A stretch of 55,537 bases of DNA. It comes from Halanaerobium sp. MA284_MarDTE_T2. Lineage in GTDB: Bacteria; Bacillota; Halanaerobiia; Halanaerobiales; Halanaerobiaceae. The stretch covers positions 1-55,537 of the forward strand of contig NZ_QPJE01000015.1 of the NCBI RefSeq assembly GCF_003337245.1, written 5' to 3'. The stretch's first letter is position 1. Each line of letters begins with the position of its first letter. The position numbers were made by a program, and so were the translations under genes. The notes under the pieces were generated by a model. The model did no database searches and was not told the DNA's origin. It saw nothing but the letters and a program-made list of their open reading frames with translations. Positions 1 through 55,537 of this stretch are shown in pieces.

Positions 1-27
1 TTATTAGCTAAACATAATAATTGAAAT

Positions 28-426
28 TCAAAACCGTCTGCTATTTTCTCGGGGCAAGCCCACGAGGTTTGCTAGCAGACTATAACTTCTATCACACTTT
101 GTTACTACACCCCTGCCGGGAACATCTTTTATTGCCCCTACCGGACAGACACTTACACACATATGGCAGCCAATACATCTGTCTTCATTGATTACTACTG
201 CCCCTGTCTCATTTCTGCCAATAGCGCTGGCAGGACAGACATCCATACAGAGTGGGTCCTCACACTGTAAACAGGTAAGAGGAACGGTCACCATCTCCTC
301 CGGAAAATAAACTGCTTTGATAAGTGCCCGCATCGGATTAAATTCTCCTTCTTTTGTCATTGAGCACACCAGTTCACAGTCACGACATCCAGTACATTTT
401 TCAGGTTCGATAACAATTTTTTTCAA
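28..426 (-). CDS. 4Fe-4S ferredoxin, C-terminally altered
   Basis: Polyferredoxin of the HycB/CooF/AOR-associated electron-carrier type, probably passing electrons to a cytoplasmic oxidoreductase. Cysteines fall in clusters at residues 11/14/17/21, 52/55/60/64 and 84/87/90/94, each followed by P or S as in 4Fe-4S motifs. A further Cys at 111 (KCD) is where family members normally begin the last cluster motif; here the frame instead runs into a palindromic repeat at about 44-95 and stops, giving 132 residues where relatives are usually longer. The start is TTG at 426, with GGGAGGGG seven bases upstream. A GC-rich structured leader lies just upstream (455-549). The oxidoreductase partner is not in the window. 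Confident as a ferredoxin; function of the altered C-terminus unknown. Confidence 0.85.
   Translation of the reverse strand: MKKIVIEPEKCTGCRDCELVCSMTKEGEFNPMRALIKAVYFPEEMVTVPLTCLQCEDPLCMDVCPASAIGRNETGAVVINEDRCIGCHMCVSVCPVGAIKDVPGRGVVTKCDRSYSLLANLVGLPRENSRRF
44..95. repeat. Palindromic repeat, copy A
   Basis: A hairpin with arms GTCTGCTA (45-52) and TAGCAGAC, and an inner CTCG/CGAG stem, is followed by TATAACTTCTATCAC. It shares CGGGGCAAGC, a GGTTT-CTAG segment and AACTTCTAT in the same order with a sequence at 27461-27515. It forms the 3' end of the ferredoxin frame. It resembles subterminal hairpins of IS200/IS605-type ends or REP-like elements; no transposase is nearby. Confidence 0.5.
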
Positions 427-454
427 CTGTAAATCCCCTCCCTTTATATTTTAT

Positions 455-549
455 ATCCTCCTTTGCACAATGGCAGGCCATAGAATTACTCCTATAACCC
501 TGACGCCTGAGCCGCCTAAATATAGGTGGAGACAGGTCGGAAGAAGATT
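455..549 (-). ncRNA. Structured RNA leader, possible Moco/tungsten cofactor riboswitch
   Basis: On the minus strand, directly before the ferredoxin, a GC-rich block stands out from AT-rich surroundings. It can close with a basal stem pairing AUCUUCUU (about 549-541) with AAGGAGGAU (463-455). Inside are a hairpin CCACCU/AGGCGG, a hairpin AUAG/CUAU, and CAGG/CCUG pairing. This is riboswitch-like architecture. A Moco/Tuco assignment is inference from the downstream ferredoxin and the tungstate transporter in the window, since such leaders are known before AOR-type ferredoxin and cofactor genes. No terminator was seen between it and the TTG start, so translational control is more likely. It could be another RNA class. 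Confidence 0.45.
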
Positions 550-553
550 GTAA

Positions 554-916
554 ACAGCTTAATATTTAAATTGATATTTAAAAAATTATAATATTTGCCT
601 TTTTATGTTTTTTGTGTTTATAAATATTTTTCTACAAATATATTTCTATAAAAATTTAAAAATACCTTTTAAAATTAACTAATTTTCATACAATTTGTAA
701 AATTTTCAGTTCTTTAATAAATGTTATAAAATCTAAATAGCACCGATTGAATCATATTATCTCTTTAATTTTTAAAAAAATTATCAGATTAACTGGATTT
801 TAAACATGATATCAGATAAAATTTATATAAATCAACTACATATATATAATTCTGCTGTAAAATGTGGCTGAAAAATACTGATTTGTAAAAAAATTAAAAT
901 TAAGGGTGAATAAACT
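554..916. other. Gene-free AT-rich intergenic region
   Basis: The divergent gap between the ferredoxin leader and the M20 amidohydrolase is very AT-rich. It must contain promoters for both directions, and a TATAAT-like box occurs near 590 on the minus strand, but I could not pair it convincingly with a -35. No ORF, repeat or hairpin of note was seen. Confidence 0.5.
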
Positions 917-2104
917 ATGAATAGCAATTCGGATTTAAAAAAACTTCGGGAATCTCTTTTTTCTGAAATAGAAAATTTAAAAGAAGAAGCCTTTTACATC
1001 AATGATTATATTGCTGAAAATCCTGAATTAGGTTACAGAGAATACAAAGCTGCCTCTCTACTAACAGAAATTCTTGCTGACCACAATTTTAGCATAGAAA
1101 AAAATCTCTCAGGTATCGAAACTGCTTTCAGGGCCAGCTATAATTTTAATGGAGATGGACCGACTATTGCTTTTCTCTGTGAATATGATGCACTGCCGAA
1201 TATAGGACATGGCTGTGGACACAATATGATTGCAGCAATGAGTACAGCTGCCGGAATTGCTTTAAGTAAACTGAACATAAAAGGAGGTAAAATTGTAGTT
1301 ATCGGCTGTCCGGCTGAAGAAACAGGTGGAGCTAAAGTACAGATGACAGAAACAGGTGTTTTTGATAATATAGACTGTGCAATGCTTCTCCATCCTTCCA
1401 ATATTAATCAGGTCTATTCTACAACACTGGCAATAAAAGCAATTCAGTTTAATTTTCATGGTCAAACTGCTCATGCTGCTGGAGCTCCAGAGAAGGGCAT
1501 AAATGCACTGGATGGAGTAATACAGTTTTTTAATGGCATTAATGCACTGCGAGAACATTTGCGGGATGATGCTCGGATACATGGTATTATTACAAATGGT
1601 GGAGAAGCTGCCAATATTGTACCCGATGAAGCTGAAGCTCAATTCTACTTCAGGGCCAGAGATAAAAAATACCTGCAGGAAATTATCAAAAAAGCGGAAA
1701 ATACTGCTGAAGGAGCAGCTTTAATGACAGGATGTAAAGTCGAATGGAAGGAATACGAAAATCCCAATGATGATCTCAGACCAAATCGGATGCTGGCAGA
1801 TATTTTTGAGCAGAGTATGAAAGAAATCGGAACCAATAAAATAGAACCAGCAGCACACCACTACGGATCATCAGATATGGGAAATGTGAGTCATGTTATC
1901 CCTGTTATTCACCCATATATTAATCTGGGCAGTGAACTTACAGGACATACAAGAGAACTCGCAGAAAAAACCACTACTAAAGAAGGTCATACTGTTTTGA
2001 TAGATGGAATAAAAGCTCTGGCACTAACAGGACTTAAAATTTATGGTGACAGGCAAAAATTAGAAAAAATAAAAAAAGAATTTAAAAAAACCTGCTCTAA
2101 TTAA
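917..2104 (+). CDS. M20 family amidohydrolase / peptidase
   Basis: Cytoplasmic metal-dependent amidohydrolase of the M20D group (AbgB/ACY1L2-like), which cleaves N-acyl or dipeptide bonds. Residues 88-102 carry CEYDALPNIGHGCGH, with Cys100 and His102 as expected metal ligands. PAEETGG at 132-138 holds the catalytic and metal-binding glutamates, a later LHPSN supplies another histidine, and the dimerisation insert begins near GQTAHAAG. The 395-residue length is normal. It is transcribed alone; its stop overlaps that of otsB on the other strand inside a terminator loop. Substrate cannot be set from sequence; p-aminobenzoyl-glutamate or beta-alanyl dipeptides are possibilities from relatives. 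Confidence 0.85.
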   Translation: MNSNSDLKKLRESLFSEIENLKEEAFYINDYIAENPELGYREYKAASLLTEILADHNFSIEKNLSGIETAFRASYNFNGDGPTIAFLCEYDALPNIGHGCGHNMIAAMSTAAGIALSKLNIKGGKIVVIGCPAEETGGAKVQMTETGVFDNIDCAMLLHPSNINQVYSTTLAIKAIQFNFHGQTAHAAGAPEKGINALDGVIQFFNGINALREHLRDDARIHGIITNGGEAANIVPDEAEAQFYFRARDKKYLQEIIKKAENTAEGAALMTGCKVEWKEYENPNDDLRPNRMLADIFEQSMKEIGTNKIEPAAHHYGSSDMGNVSHVIPVIHPYINLGSELTGHTRELAEKTTTKEGHTVLIDGIKALALTGLKIYGDRQKLEKIKKEFKKTCSN

Positions 2105-2114
2105 AGCAGGTTTT
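2087..2114. terminator. Bidirectional terminator holding two overlapping stop codons
   Basis: AAAACCTGCT (2087-2096) pairs perfectly with AGCAGGTTTT (2105-2114) around an 8-base loop. The loop contains the TAA of the M20 gene (2102-2104) and the complement of the otsB stop (2101-2103). A-tracts on one side and T-tracts on the other make it usable in both directions. Confidence 0.85.
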
Positions 2115-2892
2115 GCAAAAATAAATATACTTCTTCTGGATTATTTAGATAATATTCAGCAGATGTGTGTAAATCACCACTATTTTTTACGTAAATACTC
2201 AATCCTTTTTCAATTACAGCAAACGCATCTTCATCAGTCCTATCATCACCAAGATAAATATTATACCCACTATTAAGATTATACTGTTTTTTAAATCTGT
2301 CAGCTATATAATTTACTGCTTTTCCCTTATTCCAACCAGCAGGCCTAATTTCTACAACCTGACGTCCGGAAATAACTTCCAGATTATCTAAAGATAATTT
2401 TTTAATTTTAGTTTCCAAAGTTTTTTGGACAGATACTTTCTCCAGATCATTATTACAGTGAAAAGCAGCTGCAAAACCCTTATCCTCAATTTTTATATCA
2501 TCATTTATTTTTAATTCAATATCTGATAATAATTCTTCAAATACAGATCTAAATTCATCTTTTTTATAAATGGGATAAATAACCTCTTCTGCAAAATTGA
2601 GATCAATTTCCAGTCCATGGCTTCCTGCATAATTTAAACCCTTTAATTTCAGCATAGACTCCAGATCATTTAGTGCTCTCCCGGAAATCAAGCATATATA
2701 TAGATCTGACCTGCAAAGCAGCCTTTTTAATACCGCTTTAATTCCCGGAAAAGCATCTGCCTGCTCCGGTTTATCAGAAAAAGGAGCCAGAGTACCATCA
2801 TAATCGAGAAAAAGAAAAATATTTTCTGCTGCTTCAATTTTATTTTTTACTTCTTTTAGACTTCTCTCCTGCAGAAGGTATTTTTTATTCAT
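2101..2892 (-). CDS. otsB: Trehalose-6-phosphate phosphatase
   Basis: HAD-superfamily phosphatase converting trehalose-6-phosphate to trehalose, a compatible solute. The HAD motifs are visible: DYDGT with nucleophile Asp30 and Asp32, LISGR near 68-72, GWNKGKAV near 187-193, and GDDRTDED at 215-222. The 263-residue length fits OtsB. It overlaps the end of otsA by 8 bp, so the two are translationally coupled and transcribed together. Its own stop sits in the bidirectional terminator shared with the M20 gene. Confidence 0.93.
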   Translation of the reverse strand: MNKKYLLQERSLKEVKNKIEAAENIFLFLDYDGTLAPFSDKPEQADAFPGIKAVLKRLLCRSDLYICLISGRALNDLESMLKLKGLNYAGSHGLEIDLNFAEEVIYPIYKKDEFRSVFEELLSDIELKINDDIKIEDKGFAAAFHCNNDLEKVSVQKTLETKIKKLSLDNLEVISGRQVVEIRPAGWNKGKAVNYIADRFKKQYNLNSGYNIYLGDDRTDEDAFAVIEKGLSIYVKNSGDLHTSAEYYLNNPEEVYLFLQNLL

Positions 2893-4303
2893 ATACTTCA
2901 GCCCACTGCTTTAAAAAAGAATCTCTCCACCAGTTAATATCATATTTTTTCAGCTTTTCTTTTTCAATCTTTAGACGCTCTTTCCTTTCTTTTTTCGGCA
3001 TTGTTAGAGCACTATAAATGGAATCTGCTATTTCTTCCTGGTTATATGGATTTACAATCAGCGCATTATCAAGGTACTCTGCCGCACCGGCAAATTCTGA
3101 CAGTATCAGTACCCCATCTTCCTGGACAGCAAGATATTCTTTTGCCACTAAATTCATCCCATCTATCAGAGGAGTAATCAGTGCTGCATCTGCTGCTTTA
3201 TAATAGGGGAGGAGCTTTTCCTGTGGTAAGGAACCATAAAAATATTTAACCGGTACCCAGTTATCTTTTTGATATTTCCCATTGATTTCAGCAATCTTTT
3301 TATTTATTTTTTCCCTCATCTTCTCATATTCAGCCACTTTATTTCTGCTTGGGGAAACACGCTGAAGAACTGTCACTCTACCTCTATATTCAGGATATTT
3401 TTCAAAAAATTTATCGATCCCTTTAAGCCTCTGCCAGATGCCTTTGGTATAATCAAGGCGGTCAACTCCAAAAATCAATTTTTCTATATTATATCTCTTT
3501 TTTATTTTTTCTGCTTCTTTATAATAATTTTTGTTATCAATTAATTTAGAAAATTTATCATAATCTATTCCCAATGGTATACTGCTTATCTTAGTTTTTC
3601 TACATTTGTACTTTATTTCCTGTTTCCGATAGTTAACTTCTGCTCCGATCTGATCTGCACAGCTGATAAAATTATATAAAAATAATTCTGTGTGAAAAGC
3701 AATAAAATCCGACTGCAGCAAATTCTCTAAAATTTCTTTTCTCCAGGGAATGGTTCTAAATGCTTCCCAGGCAGGCCAGGGAATATGCCAGAAAACAGAA
3801 ATTTTAGTTTGATCAGCTCTTTCTTTAATCATCCCCGGCACAAGAGCAAGGTGATAATCATGTATCCAGACCAGATCATTTTCTTTAATTTCTTCAATAA
3901 TACTGTCTGCATATTTTCTATTAACCGTCTTATAGCTGTTCCAGTAATATTCTTTAAAATTAGCTTTGCTGATAAACGTGTGACAGATAGGCCACATAAC
4001 TTCATTGGAAAAACCATAATAAAACCCATCCTGCTCATCAGAACTCAATCTAATTCTCTTAAGAGTATATCCATTTTCATCAGGAACCTTCACCTTATTA
4101 TCTCCATCTACCACTTCAAAATCAGCATCTCCTCTTCCCCAGGCAATCCAGAGGCCGCCTTCTTCCTGCATAAGTGGATCTAAACCGGTAGTTAACCCAC
4201 CAGCTAACTTCACTTTTTCTATTCTATCATCTATAAATTCATGTTTATAAGGTTCTCCATTGGAAACAAGTACTAGTCTGCTTTCAGAAAGGTCTGCTCC
4301 CAT
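2885..4303 (-). CDS. otsA: Trehalose-6-phosphate synthase
   Basis: GT20 glycosyltransferase making trehalose-6-phosphate from a nucleotide-glucose and glucose-6-phosphate. Recognisable segments are VWIHDYHLALVPGMI, the GVDRLDYTKG phosphate/nucleotide-binding motif, and the C-terminal DGMNLVAKEYLAVQ. ATG at 4303 is preferred because GAGGGGG lies nine bases upstream and the protein then begins MGADLSESRLVLVSNGEPY. An in-frame upstream ATG at 4369 would add 22 non-family residues. It is first in the otsA-otsB operon, consistent with osmolyte production in a saline habitat. Confidence 0.93.
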   Translation of the reverse strand: MGADLSESRLVLVSNGEPYKHEFIDDRIEKVKLAGGLTTGLDPLMQEEGGLWIAWGRGDADFEVVDGDNKVKVPDENGYTLKRIRLSSDEQDGFYYGFSNEVMWPICHTFISKANFKEYYWNSYKTVNRKYADSIIEEIKENDLVWIHDYHLALVPGMIKERADQTKISVFWHIPWPAWEAFRTIPWRKEILENLLQSDFIAFHTELFLYNFISCADQIGAEVNYRKQEIKYKCRKTKISSIPLGIDYDKFSKLIDNKNYYKEAEKIKKRYNIEKLIFGVDRLDYTKGIWQRLKGIDKFFEKYPEYRGRVTVLQRVSPSRNKVAEYEKMREKINKKIAEINGKYQKDNWVPVKYFYGSLPQEKLLPYYKAADAALITPLIDGMNLVAKEYLAVQEDGVLILSEFAGAAEYLDNALIVNPYNQEEIADSIYSALTMPKKERKERLKIEKEKLKKYDINWWRDSFLKQWAEVYE

Positions 4304-4440
4304 TTTTAACAACCCCCTCATCTCCTTATTATTAATATTAACAGCTAATATGACAGGTGTCAAAAGCATAATCTTAATTTCCTTAATTTTCTAACAAATT
4401 GTAGTTAAAATTTTTCTGCTGTGTTATAATAAAGTTAAAT

Positions 4441-4470
4441 AAAGATTTAAGAAAGAAAGATTTAAGAAAG
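4441..4470 (+). repeat. Perfect 15-bp tandem duplication over the RBS
   Basis: AAAGATTTAAGAAAG occurs twice back to back (4441-4455 and 4456-4470), directly before GGATGAATATCTTG. The second copy supplies the AAGAAAGGA Shine-Dalgarno region of the kinase-nuclease fusion gene. Copy number could change translation through slipped-strand mispairing. Confidence 0.75.
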
Positions 4471-4480
4471 GATGAATATC

Positions 4481-5446
4481 TTGCAAATTATAACTATTTC
4501 CAGACAGACAGCAAGTGGTGGTGACGAAATAGCAGAAGAACTTGCAAATCGGCTGGGGCTAAAACTTATTAATCGTGATTTTATTTTAAAAAACTGGCTC
4601 CCCCAGGTTGCTGATGAACATCAGCTGCATATGCTTCAGCAGAGTTCCAAATTTTACACCAAAGCAATAGATAATAAATCCGATAATAATCAGACTTTTG
4701 CTGATTACATAGAAAAAAAATTAATAGAGCTGGCTGAAACACAGAATTTATTAATTGTAGGGTTGGGGTCTCATGTAATATTCCGCCATCACCCTGGTGG
4801 TATCCATATCAAGATAGCAGCTTCTCAGGAACAGAGAATAAAAAAACTAAATAAAAAATATGGCCTTCCCCGAGAACAGGCTGAACGGTCAATTGAATTA
4901 AGTGACCGCAAGCGGAGGCGCTATGTATGGAGAGTTTTTAATGAAGACTGGTCAGATCTCACCCTTTATCATATTTCTCTAAACAGTGATGGATTATCTA
5001 CAGAACAGGCTCTTACAATTTTAATGAGTTTAATAGACTGCAAAAAAGAAAATCCGGAACCACTTGCTGATCCTGAAAAAAAAGAAAAACCTGAAAAAGA
5101 AAAAACAGAATATAATTTTGCCCATCCCAGTGAAAAAGAATTTGCCAAAATACTGGACATGCACCACATTAAATGGAAATATGAGCCGACAGAATTTCCT
5201 CTCGAGTGGGATGCTGAAGGTAATATCAGAATGGGATTTAGACCGGACTTTTATTTGACTGAATATGATACTTATATTGAATTAACAACAATGAACCGCA
5301 AATATGTTACAGAAAAAAACAAAAAAGTTCGCCTGCTGCAGGAAATTTATCCACATATAAATATAAAGATTGTTTACAAAAAAGACTTTAACAGCCTTAT
5401 TGATAAGTTTGAATTAAATGGAAATAGTGAGGAGGAAAATAAATGA
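4481..5446 (+). CDS. Cytidylate-kinase-like protein fused to PD-(D/E)XK-like domain
   Basis: Two-domain protein of about 321 residues. The N-terminal ~190 residues match the cytidylate kinase-like family (ITISRQTASGGDEIAEELA, with the lysine-less loop typical of that family). A charged Lys/Glu/Pro linker follows. The last ~105 residues resemble a PD-(D/E)XK nuclease fold: a helix with SEKEF, then RPDFYLTEYDTYIELT, a PD...ExT arrangement lacking the usual lysine. TTG at 4481 is preferred since AAAGGA lies eight bases upstream; an ATG at 4472 is too close to the RBS. Its stop overlaps the HPRT start by 4 bp (ATGA). Kinase and nuclease activities are both inferred. Confidence 0.7.
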   Translation: MQIITISRQTASGGDEIAEELANRLGLKLINRDFILKNWLPQVADEHQLHMLQQSSKFYTKAIDNKSDNNQTFADYIEKKLIELAETQNLLIVGLGSHVIFRHHPGGIHIKIAASQEQRIKKLNKKYGLPREQAERSIELSDRKRRRYVWRVFNEDWSDLTLYHISLNSDGLSTEQALTILMSLIDCKKENPEPLADPEKKEKPEKEKTEYNFAHPSEKEFAKILDMHHIKWKYEPTEFPLEWDAEGNIRMGFRPDFYLTEYDTYIELTTMNRKYVTEKNKKVRLLQEIYPHINIKIVYKKDFNSLIDKFELNGNSEEENK

Positions 5447-5973
5447 GAGAAGATGAAAGATTGGGGAAAATAGTACTGTCAAAAGAAAAAATAAAAAATC
5501 GAATTTCAGAATTAGCTGACGAAATTAATGCTGATTATCAGAATAAAGAGTTAATAGTTGTAAGTATCTTAAAAAGTTCTCTCTATTTTATGGCTGACCT
5601 GACAAGAAAGCTGGACCTTCCATTAAAACTTGATTTTTTAGAGTTAAGCCACTCCACAAATGAAGACAATACAGGTGTTATAAGAGTTATTAGAGATTTA
5701 GAATTTAGTATCACCGGCAGAGAAATTCTGGTGATAGAAAATATAATAAAAACAGGTTTAACCCACAGCTATCTTCTAAAAAATCTAAAAGCACGCAGCC
5801 CTGCCGGAATAAGCATCTGTACACTGCTTAATAATACTGATAAAAAACTAGTTGAACTTCCTATAGATTATGTTGGATTTGAAATATCTGAGCATTTTGT
5901 TGTAGGATATGGACTGGATTATAAAGAGAAATATAGAAATTTACCTTATATTGTAGAATATAATATAGAATAG
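5443..5973 (+). CDS. Hypoxanthine phosphoribosyltransferase-like protein, active site degenerate
   Basis: The 176-residue protein follows the HPRT fold end to end, including DYVGFEI and VVGYGLDYKEKYRNLPYI. Key motifs deviate from the family. The PPi loop LKGS is LKSS (43-46). The PRPP motif EDIIDTG is ENIIKTG (99-105), so the catalytic Asp position is Lys. The purine-contacting DK segment is NN (130-131). It probably cannot do normal base salvage and may be a binding or regulatory protein. It is translationally coupled (4-bp overlap) to the kinase-nuclease fusion. Family membership is secure; loss of activity is inference from these substitutions. Confidence 0.8.
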   Translation: MREDERLGKIVLSKEKIKNRISELADEINADYQNKELIVVSILKSSLYFMADLTRKLDLPLKLDFLELSHSTNEDNTGVIRVIRDLEFSITGREILVIENIIKTGLTHSYLLKNLKARSPAGISICTLLNNTDKKLVELPIDYVGFEISEHFVVGYGLDYKEKYRNLPYIVEYNIE

Positions 5974-6003
5974 AAAACAGTAATATATCTGCTGTTAACC
6001 CTT

Positions 6004-6978
6004 TCATATCTGCAGTTTTTCATCTGCCAGTATTAATCGTCCATCAATCTCAACCCGAGGCTTTCTAATAACAAGATCAAGATGGGCAGGGGCAGTATTA
6101 GAAACACCAAAACTATTACCTTCTCCAATGCCAAGATGTAGAGTGCCAAATTTGCTCTCATCTTCTCCCATACTTCCTTTACCAAATTCAGAGTTTGGAT
6201 TACAGCCAATACCAATTTCAACAATATTATAGATATTTTCACAGTTGAAAAATGCCAGCAGCTTACTAAACTTTTGTGCTGACCTGCCCCCCTTAATTTC
6301 AGTAATACACCCCTGCTGAATTTCTATTTCGACAGGCCTATCAACATATCCACCGGGAATAATTACTCCATCAACAACAAATATTCCATTTAAAGTTCCA
6401 ACATCCGGTCCAACTGCGACTTCAATATTGGGAAAGGGTGACCAGCTGCCCGCTTTATCTGCCAGTCCTGTCTGTTTAACACTCTCTCTACCACACAATT
6501 CTGCAGTAAAATCTGTGCCAGCCTCAGAACTTACAGAAATAGTTTTTCCTTCGGTCATTAAATTTCCTATCTTATCTATTATTTTTTTCTGTTCTTTAAA
6601 ATCAACATCTAATGCTGAAGAATCAAAAAGTTCTTCACTGCAGTCTGGGATACTTATAATCCTTGTGCCAGATTCAACTGCTTTTCTTCTTGCTGCTGAA
6701 TTAGTTAAAGAATAAACTGCTGCCAGTACAGCCGCATCTGCTCTGCATAAAGCAGATATAGCAGGTTCAGGCGGATTTTCTCCATGAGAACTTCTTTTAA
6801 AAAAATTAACTACAGCAGCCTCAGCTCCAAGTTCTTTACCATATTCTGCTAACACTTCTGCAACTTTTTTATTTTCAAAATCTGAAACTATGAGCAAGTT
6901 TTCTTTTTCACCAACATTCATACAATCTTTCAGAATTATTTCAGCACCTTTTTTTAAATTTTTAAGACTCAACTTCAT
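6004..6978 (-). CDS. M29-like leucyl aminopeptidase
   Basis: Cytoplasmic metallo-aminopeptidase-like protein of about 324 residues (aminopeptidase T/M29 and related family). The C-terminal half carries the expected pattern of acidic and histidine ligands: VEIGIGCNP, GTLHLGIGEG and PAHLDLV. ATG at 6978 sits immediately after GGGAGGA, which is tight; TTG at 6972 would have a better seven-base spacing and begin LSLKNLKKG, so the true start could be either. It is monocistronic and convergent with the HPRT-like gene. Peptide specificity cannot be read from sequence. Confidence 0.75.
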   Translation of the reverse strand: MKLSLKNLKKGAEIILKDCMNVGEKENLLIVSDFENKKVAEVLAEYGKELGAEAAVVNFFKRSSHGENPPEPAISALCRADAAVLAAVYSLTNSAARRKAVESGTRIISIPDCSEELFDSSALDVDFKEQKKIIDKIGNLMTEGKTISVSSEAGTDFTAELCGRESVKQTGLADKAGSWSPFPNIEVAVGPDVGTLNGIFVVDGVIIPGGYVDRPVEIEIQQGCITEIKGGRSAQKFSKLLAFFNCENIYNIVEIGIGCNPNSEFGKGSMGEDESKFGTLHLGIGEGNSFGVSNTAPAHLDLVIRKPRVEIDGRLILADEKLQI

Positions 6979-7355
6979 TCCTCCCTGATAATTAAGTATT
7001 ACAGCTATTTTATAATATATTATTGTTTTTCTCAATTTTATTATGCATTATTTTCCTATTATTTATATTTTTCTACATTAATTAATATATAGTTAATCAC
7101 TCATATATAAAATATAGCTATTCAGTATAAGATATTATTATTTTAGTATTAATTATAGATGGTATATAATTATCAGTAGAATATGATTTTGTGAATATAA
7201 TATTATTTAAAGAGAGGTGACAGGTATTTTTTTGCTTTTTTTTGCGAATTTAAGAACAAAGTTTTTATAAATAATATTTCTGCATATAATAATTTTAATT
7301 ATGCTCTTTATTAATATAATTATTAAATCTAAAGATATATGAGGGAGGTAACAAA
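6979..7355. other. AT-rich divergent intergenic region
   Basis: The gap between the aminopeptidase and the YeeE/YedE gene contains a TATAAT near 7284 that could serve the transporter, without a clear -35. A GAGAGGTGACAGG stretch at about 7211 looks like a ribosome site but is followed by no credible ORF. No strong hairpin was found. Confidence 0.4.
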
Positions 7356-8618
7356 GTGAAAAATTTTGAAAGATTAATAGGATTTGCAGCTGCTTTAATA
7401 GTATTAATTGGCGCTAAATTCTTTTTAAAAACAGATATTTTATTTTTTAGATTGCTTGTTGGTACAGGAATAGGATATACACTGACAAGAGCGTACACCG
7501 GATTTGCTGGAAGTGTAAACAGAGCCTACAGAACAGGTTCTACTAAATTAATGAGAACCCTGATGTTTATGTTTTTTATAACAGCACTTCTTACAACTGC
7601 ATTTCTTTTTGGAAAAGATCCTGCCAGCTATAATCTGTGGATCAACCCAATAAATACCGGTCTTCTTTTGGGAGGATTTTTATTTGGATTTGGAATGTCT
7701 CTTTCTGTATGCTGTGCAACTGGAGTTTTAACTGACCTGCCAGTAGGACTTCCAAGGGCATTTATTACACTTATTTTTTTCGGCATAGGTGTTTTCCTCG
7801 GCTTCCCGATACAAAATACAGCCAGCTGGGTTAAAGAATCATGGTACAGTACTTATATAGGTTATAGAACATCTGGTGGTGTATTTCTGCCTGACCTTTT
7901 CCAGGGAGATGGGTTTGAAGGTTATCTGGGAGGACTGGCATTTCTTGGCGGTCTCTGTCTTCTTTTCATAATTTTATCTTATTTCTATGAGCATTATCAG
8001 ATCAAAACAGGCAAATATAAAGGTCTTCCAATAGAAAAGGTTCAGGATGAAGTAGATTCAATCGATCTAAATAATTTTAAACTATTTAGTTCAGATACCT
8101 ATTATCACTTTTTTGAAAAACCCTGGACTCTAAAACAGGGTGGAATAGTTCTGGCGATGATCTTTACACTTATGATGGGTATTACCAGAGCCGGATGGGG
8201 TGCTTCTACTCCTTATGGAATCTGGTTTGGTAAATTTTTAATGCTATTTGGTATTTCTGCTGAATCTCTGGCAGAGTTTACACATATGTCAGCATCAGTA
8301 TTTGATCTGCCATTTTTTGAACATCAAATTTCTGTACAGAATTTTGGTATTATTGTTGGTGCAGTAATTTATCCTCTTACAGCCGCTAAATTATCCGAAT
8401 CATTTACTGCCGGATTAAATATTTCTAAAAAAGAAGCATTACTATATGCACTTGGTGGTATAACAATGGGACTTGGAACTCGTTTTGCAAATGGATGTAA
8501 TGTTGGAGCTCTCTATACACCAATTGCAAACTTCTCACTGTCTGGATGGTTTTTCCTAGTATTTATGATAATTGGTGGTTTTGTAAGTAATAAATTTACT
8601 GATAAAATTTACAGCTAG
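7356..8618 (+). CDS. YeeE/YedE family sulfur (thiosulfate) transporter
   Basis: Integral membrane protein of 420 residues with about nine or ten hydrophobic segments, in the two-repeat YeeE/YedE (DUF395) arrangement. Conserved cysteine-bearing segments are SLSVCCATGVLTDL in the first repeat and TRFANGCNVGALY in the second. Characterised members (TsuA) import thiosulfate; others are linked to selenium. The start is GTG at 7356 with GGGAGGT six bases before it. It lies 44 bp upstream of a persulfide/CoA-disulfide reductase, supporting uptake of a sulfur compound to be reduced. The exact substrate is inference. Confidence 0.8.
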   Translation: MKNFERLIGFAAALIVLIGAKFFLKTDILFFRLLVGTGIGYTLTRAYTGFAGSVNRAYRTGSTKLMRTLMFMFFITALLTTAFLFGKDPASYNLWINPINTGLLLGGFLFGFGMSLSVCCATGVLTDLPVGLPRAFITLIFFGIGVFLGFPIQNTASWVKESWYSTYIGYRTSGGVFLPDLFQGDGFEGYLGGLAFLGGLCLLFIILSYFYEHYQIKTGKYKGLPIEKVQDEVDSIDLNNFKLFSSDTYYHFFEKPWTLKQGGIVLAMIFTLMMGITRAGWGASTPYGIWFGKFLMLFGISAESLAEFTHMSASVFDLPFFEHQISVQNFGIIVGAVIYPLTAAKLSESFTAGLNISKKEALLYALGGITMGLGTRFANGCNVGALYTPIANFSLSGWFFLVFMIIGGFVSNKFTDKIYS

Positions 8619-8662
8619 TAATTTGGCTTTCAAAAATAAAATTTTACAGGAGGAAATTAATT

Positions 8663-10360
8663 ATGAGTAATAAAATTGTTGTTATTGGTGGTGTAGCTGG
8701 TGGTGCATCTGCTGCTGCCAGAGCCAGAAGATTGGACGAATTAGCAGAAATAGTTATGTTTGAGAGAGGTCCACATGTTTCTTTTTCCAACTGCTGTCTT
8801 CCCTATCGTCTAAGTGATACAATTGACAGCTGTGATGACCTTGTCTTAATGAGTCCTAACTGCTTTAAAACTCAGTACAATATTGATGCAAGGGTAAATA
8901 GTGAAGTCACTAAAATAAAAAGAAAAGAAAAAAAGGTAGCAGTCAAAAATTTAGAGACTGGTGAAGAATATGAAGAATCCTATGATAAACTAGTACTCTC
9001 ACCCGGTGCTAATCCAATTCTTCCAGGAAGTATCAAGGGAGTTAAAAAAGATAATGTATTTACAATCAGAAATGTAGTGGACATTGATAAATTATATAGT
9101 TATATTAATGAAAACAATATTGAAGATATTGCTGTTATAGGTGCTGGATTTATCGGTATTGAAGTTGCTGAAAATCTTCATAATGCCGGCAAAAATGTAA
9201 GTCTTGTAGAGGCAATGGATCAGGTAATGGCTCCTTTTGATTTCGATATGGCACAGCTGCTGCATAAAGAACTTTATGATAAAAAAGTAAATCTTGTTTT
9301 AAATGATGCTCTTGTGGAAATTACTGATGACTCTATTATCTTAAAGTCAGGAAAAAAAATCGATGCCAAAGCTGTTGTAATGGCAATTGGTGTTTCTCCA
9401 GAAACAGATCTGGCTAAAGATGCAGGACTGGAAATAGGAGAAACAGGTGGAATCAAAGTAGACCACAATTATCAGACAAGTGATGAGGATATTTATGCTG
9501 TTGGAGATGCTGTAGAAGTTTACAGCAGACTAACACACAAAAACACAAGACTGGCTTTAGCAGGGCCAGCACAGAGACAGGCAAGAGCTGCTGCTGACCA
9601 TATCTATGGTATCCCGCACAGAAACAATGGCACTATTGGCTCCTCAATAGTTAGAGTCTTTGACTTAAATGCTGCTTCTACTGGTTTAAACGAAAAAACC
9701 GCAAAAGAAGCCGGTATTTCTTATGATGTTGTATATGTTATACCTGGAGACAAAGTTGGTTTAATGCCGGAAAGCAATCCAATGCATTTTAAACTTATTT
9801 ATGAATACCCGACAGGAAAAATTATCGGTGCCCAGGCCATCGGTAGAGGTAATGTAGATAAAAGAATAGATGTAATTGCAGCACTTATTTTAATGGATGG
9901 AACATTAGAAGATCTCAAAGAAATGGAACTGTGTTATGCACCTTTATTTGGTACAGCAAAAGATGTGGTTAACCATGCAGCACTTGTAGGATTAAATCTA
10001 CTCAATGGGGTATTTGAACAGGTGAGAGTTACAGAAGTAAGAGAACTGGTAGAAAATGATGCATTTATAGTAGATGTCCGCGAAGAAGATGAATATGCGA
10101 AAGGACATCTTGTTAATTCTGTTAATATTCCTTTAAGTGAATTAAGAGAAAGAACTGATGAAATCCCTAAAGATCAGCCTGTATATTTGCACTGCCGTTC
10201 AGCACAGAGAAGCTACAATGCTGTAATGGCTCTACAGGGAATGGGTTATGATAATGTGTATAATATCTCAGGATCATTTCTCGGCATCTGCTGCTACGAA
10301 TATTATCTGGATCAAACAACAGATAGAGAAAAAATTGTAACTGAATATAATTTTGAGTAA
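8663..10360 (+). CDS. CoA-disulfide / persulfide reductase with C-terminal rhodanese
   Basis: FAD/NAD(P)H pyridine-nucleotide-disulfide oxidoreductase of 565 residues fused to rhodanese, as in Npsr and CoADR-RHD. An FAD-binding GGVAGGASAAARARR opens the protein. The redox motif SFSNCCLPY places Cys44 at the usual position, with a second Cys45 where relatives have Gly. A second nucleotide-binding site is AVIGAGFIGIEVAE. The rhodanese domain covers roughly 465-560 with active loop HCRSAQRS. It likely reduces CoA-persulfide or polysulfide to sulfide with NADH. It follows the YeeE transporter with its own AGGAGG site, so the pair form an uptake-reduction operon. Confidence 0.88.
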   Translation: MSNKIVVIGGVAGGASAAARARRLDELAEIVMFERGPHVSFSNCCLPYRLSDTIDSCDDLVLMSPNCFKTQYNIDARVNSEVTKIKRKEKKVAVKNLETGEEYEESYDKLVLSPGANPILPGSIKGVKKDNVFTIRNVVDIDKLYSYINENNIEDIAVIGAGFIGIEVAENLHNAGKNVSLVEAMDQVMAPFDFDMAQLLHKELYDKKVNLVLNDALVEITDDSIILKSGKKIDAKAVVMAIGVSPETDLAKDAGLEIGETGGIKVDHNYQTSDEDIYAVGDAVEVYSRLTHKNTRLALAGPAQRQARAAADHIYGIPHRNNGTIGSSIVRVFDLNAASTGLNEKTAKEAGISYDVVYVIPGDKVGLMPESNPMHFKLIYEYPTGKIIGAQAIGRGNVDKRIDVIAALILMDGTLEDLKEMELCYAPLFGTAKDVVNHAALVGLNLLNGVFEQVRVTEVRELVENDAFIVDVREEDEYAKGHLVNSVNIPLSELRERTDEIPKDQPVYLHCRSAQRSYNAVMALQGMGYDNVYNISGSFLGICCYEYYLDQTTDREKIVTEYNFE

Positions 10361-10459
10361 AATAATGCTGGCTGGGGACTTTATTGTTTAATTGCAACTT
10401 GATAATTTCTTCCAATCAGCTCGGTTAATACTAGTTATAATCGAAAATTAAAAGAGCCC

Positions 10460-10495
10460 GGGTACCTGGATTAAATTTCTAAGTACCAGGTACCC
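10460..10495 (+). other. Perfect 10-bp hairpin upstream of ABC operon
   Basis: GGGTACCTGG (10460-10469) and CCAGGTACCC (10486-10495) form a perfect stem with a 16-base loop, close before a terminator hairpin at 10502. It lacks its own T-run. It may be part of a leader or the 3' end of the reductase transcript; I could not match it to a known riboswitch. Confidence 0.5.
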
Positions 10496-10501
10496 CAATT
10501 A

Positions 10502-10533
10502 GGCCATCAGGATTAAACTTGGTGGTCTTTTTA
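10502..10533 (+). terminator. Rho-independent terminator
   Basis: GGCCATCA pairs with TGGTGGTC (allowing G-U) around a 10-base loop and is followed by TTTTT. It probably ends the YeeE-reductase transcript, since a promoter-like pair follows at 10551. Confidence 0.7.
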
Positions 10534-10550
10534 ATCATTTATCAGCTATT

Positions 10551-10580
10551 TTGAAATTGATAATTTACAGCAAATATGAT
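10551..10580 (+). promoter_or_regulatory. Candidate promoter of taurine-type ABC operon
   Basis: TTGAAA (10551-10556) and TATGAT (10575-10580) are separated by 18 bases, downstream of a terminator and 65 bases before the permease start. Confidence 0.45.
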
Positions 10581-10645
10581 ATCTTGAATGGTAGTATATG
10601 ACTTATGTTCAAAAAGATTGTGATAATTATGAGGATGTGTAAAAA

Positions 10646-11503
10646 ATGGCTTTAAATAAAAAGAAAAACAATAAACAAAAAGAAAAGCCAGCAGCAAATC
10701 ATCCAAAAGTTAACCGCGAATCTGAAAAAAATAAAAAAACTAAAACAGAAAAGGCCCTCACTTTTATAACCTGGGCTTCTATTTTTCTTACCTGGTATAT
10801 AATTACTAAGTTAGGTATCTTTACTCCCACTCTTCTTCCTGGACCTGCAAGAGTCTGGATGGCGTTTTTAAGAATTCTAGAAAATGGTTATAATGGAGTT
10901 CCTCTCTGGCTTCATTTAGGAGCCAGTTTTAAACGCTTATTTGTGGCGCTCTTCTTTGCCATCTTTACTGCTGTTCCTCTTGGTTTATTAAGTGGTTATT
11001 TTGACAAAGTTGAAGCAGTAATTGATTCTGTTGTAGAATTTTATCGTCCCTTACCACCACTAGCTTATTATACACTTCTAGTGCTCTGGTTTGGAATCGA
11101 TGATACCTCCAAACAGATTCTCTTATTTTTAGCTGGCTTTGCTCCTATTTATATCGCCTGTGTTTCTGCAGTCCGGAAGTTAAATCAGGACTTTGTCTTA
11201 AGTGCACGCTCACTGGGAGCAGCTCAAAAGGATGTTTTTTTTAAAATTGTGCTTCCTGCTTCTCTACCTGAAATTTTTACTGGAATTAGAACCGCCTTTG
11301 GTGTTGCCTATACAACCCTTGTCTCCTCAGAAATGGTTGCCGCAACATCTGGCATAGGCTGGATGGTTTTAGATGCATCCAATTTTTTGAAAAGTGATGT
11401 AATTTTTGTTGGAATTATAATTATGGGAATTACAGGTGTGATAATTGATGCTGGTTTAAGATTTCTAGAAAGAAAAATTATTTTTTGGAAGGGTCATGTT
11501 TAA
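10646..11503 (+). CDS. Taurine/sulfonate-type ABC transporter permease
   Basis: Inner-membrane permease of 285 residues in the SsuC/TauC/NrtB class, which imports small sulfonates, nitrate or related anions. After a Lys-rich cytoplasmic N-terminus come about six membrane segments. The EAA loop that contacts the ATPase reads ARSLGAAQKDVFFKIVLPAS. The stop codon TAA (11501-11503) is the first part of the 9-bp target duplication of a MITE inserted immediately downstream. Permease, binding protein and ATPase follow in order on one strand. Substrate is inferred only from family and the sulfur-gene context. Confidence 0.85.
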   Translation: MALNKKKNNKQKEKPAANHPKVNRESEKNKKTKTEKALTFITWASIFLTWYIITKLGIFTPTLLPGPARVWMAFLRILENGYNGVPLWLHLGASFKRLFVALFFAIFTAVPLGLLSGYFDKVEAVIDSVVEFYRPLPPLAYYTLLVLWFGIDDTSKQILLFLAGFAPIYIACVSAVRKLNQDFVLSARSLGAAQKDVFFKIVLPASLPEIFTGIRTAFGVAYTTLVSSEMVAATSGIGWMVLDASNFLKSDVIFVGIIIMGITGVIIDAGLRFLERKIIFWKGHV

Positions 11504-11509
11504 CTATAT

Positions 11510-11702
11510 CTGGACTTTCCCCATTTTTTATATACTGCTGCAAAAAGGGGAGATGCAGGAATATTGAAATTTTTAGTCAATGAATCTTAACGAAATGTGC
11601 CCTATTTCACACCCGAATTGAGTTTTAGATAAATCTAAAAATTTCGTTGATGACTAAAGCCCCCTTTTTGCAGCTTGAAAATAAATTTTGGGGAAACTCC
11701 TA
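11510..11702 (+). mobile_element. MITE copy 1 (193 bp, 9-bp TSD)
   Basis: The element runs from CTGGACTTTCCCC to GGGGAAACTCCTA, ends that are imperfect inverted repeats. Perfect 9-bp direct repeats TAACTATAT flank it at 11501-11509 and 11703-11711. Internal inverted arms CTGCAAAAAGGGG and CCCCTTTTTGCAG add further fold-back. It contains no ORF. Both ends are identical, in inverse orientation, to the shorter copy at 28402-28516. It separates the permease from the binding-protein gene. A parent transposase with 9-bp duplications (IS4-like or ISLre2-like) is a guess. Confidence 0.85.
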
Positions 11703-11737
11703 TAACTATATTGTTTGAAATATATTAAAATATTGTG

Positions 11738-11772
11738 AGATAAATTTTAAAACTATTAGATTTGACGTAACG
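11738..11772 (+). promoter_or_regulatory. Shared leader motif, copy 1
   Basis: AGATAAATT, two extra T residues, then AAAACTATTAGATTTGACG and TAACG is repeated, apart from the 2-base gap, before the FNT channel gene at 28340-28372 in the matching orientation. Here AGATTTG and a downstream CAAATCT form a 7-bp stem ending at the Shine-Dalgarno GGAGGG. TTGACGTAACGTATCACAA has the look of a CRP/FNR-family operator. Function is inferred. Confidence 0.55.
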
Positions 11773-11797
11773 TATCACAAATCTGGAGGGAAAGACA

Positions 11798-12883
11798 ATG
11801 AAAAATAAATATTTAAAAAAGATAATGCTTATTTTCTTAATCACATCTCTGGCTTTAACTTTAACTGCCTGTAGTAATGAGCAGGCTCAAAATGAAGGTC
11901 AAGAAATTAAAAATACAGCTGCTGAGGAAGAACTGCCAGAAGAGATTAATTTTGGGATTTTAAGGGTTCCAAATGATGAAACTATTGCTCTTGCAGAAGG
12001 TTTTTTTGATAAATATTTTACCGAACGTGGAATTAAAGTTAATACCAGAATTTTTGACTCAGGTGTAGAGGCCAATCAGGCTTTAGCTTCCGGCAGTATT
12101 GATTTTGCAACTATGGGAAACACCAATGCTATTACTGCTCTAGCACGTGAACTTAATGTTGAATTAGTCTGGATTCATGAAGTTTTGGGAGAAAATGAAG
12201 CTCTGGCAGTCAAAAATGGTTCTGGAATTGAAAAAGTTGAAGATCTAGTTGGAAAAAGAATTGCAGTCCCTTTTGCTTCTACTTCCCACTATATTCTTTT
12301 AAATGTACTAAAAGAAGCAGGCATAGAAGATCAGGTCCAGCTGTTGGATATGCAGACTGCCGAAATTGTAGCAGCCTGGGAGCGCGGTGATATTCAGGCA
12401 GCTTATACCTGGCAGCCAACCCTGGCCCAGCTTTTAAAAAGCGGCTATACTTTAACTGACAGCAGCGAAATGGCTGAAAAAGGGTATATAACTGCCAATG
12501 TAGAGGTTGTTCGTAAGAAGTTTTCAGAGAAATATCCCGAATTAGTTGCTGATTTTATTTCTGCTTTAAGTGAAGCCGGTGACATTTATAGAAATAATCC
12601 GAAAAAAGCAGCTGAAATTGCAGGTAATGAACTTGGAATTGAAACCGAAGTCGCTCTCCATCAGATGCGCGGCACCACCTGGAAAACTAGAGAAGAACTT
12701 TTAAGTCAAGATTTCTTTGGCACTGCTGATCAGCCTGGCAGCTTTGCTAAAGTGATGAAAGATACTTCTGACTTTCTGCAGCGGCAGGGCTCTATAGAAG
12801 AATCTCCTTCTCAAGCAGCTTTTAATAAATATGTTAATCCAGAATATATAAAAATATCTTTAAAAAATGATCAGAATAATTAA
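11798..12883 (+). CDS. Taurine/sulfonate-type ABC substrate-binding lipoprotein
   Basis: Extracytoplasmic binding protein of 361 residues. A signal peptide ends in lipobox LTAC with Cys25, so it is tethered to the membrane. The mature domain follows the NrtA/SsuA/TauA fold: GSIDFATMGNTNAI, VEDLVGKRIAVPFAST, and TAEIVAAWERGDIQAAYTW, the last closely recalling TauA. It sits 294 bp after the permease, separated by MITE copy 1 and a shared leader motif, and may therefore have its own promoter. Ligand (taurine, other sulfonate, or another sulfur anion) not decidable from sequence. Confidence 0.85.
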   Translation: MKNKYLKKIMLIFLITSLALTLTACSNEQAQNEGQEIKNTAAEEELPEEINFGILRVPNDETIALAEGFFDKYFTERGIKVNTRIFDSGVEANQALASGSIDFATMGNTNAITALARELNVELVWIHEVLGENEALAVKNGSGIEKVEDLVGKRIAVPFASTSHYILLNVLKEAGIEDQVQLLDMQTAEIVAAWERGDIQAAYTWQPTLAQLLKSGYTLTDSSEMAEKGYITANVEVVRKKFSEKYPELVADFISALSEAGDIYRNNPKKAAEIAGNELGIETEVALHQMRGTTWKTREELLSQDFFGTADQPGSFAKVMKDTSDFLQRQGSIEESPSQAAFNKYVNPEYIKISLKNDQNN

Positions 12884-12913
12884 AGAAGTAATTTTCAATT
12901 ATATATATAGTAT

Positions 12914-12983
12914 GGTTCTCCCGTAAAAAGGTTATTTGCGTCTCTAACTCATTTTTCGTAAATACCCTTTTTGTGGACACACC
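12914..12983 (+). mobile_element. Candidate 70-bp MITE in tauA-tauB gap
   Basis: A short element from GGTTCTCCCG to GGACACACC has imperfect terminal inverted repeats (19 of 27 matching) including AAAAAGG/CCTTTTT and TATTT/AAATA. Perfect 7-bp direct repeats ATAGTAT flank it at 12907-12913 and 12984-12990. Its sequence is unrelated to the two 9-bp-TSD elements. It could instead be an mRNA hairpin tuning expression of the ATPase gene. Confidence 0.55.
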
Positions 12984-13015
12984 ATAGTATAGTTAATCAG
13001 GAAAGGATATCTTTT

Positions 13016-13810
13016 ATGTCTGCTCAAACAAATAAAGAAAGCTTAATTAAAATTGAAAATATGAGTCTGGAGTATGGGGAAAGTATTAACTCTACTCTGG
13101 CTCTAAAAAATATCAACTTAGAAATTAATAAAGGTGAGTTCATCTGTGTTTTAGGACCTTCCGGCTGTGGTAAAAGTTCACTGCTTAAATGTATTGCTGG
13201 TTATGTAAAGCCTACTTCCGGCAGAGTTTTAATGCAGGGAAAAGAAGTTGATGGACCTGACTGGCATCGAGGTGTCGTTTTTCAATCTCCCACTCTTTAC
13301 CCCTGGATGACAGTTAATGAAAATGTAGAATTTGGCCCCAAAATGCGCGATTTACCTAAAACTGAAATTAAAGAAATCCGAGAATTTTTCTTAGATGAAG
13401 TTAATTTAAGCGGTTTTGGGGAAAACTACACCTTTGAATTATCCGGAGGTATGAAACAGCGGGTAGCTATTGCTCGAGTTCTGGCAAATTATCCTCAGGT
13501 AGTTCTAATGGATGAACCTTTTGGAGCTCTGGATGCTTTAACCAGAGAAAATATGCAGAACTTAATTCGCAATATCTGGAAAGAAAACAACACTACTATC
13601 TTTTTTATCACTCATGATGTAGATGAAGCGCTTTTGCTGGCTAATAGAGCTGTTGTGATGTCCAAACAGCCGGGAGAAATTATAAAAATCTTTAATGTTG
13701 ATTTTACCAATCAAATTTTTGAAAAAGGTTCTAAAGAAGTAATTTATAATGAAGATTATTTTGAAGTCAAAAATGAAATTATGGATATCATCCACAGCCA
13801 AATTGATTAA
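13016..13810 (+). CDS. Taurine/sulfonate-type ABC transporter ATPase
   Basis: ATPase subunit of the importer, about 264 residues. Walker A is GPSGCGKSS, the signature LSGGMKQR, Walker B VVLMDEPFGALD, and the H-loop ITHDVDEA, all intact. ATG at 13016 is chosen because AGGAAAGG lies at proper distance. An in-frame ATG at 12971 would start inside the palindromic element and add 15 unrelated residues. It is last in the permease/binding protein/ATPase set; a perfect palindromic terminator follows at 13906. Confidence 0.88.
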   Translation: MSAQTNKESLIKIENMSLEYGESINSTLALKNINLEINKGEFICVLGPSGCGKSSLLKCIAGYVKPTSGRVLMQGKEVDGPDWHRGVVFQSPTLYPWMTVNENVEFGPKMRDLPKTEIKEIREFFLDEVNLSGFGENYTFELSGGMKQRVAIARVLANYPQVVLMDEPFGALDALTRENMQNLIRNIWKENNTTIFFITHDVDEALLLANRAVVMSKQPGEIIKIFNVDFTNQIFEKGSKEVIYNEDYFEVKNEIMDIIHSQID

Positions 13811-13905
13811 ATTTAAGATCTTTAACTAGAGTGTAAATTTGATCAAAATCTTAAGAAAATATAATTGGCTTTAAAATAATCTATAAATATATGTACAAAC
13901 AACAT

Positions 13906-13930
13906 AAAGGAGCCCTTAAGGGCTCCTTTT
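13906..13930. terminator. Bidirectional terminator between ATPase and rhodanese genes
   Basis: AAAGGAGCCCTT and AAGGGCTCCTTT form a perfect 24-bp palindrome followed by T residues, lying between convergent genes, so it can serve both. Confidence 0.85.
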
Positions 13931-14006
13931 TAATATCTATAAATTTTATTTTATCAGATATTCAGTTTTTTAATTTTCAATTTACTGCACTAAATTTACT
14001 GCACTA

Positions 14007-14903
14007 CTACTTTACTACTTCATAACCTTTGTTAGACCAACCATAAGGCTTGTTAGCAGGAGTACCCATACCACCATTAAGTGATACAGCATCATAACCT
14101 AACATTCTTAAACCTGCTACGGCCTGACCTGCTGTTTGACCTGTGTAGCAGTAAACTACTATCTTTTTATCCTGCGGCAGCTGTCCAAAATACTGCTGCA
14201 TACCAGCACCCCAGGGAATATTAACTGCACCTTTGATGTGACCTTCAGCAAAATCTTTAGGCTGTCTGATTGATACTATCATTATATCTGCACCAGAATC
14301 TACAGCCATTTTTAACATATCTTCAGCAATCTTATAGTTTTTATATATTGTATCACTAACATCAGCTAAACCTGCATAGTAATCTTCAACTGCAGCTTTA
14401 AGATCTGCATTAATCTTATAATCTGTAACTCCACCAAGTTGATGTGCTTCAGTTTCAACTATTTCTTCATAACCTGCAACTCTTGAAATACCTAAGTTCC
14501 AGCCAAATCTAACTGACTTAGCCTCAAAACCAGCAAAATTTAATAAAGCAGCTGTCTGGTTAGCAGTCTGAGCTGTATAGCAGTAAACATAAATTGTTTT
14601 ATCTCCGGGTAACTTATCTAAAGCAGCTGGAATTGCTTCTGGGCCCCAGGGTATATTAACTGCACCTTTTACGTGACCTTCATTATAAACATCAGGCTGT
14701 CTGATATCTAAAATAAAGAGATCTTCTCCAGCCTTAACTTTTTCTACAAACTCTGCTTCTCCTATCATAGAATTATCGGAAGGCAGATCTGCAAAATAAC
14801 CATTAACTGCATCTTCTACTGCATCTGACACCGCAAAAGCAGAGGCGGAAAGTACTAGAGCCATTACAACAAAAACAGCTGTTAATATAATTTTTCTTTT
14901 CAT
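14007..14903 (-). CDS. Exported tandem-domain rhodanese
   Basis: Sulfurtransferase of 298 residues with a Sec signal peptide (cleavage near AFA, residue 24) and two rhodanese domains. Each has an intact CYT-QTA active loop: Cys108 in VYCYTAQTA and Cys252 in VYCYTGQTAG. Conserved substrate-side segments EGHVKGAVNIPWG and EGHIKGAVNIPWG recur in both, showing internal duplication. It would act outside the membrane on thiosulfate or polysulfide. It sits beside a second exported rhodanese and near the YeeE-reductase genes, supporting a role in extracellular sulfur handling. The true sulfur donor is unknown. Confidence 0.85.
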   Translation of the reverse strand: MKRKIILTAVFVVMALVLSASAFAVSDAVEDAVNGYFADLPSDNSMIGEAEFVEKVKAGEDLFILDIRQPDVYNEGHVKGAVNIPWGPEAIPAALDKLPGDKTIYVYCYTAQTANQTAALLNFAGFEAKSVRFGWNLGISRVAGYEEIVETEAHQLGGVTDYKINADLKAAVEDYYAGLADVSDTIYKNYKIAEDMLKMAVDSGADIMIVSIRQPKDFAEGHIKGAVNIPWGAGMQQYFGQLPQDKKIVVYCYTGQTAGQAVAGLRMLGYDAVSLNGGMGTPANKPYGWSNKGYEVVK

Positions 14904-14992
14904 TTTATTCCTCCTAGATTTTTTTAATAAAGATTTTTAAAACTGAATCACAAAACTGCAGTATATTACCATATTTTTCACAAACTTCATTA

Positions 14993-15040
14993 AATAAAAA
15001 GTTCTTAACCACAGTATTTATAATCAATCAGTTAAGAACT
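14993..15040 (-). terminator. Terminator of the lipoprotein rhodanese gene
   Basis: On the minus strand AGTTCTTAAC and GTTAAGAACT form a 10-bp stem, followed by TTTTTATTT, just beyond the stop at 15051. It suggests the two rhodaneses are separately transcribed. Confidence 0.7.
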
Positions 15041-15050
15041 ATTTATTTTT

Positions 15051-15971
15051 TTAAGAACCATCCTGGGCACTGGGTTTGGCTGGTGCACCAGTAGGCACAG
15101 CCTTAGGTGTTGAACTATCTGATGACCATTCAATCCAGGCACCATCATAAATCTTCAAATCTCTATATCCTGCATTGTGCAGAGCAAGAAAAGTCTGTGC
15201 TGCTCTAATTGAAGTCTGGCAGTACATAATAACTTCTTTGTCCGGTGTTATACCATTATCAGGATAATATCTCTGAATATAATTTGCTGGATAATACTCT
15301 CCATTATCTTTATTATTATCAACATAATTAACGTGAACAGCTCCTGGAATAATTCCTTCATTAATTTCTTCTAAAGTTCTGACATCAAGTATTACTACAT
15401 CTTCAGCAGGATTATTAACCTGGGCAAGTACTTCCTCTTTATCGGCTATAAATTCTTCATTTTTTTCAGATGCTGAATATTCTGCTGCCTCTACCGTATA
15501 ATCACCGGAAATAAAGTCGGCTCCTGCTCTTTTTAGAGCATTTAAACCACCACTAATTACCTTCATATTGTCTGTATCATGACCGTAAACAAGCATTGTC
15601 CACCACAGACGAGCTGCATCCATATTATTATTATTATCATAAATAATTACTTTTGTCTGATTTCCTATACCATTTTCACCTAAAGTAGATTCTATCTTAG
15701 CTGCTGATGCCAGCATATTCGGAAAAGGACCAAAAGTAGTTATGCCACTTCTGGTAATATTAACCGCACCATTTAAATGCCGATCTTCAAAATCACCAGA
15801 ATTCTGAGTATCAACTACTACTACCTCTTCATCCTCAATCATCTTTAAAGCCTCATCTGCTGTAATTATATCCTGGTTAATTTCACCCGGAAACGTTATA
15901 TTACCTGTACAACCTGTTAAAATTAAAGAAAAAGCTAAAATAATTAACAACAAAATTGATAATTTTTTCAC
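15051..15971 (-). CDS. Lipoprotein SseA-like sulfurtransferase (tandem rhodanese)
   Basis: A 306-residue protein with lipobox LTGC (Cys21), so anchored on the outer face of the membrane. It has two rhodanese domains as in SseA/thiosulfate sulfurtransferases. The first has YDNNNN at the active-loop position, with Asp112 instead of cysteine, so it is catalytically inert as usual for this family. The second carries the active Cys251 in YCQTSIRA. It is upstream of and codirectional with the other exported rhodanese but is separated by a terminator. Likely transfers sulfane sulfur from thiosulfate; acceptor unknown. Confidence 0.85.
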   Translation of the reverse strand: MKKLSILLLIILAFSLILTGCTGNITFPGEINQDIITADEALKMIEDEEVVVVDTQNSGDFEDRHLNGAVNITRSGITTFGPFPNMLASAAKIESTLGENGIGNQTKVIIYDNNNNMDAARLWWTMLVYGHDTDNMKVISGGLNALKRAGADFISGDYTVEAAEYSASEKNEEFIADKEEVLAQVNNPAEDVVILDVRTLEEINEGIIPGAVHVNYVDNNKDNGEYYPANYIQRYYPDNGITPDKEVIMYCQTSIRAAQTFLALHNAGYRDLKIYDGAWIEWSSDSSTPKAVPTGAPAKPSAQDGS

Positions 15972-16101
15972 TTCTTCACCTCCAGAAATTAAAGTATATT
16001 GTTAAATTTAGAACAATCTATATATATTATAAAACACAAAGTGAGTTTATAGGTATAACTATTTTAAATAGTGCATTCGATTATCTAATAAATAGCTTTA
16101 C

Positions 16102-16131
16102 TTGCAGCTCTGAATAATTAAATGGTATACT
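16102..16131 (+). promoter_or_regulatory. Candidate promoter of glycosyltransferase gene
   Basis: TTGCAG (16102-16107) and TATACT (16126-16131) are 18 bases apart, 38 bases before the ATG at 16169. Confidence 0.45.
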
Positions 16132-16168
16132 GGAAGCAAATAAAACAAATCTTAAATGAGGCTAAAAA

Positions 16169-17743
16169 ATGAATTATCTCAAAAAAATAAAACCCATATA
16201 TTTTATAATTATAATTTTTTTCGCTGTTAATCTTCTATTTTTAGATAAATTCCCTTTTGTCCACTCTGATGAAGCATGGCTGAGCGGGCTATCACGCCAT
16301 ATGCTTAATCAAAAGAGTTTTGCTGTGACTGAACCTTTTTTTGACCTCTATCCACGCAGTCCTCACGCTGTGAAAATTATTTTTCATTTTCTGCAGATTA
16401 TTTTTATTAAACTTTTTGGTTATAATATCTTTTCTTTTAGATTGATTTCCCTCATTTTTGGAACATTTTCTATTTATTTTTTCTACAGATTGACAGAAAT
16501 CTTTATTGATAATAAAATTTTAAGGTATTTAACAGTGCTTCTGCTGACTTTTGATATTCATTTTATCTATAGTTCACATTTTGCCAGACAGGAAATCATA
16601 TTAGTCTTTATTTTCCTGGCCGCTTTCTATTATTTTTTACTTAACAATAAATCTATATATCAGAATGATGAAAATTACAAAAAAACTAAAGTATATCACA
16701 AAGACTTTATTCTGGCCTGTATTCTGGGTATAAGTATGGGAATTCATCCAAATATTTTTATTATTTCACTGCCTTTTATCCTGCTTTATACATATGCTCT
16801 TTTCTTCTCATCAGCTGTAAATATAAAAAATTATGCAGTCTTTGCCCTCACACTTGCTTCTTTTGCTGTTATATATATATTGATTAGTCTGGGCTTTGAT
16901 GCTGATTTTTTTATAAACTATGCCAGATATGGAAAAAGTCTGGGAGTTTTAAATACCTTTTCCAGTAAATTTGACAGCCTTGATTATTTTTATAAAAAAA
17001 TTTTTTACAGAGTAAGCGGCACTTATTACATACCTCCTATAAAAATACAGCTCACCCTATTTTTTTTCAGTTTTGCCGCCGGCCTGATTAAATGGATTAA
17101 AGATAGAAATAAGTTAATATTTATTTTGTTGATTTCCATTATTTCCATCAATCTTGGCTATGCTATCATCGGCAGATATAATCAGACCTCTATTATATTT
17201 ATTTTTCCCCTATTTTATCTGCTGGCCGCAAAACTTTTGGCAGACTTTAAAATCAAATATGCCTGTTCTGCTGTACTGGTTCTGCTTTTAATACTGTCTA
17301 TAAATACCTTTACTGCTGTTATTAATAGCTCATTTTCTGATTACAATGATTATCTCAAAAATATATCCTCTGCTGTTAAGGCAGAGGATAATGTTCTGGC
17401 CAACCTAAATTGTGATTACTATTTTGAAGATGGCAGTTTATTTGATTATAGGAATTTATCTTATCTAGAGAAAAGTAATCTTTCTTTTGCTGAATATATA
17501 GACAAAAATAATATTGAATATATTATTTATCCTGAAGAAATGGATTTTATTTATAATACACGTCCAGAATGGAATATTCTTTATGGAAATCCCTACCCTT
17601 ATTATAATGAGATGAAAGAATACCTGCATAATAATACTCAACTTATATATCAATTTAACGATAAAACATATGCTGTACGTATTGTAAGATATATTGGTGA
17701 AAAGAACTGGTCTGTAAAAATTTATAAAGTTATAACAAAATAA
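16169..17743 (+). CDS. Membrane glycosyltransferase, GT39/ArnT-like
   Basis: Integral membrane protein of 524 residues with about ten or more hydrophobic segments. It has the hallmark acidic pair in the first extracytoplasmic loop, HSDEAWLSGLSRH (about residues 31-43), where GT-C enzymes bind the lipid-phosphate sugar. The C-terminal ~130 residues are soluble. It would transfer a sugar from a polyprenyl carrier outside the membrane. It stands convergent to the sugar cluster on the other strand and is probably its partner. Sugar and acceptor are not evident. Confidence 0.7.
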   Translation: MNYLKKIKPIYFIIIIFFAVNLLFLDKFPFVHSDEAWLSGLSRHMLNQKSFAVTEPFFDLYPRSPHAVKIIFHFLQIIFIKLFGYNIFSFRLISLIFGTFSIYFFYRLTEIFIDNKILRYLTVLLLTFDIHFIYSSHFARQEIILVFIFLAAFYYFLLNNKSIYQNDENYKKTKVYHKDFILACILGISMGIHPNIFIISLPFILLYTYALFFSSAVNIKNYAVFALTLASFAVIYILISLGFDADFFINYARYGKSLGVLNTFSSKFDSLDYFYKKIFYRVSGTYYIPPIKIQLTLFFFSFAAGLIKWIKDRNKLIFILLISIISINLGYAIIGRYNQTSIIFIFPLFYLLAAKLLADFKIKYACSAVLVLLLILSINTFTAVINSSFSDYNDYLKNISSAVKAEDNVLANLNCDYYFEDGSLFDYRNLSYLEKSNLSFAEYIDKNNIEYIIYPEEMDFIYNTRPEWNILYGNPYPYYNEMKEYLHNNTQLIYQFNDKTYAVRIVRYIGEKNWSVKIYKVITK

Positions 17744-17746
17744 TCT

Positions 17747-18991
17747 TTAAAACACTTCCCCTATTTCTCTTATAATAAGATTTTTTCCCTGATTATCAAC
17801 AATTTTAAGCCTGTCGTAAACTTTTTTGAGACGTTCTTTTAATTCAGTTCTGCTCTCTGCTCTTACAATAAAATAGCCTGCTCTCTCAGTAGCATTTTCT
17901 ATTTTCTTTATTTTATCACCTTTTTTAAAATTAAATCCAATTTGAGAAACACCATCCAGGCTGAGAATTTCTTCAGTACTGCTTATATCTGCTATCCTGC
18001 CGGGAAGTGCAAAAAACAGCTGAACAGAAAGCCAGTTTTGGTTTTCTTTTAATTGATATCTGTTTAGTGAACTGTAATCTATCTCCTGATTTAATGCTAA
18101 ATTTACCATCATCTCAAGAATATCAACTCCTGTCAGTGATGGCATAAAATCACCTTCATAAGCACCACCGATTCTGCAGGCGATTTCATTAACTTTTATA
18201 CCATTATCACCAATTAACATTTGGAAATATATCGGTCCATTTTTAATTTGAAAGGCTTTTACTATTTTTTCTGACATGCTTTTTATTTCCTGATGATATT
18301 TAGACAGAAATTTTGAAGGGAAAATATGTGCTGTACAGATACCGATATGTGGTCCATTTTCGTAAGTTACTCGATCTGTGATAGTTAAAATTTTTAATTT
18401 TCCTTTATTGACCCATCCACTTACTGTAATTTCCCCACTATTGTAATATTCTTCTATCAAAATTTTATTTTCTCTGGAAAAGCTTAATACTTCTGCAAAA
18501 CGCTTTCTTACTTCCTCGATACTATTCAGCTTAAAGACTCCTCGCTGGCCCTGACTGTCCAGAGGTTTAACTACAGCAGGAAAAGAAAATTTCTCTAATT
18601 CTCTATCTAAAAAATTCTGCTGAAGAAATTTATGTTTTACTGATGGAATATCTGCTTTTTCAAATAATTTTTTCATCTCCATTTTATTTGTTACTTTTAA
18701 TGCAGTATCCGAAGATAAAAATGAAGGCAGATTAAGCTCTTCTGCGGTTCTGGCTGCAGTATATACCGGCTGATCGGTACCTGAAGTTAAAACTCCATCA
18801 ACACTATATTTTTTGGCAACCTCTATATTAGATTTAATATCAAATGTACTAACAGTTTCTCCATAATCAGCATATTTTTTTCCTGGTGCATCTGCATAAT
18901 AGTCAGATACAATAACCTGATGACCCATTTCTTTTGCTTTTTTTATTATACTTATCTGTCCACTTCCTCCACCCAATACAAGCAGCTTCAT
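17747..18991 (-). CDS. ATP-grasp ligase-like protein
   Basis: About 414 residues of the carbamoyl-phosphate-synthase-like ATP-grasp type. LLVLGGGSGQISIIKKAKE at the start is a pre-ATP-grasp Rossmann segment. The central FPAVVKPLDSQGQRGV is the ATP-binding strand-loop, and KVNEIACRIGGAYEGDF supplies metal-binding residues. Such enzymes ligate a carboxylate to an amine, phosphate intermediate first. ATG at 18991 with AAGGGTGA upstream is preferred over GTG at 19000. It is the last gene of the sugar cluster; possibly it adds an amino acid or acyl group to an amino sugar, but that is inference. Confidence 0.7.
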   Translation of the reverse strand: MKLLVLGGGSGQISIIKKAKEMGHQVIVSDYYADAPGKKYADYGETVSTFDIKSNIEVAKKYSVDGVLTSGTDQPVYTAARTAEELNLPSFLSSDTALKVTNKMEMKKLFEKADIPSVKHKFLQQNFLDRELEKFSFPAVVKPLDSQGQRGVFKLNSIEEVRKRFAEVLSFSRENKILIEEYYNSGEITVSGWVNKGKLKILTITDRVTYENGPHIGICTAHIFPSKFLSKYHQEIKSMSEKIVKAFQIKNGPIYFQMLIGDNGIKVNEIACRIGGAYEGDFMPSLTGVDILEMMVNLALNQEIDYSSLNRYQLKENQNWLSVQLFFALPGRIADISSTEEILSLDGVSQIGFNFKKGDKIKKIENATERAGYFIVRAESRTELKERLKKVYDRLKIVDNQGKNLIIREIGEVF

Positions 18992-19086
18992 TTTATTCAC
19001 CCTTAGATAATATAATTAATAATCTTTTCTATTTTTCAAATAAATCTTCCTCAGCTTATTTATTTATAGTATTTAATTCTTTTCAA

Positions 19087-19833
19087 TTACTCAAGATTAT
19101 AGGTTGTTTTTTCAACTATAAACTGTTCTTTTTCGCTCCGCAAATATTTCAAAAATGAAAATTTTCCATAATAAATGTACAGTTTTAAAAATAATCTGGT
19201 GAGCTTAAAATTGTTATAATTTGAATCTCCATATTTTCGTTTACTGTGTGAAACATATATGTTAGCAATTTTATCTGTATGTTTAAGCAGAACAGCAGAA
19301 ATGTATACAAATGATGTCTTTTCTGCTCTAATCTTGTTAACAAGCTCTTTTTTTATTATTCTAAAACTGCTGACTCTTGTACTATGACTTTTATTTGTTA
19401 TCAGGTCAAAAAGATAATTAGTCAGCTTGGAGCCTAATTTCCTATAAAAGCTGTATTCTCTATCTTCAGGAACAGCATATACAGCATCATACCCTTCTTT
19501 AATTTTTTGGTACAAATTAATAATATATTCCGGATCATGCTGAAGATCATCGTCCATTGTCACAGTATAATCTCCATTAACATAATTAAAGCCACAGATT
19601 AGTGCATTCTGCTGGCCAAAATTTTGAGCTAATTTAATTCCCTTTACTCTTCTATCCCTTCTGCTCAGTTCTACTATTTTGCTGTAACTTTTATCCTGAC
19701 TGCTGTCATCTACCATTATTATTTCAAATTCATCTGTTATTTTTTCAAGAGTTAGTTTAATCTGCAGGTAAAGTTCTTCCAGAGAGTTTTCCCCATTATA
19801 TACGGGAATAACTACCGAAAATAATGCTGACAT
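19087..19833 (-). CDS. Family 2 glycosyltransferase, DPM1-like
   Basis: GT2 enzyme of about 248 residues. FSVVIPVYNGENSLEELY opens the nucleotide-sugar fold, VDDSSQD follows, and the catalytic metal site is MDDDLQHDPEYI. It lacks long C-terminal membrane segments, unlike ArnC/GtrB. ATG at 19833 is chosen over the in-frame GTG at 19839 because GAGGT then has proper spacing. The RBS spans the stop of the aminotransferase gene, so it is coupled to it. It likely loads a sugar on a polyprenyl-phosphate for the membrane glycosyltransferase. Confidence 0.8.
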   Translation of the reverse strand: MSALFSVVIPVYNGENSLEELYLQIKLTLEKITDEFEIIMVDDSSQDKSYSKIVELSRRDRRVKGIKLAQNFGQQNALICGFNYVNGDYTVTMDDDLQHDPEYIINLYQKIKEGYDAVYAVPEDREYSFYRKLGSKLTNYLFDLITNKSHSTRVSSFRIIKKELVNKIRAEKTSFVYISAVLLKHTDKIANIYVSHSKRKYGDSNYNNFKLTRLFLKLYIYYGKFSFLKYLRSEKEQFIVEKTTYNLE

Positions 19834-19842
19834 GTTCACACC

Positions 19843-20994
19843 TCACTGACATAAATCACAAAAAATATTTTCTAATTTATCTGCTATATAAGATAGCTCT
19901 TTTGCTGTTAAATCAGGGTAGAGCGGCAGGCGCAGTATAGTGTCGGCTGCTTTATTGGTTATACTGAAATCATTTTCTTTATAACCCATTTTTTTACCCA
20001 TAGGTGAAGAATGAAGGGGAAGATAGTGAAAAGAAGCATTGACACCTGCTTTTTTCAGCCTTATAATTACATAATCTCTATATGACTTTTTATTGAATTT
20101 CAAAAAAAATATATGATAACTGCTGTCACAGTATTCTGGTATATAAGAAATTAAATCTAAAAATTTATAATCTCTATATTTGCTTAATCTCTGATAATAA
20201 TAGCTGTATATTTTTTTTCGCATGTTCTTAATTTTATCCATTTTTTCAAGCTGAGCCAGCAGAAAGGCCATCAGAAGATCTGAAGGTAGATAACTTGAGC
20301 CTTTATCAAGCCAGGTATATTTATTTAAATCTCCTCTTAAAAATCTGGATCTATTTGTTCCCTTTTCTCTAATTATTTCTGCTTTCTCTATTAAGCCTTT
20401 ATTTTTAGAATTGATTAAAAGCGCTCCTCCTTCTCCACTGACATAGTTCTTACTTCCGTGAAAACTGAAGCAGCCAAAGTCACCTATCCCTCCCAAATAA
20501 TTACCTTTATATCTGGCATTTACTGCATGAGCAGCATCTTCTATTACATACAGGTTATATTTTTCTGCAATTTCTTTTATTTCATCCATGCGGCAGGAAA
20601 CACCTGCATAATGAACAGGTATTACTGCTTTTGTTTTTTCGGTAATATGCTGTTCTATTTTTTCTGGATCCAGATTTAAAGTATCTTCACAAATCTCAGA
20701 AAATACAACTTTCCCCCCTTTAAGCAGTACAGAATTAGCAGTTGAAGTAAAGGTAAAAGACGGCATTATTACTTCATCACCGTCTTTTAAATTAATTAAA
20801 TCTGCTGCCATTTCCAGAGCATGTGTACCTGAAGTTGTCATAAAAATTTCATTTAACTTGAATTTGTTTCTGAGCAGTGTAGAAACTTTTTTGGTATAAT
20901 AACCGTCACCACTCAGCTGGCCCCTGTTAAGTGCATCCTGTATATATTTTATTTCATTTCCAGTTAAATAAATTTTGTTAAAAGGTATTTTCAT
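19843..20994 (-). CDS. DegT/WecE-type sugar aminotransferase
   Basis: PLP-dependent aminotransferase of about 383 residues, closest in look to WecE/RffA, which makes dTDP-4-amino-4,6-dideoxygalactose. PFNKIYLTGNEIKYIQDAL at the N-terminus, the TSGTHALEMA phosphate-binding loop, VIEDAAHAV with the cofactor Asp, and SFHGSKNY with the Schiff-base Lys are all present. ATG at 20994 gives the family N-terminus; a TTG at 21027 would overlap the LysR gene. With rfbB in the same cluster, dTDP-4-keto-6-deoxyglucose is the likely substrate. The thymidylyltransferase rfbA is not in the window. Confidence 0.82.
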   Translation of the reverse strand: MKIPFNKIYLTGNEIKYIQDALNRGQLSGDGYYTKKVSTLLRNKFKLNEIFMTTSGTHALEMAADLINLKDGDEVIMPSFTFTSTANSVLLKGGKVVFSEICEDTLNLDPEKIEQHITEKTKAVIPVHYAGVSCRMDEIKEIAEKYNLYVIEDAAHAVNARYKGNYLGGIGDFGCFSFHGSKNYVSGEGGALLINSKNKGLIEKAEIIREKGTNRSRFLRGDLNKYTWLDKGSSYLPSDLLMAFLLAQLEKMDKIKNMRKKIYSYYYQRLSKYRDYKFLDLISYIPEYCDSSYHIFFLKFNKKSYRDYVIIRLKKAGVNASFHYLPLHSSPMGKKMGYKENDFSITNKAADTILRLPLYPDLTAKELSYIADKLENIFCDLCQ

Positions 20995-21017
20995 AATTTT
21001 ATTTCTTACCCCAATCT

Positions 21018-21908
21018 TTAATAACAAATATGTTTGCCCAGAGCTTTAAATGTGTTTATAAATTCTTTTACAGAATCACTCAGAAATTCCGGCTTTTTAT
21101 GAATAATAAATATATCATAATCAAGATTATAATCACTGACACGTGATATCTGAAAATCATTGGCAGCATATTCCTCTTTAACTGCATTATATGGAACAAA
21201 AGCTACACCAAAGCCCCTGCGGACAAGTGTTTTAGTTGCTTCTGTAGATTCCAGGCGAGAAATAATATTTATATTTTCAAAATTGTAATCTATATTTTTA
21301 AGTGCTTGTTTAAAATTTTCTTTTATTATACAGTCTTCTTTTAAGACTATAAACTTCTGATCCAGAACATCCACCAGATTTATTTTTTCTGGAAGATGAT
21401 AGCTGTTGGGAGATATAAGTACTACCTTTTCATTTACAACTTTTTCTGCTATAAGCTCATTTTCTTCTGTCGGTTTTGTTATAAATCCTATCTCATAAAT
21501 ATCATTTATTACATCCTGCTCTATTTTAATCGAATTATCAGAAATCAAATTATAATTGTGTCCGGGAAACTTAAATTTCATATTTAAAAGCGCACAGGGC
21601 AGGCAGTAGGTTGCAATGGTATATTCTCCAGCAATTTTAATTTCTTCATTATGCTGCTCGGTCAGCTCAGATAACATTTTATTATATGTTCTAATAATGT
21701 TATCTGCATATTTTAAAACTATTTCTCCAGCTTCTGTCAATTTAACTCCTCTGTTGCTTCGCAAAAAGAGCTGTTTGCCAAGTGAATCTTCCAGCTTCTG
21801 TATCTGCTGACTTAAGGCTGGCTGTGAAATATGTGAAGAGTTTGCCACCTTTGATATACTTTTAACTTCAGCAATTTTTTGAAAGTATTCCAGACTTTCA
21901 ATATGCAT
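21018..21908 (-). CDS. LysR-family transcriptional regulator
   Basis: A 296-residue LysR protein. Its N-terminal winged helix-turn-helix includes VANSSHISQPALSQQIQKLE and LFLRSNRGVKLTEAGE, followed by an effector-binding domain. ATG at 21908 with AGGGA is preferred over the start at 21929. It lies between rfbB and the aminotransferase, all on the same strand, only 23 bp from the latter, so it may be cotranscribed with the sugar genes. Effector and targets are unknown. Confidence 0.88.
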   Translation of the reverse strand: MHIESLEYFQKIAEVKSISKVANSSHISQPALSQQIQKLEDSLGKQLFLRSNRGVKLTEAGEIVLKYADNIIRTYNKMLSELTEQHNEEIKIAGEYTIATYCLPCALLNMKFKFPGHNYNLISDNSIKIEQDVINDIYEIGFITKPTEENELIAEKVVNEKVVLISPNSYHLPEKINLVDVLDQKFIVLKEDCIIKENFKQALKNIDYNFENINIISRLESTEATKTLVRRGFGVAFVPYNAVKEEYAANDFQISRVSDYNLDYDIFIIHKKPEFLSDSVKEFINTFKALGKHICY

Positions 21909-22094
21909 AAATATCCCTTCCCGTTTCATTTTTAATTTTACACATGTTTTTGATTACCTTTTTATTTTGATTTTTAAATATACTTTTAGTTTCCTTATAT
22001 TTACAAATAATTTTTGACCTATGTTCTTAATATATTATATTATGATCTGCAGATTATAACAAGAATTATTGCAAAATAAAAAGGTTTTACCCAA

Positions 22095-23048
22095 TTATTC
22101 CCACCAGTCTACATGCTGATAATACCAGTCAACTGTCTTTTTAAGTGCAGAATAAAATTTATGCTCTGCCTCCCAGTTGAGTTCATCTCGTATTTTATCT
22201 GTATTTAAAGCATAGCGGTAATCATGTGCTTTTCTATCTTCAACAAATTCTATTAAATCCATATTCCTGTTTAAAATTTCAATAATATTTTCTGCCACTT
22301 CCAAATTTGTTTTTTCGCTTCCTGCTCCAATATTATATATTTCTCCAGATTTCCCCTTTCGCATCACTGCATCTACTGCTCTACAGCTGTCTTTTACATA
22401 TATCCAGTCTCTAATGTTTTTTCCATCACCATATAAAGGCAGCTGTCTGCTGTTAAGTGCATTTATTATACAGAGTGGTATTAATTTTTCTGGATGCTGA
22501 TGAGGCCCAAAGTTGTTGGATGATCTACATATATTTACACAAACCCCATAAGTTTTATAAAAAGAATTAACTATCATATCTGCCGCAGCTTTGGATGCAG
22601 CATAAGGATTTGTTGGATTTAAAATATCAATTTCTCTAAAAGAGCCTCTGTCATCTAAAGAACCATACACCTCATCAGTTGACATCTGGACAAATTTTTT
22701 TATATTGAAATCAAGCGCCAGCTTTAAAAGATTATGAGTGCCTTCAATATTGGTCTTAATAAACTGTGAAGAGTCGCTAATACTCCTGTCCACATGAGAT
22801 TCAGCAGCAAAATTTACTATACAATCAATATCCTCTTTTAAAAATATTTTTTTCATCATATCTTTATCCAGAATATCACCTTTAAAAAATTGGTAATTAT
22901 CCTCTGCTTCTATATCTTCTAAATTCTTTATATTACCCGCATATGTCAATTTATCAAAGTTAATTATATAATCATCATAATTATCTAATATATAGTGAAT
23001 AAAATTGCTGCCTATAAATCCCGCTCCTCCTGTAACAAAAATTTTCAT
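22095..23048 (-). CDS. rfbB: dTDP-glucose 4,6-dehydratase
   Basis: Extended SDR of 317 residues making dTDP-4-keto-6-deoxyglucose from dTDP-glucose. TGGAGFIGSN (6-15) binds NAD+, STDEVYG holds the catalytic Thr124-Asp125-Glu126, and YAASK provides Tyr149 and Lys153. The full set of RfbB residues is intact. It is the first gene of the sugar cluster and is followed by LysR after 186 bp, so a separate promoter for LysR is possible. It supplies the substrate for the WecE-like aminotransferase. Confidence 0.93.
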   Translation of the reverse strand: MKIFVTGGAGFIGSNFIHYILDNYDDYIINFDKLTYAGNIKNLEDIEAEDNYQFFKGDILDKDMMKKIFLKEDIDCIVNFAAESHVDRSISDSSQFIKTNIEGTHNLLKLALDFNIKKFVQMSTDEVYGSLDDRGSFREIDILNPTNPYAASKAAADMIVNSFYKTYGVCVNICRSSNNFGPHQHPEKLIPLCIINALNSRQLPLYGDGKNIRDWIYVKDSCRAVDAVMRKGKSGEIYNIGAGSEKTNLEVAENIIEILNRNMDLIEFVEDRKAHDYRYALNTDKIRDELNWEAEHKFYSALKKTVDWYYQHVDWWE

Positions 23049-23215
23049 AAGAATCGCTCCTATAAAATAGATCTCATATTAATTATATCACTCTGAACAG
23101 AAAAAAGAAAAACCCACCCTAATGTAGGCCTTTCTATAATTTGTTTAAAAAGCAAATAACAATTTCAAATCCTGCAGTAAATTATTTTCTAATTTAGATT
23201 CAATATTTTAAAAAT

Positions 23216-24760
23216 TTAAGAATCAAGTAATTTAAATTCAATCATTTTACTAAATAATGTTTCAAACCCACCAGCAGCTTCAAATGCATCTTCAATCTCT
23301 AGCTGTAGATCATATTCAGAAAATACATTGAATATGATTGAATCTTCGTTAATATTAATTTCTACTTTCTCTACAAGTCCCTTTCTATTCAGATCAAGGC
23401 TTTCAGCAATTTCTAAAATAATGCCCGCTTTCCTTATCAGTTCCTTATCCTCACCTTTAAGATTTATAATATCCTTAAAATTTTTGCGGTTCAAGTTATA
23501 TTTATGCAGGCTGTATTTATTGTGCCTGTGAGAAGCAGAGATATATGCTGCTAAAAGATGTTCCCTATGATTTAAACCATATAAATCAGCATTTAAAATA
23601 ACATAAAATGAATGTTCATGATGATCATAATAATTAATATTTGTTCCAACATCATGCAGCAGTGAGGCAGTTTTTAAAATTCTATCTATTCTTCCTGAAA
23701 ATTCATCTGTTTTAAAAGAGAAACTTGTCTTTAATTGATCAAAAATACTTTTACTTAATTTATAAATCTTAGCTGCATGAGCTTCATTCATATCAAAATT
23801 ATGCAGCAAATTTCTTATAGAGTAATCAAGTACATCCTCTATAATACCTTCACCTTCAATTAAATAGTCATATACCAGTCCTTCTCTAATTCCTTTTCCA
23901 CTAATTATCAAATCTTCAATACCTGTATAACTCATCAAATAATTTACAAGGGCACTTGCACCTATAAAAATATCTGCTCTTTTTTTGGATAAACCATCTA
24001 TATTTTTTCTTTCTTCAATATTTTTACTTGATACTTTCTCATAAACTGAAGTTACATTTTCTTTCTCCATACTGTAATAATGGAGCAGATCAAGTGGATA
24101 GTTAGTTTCTCGCTGCCATATTTTAGCTATATTTCTTATAGTGCCGCCCACTCCAATTAAAGGTATAGAATTAATTTCCTGAAGCCAATCTAATTTAGAA
24201 AATTGCTCATAAAGATATTTTTCTATTTCTTTATCATACTTATTTTCTTCATATAAGGCAAATTTTTCTGTAATAGTCAATGCACCAAAAGAAAGGCTAA
24301 TACTTTCCTTTATTTTCCTTTCTTCCATCAGGATAAGCTCTACACTACCACCACCAACATCCATAATCAACGCTGAATTTTGGTCAAAACTATTAGATAC
24401 CCCCATATAATCATAATACGCTTCTTCTTTACCAGAAAGAACTCTTACTTCAAGACCAGTTTGTTTGTAAACCCGATCAAGAAATTTCTTCCGATTTACA
24501 GCTGCCCTTACTGCAGCTGTAGCCACTGTAATAATTTTATCAACCTCTACAGCATCACATAGATTCTTAAATAAAGTAAGAGTCTGTAAAGCTTTATTTA
24601 TTCTATCTTCTTTTAAATAGTTATTTTTATACATTCCTTCTCCCAATCTCACAGTTTCTTTTAATTCATCTATAATTCTAAAAGAATTATCCTCCCTATA
24701 GTCAACTAAAATCATCTTTATTGAATTGGAACCTATATCAACAATTGCTAATTTATTCAT
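23216..24760 (-). CDS. ppx: Ppx/GppA exopolyphosphatase with HD domain
   Basis: About 514 residues. The N-terminal sugar-kinase-like fold is seen in AIVDIGSNSIKMILVD, TVATAAVR, and DVGGGSVELILM. A C-terminal HD domain contains SLLHDVGTNINYYDHHEHS. It degrades polyphosphate and/or pppGpp. ATG at 24760, eight bases after AGGAG, is preferred over the TTG two codons earlier. It is divergent from the ppk gene across a 140-bp gap, so synthesis and breakdown are likely set from one regulatory region. AT-rich TTAACATAAATTT near 24886 recalls a Pho-type site, but only weakly. Confidence 0.88.
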   Translation of the reverse strand: MNKLAIVDIGSNSIKMILVDYREDNSFRIIDELKETVRLGEGMYKNNYLKEDRINKALQTLTLFKNLCDAVEVDKIITVATAAVRAAVNRKKFLDRVYKQTGLEVRVLSGKEEAYYDYMGVSNSFDQNSALIMDVGGGSVELILMEERKIKESISLSFGALTITEKFALYEENKYDKEIEKYLYEQFSKLDWLQEINSIPLIGVGGTIRNIAKIWQRETNYPLDLLHYYSMEKENVTSVYEKVSSKNIEERKNIDGLSKKRADIFIGASALVNYLMSYTGIEDLIISGKGIREGLVYDYLIEGEGIIEDVLDYSIRNLLHNFDMNEAHAAKIYKLSKSIFDQLKTSFSFKTDEFSGRIDRILKTASLLHDVGTNINYYDHHEHSFYVILNADLYGLNHREHLLAAYISASHRHNKYSLHKYNLNRKNFKDIINLKGEDKELIRKAGIILEIAESLDLNRKGLVEKVEININEDSIIFNVFSEYDLQLEIEDAFEAAGGFETLFSKMIEFKLLDS

Positions 24761-24912
24761 TGTCAACTCTCCTTTTGATAAATAAACTTTATGTAAATTT
24801 TACATTAATTTTTGATCACAACACTATTATTCTTCATAATCATATGTTAAAATTAAGCCACAGTAAAGCTGTTTTGAAAAATTTAACATAAATTTAAAGT
24901 AGGATGATTAAA

Positions 24913-25173
24913 ATGATAAAAAGAGCAGCGATAATTTATATCGATTCTAATGATGTAATTATGAAAATTTCCGATTCTTTAGATAAAAGTCATGAAGAAC
25001 CTTTTTCTAAAATTGAAATTTCTTTAAATAATAATAAACTAGAATTAACAGTTAATACAGAAAAAGATATTCTGTTAGAGAAATGGACATTTGACAATAA
25101 ATCCAAATTATTTAAAGAAGTGTTTGAATTTGATGCTATTTTAAATAAAAAATACAAATATATAAAGAGGTAG
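24913..25173 (+). CDS. Small hypothetical protein upstream of ppk
   Basis: An 86-residue protein that I do not recognise. It is acidic and lysine-rich with alternating hydrophobic positions that suggest a small beta-rich fold, has no signal peptide or cysteine, and shows no known motif. AGTAGG precedes ATG 24913 at good distance; ATG 24904 is too near the RBS. Only 6 bp separate it from ppk, so the two are cotranscribed and a role in polyphosphate metabolism is likely by position alone. Confidence 0.6.
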   Translation: MIKRAAIIYIDSNDVIMKISDSLDKSHEEPFSKIEISLNNNKLELTVNTEKDILLEKWTFDNKSKLFKEVFEFDAILNKKYKYIKR

Positions 25174-25179
25174 TTTTAA

Positions 25180-27297
25180 ATGAATCTTGACAATTCAAAT
25201 TTTTATTTAAATAAATTGATAAGCTGGTTAAAGTTTAATATTAGAGTTCTAGAAGAAGCAAATGTTCCAGAAACACCACTTCTGGAAAAACTTAAATTTC
25301 TAGCAATAACTTCAACAAATCTCGATGAATTTTTTATGGTCAGAGTTGCAAGACTAAAATATGACATTGAATCCGGTTATAATGAGATGGATAAATCCGG
25401 CTATTTACCAAGAGAACTATTTAATAAAATAGCAGACATTGTGCATGATCTTTATAATAATAAATACAATTATTTACAAAAAACACTCAAAGAACTTGAG
25501 TCTGAAAAAATATATTTTAAAAAGTACAAAAATTTAAATAAAAAACAAAAAGCTCACCTGGATAAATATTTTGATGAAATTATTTTTCCCGTTTTAACAC
25601 CTGTAGCAATAGATACCAGCCACCCATTCCCATTAATCTCAAATAAAAGCTTAAATCTTGGGGTTATGATTGAAAAGGACAAAGAAAAAAGTGCTTTTTC
25701 CCATATTGAAGATCAAAAAATCTTTTCAGTGGTAGAAGTTCCAGCAAATTTAAAGAGGTTTTTTAAATTAACTACCCCAGAAAATGATATTATTTTTGTT
25801 CTTCTGGAAGATATAATAAAAAATAATATTAAAAAAATTTTTAGCGGCAATAAAATTATTGAAGTCTGTACATTCCGTATAACAAGAAATGCTGAAGTGT
25901 TATTAGATGAAGAAAGCGAAAATTTACTCAATGAAATGGAAAGATATATTAAAAGAAGGCGCTGGGGATTTGCTGTCCGTCTTGAAATAAATTCAAAATG
26001 TAATGATTATATGCTTAACTTCCTAAAAGATAAGCTGAATTTAGATGATAAAGATATTTATAATGTACCAGAACCAGTTAACATCGGTTCTTTTATGAAT
26101 TTTTCTGATTTATTAAAAAACCATGAACATTTAAAGTTTAAAAAATTAATACCACAGCCACATCCGATTTTATATAATTCAAAAGATTTATTTAAAACTC
26201 TCAAAGAAGAAGATATAATACTCCACCATCCTTTTGAACAATTTGATTATGTAATTGATCTAGTTAAAAATGCTTCTAGAGATCCAGGAGTTTTAGCTAT
26301 AAAACAAACATTATACAGAATTAGCGGTAATTCTCCACTTATTGAGCATTTAATCAAAGCTGCAGAAAATGGCAAACAGGTCACTGTGCTGGTAGAATTA
26401 AAAGCTAGATTTGATGAAGAAAAAAATATTGAGTGGGCCAAAAAATTAGAGGAAGCAGGCTGTCACGTCATATATGGAATAAAGGGACTAAAAGTCCATG
26501 TTAAAGCTTTATTAATAGTAAGATTGGAAAATGAAGGTATCAAGCGTTATGTCCACTTAAGTACTGGAAATTATAATGACAAAACTGCTAAATTATATAC
26601 TGATATAGGTTTTATGACTTCCAAAGAATCCTTTGCAAGTGATGTTTCTGCTCTTTTTAATTTGCTGACAGGTTATTCTAAACCTCCCCACTGGAAACTT
26701 ATTTCTGTTGCACCTCTTGATTTAAGAGAAAACTTACTAAAATTAATTGATAATGAAATTAAAAACGCAAAAAACAATTTATCTTCCAGAATAATAGCAA
26801 AAATGAATGCACTTATAGATACTGAAATAATTAAAAAATTATATCAGGCTTCACAGGCTGGAGTAAAAATAGATTTAATTGTTAGAGGTATCTGCTGCTT
26901 GAGACCAGGGGTGAAAGGATTAAGTGATAATATAAGAGTTATTAGTATTATTGGAAAATTATTAGAACATAGTAGAATTTTTTACTTCAGCAATAATAAT
27001 GATCCATATGTATTTTTATCTAGTGCAGACTGGAGACCTAGAAACTTCGACCGTAGAGTTGAAATTGCTTTTCCAGTGGAAAAAAAAGAAAAGAAAAATA
27101 AAATAATCAATATTTTATGTACAATTTTAAAAGATAACAAAAAAGCATATCTGCTCAAAGAAAATGGTAAATATATAAAAATAAAAAGCGAAAATCCTTT
27201 TGACTCACAGTTAGAACTCTATAAACTATCTAAAAATATTTTTCAAACTGAATTTTTGAACAATAATTTTAAATTACCTCAAGATTATATAATGTAG
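25180..27297 (+). CDS. ppk: Polyphosphate kinase
   Basis: PPK1-family enzyme of 705 residues, polymerising the gamma-phosphate of ATP into polyphosphate and reversing this. LAITSTNLDEFFMVRVARLK lies in the N-terminal domain. The two catalytic phospholipase D-like domains hold GLKVHVKALLI, with the autophosphorylated His, and LLEHSRIFYF with the second His. Length and motifs are complete. It forms an operon with the small ORF before it and is divergent from ppx. Polyphosphate could serve energy storage or stress tolerance. Confidence 0.93.
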   Translation: MNLDNSNFYLNKLISWLKFNIRVLEEANVPETPLLEKLKFLAITSTNLDEFFMVRVARLKYDIESGYNEMDKSGYLPRELFNKIADIVHDLYNNKYNYLQKTLKELESEKIYFKKYKNLNKKQKAHLDKYFDEIIFPVLTPVAIDTSHPFPLISNKSLNLGVMIEKDKEKSAFSHIEDQKIFSVVEVPANLKRFFKLTTPENDIIFVLLEDIIKNNIKKIFSGNKIIEVCTFRITRNAEVLLDEESENLLNEMERYIKRRRWGFAVRLEINSKCNDYMLNFLKDKLNLDDKDIYNVPEPVNIGSFMNFSDLLKNHEHLKFKKLIPQPHPILYNSKDLFKTLKEEDIILHHPFEQFDYVIDLVKNASRDPGVLAIKQTLYRISGNSPLIEHLIKAAENGKQVTVLVELKARFDEEKNIEWAKKLEEAGCHVIYGIKGLKVHVKALLIVRLENEGIKRYVHLSTGNYNDKTAKLYTDIGFMTSKESFASDVSALFNLLTGYSKPPHWKLISVAPLDLRENLLKLIDNEIKNAKNNLSSRIIAKMNALIDTEIIKKLYQASQAGVKIDLIVRGICCLRPGVKGLSDNIRVISIIGKLLEHSRIFYFSNNNDPYVFLSSADWRPRNFDRRVEIAFPVEKKEKKNKIINILCTILKDNKKAYLLKENGKYIKIKSENPFDSQLELYKLSKNIFQTEFLNNNFKLPQDYIM

Positions 27298-27460
27298 TAT
27301 ATATTTGCTGTCTAATTTTAATGTTAAAAACTCTTATAATCTAAGCTAATTTTTTTATTTTTACTTTTATTTTATAAAAGCTTTCCCCATTTCTCAAAAT
27401 TATTTTCAGTCAACTTGATTTATTAGTAAATAGCTCTTTATTTTCACTTTTTTCTGAAGA

Positions 27461-27515
27461 TTGACGCTCCACGGGGCAAGCGCGTCAGGTTTTCTAGTGC
27501 CTAACTTCTATAACC
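27461..27515. repeat. Palindromic repeat, copy B
   Basis: GACGC and GCGTC arms enclose CGGGGCAAGC, followed by AGGTTTTCTAGTGCCTAACTTCTATAACC. Order and wording match copy A at 44-95. The final bases provide the last codons and stop of the FNT gene, as copy A does for the ferredoxin. Confidence 0.5.
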
Positions 27516-28316
27516 TCTAAAAATTTTCCAGTAAGCAAGGCTGATTAGAATTCCTCCACCAATTATATTCCCCAGTGTAGCAGGCAGCAGATTATAAAAT
27601 AAACCTCTCAAATTTAAATTAGCAAGTTGTGAGACAGAAATAGCTGTATTTTGAGCAAATTCTGCTTTGGCAAGAATTCCGGCTGGAATATAATACATAT
27701 TGGCAATACTATGTTCAAATCCACTGGCTACAAAAGCCATAATTGGAAACCAGCAGGCAGCAACCTTGCCCATCATATCCTGTGCCCCCACACTCATCCA
27801 TACGGCAAGACAGACGAGAAAATTTGCCAAAATAGCTCTAATAAAAATCTGCATAAAATTTAAATTTACTTTTGAAGCTGCAATTTTGACATGTAATGCA
27901 CCAAGTTCACCTGCCGAAGTATTGAATAAACCTGAATAATAAATTAAGTAAACAAAGATTATTGAACCAATAAAATTACCAATATATATTAAAACCCAGT
28001 TATTTAATAATTCTTTAATTGTGACTTTTTTATCAAGAACAGCTAAAAATATGAGTGTATTACCTGTAAATAAGTCAGCCCCTGCTACAAGTACTAGAAT
28101 TAAACCAACAGGGAAAACCGCCCCCTGAATAAACTTAAACAACCCATAATTATCAATATTATGACTAACTACATTGGCTGTAAAAGCCCCTACTGCAATA
28201 AATGCACCAGCAAGTATTCCCAGTATTAACATTTGCACATTATTTCTGCTGACTTTTTTCTTTCCGACTTCAATCATCGATTTAGTAATTTCTTTAGGTC
28301 CTAGTAAAACTTTCAT
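27501..28316 (-). CDS. Formate/nitrite transporter (FNT) family channel
   Basis: Membrane channel of 271 residues with six hydrophobic segments, as in FocA/NirC/HSC. The FNT signature is present: GADLFTGNTLIF in the first half, and ASGFEHSIANMYYIPAG with the central pore histidine in the second. It would pass formate, nitrite or hydrosulfide; for a fermenter or sulfide producer the first and last are attractive. Its leader shares about 33 bp with that of the tauA-like gene, and a MITE lies just upstream. The last codons merge with a palindromic repeat. Confidence 0.88.
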   Translation of the reverse strand: MKVLLGPKEITKSMIEVGKKKVSRNNVQMLILGILAGAFIAVGAFTANVVSHNIDNYGLFKFIQGAVFPVGLILVLVAGADLFTGNTLIFLAVLDKKVTIKELLNNWVLIYIGNFIGSIIFVYLIYYSGLFNTSAGELGALHVKIAASKVNLNFMQIFIRAILANFLVCLAVWMSVGAQDMMGKVAACWFPIMAFVASGFEHSIANMYYIPAGILAKAEFAQNTAISVSQLANLNLRGLFYNLLPATLGNIIGGGILISLAYWKIFRGYRS

Positions 28317-28339
28317 TTTTTTCCTCCCTATTGTGTTAT

Positions 28340-28372
28340 CGTTACGTCAAATCTAATAGTTTTAATTTATCT
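28340..28372 (-). promoter_or_regulatory. Shared leader motif, copy 2
   Basis: The minus strand reads AGATAAATT, then AAAACTATTAGATTTGACG and TAACG, matching 11738-11772 apart from a 2-base gap, at 23 bases before the FNT ATG. It is preceded upstream by MITE copy 2, in the same relative order as at the tauA-like gene. Confidence 0.55.
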
Positions 28373-28401
28373 GTTTAACGACTCATATAATATAATAATA
28401 C

Positions 28402-28516
28402 TAGGAGTTTCCCCAAAATTTATTTTCAAGCTGCAAAAAGGGGGCTTTAGTCATCAACGAAATTTTCCTGCATCTCCCCTTTTTGCAGCAGTATATAAAA
28501 AATGGGGAAAGTCCAG
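28402..28516 (-). mobile_element. MITE copy 2 (115 bp, 9-bp TSD)
   Basis: Inverse-orientation copy of the element at 11510-11702, shortened by an internal deletion of about 78 bp. TAGGAGTTTCCCC and GGGGAAAGTCCAG bound it, with perfect 9-bp direct repeats TAATAATAC at 28393-28401 and 28517-28525. A perfect internal inverted repeat (GCTGCAAAAAGGGG and its complement) gives a long hairpin. It has no coding capacity and needs a transposase supplied elsewhere. Confidence 0.88.
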
Positions 28517-28582
28517 TAATAATACTTATTGACTAAAAAAACAAGGATAGAACATGACGGCAAGACGGCAAAGCCGATAAAA

Positions 28583-29848
28583 TTATATTTGAAAGAAAGA
28601 AGAAACATCAGACTGATTTTTATTAATTTTTTCTCTAAAATCTTGATAATAACCACTGGCACTCTTTTGTCTTTCTATTCTTAATTGATTAATCTCATTA
28701 TAATTTTCTAAAAGAGTTTGCACGATATCTTTATCAATTTTATTGCTGACACTCATTTCTATCAAAATCTTTTCAACTTGATTTTTTTTCATACCCTTTC
28801 TGTAAGGTCTATCTTCAGTTATTGCTGTAAAAATATCTGCCACCGCCATAATTCTTTCACTTAAGCTGAGTTTTTTCTCATCAATTTGAAAAGGATATCC
28901 AGTACCATCCAACTTTTCGTGGTGATAAGCTGCTATATTTCTAATTTTATTTAGTTTAGGACTGGTAGATAGTGCCTGATACGTATAATATGTATGGCTC
29001 TTTAAAATATTCCATTCTTCCTTTGTTGGTTTTCCTTTTTTATTCAAGATTTCAGTTGGTACTATTAATTTTCCAATATCATGCAGGTAAGCTGCAGCCT
29101 TAATTTCTTTACATTCGCTTCTGCTGTAATTATACTTTTCTGCTAATACAGGAGCTACTGCAGCAATCCCCTGAGAATGTGCAGCAGTAAAAGGACTGCG
29201 AAAGTCTGTAATATGACTGATTAATTTAGATACATTGATTAATTCATCCAGATCTATCTCCCAGTCAATATCTTCAAAAAAATTATCCAGCGTTTTGCTT
29301 ATCACTTCCTCAGAAACTATATCAAGGCAAAATGCTTCATTTTCTATTAGTTCTGAAAATATTTTAAAACACTCAGGACAAAATCTTTCTTTATTATTCT
29401 CAATAACTTTTTTTATATGGTCAACCTGATTTAAAATTGATTTATCATCTAAAATTAAAACAACCATTCGATCCGCAAAATGGATAATACTGCTCAATTG
29501 ATTCGGATTATTAGGATAACCATGGTGATGATATTTAATAATATCAGCAAATTCGGGGTCAAAAGAGTTTTGCTCAAGCAGTTTATATCCTACTTCAGCA
29601 TGATAATTGCTTTCGTTATCAAATTTTAAATCCTGGTATTGCTGATCTAAATAAAATATACCTAGATCATGAATTAAAGAAGCTACAATTAATTTTTTCA
29701 TTTCTTTGATGTCTAAACCTAACTTTAAGCCAAATCTATAGCTTACATAAGCTGTTCTTTTATGATGACCAACTAAAGTTTTACTGACTAAATCCATGGC
29801 ATAGCTTAATGATTTTATAATGTTGTAAAAATTATAATTCTCCTTCAT
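28583..29848 (-). CDS. Tandem HD / HD-GYP phosphodiesterase-like protein
   Basis: A 421-residue protein without membrane segments. The N-terminal half has an HD domain (VASLIHDLGIFYL, then KYHHHGYP). The C-terminal half has a fuller HD-GYP-type domain with AAYLHDIGKLIVPTEIL, AAYHHEKLDGTGYP and MAVADIFTA. HD-GYP domains hydrolyse c-di-GMP; the GYP motif here is retained as DGTGYP. It follows two larger sensors on the same strand with short gaps (32 bp to the GGDEF gene), so the three form one signalling operon. Activity of the first HD domain is uncertain. Confidence 0.8.
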   Translation of the reverse strand: MKENYNFYNIIKSLSYAMDLVSKTLVGHHKRTAYVSYRFGLKLGLDIKEMKKLIVASLIHDLGIFYLDQQYQDLKFDNESNYHAEVGYKLLEQNSFDPEFADIIKYHHHGYPNNPNQLSSIIHFADRMVVLILDDKSILNQVDHIKKVIENNKERFCPECFKIFSELIENEAFCLDIVSEEVISKTLDNFFEDIDWEIDLDELINVSKLISHITDFRSPFTAAHSQGIAAVAPVLAEKYNYSRSECKEIKAAAYLHDIGKLIVPTEILNKKGKPTKEEWNILKSHTYYTYQALSTSPKLNKIRNIAAYHHEKLDGTGYPFQIDEKKLSLSERIMAVADIFTAITEDRPYRKGMKKNQVEKILIEMSVSNKIDKDIVQTLLENYNEINQLRIERQKSASGYYQDFREKINKNQSDVSSFFQI

Positions 29849-29880
29849 ACTACTCGCACCTTTCCTGATTTATCATAAAT

Positions 29881-32313
29881 TCAATAACTCGTTTTATTAT
29901 ATTTTCTTCCTTTATTTGCATACATCTTCTGGTCAGCTTTATTAAAAACCTTATCTAAATTCTGATTTTTATCATTCAATACTTCAAAACCTAATGATAT
30001 AGATAATTTTTTTGCTGTTTTCTGCTTTTCATTAAATTCAGTAATATTTTTTTGTATTCGCTGACAGAATTTTCCTGCTTCATTATGATTAGTATTTGGT
30101 AAAATTACAGCGAATTCATCTCCTCCTATGCGAGCAATTACATCTTCAGCTCTAGCTGTCGATTTCAAAATATCTGCAGCATTAATTATATACTCATCAC
30201 CCTTTTTATGACCATAAGTATCATTAATAAATTTTAGCCCATCAAGATCACCGATCACAATTGTTATTGGATATTTTCTTGAAGATTCCAGGCGTTTTAA
30301 CTCATTTTCAAAATATCTTCTGTTATAAAGACCTGTCATTTCATCATGAAAAGAAAGATATTCTATCTTTTTTTGCCTTTCTTTACTTTCCGTTATATCC
30401 TTATATAAGGCATAAATACCTACCTGACCATTTGCTAATCTAATTGGAAAGCCCTGCAGAAAAACATGGATTTTATCTCCATTTTTTGTTTTTCTAATAC
30501 TTTCAGCTTCAACTTTTTCGCCCTGTTTAACTTTTTTAGTATATCCGACCCCGGTTTCAAATAGCTTATCAGGTAAAATAAAATTATCAAGATTTTTATT
30601 TATAATTTCTGACTCTTTGAATCCAAATAAAGATTCGAATTTTTTATTTATTTTTATTACTCTATGTTTGTTATCCAGAAGAACTATTGCCTCAGTAGAA
30701 TTATTAAAAAGCTGTTCAAAATATACTTTTTGATTTTTTAATTCTTCCTCCTGCTTTTTCCTTTCAGTAATATCGATTCCTGTTGCTACGATATATTTTA
30801 TTTGACCCTGCTCATCTAAAATAACATTATTAGACCAGGAAATCAATCTTTCTTCTCCTTTTTTAGTCAGCAAGTAATTTTCATATTCATTTGGGTAGTC
30901 TCTATTTTTTAACTGATTAAAAACTTTTTTAACTTCTTTTTTTTTATCATTTTTTATAAATAGATCCCAGATCGTTTTCCCTTTTACTTCTTTTTCTGCA
31001 TAACCGGTTAGTTTTTCACAGGCATTGTTGAAACGAACAATTTTCCCCTGACAATCAAGCAGTAAAACCAGTCCACTCTGAACTTCTAAAATAGTTGACA
31101 GAAATTTTTTCTGTTCTTTTATTTCTTGCTGAGCATATACCCTATCCAGAACAGCTGTAACATGTGAGGTTAAAATTTCTGCCAGTTCTAAATCATTTTC
31201 ATTAAAAGCATTTTTTTCTGGTGCAGTAACCTGGAAAACACCGTAATTATCTATGGGAATACTTATTGCAGATTTATAAATGTTTTTAATTTTAACAGCC
31301 TCATGATTATTTTGAAGGTCATCAATAATGAAACTTTTAGTTAGATTATAGGTTTTAGCGGCTATGCTTTTTTGGGAAATTGAAATTCTTTCCTGTTCAA
31401 AATCACTTGATGAAGCTAAAGTTACAAATTTATCCTCTTTAACTATAAGAATATTGCAGAGATTAAAATCCAGGAGATTTTCTGCTGCTTCAACAGCAGC
31501 CTGACATATTTCTTTTTCCGTTTCTAATTTTGTGAAGTTAACAGCTATTTTATGGAGATCTTTAATTATTTTTTCAGTTTTTTTATCTTTTGTAATATCC
31601 CTAGCTGAACAGACTACATATTCTACTTCCCCTTTTTTATTTAATTTTGGATTTTTAGTTACTGCAAGTAATCTTTTTTCCCCCTCTGCATTTTTCAGCC
31701 ATTTTTCAGTTTGTATTTTCTTTTTTTCTTTAAATACCTTTTGGTTTCCCAGTTTATAAGCTTCAACTTCATCTGGGTCAAAAAATTTCTTTATGTTTTT
31801 ATTCTCTATCTCAGATTTATCCAGACCTATAAAATCAGCGTGAGCCTTATTAACCCTACCATAAGTTACTGAATCTTTTAGATACCAGATTTGAGTATCG
31901 ACTGTATCAAGTATCATTTCCTTTTCTTCATTACTCTTAAGCATTTTCTGATAAATATCGTGCTTATAGAGGGCAAGTTCTATATTGTTTTTTAGCTCTT
32001 CATTATTAAATGGTTTATTTAAATAGACTGAAGCTTTAAAATCTTTAATTTCAGCTGATCTGCCAGACAGAAATATAAAGGGGATATTACCTTCGGAACT
32101 GATTTTTTCAGCCACTTGATAGCCGTTCATCTTCCCTTCTAATATAATATCAATAATTATTAGGTCAGGTCTATTATTTTCTTTTAAAATATAATCAACT
32201 GCTTTTTCGCCACAACTAAAAATAGCAGCAACTTTATATCCAAGTTCTAAAACTACATCTTTTATTTTTTGCTGATGTAATCTAGTGTCTTCGATAATAA
32301 CTATTTCTTTCAA
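29881..32313 (-). CDS. Response regulator with PAS-GAF-PAS-PAS-GGDEF (diguanylate cyclase)
   Basis: An 810-residue soluble sensor. A receiver domain (1-120; PDLIIIDIILEGKMNG with the phospho-acceptor Asp) is followed by PAS (about 130-245), GAF (255-400), two PAS domains (405-650) and a GGDEF domain (655-810). RIGGDEFAV is intact, so c-di-GMP synthesis is expected. RAED five residues earlier fits the RxxD inhibitory site. The start is TTG at 32313 after GGGGTGAT. It lies between two HD-GYP genes, so synthesis and breakdown are encoded together. The cognate histidine kinase is not seen. Confidence 0.88.
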   Translation of the reverse strand: MKEIVIIEDTRLHQQKIKDVVLELGYKVAAIFSCGEKAVDYILKENNRPDLIIIDIILEGKMNGYQVAEKISSEGNIPFIFLSGRSAEIKDFKASVYLNKPFNNEELKNNIELALYKHDIYQKMLKSNEEKEMILDTVDTQIWYLKDSVTYGRVNKAHADFIGLDKSEIENKNIKKFFDPDEVEAYKLGNQKVFKEKKKIQTEKWLKNAEGEKRLLAVTKNPKLNKKGEVEYVVCSARDITKDKKTEKIIKDLHKIAVNFTKLETEKEICQAAVEAAENLLDFNLCNILIVKEDKFVTLASSSDFEQERISISQKSIAAKTYNLTKSFIIDDLQNNHEAVKIKNIYKSAISIPIDNYGVFQVTAPEKNAFNENDLELAEILTSHVTAVLDRVYAQQEIKEQKKFLSTILEVQSGLVLLLDCQGKIVRFNNACEKLTGYAEKEVKGKTIWDLFIKNDKKKEVKKVFNQLKNRDYPNEYENYLLTKKGEERLISWSNNVILDEQGQIKYIVATGIDITERKKQEEELKNQKVYFEQLFNNSTEAIVLLDNKHRVIKINKKFESLFGFKESEIINKNLDNFILPDKLFETGVGYTKKVKQGEKVEAESIRKTKNGDKIHVFLQGFPIRLANGQVGIYALYKDITESKERQKKIEYLSFHDEMTGLYNRRYFENELKRLESSRKYPITIVIGDLDGLKFINDTYGHKKGDEYIINAADILKSTARAEDVIARIGGDEFAVILPNTNHNEAGKFCQRIQKNITEFNEKQKTAKKLSISLGFEVLNDKNQNLDKVFNKADQKMYANKGRKYNKTSY

Positions 32314-32354
32314 ATTTTATCACCCCTATTTTATCACCAATCCTCCAATATTTT

Positions 32355-35204
32355 TTATTTTTTTTCATGTATAATAGAATACAAATATTCTTTCTCCTCA
32401 AAAGGTATTGGCTGACTATAGACCTCTACATCCTTAGCTTCTTCATTAACTGTTCGATGCTTAAAATTAAAATAGTTTTTGTTTTTATTCCTTGCCTCTT
32501 CCATTTCTTTTTTTACCTCTTCTTTATTTAAGACATTTATATCTGATATTTTCATTGAAGTGAGTTTATCCTTACTCCAGCCATAAAAATTTACAGCTGC
32601 AGGATTAGCATCAACTATCTCACCATTATCAGGATCAATAATCAACATAATTGTGTTATCATTTTCAAAGAGTGCTTTATATCTACCTTTTATATTCTCA
32701 TATTTCCTTTTGGTTTCTTTAAGTTCATTAATATCTCGGTAGATAATATAATATCCCATATTACTACCATTTAAATTAATCGGAAAAGCCTGGATTGAAA
32801 CATTAATCAGTTCGCCATTTTCTTTTTTTCTGACAGTTTCTGAGTTAATATCTTCACCCTGAATTAATCTGTGGATATAATTATCAGTTTCTTTAGTTTT
32901 ATCTTCAGGAACAATCTTTTTGATATTTTCTCCTATTATTTTTTTCCGATCATAGCCAAACATGTCAAGAAAATAATTGTTAGCTTTGATAATAGAAAAA
33001 CTATGATCAACAATTACGATCCCTTCTTCAGATTTTTCAAATAATTTTTCATATTCTTCTTTTCTTGTTAAAATATAATTTCTGTTTTTAGAATTGTTAA
33101 TCTCATTATTTAAAACTTTCACTTCAAGCTGGTTAATTTCATCATCTTCGATAATCCTGATAAAGGTATCTGCCACCTGAGGTGAAAACTGGCTGCCTCT
33201 ATTTCTTTTTATCTCCATCAGTGCTTTTTCAAAGCTTAAAGAATTTCGGTATGCTCTTTTAGATAACATTGCATCCCAGGCATCTGCTACTCCTAAAATT
33301 TGAGAAATCAAAGGAATCTCATTTTCCTTTAACCCTTCAGGATAGCCCCTACCATCCCATCTTTCATGATGGTGCAGCAGATATTTGGCAATCGGTTTTA
33401 ATATTTCAGAACTGCTCAATGCTTTACTTCCCCAAACAGGATGTTTTTTGATCAATTCATATTCCTGGTCAGTTAATTTTTCTGTTTTATTTATAATATC
33501 GAGTGGTATAAGTAATTTTCCTATATCATGAACTAATCCTGCCCAGTAGGTGTTTCTAATTGTTTGTTTGGAAAGATTCATCTCCTTAGCTATAGCGGCT
33601 GCTATTTTTGCTACATTTTCAGAATGCCCCTTAGTATAGAGGTCATACATTTCCATAATTTTAATAATTGAAGTTATAAGTTCTTTTGTAAAATTAGTCT
33701 GTAAATTATCAAATCTCTTAAAGGCAAAAAAGGAAGAAGCCAGACTTGAAAAAGATTTTAATACTTTTTTACTAGTCTCACTAAAGTTTCTACTGCTTTC
33801 TTTTTTAATATCAAGCCCTATCCGACCAACTATCTGACCTTCTATTACAATATTTATATAGAGAGAATCTTTAATTGGTTTTAATGCTTTCAATAAGCTT
33901 TCTTTTTTATCTAATTCCATCCTATCTATATCAAAAAAATAATTTTTAGTATTATTTACAGATTTATTTCCCTCATCAATTAACAGTTCATGGTCAAAAG
34001 TTATTTTTTCTAAAATTTTAATATCATGGCCAACTGCATCTACAAATTTACATTTGTCCTGCCTGTTTATTATACAGATTTTCCCATAGTCAGCTTCTGG
34101 AATTATCTCTACTGCACTTTTTAATAAATCAGCAAAAAATTCTTTTTCACTGAGTAGGGTTTTGTCTTCCATATTAGATACAAGCTCAATCATATTAACA
34201 AATCTCTGGTTGAGTAAATTTATTTCTTCAAAAGACTGTTCTAATTCCTCGTTCATAGCTATAACTTCTTCATTATAGGCAGTTAACTGTTCAAAAGCAG
34301 CAGAAAGTTCTTCTTTTTGTTCTCTAATTTGTTCTTCTCTTTTCTTTCTTTCAGTAACATCAAAAGCAAAGCCTTCAATTACGTAAGTACCATCTTCTTT
34401 TATTCTGCTTTTTCGAGCATTCATACTAATCCATTTATGAATTTCATTTTTTCCTATCGCTTGATATTCAAAATTTTTAACTTCACCATTTTTATTTAAT
34501 ATTTTTATAAATTCTTCTCTTCGCTTTTGATTTAAATAAAGGTCTTTTTTTAAGTCATTATAATGTTTTAGAGTATCATCTATACTGGAAAATCCAATAA
34601 TTTCTGCCATGGTTTTATTAATAGAAATCACTTTACCGTTAGAAGTGGTTTCAAAAATGCCTATTGGTGCTTTATTAACTGTATCATCATATTTATCATT
34701 TTTCTTTTTTATTATTTCATTAGCTCTTTTTATTTCAATATTTTTATCAATTATTTCAAGGTGAGATTCTATTAATTCTTTAAACTGCAGCATAATTTCC
34801 TGTGTGTTTTCAGAAAAATGATGTGTTTTTTTGTCATAAATACACAGTGTACCAAAAATTTTACCATCAGCCCATTTTAAAGGATAGCCTAAATATGCAT
34901 TTATTCCAGCCTGAGCATCAATTGAATCTTTCCACTTGCTGTTTTCTAAAGCATTGACAATCATTACTTTCTTCTCATTTTTAATAACTGCCTCACAATA
35001 ATGACCTGATAGTTTAGTTCTCATGCCCTCTTTGAAGATATTCTCAATATTATCACCTGCTTTAAAAACATCAAGAAAAGGAGGTTCAAACCTTGTTATC
35101 AAAGCATCTGTACTGCCTGCTGTTCTAACTAATATATTTACAATGTTCTGCCATTTATCCTGAATTTTTACTGGGATTTTTTTGTTATAAGCTTTTTCAC
35201 TCAC
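32355..35204 (-). CDS. Multi-sensor HD-GYP protein (GAF-PAS-GAF-HD-GYP-PAS-PAS)
   Basis: A 949-residue soluble sensor phosphodiesterase. It starts with a GAF-like domain (about 10-155), then PAS (165-290), a coiled coil, a second GAF (335-495), a complete HD-GYP domain (505-690) and two C-terminal PAS domains (705-945). GLVHDIGKLLIPLDIINK and HHHERWDGRGYPEGL carry the metal ligands and GYP motif. Having PAS domains after the catalytic domain is less common. The start is GTG at 35204, eight bases after AAGGAG. It is the first gene of the three-gene c-di-GMP operon. Confidence 0.88.
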   Translation of the reverse strand: MSEKAYNKKIPVKIQDKWQNIVNILVRTAGSTDALITRFEPPFLDVFKAGDNIENIFKEGMRTKLSGHYCEAVIKNEKKVMIVNALENSKWKDSIDAQAGINAYLGYPLKWADGKIFGTLCIYDKKTHHFSENTQEIMLQFKELIESHLEIIDKNIEIKRANEIIKKKNDKYDDTVNKAPIGIFETTSNGKVISINKTMAEIIGFSSIDDTLKHYNDLKKDLYLNQKRREEFIKILNKNGEVKNFEYQAIGKNEIHKWISMNARKSRIKEDGTYVIEGFAFDVTERKKREEQIREQKEELSAAFEQLTAYNEEVIAMNEELEQSFEEINLLNQRFVNMIELVSNMEDKTLLSEKEFFADLLKSAVEIIPEADYGKICIINRQDKCKFVDAVGHDIKILEKITFDHELLIDEGNKSVNNTKNYFFDIDRMELDKKESLLKALKPIKDSLYINIVIEGQIVGRIGLDIKKESSRNFSETSKKVLKSFSSLASSFFAFKRFDNLQTNFTKELITSIIKIMEMYDLYTKGHSENVAKIAAAIAKEMNLSKQTIRNTYWAGLVHDIGKLLIPLDIINKTEKLTDQEYELIKKHPVWGSKALSSSEILKPIAKYLLHHHERWDGRGYPEGLKENEIPLISQILGVADAWDAMLSKRAYRNSLSFEKALMEIKRNRGSQFSPQVADTFIRIIEDDEINQLEVKVLNNEINNSKNRNYILTRKEEYEKLFEKSEEGIVIVDHSFSIIKANNYFLDMFGYDRKKIIGENIKKIVPEDKTKETDNYIHRLIQGEDINSETVRKKENGELINVSIQAFPINLNGSNMGYYIIYRDINELKETKRKYENIKGRYKALFENDNTIMLIIDPDNGEIVDANPAAVNFYGWSKDKLTSMKISDINVLNKEEVKKEMEEARNKNKNYFNFKHRTVNEEAKDVEVYSQPIPFEEKEYLYSIIHEKK

Positions 35205-35360
35205 TTAAAATTCTCCTTTTATAATTCAATTCTGGTTTGTTTCCAAATTTAGAACATTAAATAACTTTTCCGTATCGATTACTATTACTAATTTCTCGTT
35301 AAATGTTAAAATCCCTTCTATTTAATTCAATTACATATTTCCCTGACCTAAAAAATGAAA

Positions 35361-35393
35361 CTCCACCTAAATCCTTTTTTGCTTTAGGTGGAG
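35361..35393 (-). terminator. Terminator after the tungstate transporter operon
   Basis: CTCCACCTAAA and TTTAGGTGGAG form a perfect 11-bp stem with an 11-base loop. On the minus strand a T-rich tract (TTTCATTTTTT) follows. It lies past the wtpC stop and before the HD-GYP gene. Confidence 0.75.
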
Positions 35394-35435
35394 AGGTTCA
35401 CATAAAAAGCAAAACTGGAAATCACAGATTTTAAT

Positions 35436-36488
35436 TTAATAAACATGGACAGCCGATGCTTTAAATGTTAAATAAACTTCTTTTTCTTTTTTTAAATCAA
35501 ATTCTTTAAGTGACTGTCTGGTAATATGAACAGCAACATCTACCCCTATATCTACTATTACCTCCAGATAATTAAGCCTATCTTTTATCATTTTAATTTT
35601 TCCTTTAAATGAATTGCAGGCTGATGAGGAAAAAGTTCCAGTAGAAATTATTATGTCTTCAGGTCTAATTGTCAAATTTGTTTTATCATTAATATTATCA
35701 ATTATTGTTATTTTAATATCTTCACTCTTTCCCTTAATTAATACTTCATTCTCTGCATCAGTAGCTTTTGCCTCATAAATATTTTTAGTTCCAACAAATT
35801 CTGCAACAAATTTTGAGGCAGGTTTCTGAAAAATTTCTTCAGCTTCACCTTTTTGTTCAATTTTACCATTATTCATAACTGCTATTCTGTCTGCCAAAAC
35901 AAGAGCTTCAACAAAATCATGAGTTACATGAATGGTAGTTGTCCCCAATTTATTATGAATTTTTTTCAATTCATTTATTAATTTTTCTCCAGTAACGGGG
36001 TCAACTGCGCTTAAAGGTTCATCTAATAGTAATACATCAGGGGAGGTTATTAACGCTCTGGCCAGGGCTACCCTCTGTTTTTCTCCTCCACTTAGAGTAT
36101 TTACATCCCTATATAAAAGATTTTCTATATCGAAGAGATCCAGCATCTCCTGCAATTTATTCTCTATTTCATTTTTACTATATTTATTAGAAATTTTTAA
36201 CCCAAAAATTATATTGTTTTTAACATTAAGATGGGGAAAAAGCATATAATCCTGATATACCATTCCTATTTTTCTTTCTTCTGGTGAATAATTTGTTATA
36301 TTTTCATCTTTAAAAAATATGGACCCTTTATCTTCTTTTATCAAACCTGCTATTATTTCCAGAATAATAGTTTTACCTGTCCCGGTAGGTCCCAAAATAA
36401 CAAAATATTCTCCACTCTCAATCTCTAAATTAATATTTTCCATCTTAAAATCATCATATTCTTTTTTTATATTTTCTAATTTCAGCAT
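35436..36488 (-). CDS. wtpC: Tungstate/molybdate ABC transporter ATPase
   Basis: ABC ATPase of about 350 residues. Walker A GPTGTGKT, signature LSGGEKQR, Walker B VLLLDEPLSAVD and H-loop VTHDFVEA are intact. The C-terminal ~110 residues form an OB/TOBE-like regulatory domain (DINDKTNLTIRPEDIII, then DIGVDVAVHITRQSL) typical of ModC/WtpC. ATG at 36488 follows GAGGGA and lies one base after the permease stop. It is the last gene of the wtpA-wtpB-wtpC operon and ends at a hairpin terminator. Confidence 0.85.
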   Translation of the reverse strand: MLKLENIKKEYDDFKMENINLEIESGEYFVILGPTGTGKTIILEIIAGLIKEDKGSIFFKDENITNYSPEERKIGMVYQDYMLFPHLNVKNNIIFGLKISNKYSKNEIENKLQEMLDLFDIENLLYRDVNTLSGGEKQRVALARALITSPDVLLLDEPLSAVDPVTGEKLINELKKIHNKLGTTTIHVTHDFVEALVLADRIAVMNNGKIEQKGEAEEIFQKPASKFVAEFVGTKNIYEAKATDAENEVLIKGKSEDIKITIIDNINDKTNLTIRPEDIIISTGTFSSSACNSFKGKIKMIKDRLNYLEVIVDIGVDVAVHITRQSLKEFDLKKEKEVYLTFKASAVHVY

Positions 36489-36489
36489 T

Positions 36490-37290
36490 TTATCCCTCAG
36501 TCCTATCTTCAATAGAACTCATTTTGGTATTAACAAGTCGAAGAACAACAAAAATTATTAAACTTGCTAAAACCATTATAGCAGAAATTGGCTGCGAATA
36601 TTTTAAACCAAATGAGGTGAATCTTTCATAAATCAACACTGAAGCACTCATTGGATGATAGGCTAAAATAACTACTGCTCCAAATTCAGATAATCCTCTG
36701 GCCCACATCATAAGAGAACCAGAAATAATATGACTTAAATTAAGTGGTAGGGCAATTTTAAAAAAAGTCTGAGCAGGTGAAGCGCCAAGACTTCTGGCAG
36801 CTCTTTCAAGTCGGGGATCTATAGCTCTAAAACCCTCGACTGCATCATTTAAAAGAAAAGGCATACTAACAAACATCATAGCAATAACAATACCTGCAAA
36901 TTCGCCAACAAAGCTCAATCCAAAATTACTAAAAAACTTCCCAAGAAAAAATCTATTACCAAATACAGTAAGTAAAGCTATACCAGCAGCAGGATGAGGA
37001 ATGATAACTGGAAGGTTCATTATTCCCTCAATAAAAACCTTCCCTGGAAAATTAATCCTGGCTAAAAAATAAGCCAGGGGTACTGCTAAAAAAATTGAAA
37101 CTACAGTAGCAACTAGGGATGCTTTAAAAGTTCTCAAAATTGTACTATATACTTCCCTTTCTTTTACAGTATCTAAAAGCATATTTACACTACTTCCAGC
37201 AATTAATTTAAAAATGGGCGCAATCACAAAAAATATTAATATTAAAGATAATATTGTAATTACAAAATTAAAAAGGGATTTCTTAATCAT
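36490..37290 (-). CDS. wtpB: Tungstate/molybdate ABC transporter permease
   Basis: Permease of 266 residues with about six membrane segments, of the ModB/WtpB type. The ATPase-contacting EAA loop reads RAARSLGASPAQTFFKIALPL, preceded by MNLPVIIPHPAAGIALL typical of oxyanion permeases. It starts two bases after the wtpA stop, with GAGGAAG as RBS. It passes tungstate or molybdate into the cytoplasm for cofactor synthesis. Confidence 0.87.
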   Translation of the reverse strand: MIKKSLFNFVITILSLILIFFVIAPIFKLIAGSSVNMLLDTVKEREVYSTILRTFKASLVATVVSIFLAVPLAYFLARINFPGKVFIEGIMNLPVIIPHPAAGIALLTVFGNRFFLGKFFSNFGLSFVGEFAGIVIAMMFVSMPFLLNDAVEGFRAIDPRLERAARSLGASPAQTFFKIALPLNLSHIISGSLMMWARGLSEFGAVVILAYHPMSASVLIYERFTSFGLKYSQPISAIMVLASLIIFVVLRLVNTKMSSIEDRTEG

Positions 37291-37292
37291 AT

Positions 37293-38255
37293 TTATTCTT
37301 CCTCAACAAGCGGTTTTAAATTCTCTGGAATTGCTTTCATATCATTTACTACAGGTGGATTGATAGCTGGCTGACCATTTTTCTCCATTATTTTTTGACC
37401 TTCTGGACCGGCCAAAAATTTAATAAAGGCAACTGCACCTTCTCTATTAGGGGGATTGTGCGGAATGGTCAGCCCATAAACCATTGGTTTACCGGTTTTA
37501 GTTATTGTTTCTCCAGGTTCCTTACCGGAAACTTCAAAACTGGCTTTTGCATAAAAATCAGCATATTTATTTGTTCTGAGATTTATTTTATCTGAAAGAA
37601 TTACAAAAGGAGCTTCATGCTGTTTCGCAACTGAACGATAAATAAATATATAGTCCAGCTCTCCTGTTTCCAATAAAGCAAGTAAATCAGCTGATTTAGG
37701 TCTTGTATTTTTAGGTGGGCAGTTTTTTCTCAACTTATTATAAAGATTTTCTTCACCGTAATGTAATTCAGCAAGTTTCCAGACCAGCTGACTTCTATAA
37801 CCAGCAGGATCTGCATCTGGATCAGAATGACCATATTCTACATCATCTCGGAGTAAAATTTTATACCAATTTTCACTATTAATTTCATCCTTATACTTAG
37901 AAAGCTCATTATACATAATAACCAGCTCATTTGTAGCAAAATTTAGATACCAATCAGCATAATCAGGCATCATTAAACTTTCAATAACTGTATAATCAGC
38001 TGAGGCAACAATATCAGCCTGTCTACCTAAATCAGTTACTTTTCTGGCTGTTGTTCTGCTCCCAGCTGATTCTCTTACAATATTTGCTGCAGGATATTTA
38101 TCTTCAAAAGCTTTTTCCATGTCAAGAAAAGGAATACTCAATGATCCGGCATGAAAAATAATTATTTCACCAGAAACTTCCTCAGCCATAACATTATTAC
38201 CTGCAAAAACAAGACTAAAAGACAAAACCAATAAAACCGCTAATACCTTCTTCAT
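37293..38255 (-). CDS. wtpA: Tungstate/molybdate-binding protein
   Basis: Periplasm-side binding protein of 320 residues with a Sec signal peptide (to about residue 24). The mature part follows WtpA: IIIFHAGSLSIPF at the anion site, ESAGSRTTARKVTDLGR, DIVASADYTVIESLM, and GHSDPDADPAGYRS. WtpA proteins favour tungstate, which suits tungsten aldehyde:ferredoxin oxidoreductases and the ferredoxin at the left end. It is first in the operon, with a 400-bp leader region upstream holding possible RNA structure and a palindromic operator. Confidence 0.88.
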   Translation of the reverse strand: MKKVLAVLLVLSFSLVFAGNNVMAEEVSGEIIIFHAGSLSIPFLDMEKAFEDKYPAANIVRESAGSRTTARKVTDLGRQADIVASADYTVIESLMMPDYADWYLNFATNELVIMYNELSKYKDEINSENWYKILLRDDVEYGHSDPDADPAGYRSQLVWKLAELHYGEENLYNKLRKNCPPKNTRPKSADLLALLETGELDYIFIYRSVAKQHEAPFVILSDKINLRTNKYADFYAKASFEVSGKEPGETITKTGKPMVYGLTIPHNPPNREGAVAFIKFLAGPEGQKIMEKNGQPAINPPVVNDMKAIPENLKPLVEEE

Positions 38256-38658
38256 TTTATTAAAAGCCCCTTTTGAGTTTTTTGAATCTTAAAGAAAAGA
38301 AGATTAAAAAAAATAAAAATCCGATGTTAAATAAAAATAAAGAGATAGGATTAAATGTCTTCTTTCCCAGCCAGGAAGTAAATTAGTTTCCCAACAGACC
38401 TATTGATCTTATAATCATAATTTATACCTTAGTTTTTAAGAATTGAAGACTCATATTTTGCTTTTTTAATTATATCCTATTTTTATGTCTAATTCAAACC
38501 GTGCATTTAATTATGCAATCAGTCAGGAATTAAATTTTCTGCATAAATAATTGGATTTTAATGTGATTCTGTATTTTGCAAATCATATTAAAGTTTAACC
38601 AAAAGAAGACAGGCTAGATCAGTTTCTTTCACTTTTTAAAAATCTAATTTCACTATTG
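38256..38658. other. Regulatory region upstream of wtpA
   Basis: No gene seen. On the minus strand around 38335-38405, ATAGG...CCTAT can enclose GTTGGGAA/TTCCTGGC (with G-U pairs) and GTCT/AGAC, a possible leader RNA. TGCATTTAATTATGCA (38502-38517) is an imperfect palindrome that could be an operator. Both are suggestions only; a Moco-type assignment is not supported by any motif I recognise. Confidence 0.35.
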
Positions 38659-39441
38659 TTACTTCACTATATTTGTTATTCTTCCTATATTTTCTATCTC
38701 TACTTCTATTTTATCTCCAGATTTTAGAAATATTGGAGGTTTCTTATTATATCCTACCCCTTTTGGAGTGCCTGTTAAAATTACAGTTCCTGGATTTAGG
38801 GTAAAGTTTTTCGAACAATAACTAACTAATTCTTGAATATTAAATATCATGTTAGATGTATTAGAATCTTGCACAATTTGGTTATTTAATATAGTTTTTA
38901 TTGCACAATTATTAGGGTCAGCTAACTCAGTTTCTATCCAGGGACCAATTGGTCCGAATGTGTCAAAAGATTTACTGCGAGCCCACTGTGAATCAATTTC
39001 AAACTGACAATCTCTTGCAGTTATATCATTGGCACAAGCATAACCAAATATATATTCATTAACTTCATTAACAGAAATATCTTTAGCCTCTTTCCCAATA
39101 ACTACCGCTAATTCACCTTCATAATCTGTTTTATTTGGAGCTATACTGGGAAGAACTATCTTCTCTCCATCCCCTATAATACTTGTAGTAGCCTTTAAAA
39201 AAATTAGAGGCTTTTCTGGGAGTTTTTCATTTAGTTCTTTTGCATGTTTTTTATAATTTAAACCAATACCAATAATATTAGGCGGATTTATTGGAGCTAA
39301 AAATTCAACTTCTTCTTTGCTAAATTTATCATTAATACTATAATCGTCATCAAAAATGTTCCCTTCAATTTTATAAACATAATCATCTACTAATTTGCCG
39401 TAAAATTTTTTGTTGTTATTTTGAAATCTTACAATTTTCAT
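38659..39441 (-). CDS. Fumarylacetoacetate hydrolase family protein
   Basis: FAH-superfamily enzyme of about 260 residues (acylpyruvate or 2-keto-acid hydrolase/decarboxylase type). IGIGLNYKKHAKEL binds near the active site, DYEGELAVVIGKEA carries the metal-ligand glutamates, and NDITARDCQFE and TGTPKGVGYNKKPP are conserved. ATG at 39441 follows GAGGGG at seven bases and gives a standard N-terminus (MKIVRFQNN). The frame is open further upstream to 39519 but that part overlaps a different 24-codon ORF. Substrate not assignable. Confidence 0.82.
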   Translation of the reverse strand: MKIVRFQNNNKKFYGKLVDDYVYKIEGNIFDDDYSINDKFSKEEVEFLAPINPPNIIGIGLNYKKHAKELNEKLPEKPLIFLKATTSIIGDGEKIVLPSIAPNKTDYEGELAVVIGKEAKDISVNEVNEYIFGYACANDITARDCQFEIDSQWARSKSFDTFGPIGPWIETELADPNNCAIKTILNNQIVQDSNTSNMIFNIQELVSYCSKNFTLNPGTVILTGTPKGVGYNKKPPIFLKSGDKIEVEIENIGRITNIVK

Positions 39442-39457
39442 TATATTACCCCTCTTT

Positions 39458-39532
39458 TTATAATATTTTTTCGCCTTTAAGAACTCGAAGACCAATTTCC
39501 ATTTCCTCATCAGCATCATAAGTTTTAGGCAT
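39458..39532 (-). other. Possible 24-residue ORF or gene remnant
   Basis: ATG at 39532, preceded by GGGGGG, opens a short frame beginning MPKTYDADEEMEIGLRVL and ending at TAA 39458, just before the FAH gene RBS. It could be a small peptide or the left-over 5' end of a lost gene. No family recognised. Confidence 0.3.
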
Positions 39533-39682
39533 TTGCTTTTTACCCCCCTATAATTATTATCAAAAGAAAAGCTACTAGAAAAATATATACTAATGACGTG
39601 AAAAAAACTGCTAATATAATGCTCGACAGCGTGGAATCGCTTCTTTTTGTGATGAATGGCAAGGAATATTTAAGATAATATA

Positions 39683-39711
39683 TTGAATTGTTACATCTGC
39701 TCCATTATATA
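39683..39711 (+). promoter_or_regulatory. Candidate promoter of truncated antiporter gene
   Basis: TTGAAT (39683-39688) and TATATA (39706-39711) are 17 bases apart and 38 bases before the ATG at 39750. Confidence 0.5.
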
Positions 39712-39749
39712 CTTAAGGACAAAAGTTTAAAAGAGAGGAATAAAAAAAC

Positions 39750-40076
39750 ATGAATGACAATTCAGTTTTAAATATGACGATATATGAGCTGGAACAGTGG
39801 ATTATTGCAAATAATATTGCTGATAAAGAAATATATTTAATTACAGCATTTTTATTTTTCGCATTTTTGACAGTATTACTTTCAAAAAAATACCATATAC
39901 ATGAGGTTGTAGGCTATGTATTTCTTGGTATTTTATTGAGTCCGGATATAGTAAAACTTTTTCCTTATGTAAGCGTAGATTTGAGAAATCTTTATACCTT
40001 TATTCTAGCAAATATGAGTTATATAACCCAAATGGCTCTAGCATTTATAGCTTTTACAATCGGTAGTAAGTTATGA
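39750..40076 (+). pseudogene. Cation:proton antiporter (CPA2), truncated by IS3-family end
   Basis: A 108-residue N-terminal piece of a CPA2/Kef-type antiporter. After a short N-terminus come hydrophobic segments with HEVVGYVFLGILLSPDIV and ALAFIAFTIGSKL, characteristic of the first helices of this family, which normally has at least ~380 residues. The stop TGA (40074-40076) is the first bases of TGAGCTTCCCCC, which looks like an IS3/IS150-family terminus. The rest of the gene is absent. The promoter and RBS (AGAGAGG) remain intact, so a fragment may still be made. Confidence 0.75.
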
Positions 40077-40262
40077 GCTTCCCCCATTAAATTAGACACT
40101 TATTTTAGATATTTAGATAGTTTTACTTATTTTGTGATCTTTTTGATAAATTAATTCTGTTTTATAGTGAAAAAGCTTTATGCTCCTGCATTGTCCAAGC
40201 AGTCTCCTTGGCAGCTCGTTGAAGAACTTATTCCTTTTTTCATCAGTATCATAAGTGGTAAA
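40074..40262 (-). mobile_element. IS3-family (IS150-like) transposase remnant with right end
   Basis: The minus strand encodes, around 40195-40250, GISSSTSCQGDCLDNAGA, matching the GI-QSMSRKGNCLDNAVAES motif of IS3-family OrfB. It continues through a nonsense codon (E to stop) and a frameshift into SFFH and then YKTELIYQKDH, corresponding to SFFGTLKTELIY-KD. The end TGAGCTTCCCCCATTAAATT at 40074 resembles the inverted repeat of IS150-type elements. Only about 190 bp of the element survive; the other end is lost at the junction with an acetate-kinase fragment. Confidence 0.75.
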
Positions 40263-40353
40263 TTAAACCTTTAATCAGCACACTCTCTGTTTCCATATTA
40301 AACAGCTATTACTTTAAAGTTGGGCTACCACTATTAATAACAAGTAATTTCAT
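40261..40353 (-). pseudogene. ackA: Acetate kinase 5' fragment (ackA pseudogene)
   Basis: From ATG 40353 the minus strand reads MKLLVINSGSPTLK, two stops, then LFNMETESVLIKGLI. Acetate kinases begin MK-LVINSGSSSLKYQLFNM-, so the two stops replace Tyr and Gln (TAT to TAA, CAG to TAG). Homology ends at about 40261, where the IS3 remnant begins. GGGGA precedes the ATG. It is a dead duplicate; a functional ackA must be elsewhere if acetate is produced. Confidence 0.8.
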
Positions 40354-40373
40354 TTTTCCCCAATAAATTTTAT

Positions 40374-40940
40374 TTAATTTTTTATAACTTTTTCAACCCA
40401 TTCTGAACACAGAACCCAGACAGCCGCTCCCCTTTTTGCAGAGTTAAACCCATCATTTTCAGACTCAAAGAGCTTCTGCCAGCTCTGTCTAATCTTATTT
40501 TTCAAAACTGGATAGTATGGAGAAAGCATAACTTCTGAATCATCAGTTATTCCCCACTTTTTTAAAGCTTTCTGATGCTCTTCTAAATCTTTTTGATCAT
40601 CTGCAATATAACTGAGATTTAAAATTTTATTCCATTTCTTTTTATCAAAAAATATTATTTTTTCTTTAGGCACCTGCAGTTTAATTAAAAAACCTCCCCC
40701 ACCATTCAGTACAGACTTTGGGTCAGCTGCAGCCCAAAATGGATATTCAGCATCTTCAGGTTTTTGAACTATCTTTTTAGCTTCACTAACAAAAAAGTCA
40801 TATGCTTTCAAAAATATTTCAGCCTCTGAACCATACTTCCGCTTAATATATCTTTTCTTAACCGTCAGCCTTTTCTCTTTAAATAATAAATCTTTGACTT
40901 TTTTGCTCTGCTGAGTCCAAAGTTTAACTTTTGTACTCAT
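40374..40940 (-). CDS. DUF3841 family protein (copy 2)
   Basis: A 188-residue DUF3841 protein of unknown function. KVKLWTQQSKKVKDLLFKEK at the N-terminus, RYIKRKYG, AEYPFWAAADP, and a C-terminal AAVWVLCSEWV follow the family pattern; no catalytic motif is evident. ATG at 40940 follows GGTGG. It overlaps the upstream DUF3841 paralogue by 17 bp, so they are coupled. The two are about the same length but have diverged. Members often occur as single genes; the pair is a local duplication. Confidence 0.75.
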   Translation of the reverse strand: MSTKVKLWTQQSKKVKDLLFKEKRLTVKKRYIKRKYGSEAEIFLKAYDFFVSEAKKIVQKPEDAEYPFWAAADPKSVLNGGGGFLIKLQVPKEKIIFFDKKKWNKILNLSYIADDQKDLEEHQKALKKWGITDDSEVMLSPYYPVLKNKIRQSWQKLFESENDGFNSAKRGAAVWVLCSEWVEKVIKN

Positions 40941-41502
40941 AATCAACCACCCATTCCTCTTTTAGCTCCCAACTTATTGCAACTTTTTGATCTGAAAGCT
41001 CTATATTTGGGTCAAATAGTCTTTTCCAACTTGAAGTCATTTCTTTTTTTAATCTTGGATAAAAATTCTGTAAATAAATATCTGATTCAACATTAATATT
41101 GTACTTTTTAAGTTTTTCCTTAAATATTCTTCTATCATCCCTATCTTTTGGTAAATATAGATAATTAACAATATAATCCCATTTCAACATATCAAAGATC
41201 ATTATTTGATCTTTGGGTATTTCAAGCTCAAAAAAAACCATACCCTCAGCTGCAGGAAGTTTAAGTTCCTCCTCGACACTTAGCCAGATAGGATATTTAA
41301 CTTCTGCTGGAATTTTCATTCTTTTAGAAGCCTCATGACGCAGCCATTTATATACATTAAGATAAATATCAGCACAGTCATCTAGCTTTTTTCTTATATA
41401 TCTTTCTTTTACTCTATAAACTCCTTTTTCTTTAATTATTTTAAGCACATTTTTATGCTGCCTGCTCCAGACTCTAGCCTTAAGCTCTCCGTTTTCGCTC
41501 AT
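40924..41502 (-). CDS. DUF3841 family protein (copy 1)
   Basis: A paralogue of the following gene, about 192 residues. It shares WSRQHKNVLKIIKEKGVYRV, RYIRKKLDDCADIYL, VKYPIWLSVEEE, and SWELKEEWV, in the same order. The start is taken as ATG 41502 by alignment with copy 2; a GTG at 41523 with AAGG upstream is possible and adds seven residues. Function unknown: predicted soluble and cytoplasmic. The neighbours (nitroreductase upstream, IS/ackA scar downstream) give no clear clue. Confidence 0.72.
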   Translation of the reverse strand: MSENGELKARVWSRQHKNVLKIIKEKGVYRVKERYIRKKLDDCADIYLNVYKWLRHEASKRMKIPAEVKYPIWLSVEEELKLPAAEGMVFFELEIPKDQIMIFDMLKWDYIVNYLYLPKDRDDRRIFKEKLKKYNINVESDIYLQNFYPRLKKEMTSSWKRLFDPNIELSDQKVAISWELKEEWVVDYEYKS

Positions 41503-41626
41503 TATTTTTTCCACAGTTATCACCCAGCCTTATTCTTGAAAAGTTTAATCAGTTTAAAAAATCTTAATTAAAAAGCACTCTGGATCTTTTATTATTTATT
41601 GTTCCAATAATTTTATAAATCTAAAA

Positions 41627-42448
41627 TTATTTCCAGCTAATATCAACTTGTTCACGGGGAACCGTTCTAAAGTATTTTACATCCGGATAACCAATAACCA
41701 AGGCTGTTACTATTTCTTTATTATTTTTAATTCTGAGAAATTTTCTGACTTCTTCTTTATTTTTAGCTCCTCTTAAAGTAAAACCACTAAATAAAACACC
41801 TAAATCTAAAGCATTAGCCATTAATTCCATATTAGAAGCAGCCAAAGAACCATTAATATTAGAGCTAGCTGAAATAACAATTACGATTGGAGCGTTAAAA
41901 AATAAACGGTCATTATGTACAGATTCGTTTTGATAATTTTGATACATCTGTATCCACATTTCAGCATATTTTTTAAATTTCATCGTCTCTGGGTTCAGGT
42001 TATTAAGTATTGATCTGCCTTTTTCATTTAAATTTTTCAATATTAGTTCTCTAAATTCATCTATTTTATCCTTCACTACGGTAAAAGAGACATCCTGCTG
42101 ATTGCTGCCAGTTGGTGTATAACGTCCTGCTTCTATAATTTTCATTATTTTCTTTTCCTCTACATCTATTTCTTTAAATTGTCTAATAGACCTCCTAAAT
42201 TTTATAAAATTGAGTAGATTATCTGCAGGTATTGAAAATTCTTCTTCATTATATTCTTTTACTTCGCTCATATTATATTCAGAAGTTGAAACTGCATTTG
42301 CGGGACAGATGGCAATACAGTGTCCACACTTAAAGCAGTTTTCGTTTTTCATTTGGGCCCTTTCTTCAACCATTATGATATCATTTGCTAAACAGTCATC
42401 AATACATTTAGTACAGCCAATACATTTTTCTGAATCAACTTTCATCAT
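41627..42448 (-). CDS. Ferredoxin-domain nitroreductase family protein
   Basis: A 273-residue fusion. Residues 1-60 hold two 4Fe-4S motifs (CIGCTKCIDDC and CFKCGHCIAICP), and the rest is an FMN-binding nitroreductase fold beginning NFIKFRRSIRQFKE and ending with TALVIGYPDVKY. Such proteins move electrons from ferredoxin-like clusters to FMN and an unknown acceptor. The start is ATG 42448 (a second ATG is adjacent), after AGGAG. It is probably monocistronic. Physiological substrate is unknown. Confidence 0.85.
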   Translation of the reverse strand: MMKVDSEKCIGCTKCIDDCLANDIIMVEERAQMKNENCFKCGHCIAICPANAVSTSEYNMSEVKEYNEEEFSIPADNLLNFIKFRRSIRQFKEIDVEEKKIMKIIEAGRYTPTGSNQQDVSFTVVKDKIDEFRELILKNLNEKGRSILNNLNPETMKFKKYAEMWIQMYQNYQNESVHNDRLFFNAPIVIVISASSNINGSLAASNMELMANALDLGVLFSGFTLRGAKNKEEVRKFLRIKNNKEIVTALVIGYPDVKYFRTVPREQVDISWK

Positions 42449-42747
42449 TTAGAAATCACTCCTAGTATTTTTATAATTTTAAGTTAATTTACTTCTTTGT
42501 GTAATTATACATTTTTTAGAAAATTTAACAGTACAGGCTTTTTTACTTCAGGTGAGCGCTTTGTATTTTTACTAATTGCTATTTTCCTTTCTAGTTATTA
42601 TTTTGAAGGAAGAAAGCAAACATGTCAAGTTAGCTGACACAATTTAAATTGATATAAAAACTTTTGGAAATCTCTTTGACGGGCTTAGAAACATTATAAT
42701 ATTTTGTTCTATTATACTCAAATGTTAGGATCTACCCCTTAAAACAC
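42449..42747. other. Intergenic region between nitroreductase and tRNA-Ser
   Basis: No confident gene. A plus-strand open stretch near 42500-42640 (containing GERFVFLLIAIFL) is hydrophobic but has no start or RBS. TGTCA/TGACA at about 42622-42640 makes a small hairpin. Confidence 0.35.
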
Positions 42748-42773
42748 AAAAAACCCGCCTCTCGGCAGGTTTC
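42748..42773 (-). terminator. Terminator of tRNA-Ser
   Basis: On the minus strand AAACCTGCC and GGCGGGTTT pair around GAGA and are followed by a T-run, 31 bases after the tRNA CCA end. Confidence 0.8.
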
Positions 42774-42803
42774 TTAAAATGGGCATCAGCCCTTAATATT
42801 CAA

Positions 42804-42891
42804 TGGCGGAGGGACAGGGACTCGAACCCTGACACCTTTCGGCTTCACCGGATTTCAAGTCCGGCTCCTTAGCCAATTCGGACATCCCTCC
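42804..42891 (-). tRNA. tRNA-Ser (UGA)
   Basis: A full cloverleaf of 88 bases with encoded CCA. The acceptor pairs GGAGGGA with TCCCTCC, the anticodon stem CCGGA/TCCGG carries loop CTTGAAA, so the anticodon is TGA. A long variable arm, as in serine tRNAs, precedes the T-arm GGTTCGAGTCC. It is a single gene, not in a tRNA cluster. Confidence 0.95.
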
Positions 42892-43039
42892 ACTTTTGTC
42901 ACAAATTATATTCTACTATATTAATTCAATACTGTCAAGAGTTAAACCATTTTTTTCTGCACGTATAAATTGCAAGTTGCAGTGCACGGTTTTATTATTT
43001 TTTAACTCTTAACTTTATAACCAATTTTAAATAAATATA

Positions 43040-43132
43040 TTACACTCCAACCAGAATCCCTCTTACCATACCTCCAATCATAAATCCAAGACTGAGTTCA
43101 ATATAAGAAAAAGGGGCCAGCAAAAAATCCAT
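43040..43132 (-). pseudogene. Possible ABC-2 permease fragment
   Basis: A 30-codon frame on the minus strand reads DFLLAPFSYIELSLGFMIGG then MVRGILVGV and stops. It resembles an internal segment of ABC-2 type export permeases. There is no RBS and nothing of the gene on either side, so it is at best a remnant left between tRNA-Ser and the glycerate dehydrogenase gene. Confidence 0.35.
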
Positions 43133-43149
43133 AATTATACCATCTCACT

Positions 43150-44115
43150 TTATAGATTAACTTGATGTTCCACTTTATTCCCTGCAAAAAAATCGATCAA
43201 ATTTTGTGCTGCAATCTCAGCCATTTTATTTCTTGTCTCAGTAGTAGCACTTGCTGTGTGAGGTGTCAAAACAACATTATTCATCTTCAGCAGTTCAGGA
43301 TGTACTGCAGGTTCATCTTCAAATACATCTAAAGCTGCTCCAGCAATTTCTCCTTTTTTAAGTGCTTTTACCAGTTCACTTTCATTAATAATTGGTCCTC
43401 TTGCTGTATTAATTATAACAGCCGTATTTTTCATCAATTTAAATTCATTTTTCCCTATTAAATGATGAGTTTCATCATTCAATAAGGCATTAATAGTTAT
43501 AAAATCTGACCTTTCGAGAAGTTCATCCAGTTTATAGTATGTTACATTAAGTTCTTTTTCCTCTTTATCTGAAAGTGGACTGCGTTTATTATAATAAACT
43601 TCCATACCAAATCCTTCTGCACGTCTGGCAACTGCTCTACCTATTCTTCCCAGACCAATTATACCCAGCTTTTTTCCATAAATATCTTTACCCAGCAGCA
43701 GTTTCGGCGCCCAGCCTTTATATTTTTTATCTCTTACAAATTTATCAGATTCTACAATACGCCTGGATACTGCCATCAGAAGTGCCCAGGTCATGTCAGC
43801 AGTTGTTTCTGTAAGAACACCAGGTGTATTTGTAACAACAATATCATTTTTGCTGGCATAATCAATATCTATATTGTTATATCCAACTGCATAATTGGAA
43901 ATTATTTTTAAATTAGGATTGCTGGCTATAATTTCTTTATCTATTGTATCGGTTAACAGAGATAAAAGTCCGTCACATCTGTCCATATTTTCTATAATTT
44001 CTTTTTTGGTCAGTACTCGGTCTTCCTCATTAACTTTAATATCAAATTTTTCTTTCAGCATATTGAGACCTATGTCAGGTATTTTTCTTGTAATATAAAT
44101 TTTTTTCTTCAGCAT
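43150..44115 (-). CDS. gyaR: D-glycerate dehydrogenase / hydroxypyruvate reductase
   Basis: D-2-hydroxyacid dehydrogenase of 321 residues interconverting glyoxylate/hydroxypyruvate and glycolate/D-glycerate with NAD(P)H. The nucleotide site is LGIIGLGRIGRAVARRA. Catalytic Arg is in NTARGPIINE, Glu in DVFEDEPAVHP, and His in LTPHTASAT. ATG 44115 follows AGGGAGG. A glycerate kinase gene at 46736 suggests D-glycerate metabolism, though they are not in one operon. Confidence 0.85.
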   Translation of the reverse strand: MLKKKIYITRKIPDIGLNMLKEKFDIKVNEEDRVLTKKEIIENMDRCDGLLSLLTDTIDKEIIASNPNLKIISNYAVGYNNIDIDYASKNDIVVTNTPGVLTETTADMTWALLMAVSRRIVESDKFVRDKKYKGWAPKLLLGKDIYGKKLGIIGLGRIGRAVARRAEGFGMEVYYNKRSPLSDKEEKELNVTYYKLDELLERSDFITINALLNDETHHLIGKNEFKLMKNTAVIINTARGPIINESELVKALKKGEIAGAALDVFEDEPAVHPELLKMNNVVLTPHTASATTETRNKMAEIAAQNLIDFFAGNKVEHQVNL

Positions 44116-44385
44116 AAAATTTCCTCCCTAATCAGTATATATTCAATAAAACAGATAGTTTCTTTATTCATTATATCAAAGGTAGTACAATAATTCTTCC
44201 TTTTTAAATAATTTTTAAATATTCCTGCAAAATAAAGGATTTTTCAAAAAAATCTTTAAATATATTACTGTAGAAAGTAAATAAGATTAGTTAACAACAA
44301 ATTATTTTCTTTATTTACTCAGACTGGAAAATTTAATTATTTTTAGAATATAGCTGTATTTATATACAAAAGAGGAGGAAGAAAA

Positions 44386-44940
44386 ATGGTTGACACTATA
44401 GGTCTGCTGGAATTTAAAAGAATTGCCTCAGGTATTGAAGCCTGTAATCAAATGATTAAAGCTGCAGATATTGAACTCCTTAATGCCAGATACATCTGTC
44501 CTGGAAAATATATTGTTTTAATTGCTGGTGATGTAAGTGCTGTTAAATCATCTATTAATGCCGGTCTTAATATAGGGAAGAACGATGTAATAAAAGAACT
44601 AACCATTCCTAAAGTAAGCAAACAGCTAATTGATTTAATCCAGCATAAAAAGAGTAAACCAGAAAATTTTATAGCTCTCGGAGTTTTAGAATATTCAAGT
44701 ATTGCTGCAGGTATAATTGCTGCTGATGCTGCAGTAAAAGCAGCAGAAGTAGAGCTGGTAAAAGTAGTACTGGGTATGGCAACCGGAGGTAAGTCTTTAA
44801 TCATATTTACAGGCAGTATTGAAGCCTGTAAACAGGGATTAAATACAGCTGAATCAGCTAATAAAGATAATCAAAAATATTTATTGGGTAAAAAATTGAT
44901 CTCTTCACCAGAAAAACCTCTAATTGATTCTCTCGTATAA
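44386..44940 (+). CDS. PduT-like tandem BMC-domain microcompartment shell protein
   Basis: A 184-residue protein with two BMC domains (about 1-85 and 95-170), the BMC-T trimer type. It follows PduT of the propanediol-utilisation shell: IGLLEFKRIASGIEACNQM, then Cys38 in RYICPGKYIVLIAGDV, the position that in PduT binds a 4Fe-4S cluster in the central pore. The second domain has ALGVLEYSSIAAGIIAAD and GGKSLIIFTGSIEACKQGL. AGAGGAGG precedes the ATG; a strong terminator follows. No other microcompartment gene lies in the window, so it is an orphan. It may serve a compartment encoded elsewhere, or carry electrons by itself. Confidence 0.88.
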   Translation: MVDTIGLLEFKRIASGIEACNQMIKAADIELLNARYICPGKYIVLIAGDVSAVKSSINAGLNIGKNDVIKELTIPKVSKQLIDLIQHKKSKPENFIALGVLEYSSIAAGIIAADAAVKAAEVELVKVVLGMATGGKSLIIFTGSIEACKQGLNTAESANKDNQKYLLGKKLISSPEKPLIDSLV

Positions 44941-44995
44941 TTTGACTTATAATCTGATTATATAATAATCAGTTGAAAATCATTTTTGAAACAGA

Positions 44996-45036
44996 AAGAC
45001 CACAGTTAGGTTTAAAAGCTTAACTGTGGTCTTCTT
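44996..45036. terminator. Terminator after the PduT-like gene
   Basis: AAGACCACAGTTA (44996-45008) pairs with TAACTGTGGTCTT (45021-45033) in a 13-bp stem, followed by CTTT. It lies between convergent genes and may act both ways. Confidence 0.8.
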
Positions 45037-45148
45037 TAATTATTTTATTATTATCTTATTTTTTAAACTTTTATCGACTTATTTGAATCAAAATTTATCT
45101 AACCCATCTAAAAAAATTTTTCTAAATCTGCGATTTATTGAAAAAGCA

Positions 45149-45673
45149 TTACTTCTTAATTTCAATACCTCTATCTAAAAGTATTTCTGCTGTCCACATT
45201 GCTGATTTACCGGTTACATCCGGACACTGATCTTCATGTGCTCCTGCTTCTTCAAATTTTCTGAAATCATCCTGATCCCAGAGATCAAAACTTCTTCCCA
45301 TCTTTTTCGACTGAACATCATTACAAATTACACTTCCAAATTCATCAATAAATTTTTCCCTCAATTTTTTTGCAATTTTAGAAGAACCGGTCCACCCATC
45401 TGCACTACTTTTTCCAAACTCTTCTCTGCTGCGGCCAAAAAAACATCCTAATGCTGCCATACCGCCAACAAGTCCACCACATGTTCCATCACCACATAGT
45501 GCTCCTCCGCCAGCAAGTGTGTGATTGGCTTTAATCACCTCATCATCAATTCCATCAAAATAATCCTGCAGTGCAGCTAAAACTGCCTGGGGACAAAAAC
45601 CATAATCTGCTTCATATTCATAAGCTCTTTTATAAATACTGTCCAGCAATTCTTTACGTTCTGAATTTTCCAT
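45149..45673 (-). CDS. C_GCAxxG_C_C family redox protein
   Basis: A 174-residue member of the C-GCAxxG-C-C family, putative redox proteins of unknown role found widely in anaerobes. Cysteines occur at Cys27 (FCPQAVLAAL), Cys60 and Cys65 (GGGALCGDGTCGGLVGG) and Cys77 (LGCFFG), in the family spacing. ATG at 45673, after GGAGGGG, is preferred over the upstream TTG-type start at 45688. It is monocistronic and convergent to the PduT-like gene. Confidence 0.8.
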   Translation of the reverse strand: MENSERKELLDSIYKRAYEYEADYGFCPQAVLAALQDYFDGIDDEVIKANHTLAGGGALCGDGTCGGLVGGMAALGCFFGRSREEFGKSSADGWTGSSKIAKKLREKFIDEFGSVICNDVQSKKMGRSFDLWDQDDFRKFEEAGAHEDQCPDVTGKSAMWTAEILLDRGIEIKK

Positions 45674-45770
45674 AGCTATCCCCTCCAAGTGATTTTATTC
45701 ACTTTTATTATATTACATTATTGAACATATGTCAATAAACATTTAATCTAATATTATATCTGTTTCTAAA

Positions 45771-45804
45771 CAAAAAAAGAGATTCCTCTTTATGAGAAAT
45801 CTCT
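45771..45804 (-). terminator. Terminator of radical SAM gene
   Basis: On the minus strand AGAGATTTCTC and GAGGAATCTCT form a stem with one mismatch, followed by TTTTTTT. Confidence 0.8.
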
Positions 45805-45883
45805 AATACAACATTAATTATACAACCAAAATTCAATTCTATTGATGAATATGTTATACCTATGACTACAGAAAATGGCGTTG

Positions 45884-46612
45884 TTAATATATTTCAATTT
45901 CTATATCTTTAATATCTTTTTTAAAAAATGCCGCAATTTCTTCAATTCTTTTCCTGGAAATCTTTTTAATATCTGAGATTGCACCAGGTCTATCAAGAGT
46001 ATTTAATTGAACTTTTTCTGGATTAATCCTTTTGACAGCTTTTTTAAATAGCTGAAATTCTACTTCATTATCATTAATTCCAGGCACAAGAAAGATTTCC
46101 AGCCATATTTTACCATTCTGCTCTCTTCGCAGGGAAATAATATTTTCAATGACTTCTTTAATATCAATATCCAGGTGTGGTCTATCAATTTTAGCAAAGG
46201 CTTCAACAGAAATCCCATCAAGAGAAGGAACAATTAAATCAAAATCTTTTATTTCTTCTCGAACCTCTCTATTTAAAAGGGTACTGTTTGTCAGCAGTGC
46301 TGTATTATACTGAGAGAAATTATTTTTAATAAACTTTAATATTTTCCCTAGACCACTGTGTAAAGTTGGCTCCCCAGAGCCAGAAAATGTTATATAATCT
46401 AATTCTGGATTTTCTTTTAAATAGCTTGATAATTCTTTTAAAACTTCCCCTGTATCTACATATTCTTTTCTTTCTAAAGTCAGCTCCTTTGTTGGGCCAC
46501 ATTCACAGTAAATACAGTCTAAACTGCATATATTATAGGGAAATAAATCCACTCCAAGTGAGCGCCCCAATCTGCGCGAATTAACTGGACCATATATGTA
46601 TTTATAACTCAT
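45884..46612 (-). CDS. Radical SAM protein
   Basis: A 242-residue radical SAM enzyme. The cluster motif CSLDCIYC gives Cys29, Cys33 and Cys36, with an extra Cys38. TFSGSGEPTLH is the GGE-like SAM-binding segment, and VPSLDGISVEAFAKIDRP and EIFLVPGINDNE follow as in MoaA/PflA-related Fe-S oxidoreductases of the YGPVNSRRLGRSLG N-terminal subgroup. The start is ATG 46612 after AAGGAGA. The reaction is unknown; no substrate protein or peptide gene is adjacent, though a 23-codon ORF precedes it. Confidence 0.85.
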   Translation of the reverse strand: MSYKYIYGPVNSRRLGRSLGVDLFPYNICSLDCIYCECGPTKELTLERKEYVDTGEVLKELSSYLKENPELDYITFSGSGEPTLHSGLGKILKFIKNNFSQYNTALLTNSTLLNREVREEIKDFDLIVPSLDGISVEAFAKIDRPHLDIDIKEVIENIISLRREQNGKIWLEIFLVPGINDNEVEFQLFKKAVKRINPEKVQLNTLDRPGAISDIKKISRKRIEEIAAFFKKDIKDIEIEIY

Positions 46613-46640
46613 TTCTGCCTGTCTCCTTTTTTATGGTTGA

Positions 46641-46712
46641 TTAAGAACCAGCAACAAATTTACAGAATGATATTACTGCCAAATCAACAGCATTAATTTC
46701 TCGCTCCTGCAT
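46641..46712 (-). other. Short ORF between glycerate kinase and radical SAM genes
   Basis: A 23-codon frame (MQEREINAVDLAVISFCKF, then VAGS) on the minus strand lies after the radical SAM RBS in coordinate order, 28 bp upstream of its ATG. It has no good RBS. It could be a gene remnant or chance; a peptide substrate role for the radical SAM enzyme is unsupported. Confidence 0.2.
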
Positions 46713-46735
46713 TGTTATATGAACACTAAATTATG

Positions 46736-47866
46736 TTATTTTCCCAGGAGATAGAGCCTAATTATCTGTTCTGTCAGCTCTTCTAACAAAATATCACCTG
46801 ATTGCATTGCTTCTTCTAAAGTAATTGGACTTTTTAAAATACTAAAAACTGCATCAATTCCAGATTTATTAACTTTTTTATAACCTTCTGCTAAAGAACC
46901 AGCCACAGCAATTACATCGATATTATGTTTTTTTGCTCTAGAAGCTGCACCAGCAGCAGCTTTGCCTGATACAGTCTGGCTATCTATCATTCCTTCTCCA
47001 GTAATTAATAAATCAACATTTTTAAGGTAATTATCAAATCCAACTTTATCTAATACAATTTCTATACCTGATTTAAGTTCAGAATTCAAAAATGTAATTA
47101 AACCTCCACCAAGGCCACCCGCAGCACCAGTACCAGGAATTTTTTGAAGATCAATATTAAATTCTCTTTTAATGAGCCCGGCAAAATGTTTTAGATTTTT
47201 ATCAAGTATTTTAACCATTTCTGCGTCTGCACCTTTTTGAGGTGCATAAACATATGCAGCACCATTTTCCCCATAAAAAGGATTATCAACATCACATGCA
47301 GTTATTACTTCTACTCCTTTTAAAGTTTCTTTTAATTTGCTGAGATCGATTTCTTTAATTTTGCTGAGGTTTTCACCACCGAAAGATATCTCTTCTGCAT
47401 TTTTATCAAAAAAATGAGCCCCTAAAGCCTGGGCCAGCCCCACTCCAGCATCATTGGTTGCACTACCTCCAATAGCAATAATCAACTTTTTCGCTCCCTC
47501 ATTAAGAGCATCTGCTATTAGCTCTCCAGTACCATAAGTTGTAGTAACAAGAGGATTTCTCTCTTCTGGAGAAAGCAGAGTGAGCCCAGAAGCTTCAGCC
47601 ATTTCAATTACAGCAGTCCCATCATCAAGTAGAGCATATTCTGCTTCTATAATCCTTCCCAGAGGGTCATGCACCTTTTTAGAAATTTTTCTACCACCAG
47701 TAAAATCAATCAAAGCCTGGATGGTGCCTTCACCACCATCTGCCAGCGGTATTTTTTGGGTCTCAATATTCATATCAAAATTCTTTATTCCTTTTTCAAC
47801 TGCACTGGCAGCTTCCAGAGCAGTTAAAGATCCTTTAAAAGAATCAGGAGCTATTAAGATTTTCAA
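46736..47866 (-). CDS. glxK: Glycerate kinase
   Basis: GlxK/GarK-type glycerate 2-kinase of 376 residues making 2-phosphoglycerate from D-glycerate and ATP. ILIAPDSFKGSLTALEAASA at the N-terminus, LADGGEGTIQAL, IAIGGSATNDAGVGLAQALG and GTGAAGGLGGGLI are the family motifs, all intact. The start is TTG 47866 with AAGGGTGG upstream. It lies 54 bp after the DUF4438 gene on the same strand, so they may be cotranscribed. With the D-glycerate dehydrogenase at 43150 it can channel glycerate to glycolysis. Confidence 0.9.
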   Translation of the reverse strand: MKILIAPDSFKGSLTALEAASAVEKGIKNFDMNIETQKIPLADGGEGTIQALIDFTGGRKISKKVHDPLGRIIEAEYALLDDGTAVIEMAEASGLTLLSPEERNPLVTTTYGTGELIADALNEGAKKLIIAIGGSATNDAGVGLAQALGAHFFDKNAEEISFGGENLSKIKEIDLSKLKETLKGVEVITACDVDNPFYGENGAAYVYAPQKGADAEMVKILDKNLKHFAGLIKREFNIDLQKIPGTGAAGGLGGGLITFLNSELKSGIEIVLDKVGFDNYLKNVDLLITGEGMIDSQTVSGKAAAGAASRAKKHNIDVIAVAGSLAEGYKKVNKSGIDAVFSILKSPITLEEAMQSGDILLEELTEQIIRLYLLGK

Positions 47867-47920
47867 AATAATACGCCACCCTTCTCCGGTTTTAAAATTA
47901 AATTTTATAAGTTGATCTAA

Positions 47921-48784
47921 TTAATCAAAATAATTAATGAGATTTGCTTCTTTATCAATAAAAGTCTCAATTAAATTATTTTTAGCAGTAAAAAGAGTAG
48001 TCACACCTGGTCCATGTCCCATCTTTATACAATCACTGTGAATTACAACACCAATACTCCCCGCACCACGCTTAAATTCTCTACCATAAGTATTATCACA
48101 ATCTTTTAAATACACAATATCGCCCAGGCGAAGTTTATCAATCTCCAGTTCTCTGATAAGTTCAGTATCACCTGTTGTAATATCATAATCACCTCTGCCG
48201 ACAGAAGAAGATCCTATACCAGATCCCATTATTTCTCCAGGTATTTCTGCAGCAACACCTATTTTTAATTTGCCGTCCTCTTCTTTAATATTCAGCTTTT
48301 TTAATAATGTCGGATCAATATTAAAGACTTTAATCTCTGGATAATCTCTAATCTTTATCCCCTGTCCATATGCCTTAATGAGGATCTCATCACCAATTTT
48401 CATTTTTTCCAGTTCTTCAGCTTCAAAATATATTAGAACATGGTCAATACCACCATGTGTACCGGTAACAAATCCTTCAGCTCCTTCTGCCTTTCCACTT
48501 ACCACCTTTGCCCTATTTCCTATACATGCAAGTGTAGCCAAACCCATATTTTCTGCTCCCTGATTATTATCAACTATCTTCATACTTACACCAGGTTCAA
48601 TATGATCTCCAGCCCAGCCAAAAGCTGGATCTCCAATACTTACATTGTAAGTTATACCACCAGTCGCAGGCAGAATATTCCCCATACCCTCTCTATCAAC
48701 TCTGTAAGGAGATGCTCCTGCTTTTGGATGAGCAATCACTCCCTGTACAGACTGCATAACAAGATTCTTTTCATTAAATTTCAT
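47921..48784 (-). CDS. DUF4438 family protein
   Basis: A 287-residue protein of the DUF4438 family, function unknown. It begins MKFNEKNLVMQSVQGVIAHP and has conserved GDPAFGWAGDHIEPGVS, GFVTGTHGGIDHVL, IGSSSVGRGDYDITTGD and HGPGVTT segments rich in Gly, His and Asp, which could bind metal or substrate. No signal peptide or membrane segment. ATG follows AGGAGGG. Being upstream of glycerate kinase hints at a link to sugar-acid metabolism, by position only. Confidence 0.75.
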   Translation of the reverse strand: MKFNEKNLVMQSVQGVIAHPKAGASPYRVDREGMGNILPATGGITYNVSIGDPAFGWAGDHIEPGVSMKIVDNNQGAENMGLATLACIGNRAKVVSGKAEGAEGFVTGTHGGIDHVLIYFEAEELEKMKIGDEILIKAYGQGIKIRDYPEIKVFNIDPTLLKKLNIKEEDGKLKIGVAAEIPGEIMGSGIGSSSVGRGDYDITTGDTELIRELEIDKLRLGDIVYLKDCDNTYGREFKRGAGSIGVVIHSDCIKMGHGPGVTTLFTAKNNLIETFIDKEANLINYFD

Positions 48785-49054
48785 CTTTTATTCCCTCCTG
48801 TAAAATATTTTTTTGACAGCAGTATTTATCATTCTTTAAAACGATTTTACTTATTTTTTGCTGTTCAAAACAATTCAAAAAAATGAAAGCATAAATATTG
48901 CTGCTTATCTGCAAAAATACAATATAAGTTATCAATTATATTGTATCACAAATACTTAATTCTTTATAATTAAACAAATTTCCTTCCTAAAATAAATTTA
49001 ACTTATTTTTAACTATTTGTAAGTTTTTCCTCTTACTTATTAAAATTACTTCTT

Positions 49055-50224
49055 TTAATTATTTAAAATTTTATCTCTGTTTAAATTCAACAAAACAAGT
49101 AAAACAAGTGCGGCTACAGGCAGCATTAATATTACTCTTATAGAATAAATAATGCTAAAACTATCTGCTATATATCCCAGTCCAGTGGCCCCCAGTGCCC
49201 CTAAACCTGATCCAAAACCAGTCATCAGTCCGGCAGCAAGGCCTGCATTACCGGGCATAACTCGCTGGCCCAGTATTACTGTTATACCAAAAGTGCTCAT
49301 TAAGACAAAACCTGTCAAAACTGCAGCAATATTTGTAATAAAACTGCTTGTATTAAAAATCAAATATGTAAAAGGTATAGTTAAGGTAATAAAACCAGTT
49401 AAAATTTTAAGCATCCCTATTTTATCCCCAAGCCGACCTGCTATTACAGTACCTACAGCCCCTGCAGTTAAAAATAAAGTTAATAATCTACTGCCAAAAA
49501 ACCCTGCTTTTCCCAGATAATCAATAAAATAAAGTGGTATAAAATTCAAAATACCTGCACTTAACCACGATCTAACAATAACAAATAGGAGAAGAATAAT
49601 GATAGAATTTACTCTTTTCTTTTCATCTTCAGGATTTCCCTTTTTAGCACTTTTTTTAAAAGGATCCTCAAGTACATATTTACCATCTATTTTAAAGAGA
49701 TAATATCCGGCAGCTGGAATAACTAAAATAGCCGGTATTAGAAAATAGATTGTTCCTTTAAGACCAGAAAGACCAATAAAAAATGACATCAGCACCGGTG
49801 CAAAAGCAACTCCCAGGGTTCCACCAAGTGAAAAAATAGACATTGCCTGTGCCTGATTACCACCTCTGCTGAGCTGAAAAACCAGTCTGGAAGCATAAGG
49901 ATGAAATGCAGCTACTCCAATTCCAGAAAGAAATACTACAAAAAGCAGCAGTTTATAATTATCGATAAATCCAAGTGAACTTAAAGCAGTGATAGAAAGA
50001 ACTGTAGAAGCAGGTATAATCCATACTTTATAACCTTTATCTGAAATATAACCTAATATTGGCTGCAGAAAAGAAGATGTAACTTCAATCATTAAATAAA
50101 TTAATGTTGTCTGAAAATAACTTAAATTTAAGAGTGTTTTCATGTGTGTCATTATTATTAATATGGATCCTGGCGCAAAATCAGTTACTAGATGAACAGA
50201 ACTTAAAATATAATATTTTAGCAT
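49055..50224 (-). CDS. MFS transporter, fosmidomycin-resistance (Fsr) type
   Basis: Twelve-segment MFS membrane protein of about 389 residues. SVHLVTDFAPGSILIIM at the N-terminus, QPILGYISDKG as the first cytoplasmic loop motif, GIGVAAFHPYASRLV, and LGATGLGYIADS are in the pattern of Fsr-family drug exporters. ATG at 50224 is preferred; the reading frame extends to 50278 but that part lacks an RBS and reads non-family. It is monocistronic. The exported compound is unknown. Confidence 0.8.
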   Translation of the reverse strand: MLKYYILSSVHLVTDFAPGSILIIMTHMKTLLNLSYFQTTLIYLMIEVTSSFLQPILGYISDKGYKVWIIPASTVLSITALSSLGFIDNYKLLLFVVFLSGIGVAAFHPYASRLVFQLSRGGNQAQAMSIFSLGGTLGVAFAPVLMSFFIGLSGLKGTIYFLIPAILVIPAAGYYLFKIDGKYVLEDPFKKSAKKGNPEDEKKRVNSIIILLLFVIVRSWLSAGILNFIPLYFIDYLGKAGFFGSRLLTLFLTAGAVGTVIAGRLGDKIGMLKILTGFITLTIPFTYLIFNTSSFITNIAAVLTGFVLMSTFGITVILGQRVMPGNAGLAAGLMTGFGSGLGALGATGLGYIADSFSIIYSIRVILMLPVAALVLLVLLNLNRDKILNN

Positions 50225-50446
50225 TTTAATCCCATCACTCCCAGATATTTTATATAAAACAGCATATCTTGGAATCAAAGATAAAGCAAGTATTTTTTAT
50301 TTTTTCTTTACCAAAATATTCTTATCAATAATAATTCTCCATAAAATATCTCAGGATACCACTGTTTTTTTACAATAAATGAAAAAACTATTATTCTGTG
50401 GTATAATAAATGTAATCATATAAAATATTAAAAAAGAAGGGATCAA

Positions 50447-51172
50447 ATGAAAAATAATACATATATTATCTTATCAATTTCAATTATAATTGCTGCTTTA
50501 ATACTGGGAGGATTTTTCTACCAGGCAGTTAATAAAGAAAATACAATTAAAGTAGTAGGAATTGCAAAAAGACCATTTGAAGCTGATACTTTAAAGTGGT
50601 CTGTCAATCTGGAAACAGAAGTAAATCCAGAAGAACTGCAGCAGGGCTATTTAATAATGAAAGATCGGCTGTTAAATTTTAAAGAAGAAATCAGCAAAAT
50701 AGGCATAGAAACTGAACAATTTAATATCCAGCCAATACAGGTAACAAAAGAATTTAATTATATTTATAAAGATGGAAATAGTGAAAGGGTTTTTAGAGGT
50801 TACAGATTGAATCAATATATTTTCTTAATAACAAAAAATATCGATCAGGTAGAAAACCTTGTTCTCAATCCATTAGAACTTTATAACAAAAATATCTTTA
50901 TAGAAAATTCCAACCTCCAGTATTATTTTTCGGAAATAGATAATCTCAAAAAAGAAATTATTGCTGAAGCCACAGTAAATGCACGTGAAAGAGCAGAAAG
51001 AATGTTAGAGGAAACTGATCTTAAACCAGATAAGGTTCTTTCTATGAACTCAGGTATTTTTCAAATTACAGAACCTTATTCAACCAATACCTCAAGTATG
51101 GGAATCTACAATACAAGCAGTAGAAACAAAGAAATCAGTGTAACAGCACATGCTGCTTTTTCTTTAAAATAA
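50447..51172 (+). CDS. SIMPL domain (DUF541) protein
   Basis: A 241-residue protein with a single N-terminal membrane anchor (about residues 7-27) and an extracytoplasmic SIMPL/DUF541 domain. IKVVGIAKRPFEADTLKW, QFNIQPIQVTKEF, RGYRLNQYIFL and NARERAERMLEE follow the family (BP26/YggE-like). Relatives protect from stress or form channel-like oligomers, but the exact role is unclear. AAGAAGGGA precedes the ATG; a terminator shared with serS follows. Confidence 0.8.
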   Translation: MKNNTYIILSISIIIAALILGGFFYQAVNKENTIKVVGIAKRPFEADTLKWSVNLETEVNPEELQQGYLIMKDRLLNFKEEISKIGIETEQFNIQPIQVTKEFNYIYKDGNSERVFRGYRLNQYIFLITKNIDQVENLVLNPLELYNKNIFIENSNLQYYFSEIDNLKKEIIAEATVNARERAERMLEETDLKPDKVLSMNSGIFQITEPYSTNTSSMGIYNTSSRNKEISVTAHAAFSLK

Positions 51173-51208
51173 ATTCTTTATGCTTATAAAAATAAGCTCA
51201 TAAATTAA

Positions 51209-51251
51209 AACCCTGCCGTGACATTATATATCTACAGCAGGGATTTTTTTA
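51209..51251. terminator. Terminator between SIMPL and serS genes
   Basis: CCCTGC (51211-51216) pairs with GCAGGG (51237-51242) followed by TTTTTTT on the plus strand; TTTTAATTT follows on the minus strand. It lies between convergent genes. Confidence 0.7.
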
Positions 51252-51263
51252 ATTATTTAAAAA

Positions 51264-52535
<1,272 letters not shown>

Positions 52536-52576
52536 TTATTCCTCCTTCTTTAAGTTAAGTTTATTATAATTAAATT

Positions 52577-52829
52577 AAAAAACTCCCATCCCTAAAAAGG
52601 GACGAGAGTTATATTCCCGTGGTGCCACCCTACTGGCAGATTATTATTATCTGCCTCTTTGAAAAAATAACGGATTTTTCCCGGAAAAGACTACTTGATT
52701 TCATCTTTTCAGCTCCCAGGTGGATTCAATAATCAATCTGGCTGGTTTTCATCATCCACCAGCTTTCTAAGACAGATTAGATAATTTACTATTCCTGTTC
52801 AATGCTTTTCTAAACTGGCTATTAATTTG
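52577..52829 (-). ncRNA. T-box leader of serS (specifier UCC)
   Basis: The minus-strand leader has the T-box AGGGTGGCACCACGGG (52632-52617), a terminator stem CTCTCGTCCC/GGGATGGGAG with a T-run (52608-52577), and a Stem I with AGAAAGCTGGTGG. The specifier is read as UCC in GAAUCCACC (52724-52722), the usual spacing before ACC. Uncharged tRNA-Ser(GGA) would therefore stabilise the antiterminator and raise serS expression. Confidence 0.9.
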
Positions 52830-52835
52830 AATTTT

Positions 52836-52864
52836 ATTATAATACAGCAGCTAAAAAAATGCAA
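52836..52864 (-). promoter_or_regulatory. serS promoter
   Basis: On the minus strand TTGCAT (52864-52859) and TATAAT (52841-52836) are exactly 17 bases apart, placing the transcript start just before the T-box leader. Confidence 0.75.
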
Positions 52865-52911
52865 GTCTTTAAAGAAAAAAGAGTTTCCGAATTTTTAGTA
52901 TTAAGATGCAA

Positions 52912-52942
52912 AAAAGCAGGCAGCTTAAATGCCACCTGCTTT
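52912..52942 (-). terminator. Terminator of ald
   Basis: On the minus strand AGCAGGTGGC pairs with GCTGCCTGCT (two G-U pairs) and is followed by TTTTT, 33 bases after the ald stop. Confidence 0.8.
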
Positions 52943-52974
52943 AATAATATCATTTTTCAGATTTATGATTCAAT

Positions 52975-54102
52975 TTATGCTTCAAAATCAGCTATAAGAT
53001 CAGAAAGTGGTGTATAATCCATATCAAATGCATCTGCAACTGCTTTATATGTCAGTTCACCTTCATGAGTATTTAATCCCTTTGCAAGTGCTGGATCATC
53101 TACCATTGCTTTTTTGTAACCTTTATTGGCAAGTTTAAGTGCATAAGGCAGTGTTGCATTTGTAAGTGCATATGTAGATGTTCTGGCAACCGCGCCTGGC
53201 ATATTTGCAACTGAATAGTGAACTACTCCATGACGTACAAACACAGGATCATCGTGAGTGGTAGGATAAGTTCCTTCAACACATCCACCCTGGTCAATTG
53301 CTACATCAACAATTACTGCCCCCTCTTTCATTTCCTTTATCATTTCTTCTGTGACAAGACTTGGAGCTTTAGCACCAGGGATTAAAACTGCTCCAATAAC
53401 TAGATCAGCTTTTTTTACCTCTTCCATTACATGATATGTATTTGACATTACTGTCTTTACTCTACCATTGAAAATGTCATCTATATAACGCATTTTTTCC
53501 TGATCAATATCCATAATAGTTACATCTGCTCCCAGACCAACAGCCATTTTTGCTGCATTTACTCCAACAATTCCCCCTCCAACAATTACTACTTTAGCAG
53601 GTTCTACACTAGGCACTCCTCCCAGCAGAACACCTCTACCACCATTAGGCTTTTCTAAAAATTTAGCACCTTCCTGTGCTGCAAGCCTGCCTGCAACTTC
53701 GCTCATCGGTGTCAAAAGCGGTAAAGAACCATCTTCTGTCTGAATTGTTTCATATGCTACACCTACAACTTTTTTGTCCAGCAGAGCTTTGGTTAATTTC
53801 TCTTCAGCTGCCAGATGTAGATAGGTAAATAGAAGTTGGTCTTCGTGGAAGTAATCATATTCTTCAGGTAGCGGTTCTTTTACCTTCATAATCATTTCTG
53901 CTCTTTCAAATAATTCTTTTTTATCACTAAGAATTGTTGCCCCTGCAGAAATATATTCTTTATCATCGATTCCACTGCCTTTACCGGCATATTTTTCTAT
54001 TAATACTTCATGCCCGGCTTTAGTCAAAGCTTCAACACCTGCAGCTGTAATAGCAACTCTGTTTTCATTGTTTTTAATTTCCTTTGGTACTCCTACTATC
54101 AT
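52975..54102 (-). CDS. ald: Alanine dehydrogenase
   Basis: NAD-dependent alanine dehydrogenase of about 375 residues, interconverting alanine and pyruvate plus ammonia. [19 protein letters not shown] at the start, catalytic Lys in [11 protein letters not shown], His in FTYLHLAAE, and the NAD site [20 protein letters not shown] are all present. ATG at 54102, nine bases after AAGGGG, gives the family N-terminus. It is monocistronic with its own terminator. Alanine is a common fermentation product in such anaerobes. Confidence 0.93.
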
Positions 54103-54477
54103 CAAAATCATCCCCTTTAATTTTTTTACAGTTTAAACACTGTATTTTTAATATAATAAAAGTGTTCTAAAAATTTACATTTTAACTTTTGATATAAAAA
54201 TTAAAATGATATTTCCCACTTTTATTTATACTCATTAAATCATTTAATTTCTGCTTTAAACAAAAAATTAATCTCTATTAATTTGTAAAATTTCATCAAA
54301 ATCTCAACTTAACAATTAACAACAAATTTTTTTAAAGTCTATCTCCTTTTATACCGGCCATTTTTTGTTTTTAAATTTTCTGCAAGTCTAATAAGACAAT
54401 TTATTTCTTATTTACTGTGACCACTCTACGACATAAGTCCATAATCTATAATCTTTATCAGCAAACTGAAACTTCTA
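54103..54477. other. AT-rich intergenic region upstream of ald
   Basis: No gene found. The last bases (about 54459-54480) read AGCAAACTGAAACTTCTATCAC, matching 19 of 22 positions of the AGCAGACTATAACTTCTATCAC end of palindromic repeat copy A; the hairpin part is absent. The rest is AT-rich spacer. Confidence 0.4.
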
Positions 54478-55509
54478 TCACTTATAATATTTTTTTAAAT
54501 CATAGGGGGAATATATGCCTTTTCCGGTCACTACTCCACTTACAAATTTGGGTGGTGTTATATCAAAGGCCGGATAATATCTTTTAACACCTTCCACTGC
54601 AGTTCTTTCTCCCATTGCCTGGAGTACAAAGTCCCCATCTCTTTCTTCAATCTCAATACTATCAATATCAGGATGATCTCTATCTGGAGCTCCTGTTACA
54701 AAATAAGGTATATCATTATAATGAGCAGCCATTGCTATTTGAAAGGTTCCTATTTTATTAACTACATGACCGTCCATAGTTATTACATCTGCTGCTGATG
54801 TAAATAGATCAACATTTTCTTTTTCCATTACATATGCAGGCATATTATCTGTTATAACCCTTACATCAAATCCCTGCTCACAGGCTACACTTGCTGTCAG
54901 ACGAGCCCCCTGAAAATATGGTCTTGTTTCGGGACAGATTACTTTAATATCTTTGCCCCTATTTTTTGCTTCTCTAAGCATAAGTCCAACTATTGATTCT
55001 GCAAAACACTGTGTAATTATTGTTCCTTTATCAGGAAAAAAATCAACTAAATTACCGGCAATTCTATCTATTTTTTTATATTTATTATTAATTTCTTCTA
55101 ATGCATGTTCAAATATTGCCTTATCTGCTTTTTGACCAGCTTTAATAGCTTTTTTTGCCGCATTAAGAGCTTTATTTACCACTATTTCCATTCTTTTAAC
55201 AGTAGTTGGTCTAGCATGAGAAAGTTTATAAGCTGCTTTTTTCAAATAATCAATCTGTTCTTCTTCTTTTTTATCTCTAACTTCATATGCAGCAAGAGCC
55301 ATCCCCATTGGAGCAGCAAGATAGGGGCCACCACTCTGAGTCACCATATCAGCAATTGCCTGAGCCACCTCTCTATGATTTTCACAGCAAACATATTCTA
55401 CTTTTTGGGGATATATCCGTCTATCTAAAATTTTAACTTTCCCATCTTCATACCAGGCCACATTTTCATATTTAAGTATAAAAGCAAGTCCTTTATCTGC
55501 CCTCTCCAT
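54478..55509 (-). CDS. MtnA/eIF2B-like sugar-phosphate isomerase
   Basis: A 343-residue member of the eIF2B alpha/MtnA family. MtnA isomerises 5-methylthioribose-1-phosphate; others act on ribose-1,5-bisphosphate. GTIITQCFAESIVGLMLREA contains the expected active-site Cys, KVICPETRPYFQGARLTA binds the sugar phosphate, and SAADVITMDGHVVNKIGT holds the catalytic Asp, though in AAD rather than the usual GAD. The N-terminal part departs from classic MtnA, so another sugar phosphate is possible. ATG follows AGGAGGG. No other methionine-salvage gene is nearby. Confidence 0.75.
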   Translation of the reverse strand: MERADKGLAFILKYENVAWYEDGKVKILDRRIYPQKVEYVCCENHREVAQAIADMVTQSGGPYLAAPMGMALAAYEVRDKKEEEQIDYLKKAAYKLSHARPTTVKRMEIVVNKALNAAKKAIKAGQKADKAIFEHALEEINNKYKKIDRIAGNLVDFFPDKGTIITQCFAESIVGLMLREAKNRGKDIKVICPETRPYFQGARLTASVACEQGFDVRVITDNMPAYVMEKENVDLFTSAADVITMDGHVVNKIGTFQIAMAAHYNDIPYFVTGAPDRDHPDIDSIEIEERDGDFVLQAMGERTAVEGVKRYYPAFDITPPKFVSGVVTGKGIYSPYDLKKYYK

Positions 55510-55537
55510 TTTTCCCTCCTACTAATATAATCGTGAA

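Follow-up and report, generated by a model that had tools for sequence, protein, structure and literature searches.

CARF-fused CRISPR ancillary nucleases are ligand-gated PD-(D/E)XK effectors, and the gene pair described here would resemble them in broad principle, with a nuclease under the control of a module that binds nucleotides; it differs in that the putative sensor has the HPRT fold and is accompanied by neither a cyclic-nucleotide synthase nor a defence context. Its parts have separate relatives: the Cytidylate_kin2 family (PF13189), which includes 3hdt and 3fdi, solved proteins without an assigned function; phage T7 endonuclease I (PF05367; 3cae, 1m0d, 2pfj and 1fzr); and bacterial HprT (TIGR01203). 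In the PD-(D/E)XK nucleases of the DUF1626 type, the motif III lysine is replaced by threonine and the motif IV helix has positively charged residues, and a working nuclease variant with such a migrated lysine has been proposed (PMC1913061). In the ppGpp-HPRT structure, Lys131 binds the guanine oxygen, Glu99 and Asp100 contact the 5' side and Arg165 the 3' phosphates (PMC6783271).

The window, i.e. the whole stretch of 55,537 nucleotides that was analysed, comes from Halanaerobium sp. MA284_MarDTE_T2 and encodes a kinase-like domain (KIN) joined through a charged linker to a nuclease-like domain (DOM), followed by an HPRT-like gene that shares 4 bp (ATGA) with KIN-DOM (Table 1). Both the three-part fusion and the overlap had been recognized in the first-pass annotation, and the ORFs and profile searches bear them out. 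The alternative TTG start is preceded by AAAGG at a spacing of 9 nt. The AGGAGG inside KIN-DOM makes translational coupling of the HPRT-like gene likely. The genes on either side of the pair are encoded on the minus strand: before it, a trehalose-phosphate synthase with its phosphatase assigned by eye, and after it, a gene product that weakly matches M29 peptidases.

Table 1. Coordinates of the KIN-DOM/HPRT-like locus within the window
Feature	Position	Strand	Basis or remark
KIN-DOM gene	4472..5446	+	ORF, ATG start; 324 aa
KIN-DOM alternative start (TTG)	4481	+	Coordinate used in the first-pass annotation; 321 aa if used
Cytidylate_kin2 domain (KIN), residues 6-173	4487..4990	+	PF13189, E 2e-34; Z 23.2/22.8 to 3hdt/3fdi (PDB fold search)
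Charged linker KIN/DOM, about residues 194-213	5051..5110	+	pLDDT <50 at 204-211; variable in alignment
DOM, T7-endonuclease-I-like PD-(D/E)XK fold (predicted), residues 214-314	5111..5413	+	Alignment, AF2, profile match
AGGAGG ribosome-binding site of HPRT-like gene, within KIN-DOM	5430..5435	+	Read from sequence
HPRT-like gene	5443..5973	+	ORF; 176 aa; linked-clade member (profiles, alignment)
Altered loop I (pyrophosphate loop) ILKSS, HPRT-like	5566..5580	+	Alignment
Altered PRPP motif E99-N100-I-I-K103-T-G-L-T107, HPRT-like	5737..5763	+	Alignment; motif roles PMC6783271
N131 replacing purine-contact Lys131, HPRT-like	5833..5835	+	Alignment

A profile of 31 DOMs matched T7 endonuclease I in the PDB with an E-value of 1.2e-5, and PHROG resolvase and endonuclease families matched DOM at 3e-6 to 6e-5. 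On the window DOM, PF05367 (Phage endonuclease I) gave 17 bits, under its gathering score of 29.1. The AF2 model of KIN-DOM from 31 homologues had a mean pLDDT of 86.8 for the whole protein, with block values of about 70-88 over DOM, and its DOM elements follow the order helix-strand-strand-strand-helix-strand, as in T7 endonuclease I. In PDB fold searches with KIN-DOM, the matches were taken up by the kinase domain; the mixed matches from a viral fold library included Endonuclease I and a Holliday junction resolvase. Invariant across the 31 sequences are E221 (motif I), P258-D259 (motif II), E270-x-T272 (motif III) and the motif IV helix residues K282 and K285; T7 endonuclease I likewise has the motif I Glu, the PD, the motif III Glu and a basic motif IV helix. 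On these profiles and this model, DOM is a predicted PD-(D/E)XK-fold domain related to phage T7 endonuclease I. Unlike that enzyme, it has Thr in place of the motif III Lys in 31 of 31 sequences, has a kinase-like domain or HPRT as its fusion partner, stays below the Pfam gathering score and is not found on phages: viral contigs yielded no relative, and the phage search gave nothing closer than distant endonuclease I, with about 30% identity.

The threonine in motif III may mean that DOM does not cleave. DUF1626, a different family that we liken to DOM by motif pattern alone, combines the same substitution with a charged motif IV helix. Since T7 endonuclease I has a basic patch in this helix too, the two invariant lysines fall short of proving a migration of the catalytic lysine in DOM. 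Separately, DOM is weakly matched by a PD-(D/E)XK-like stretch within UvrD-like helicases from Halanaerobium relatives (L018 and L020; the stretch reads QPDFCLPEYDIYLEHLG in L018); we rejected these helicases as members of the DOM family and regard them as other proteins carrying a nuclease-like stretch.

The HPRT-like protein of the window scores 177.8 bits with TIGR01203, over the curated cut-off of 150, and matches a solved HPRT at 1.6e-46. It shares with bacterial HprT the fold, the length, Glu99, Thr-Gly-x-Thr, Asp159 and Arg165, and its residue numbering coincides with that of Bacillus anthracis Hpt-1. The first-pass annotation had described changes in its pyrophosphate loop, catalytic Asp motif and base-contact motif, and the alignment places all of them: K44-S45 for the Lys-Gly of loop I, Asp100 to Asn, Asp103 to Lys and Lys131 to Asn. 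A tree built from 66 HPRTs linked to DOM and 61 ordinary ones places a single branch (SH-aLRT 98) between the two groups, and omitting the four motif columns does not abolish this split. The purine-contact Lys131 is present in 61/61 ordinary HPRTs and in 1/66 linked ones, that of Thermomicrobium roseum; for the catalytic Asp103, the counts are 61/61 and 15/66, the linked proteins having instead Arg (33), Gly (14), Lys (2) or Asn (2), with Gly or Arg common to whole subclades. On the tree, one change suffices to explain the loss of Lys131 and that of Asp103 takes three, so purine recognition was probably lost before the catalytic Asp. As Glu99 (65/66), Asp159 (66/66) and Arg165 (66/66) are kept almost everywhere, and Asp100 is found in 56/66, the phosphoribosyl site probably survives in the linked clade. 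The replacements of Asp100 and of the loop I Gly, by which the window protein departs from HprT beyond what the rest of the clade shows, are shared with other Halanaerobiaceae.

These patterns bear on what the partner might do. The first-pass annotation had taken it for a pseudo-enzyme, a reading in agreement with the Halanaerobiales branch and with the majority of the linked clade; the 15 linked HPRTs with Asp103, in contrast, may include active enzymes acting on another base. An alarmone as ligand, also suggested earlier, has become less likely: among the side chains that contact (p)ppGpp, the window protein keeps Glu99 and Arg165 and has replaced Asp100 and Lys131, and the loss of Lys131, seen in 65/66 linked HPRTs, argues against a (p)ppGpp sensor (PMC6783271) and not against PRPP.

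The pair is conserved as a unit. In a set of 41 genomes, comprising the genome of the window and its relatives, KIN-DOM was present in 17, all of which have an extra HPRT-like gene directly downstream, while none of the 24 genomes without KIN-DOM has a second HPRT; the 17 genomes are related to one another and do not represent 17 independent events. A DOM scan of genome contigs found 39 loci, from Halanaerobiales, Saccharofermentans/Ruminococcaceae, Syntrophomonadaceae, Thermincola and Desulfitobacteriaceae, and 42 of 398 genomes of the phylum gave DOM matches, about 37 of them strong. Of the 69 loci fetched, some of them duplicates of each other, 68 have the HPRT-like gene immediately after KIN-DOM in the same orientation; the sole locus without an adjacent HPRT is L093 (KIN-DOM at 1207-2157, plus strand). 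The other genes around the pair vary between lineages in the fetched loci, and we therefore rejected a fixed third gene or a defence island, the flanks being mixed housekeeping genes. An ordinary HPRT is also encoded elsewhere in 31 of the 33 phylum genomes that were tested, the two genomes without one being 61% and 75% complete. Beyond Bacillota, a search of a plasmid collection gave one match, in T. roseum, where DOM and HPRT form a single 333-aa protein (TRD_RS14335, annotated hpt) with Asp103 replaced by Asn; the fusion is thus known from one genome.

Distances between DOMs correlate with those between linked HPRTs after removal of the ordinary HPRT signal (partial r 0.53; 0/2000 permutations), as is expected of partners and also of linked genes. 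With the pair found again in dozens of genomes and the residue changes throughout a whole clade, both lie far beyond chance. Given this co-occurrence across many anaerobic bacteria and the partial fusion in another phylum, KIN-DOM and the HPRT-like protein very probably work together.

KIN reaches 119.7 bits with PF13189 (gathering score 28) and, like 3hdt and 3fdi in the alignment, has a P-loop without Lys; it differs from these solved relatives in carrying a C-terminal DOM. The (d)CMP kinase equivalog TIGR02173 gives 43.6 bits, below the cut-off of 102.1. Within the pair, KIN is the fastest-changing part and DOM the slowest. In L140 (1132-2526, minus strand) and L144 (823-1809, plus strand), KIN has lost the P-loop and is degenerate beside a conserved DOM and a conserved linked HPRT, and the T. 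roseum fusion has no KIN. These observations point to DOM and the HPRT-like protein as the core, and from them we infer that KIN is a dispensable, kinase-like accessory nucleotide-binding domain.

We tentatively favour, as a possibility still short of probable, a two-gene functional unit with this core, in which a PRPP- or nucleotide-binding HPRT-like subunit scaffolds or gates the nuclease-like DOM. KIN-DOM and the HPRT-like protein would form a complex, and the latter would bind PRPP or a phosphoribosyl nucleotide without performing purine salvage. Once ligand-bound, it would scaffold or gate DOM, which would cut or hold branched or damaged nucleic acid via E221, D259 and E270, with Lys282 or Lys285 standing in for the motif III Lys; KIN would contribute as an accessory nucleotide-binding domain, in keeping with its degeneration in one lineage and its absence from the T. 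roseum fusion. A model of the pair from Halanaerobium polyolivorans, a natural in-frame read-through with the stop read as Gly, had a pTM of 0.44, with DOM poorly modelled, and revealed no sign of an interface. More doubtful is the broader claim of a new type of ligand-gated enzyme acting on nucleic acid, conserved in Bacillota and in one or more other phyla, in which a non-catalytic, HPRT-derived PRPP/nucleotide sensor would control a nuclease of the junction type whose lysine has migrated.

Other functions can be imagined for the same genes. With Lys131 and Asp103 replaced, the linked HPRT could catalyse phosphoribosyl transfer to a new kind of base; KIN would phosphorylate the monophosphate so formed, and DOM would have a structural or substrate-feeding role. 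A phosphoribosyltransferase beside an NMP-kinase-like domain is chemically sensible, the phosphoribosyl-site residues are mostly kept, Asp103 persists in 15/66 and whole subclades share Gly or Arg at 103. Such a metabolic role is nevertheless rather unlikely: DOM and HPRT persist where KIN is degenerate or absent, the KIN P-loop lacks Lys as in its PDB relatives, the loss of Asp100 and the loop I Gly in the window lineage should weaken PRPP binding, and it is DOM that changes most slowly. Alternatively, DOM might be nuclease-dead and serve just to bind nucleic acid or to tether the two proteins to each other, the pair regulating a nucleic-acid or nucleotide process. The threonine in all 31 DOMs and the loss of catalytic residues in the partner HPRT as well would agree with this; three invariant metal-binding acids and two invariant motif IV lysines are unlike relaxed constraint, and with a working variant of this kind already proposed (PMC1913061) we judge a dead DOM to be distinctly unlikely.

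An anti-phage defence pair, in which the HPRT-like subunit would sense a nucleotide change on infection and release the nuclease, could explain why a nuclease has a putative nucleotide-binding partner and why the distribution is patchy, with the 42 matches (about 37 strong) in 398 phylum genomes and variable neighbourhoods. PADLOC gave no system match for the pair, the best being a weak 17-bit nuclease-motif match, and the 80 flanking proteins comprised no defence genes: they are mixed housekeeping proteins with generic PADLOC matches only. As DOM is moreover slow-changing and conserved clade-wide, a defence role, which the first-pass annotation had raised, finds no support here and is very improbable. 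Taking the annotation at face value, as an ordinary duplicated HPRT beside an unrelated gene, accords with the passing of the TIGR01203 cut-off and is hardly credible in view of the near-obligatory pairing and the T. roseum fusion; we rejected it on the separate clade with its conserved loss of the purine contact. Having passed that curated cut-off, the window gene has probably been misnamed as HPRT.

The first-pass annotation knew of no described system with this pairing, and our literature search, limited to open-licence papers, likewise found none. The folds of the components are known, and what appears undescribed is the way they are combined, the side-clade of HPRTs and the endonuclease-I-like domain with Glu-x-Thr. 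If the favoured reading of a gated two-gene unit is true, many anaerobes contain an undescribed functional unit that possibly links nucleotide pools (PRPP) to nucleic-acid processing. The linked clade also traces an ordered path from an enzyme to a likely pseudo-enzyme, the base-contact Lys going first and the catalytic Asp after it. Annotation likely assigns two HPRTs to a genome that has the pair while salvage is probably performed by one only, and metabolic models or studies of gene essentiality can be misled by this double credit.

Elsewhere in the window, molybdenum/tungsten cofactor riboswitches were detected above the gathering score at 442-554 and 38343-38460, both on the minus strand, the former upstream of a minus-strand ferredoxin-type ORF (28-426), together with a T-box leader at 52595-52811 (minus strand; 150 bits). 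By eye, 7356-10360 (plus strand) encodes a YeeE/YedE-transporter-like multi-pass membrane protein, then an FAD-dependent disulfide reductase with a C-terminal rhodanese-like domain, and looks like a sulfur-compound unit.
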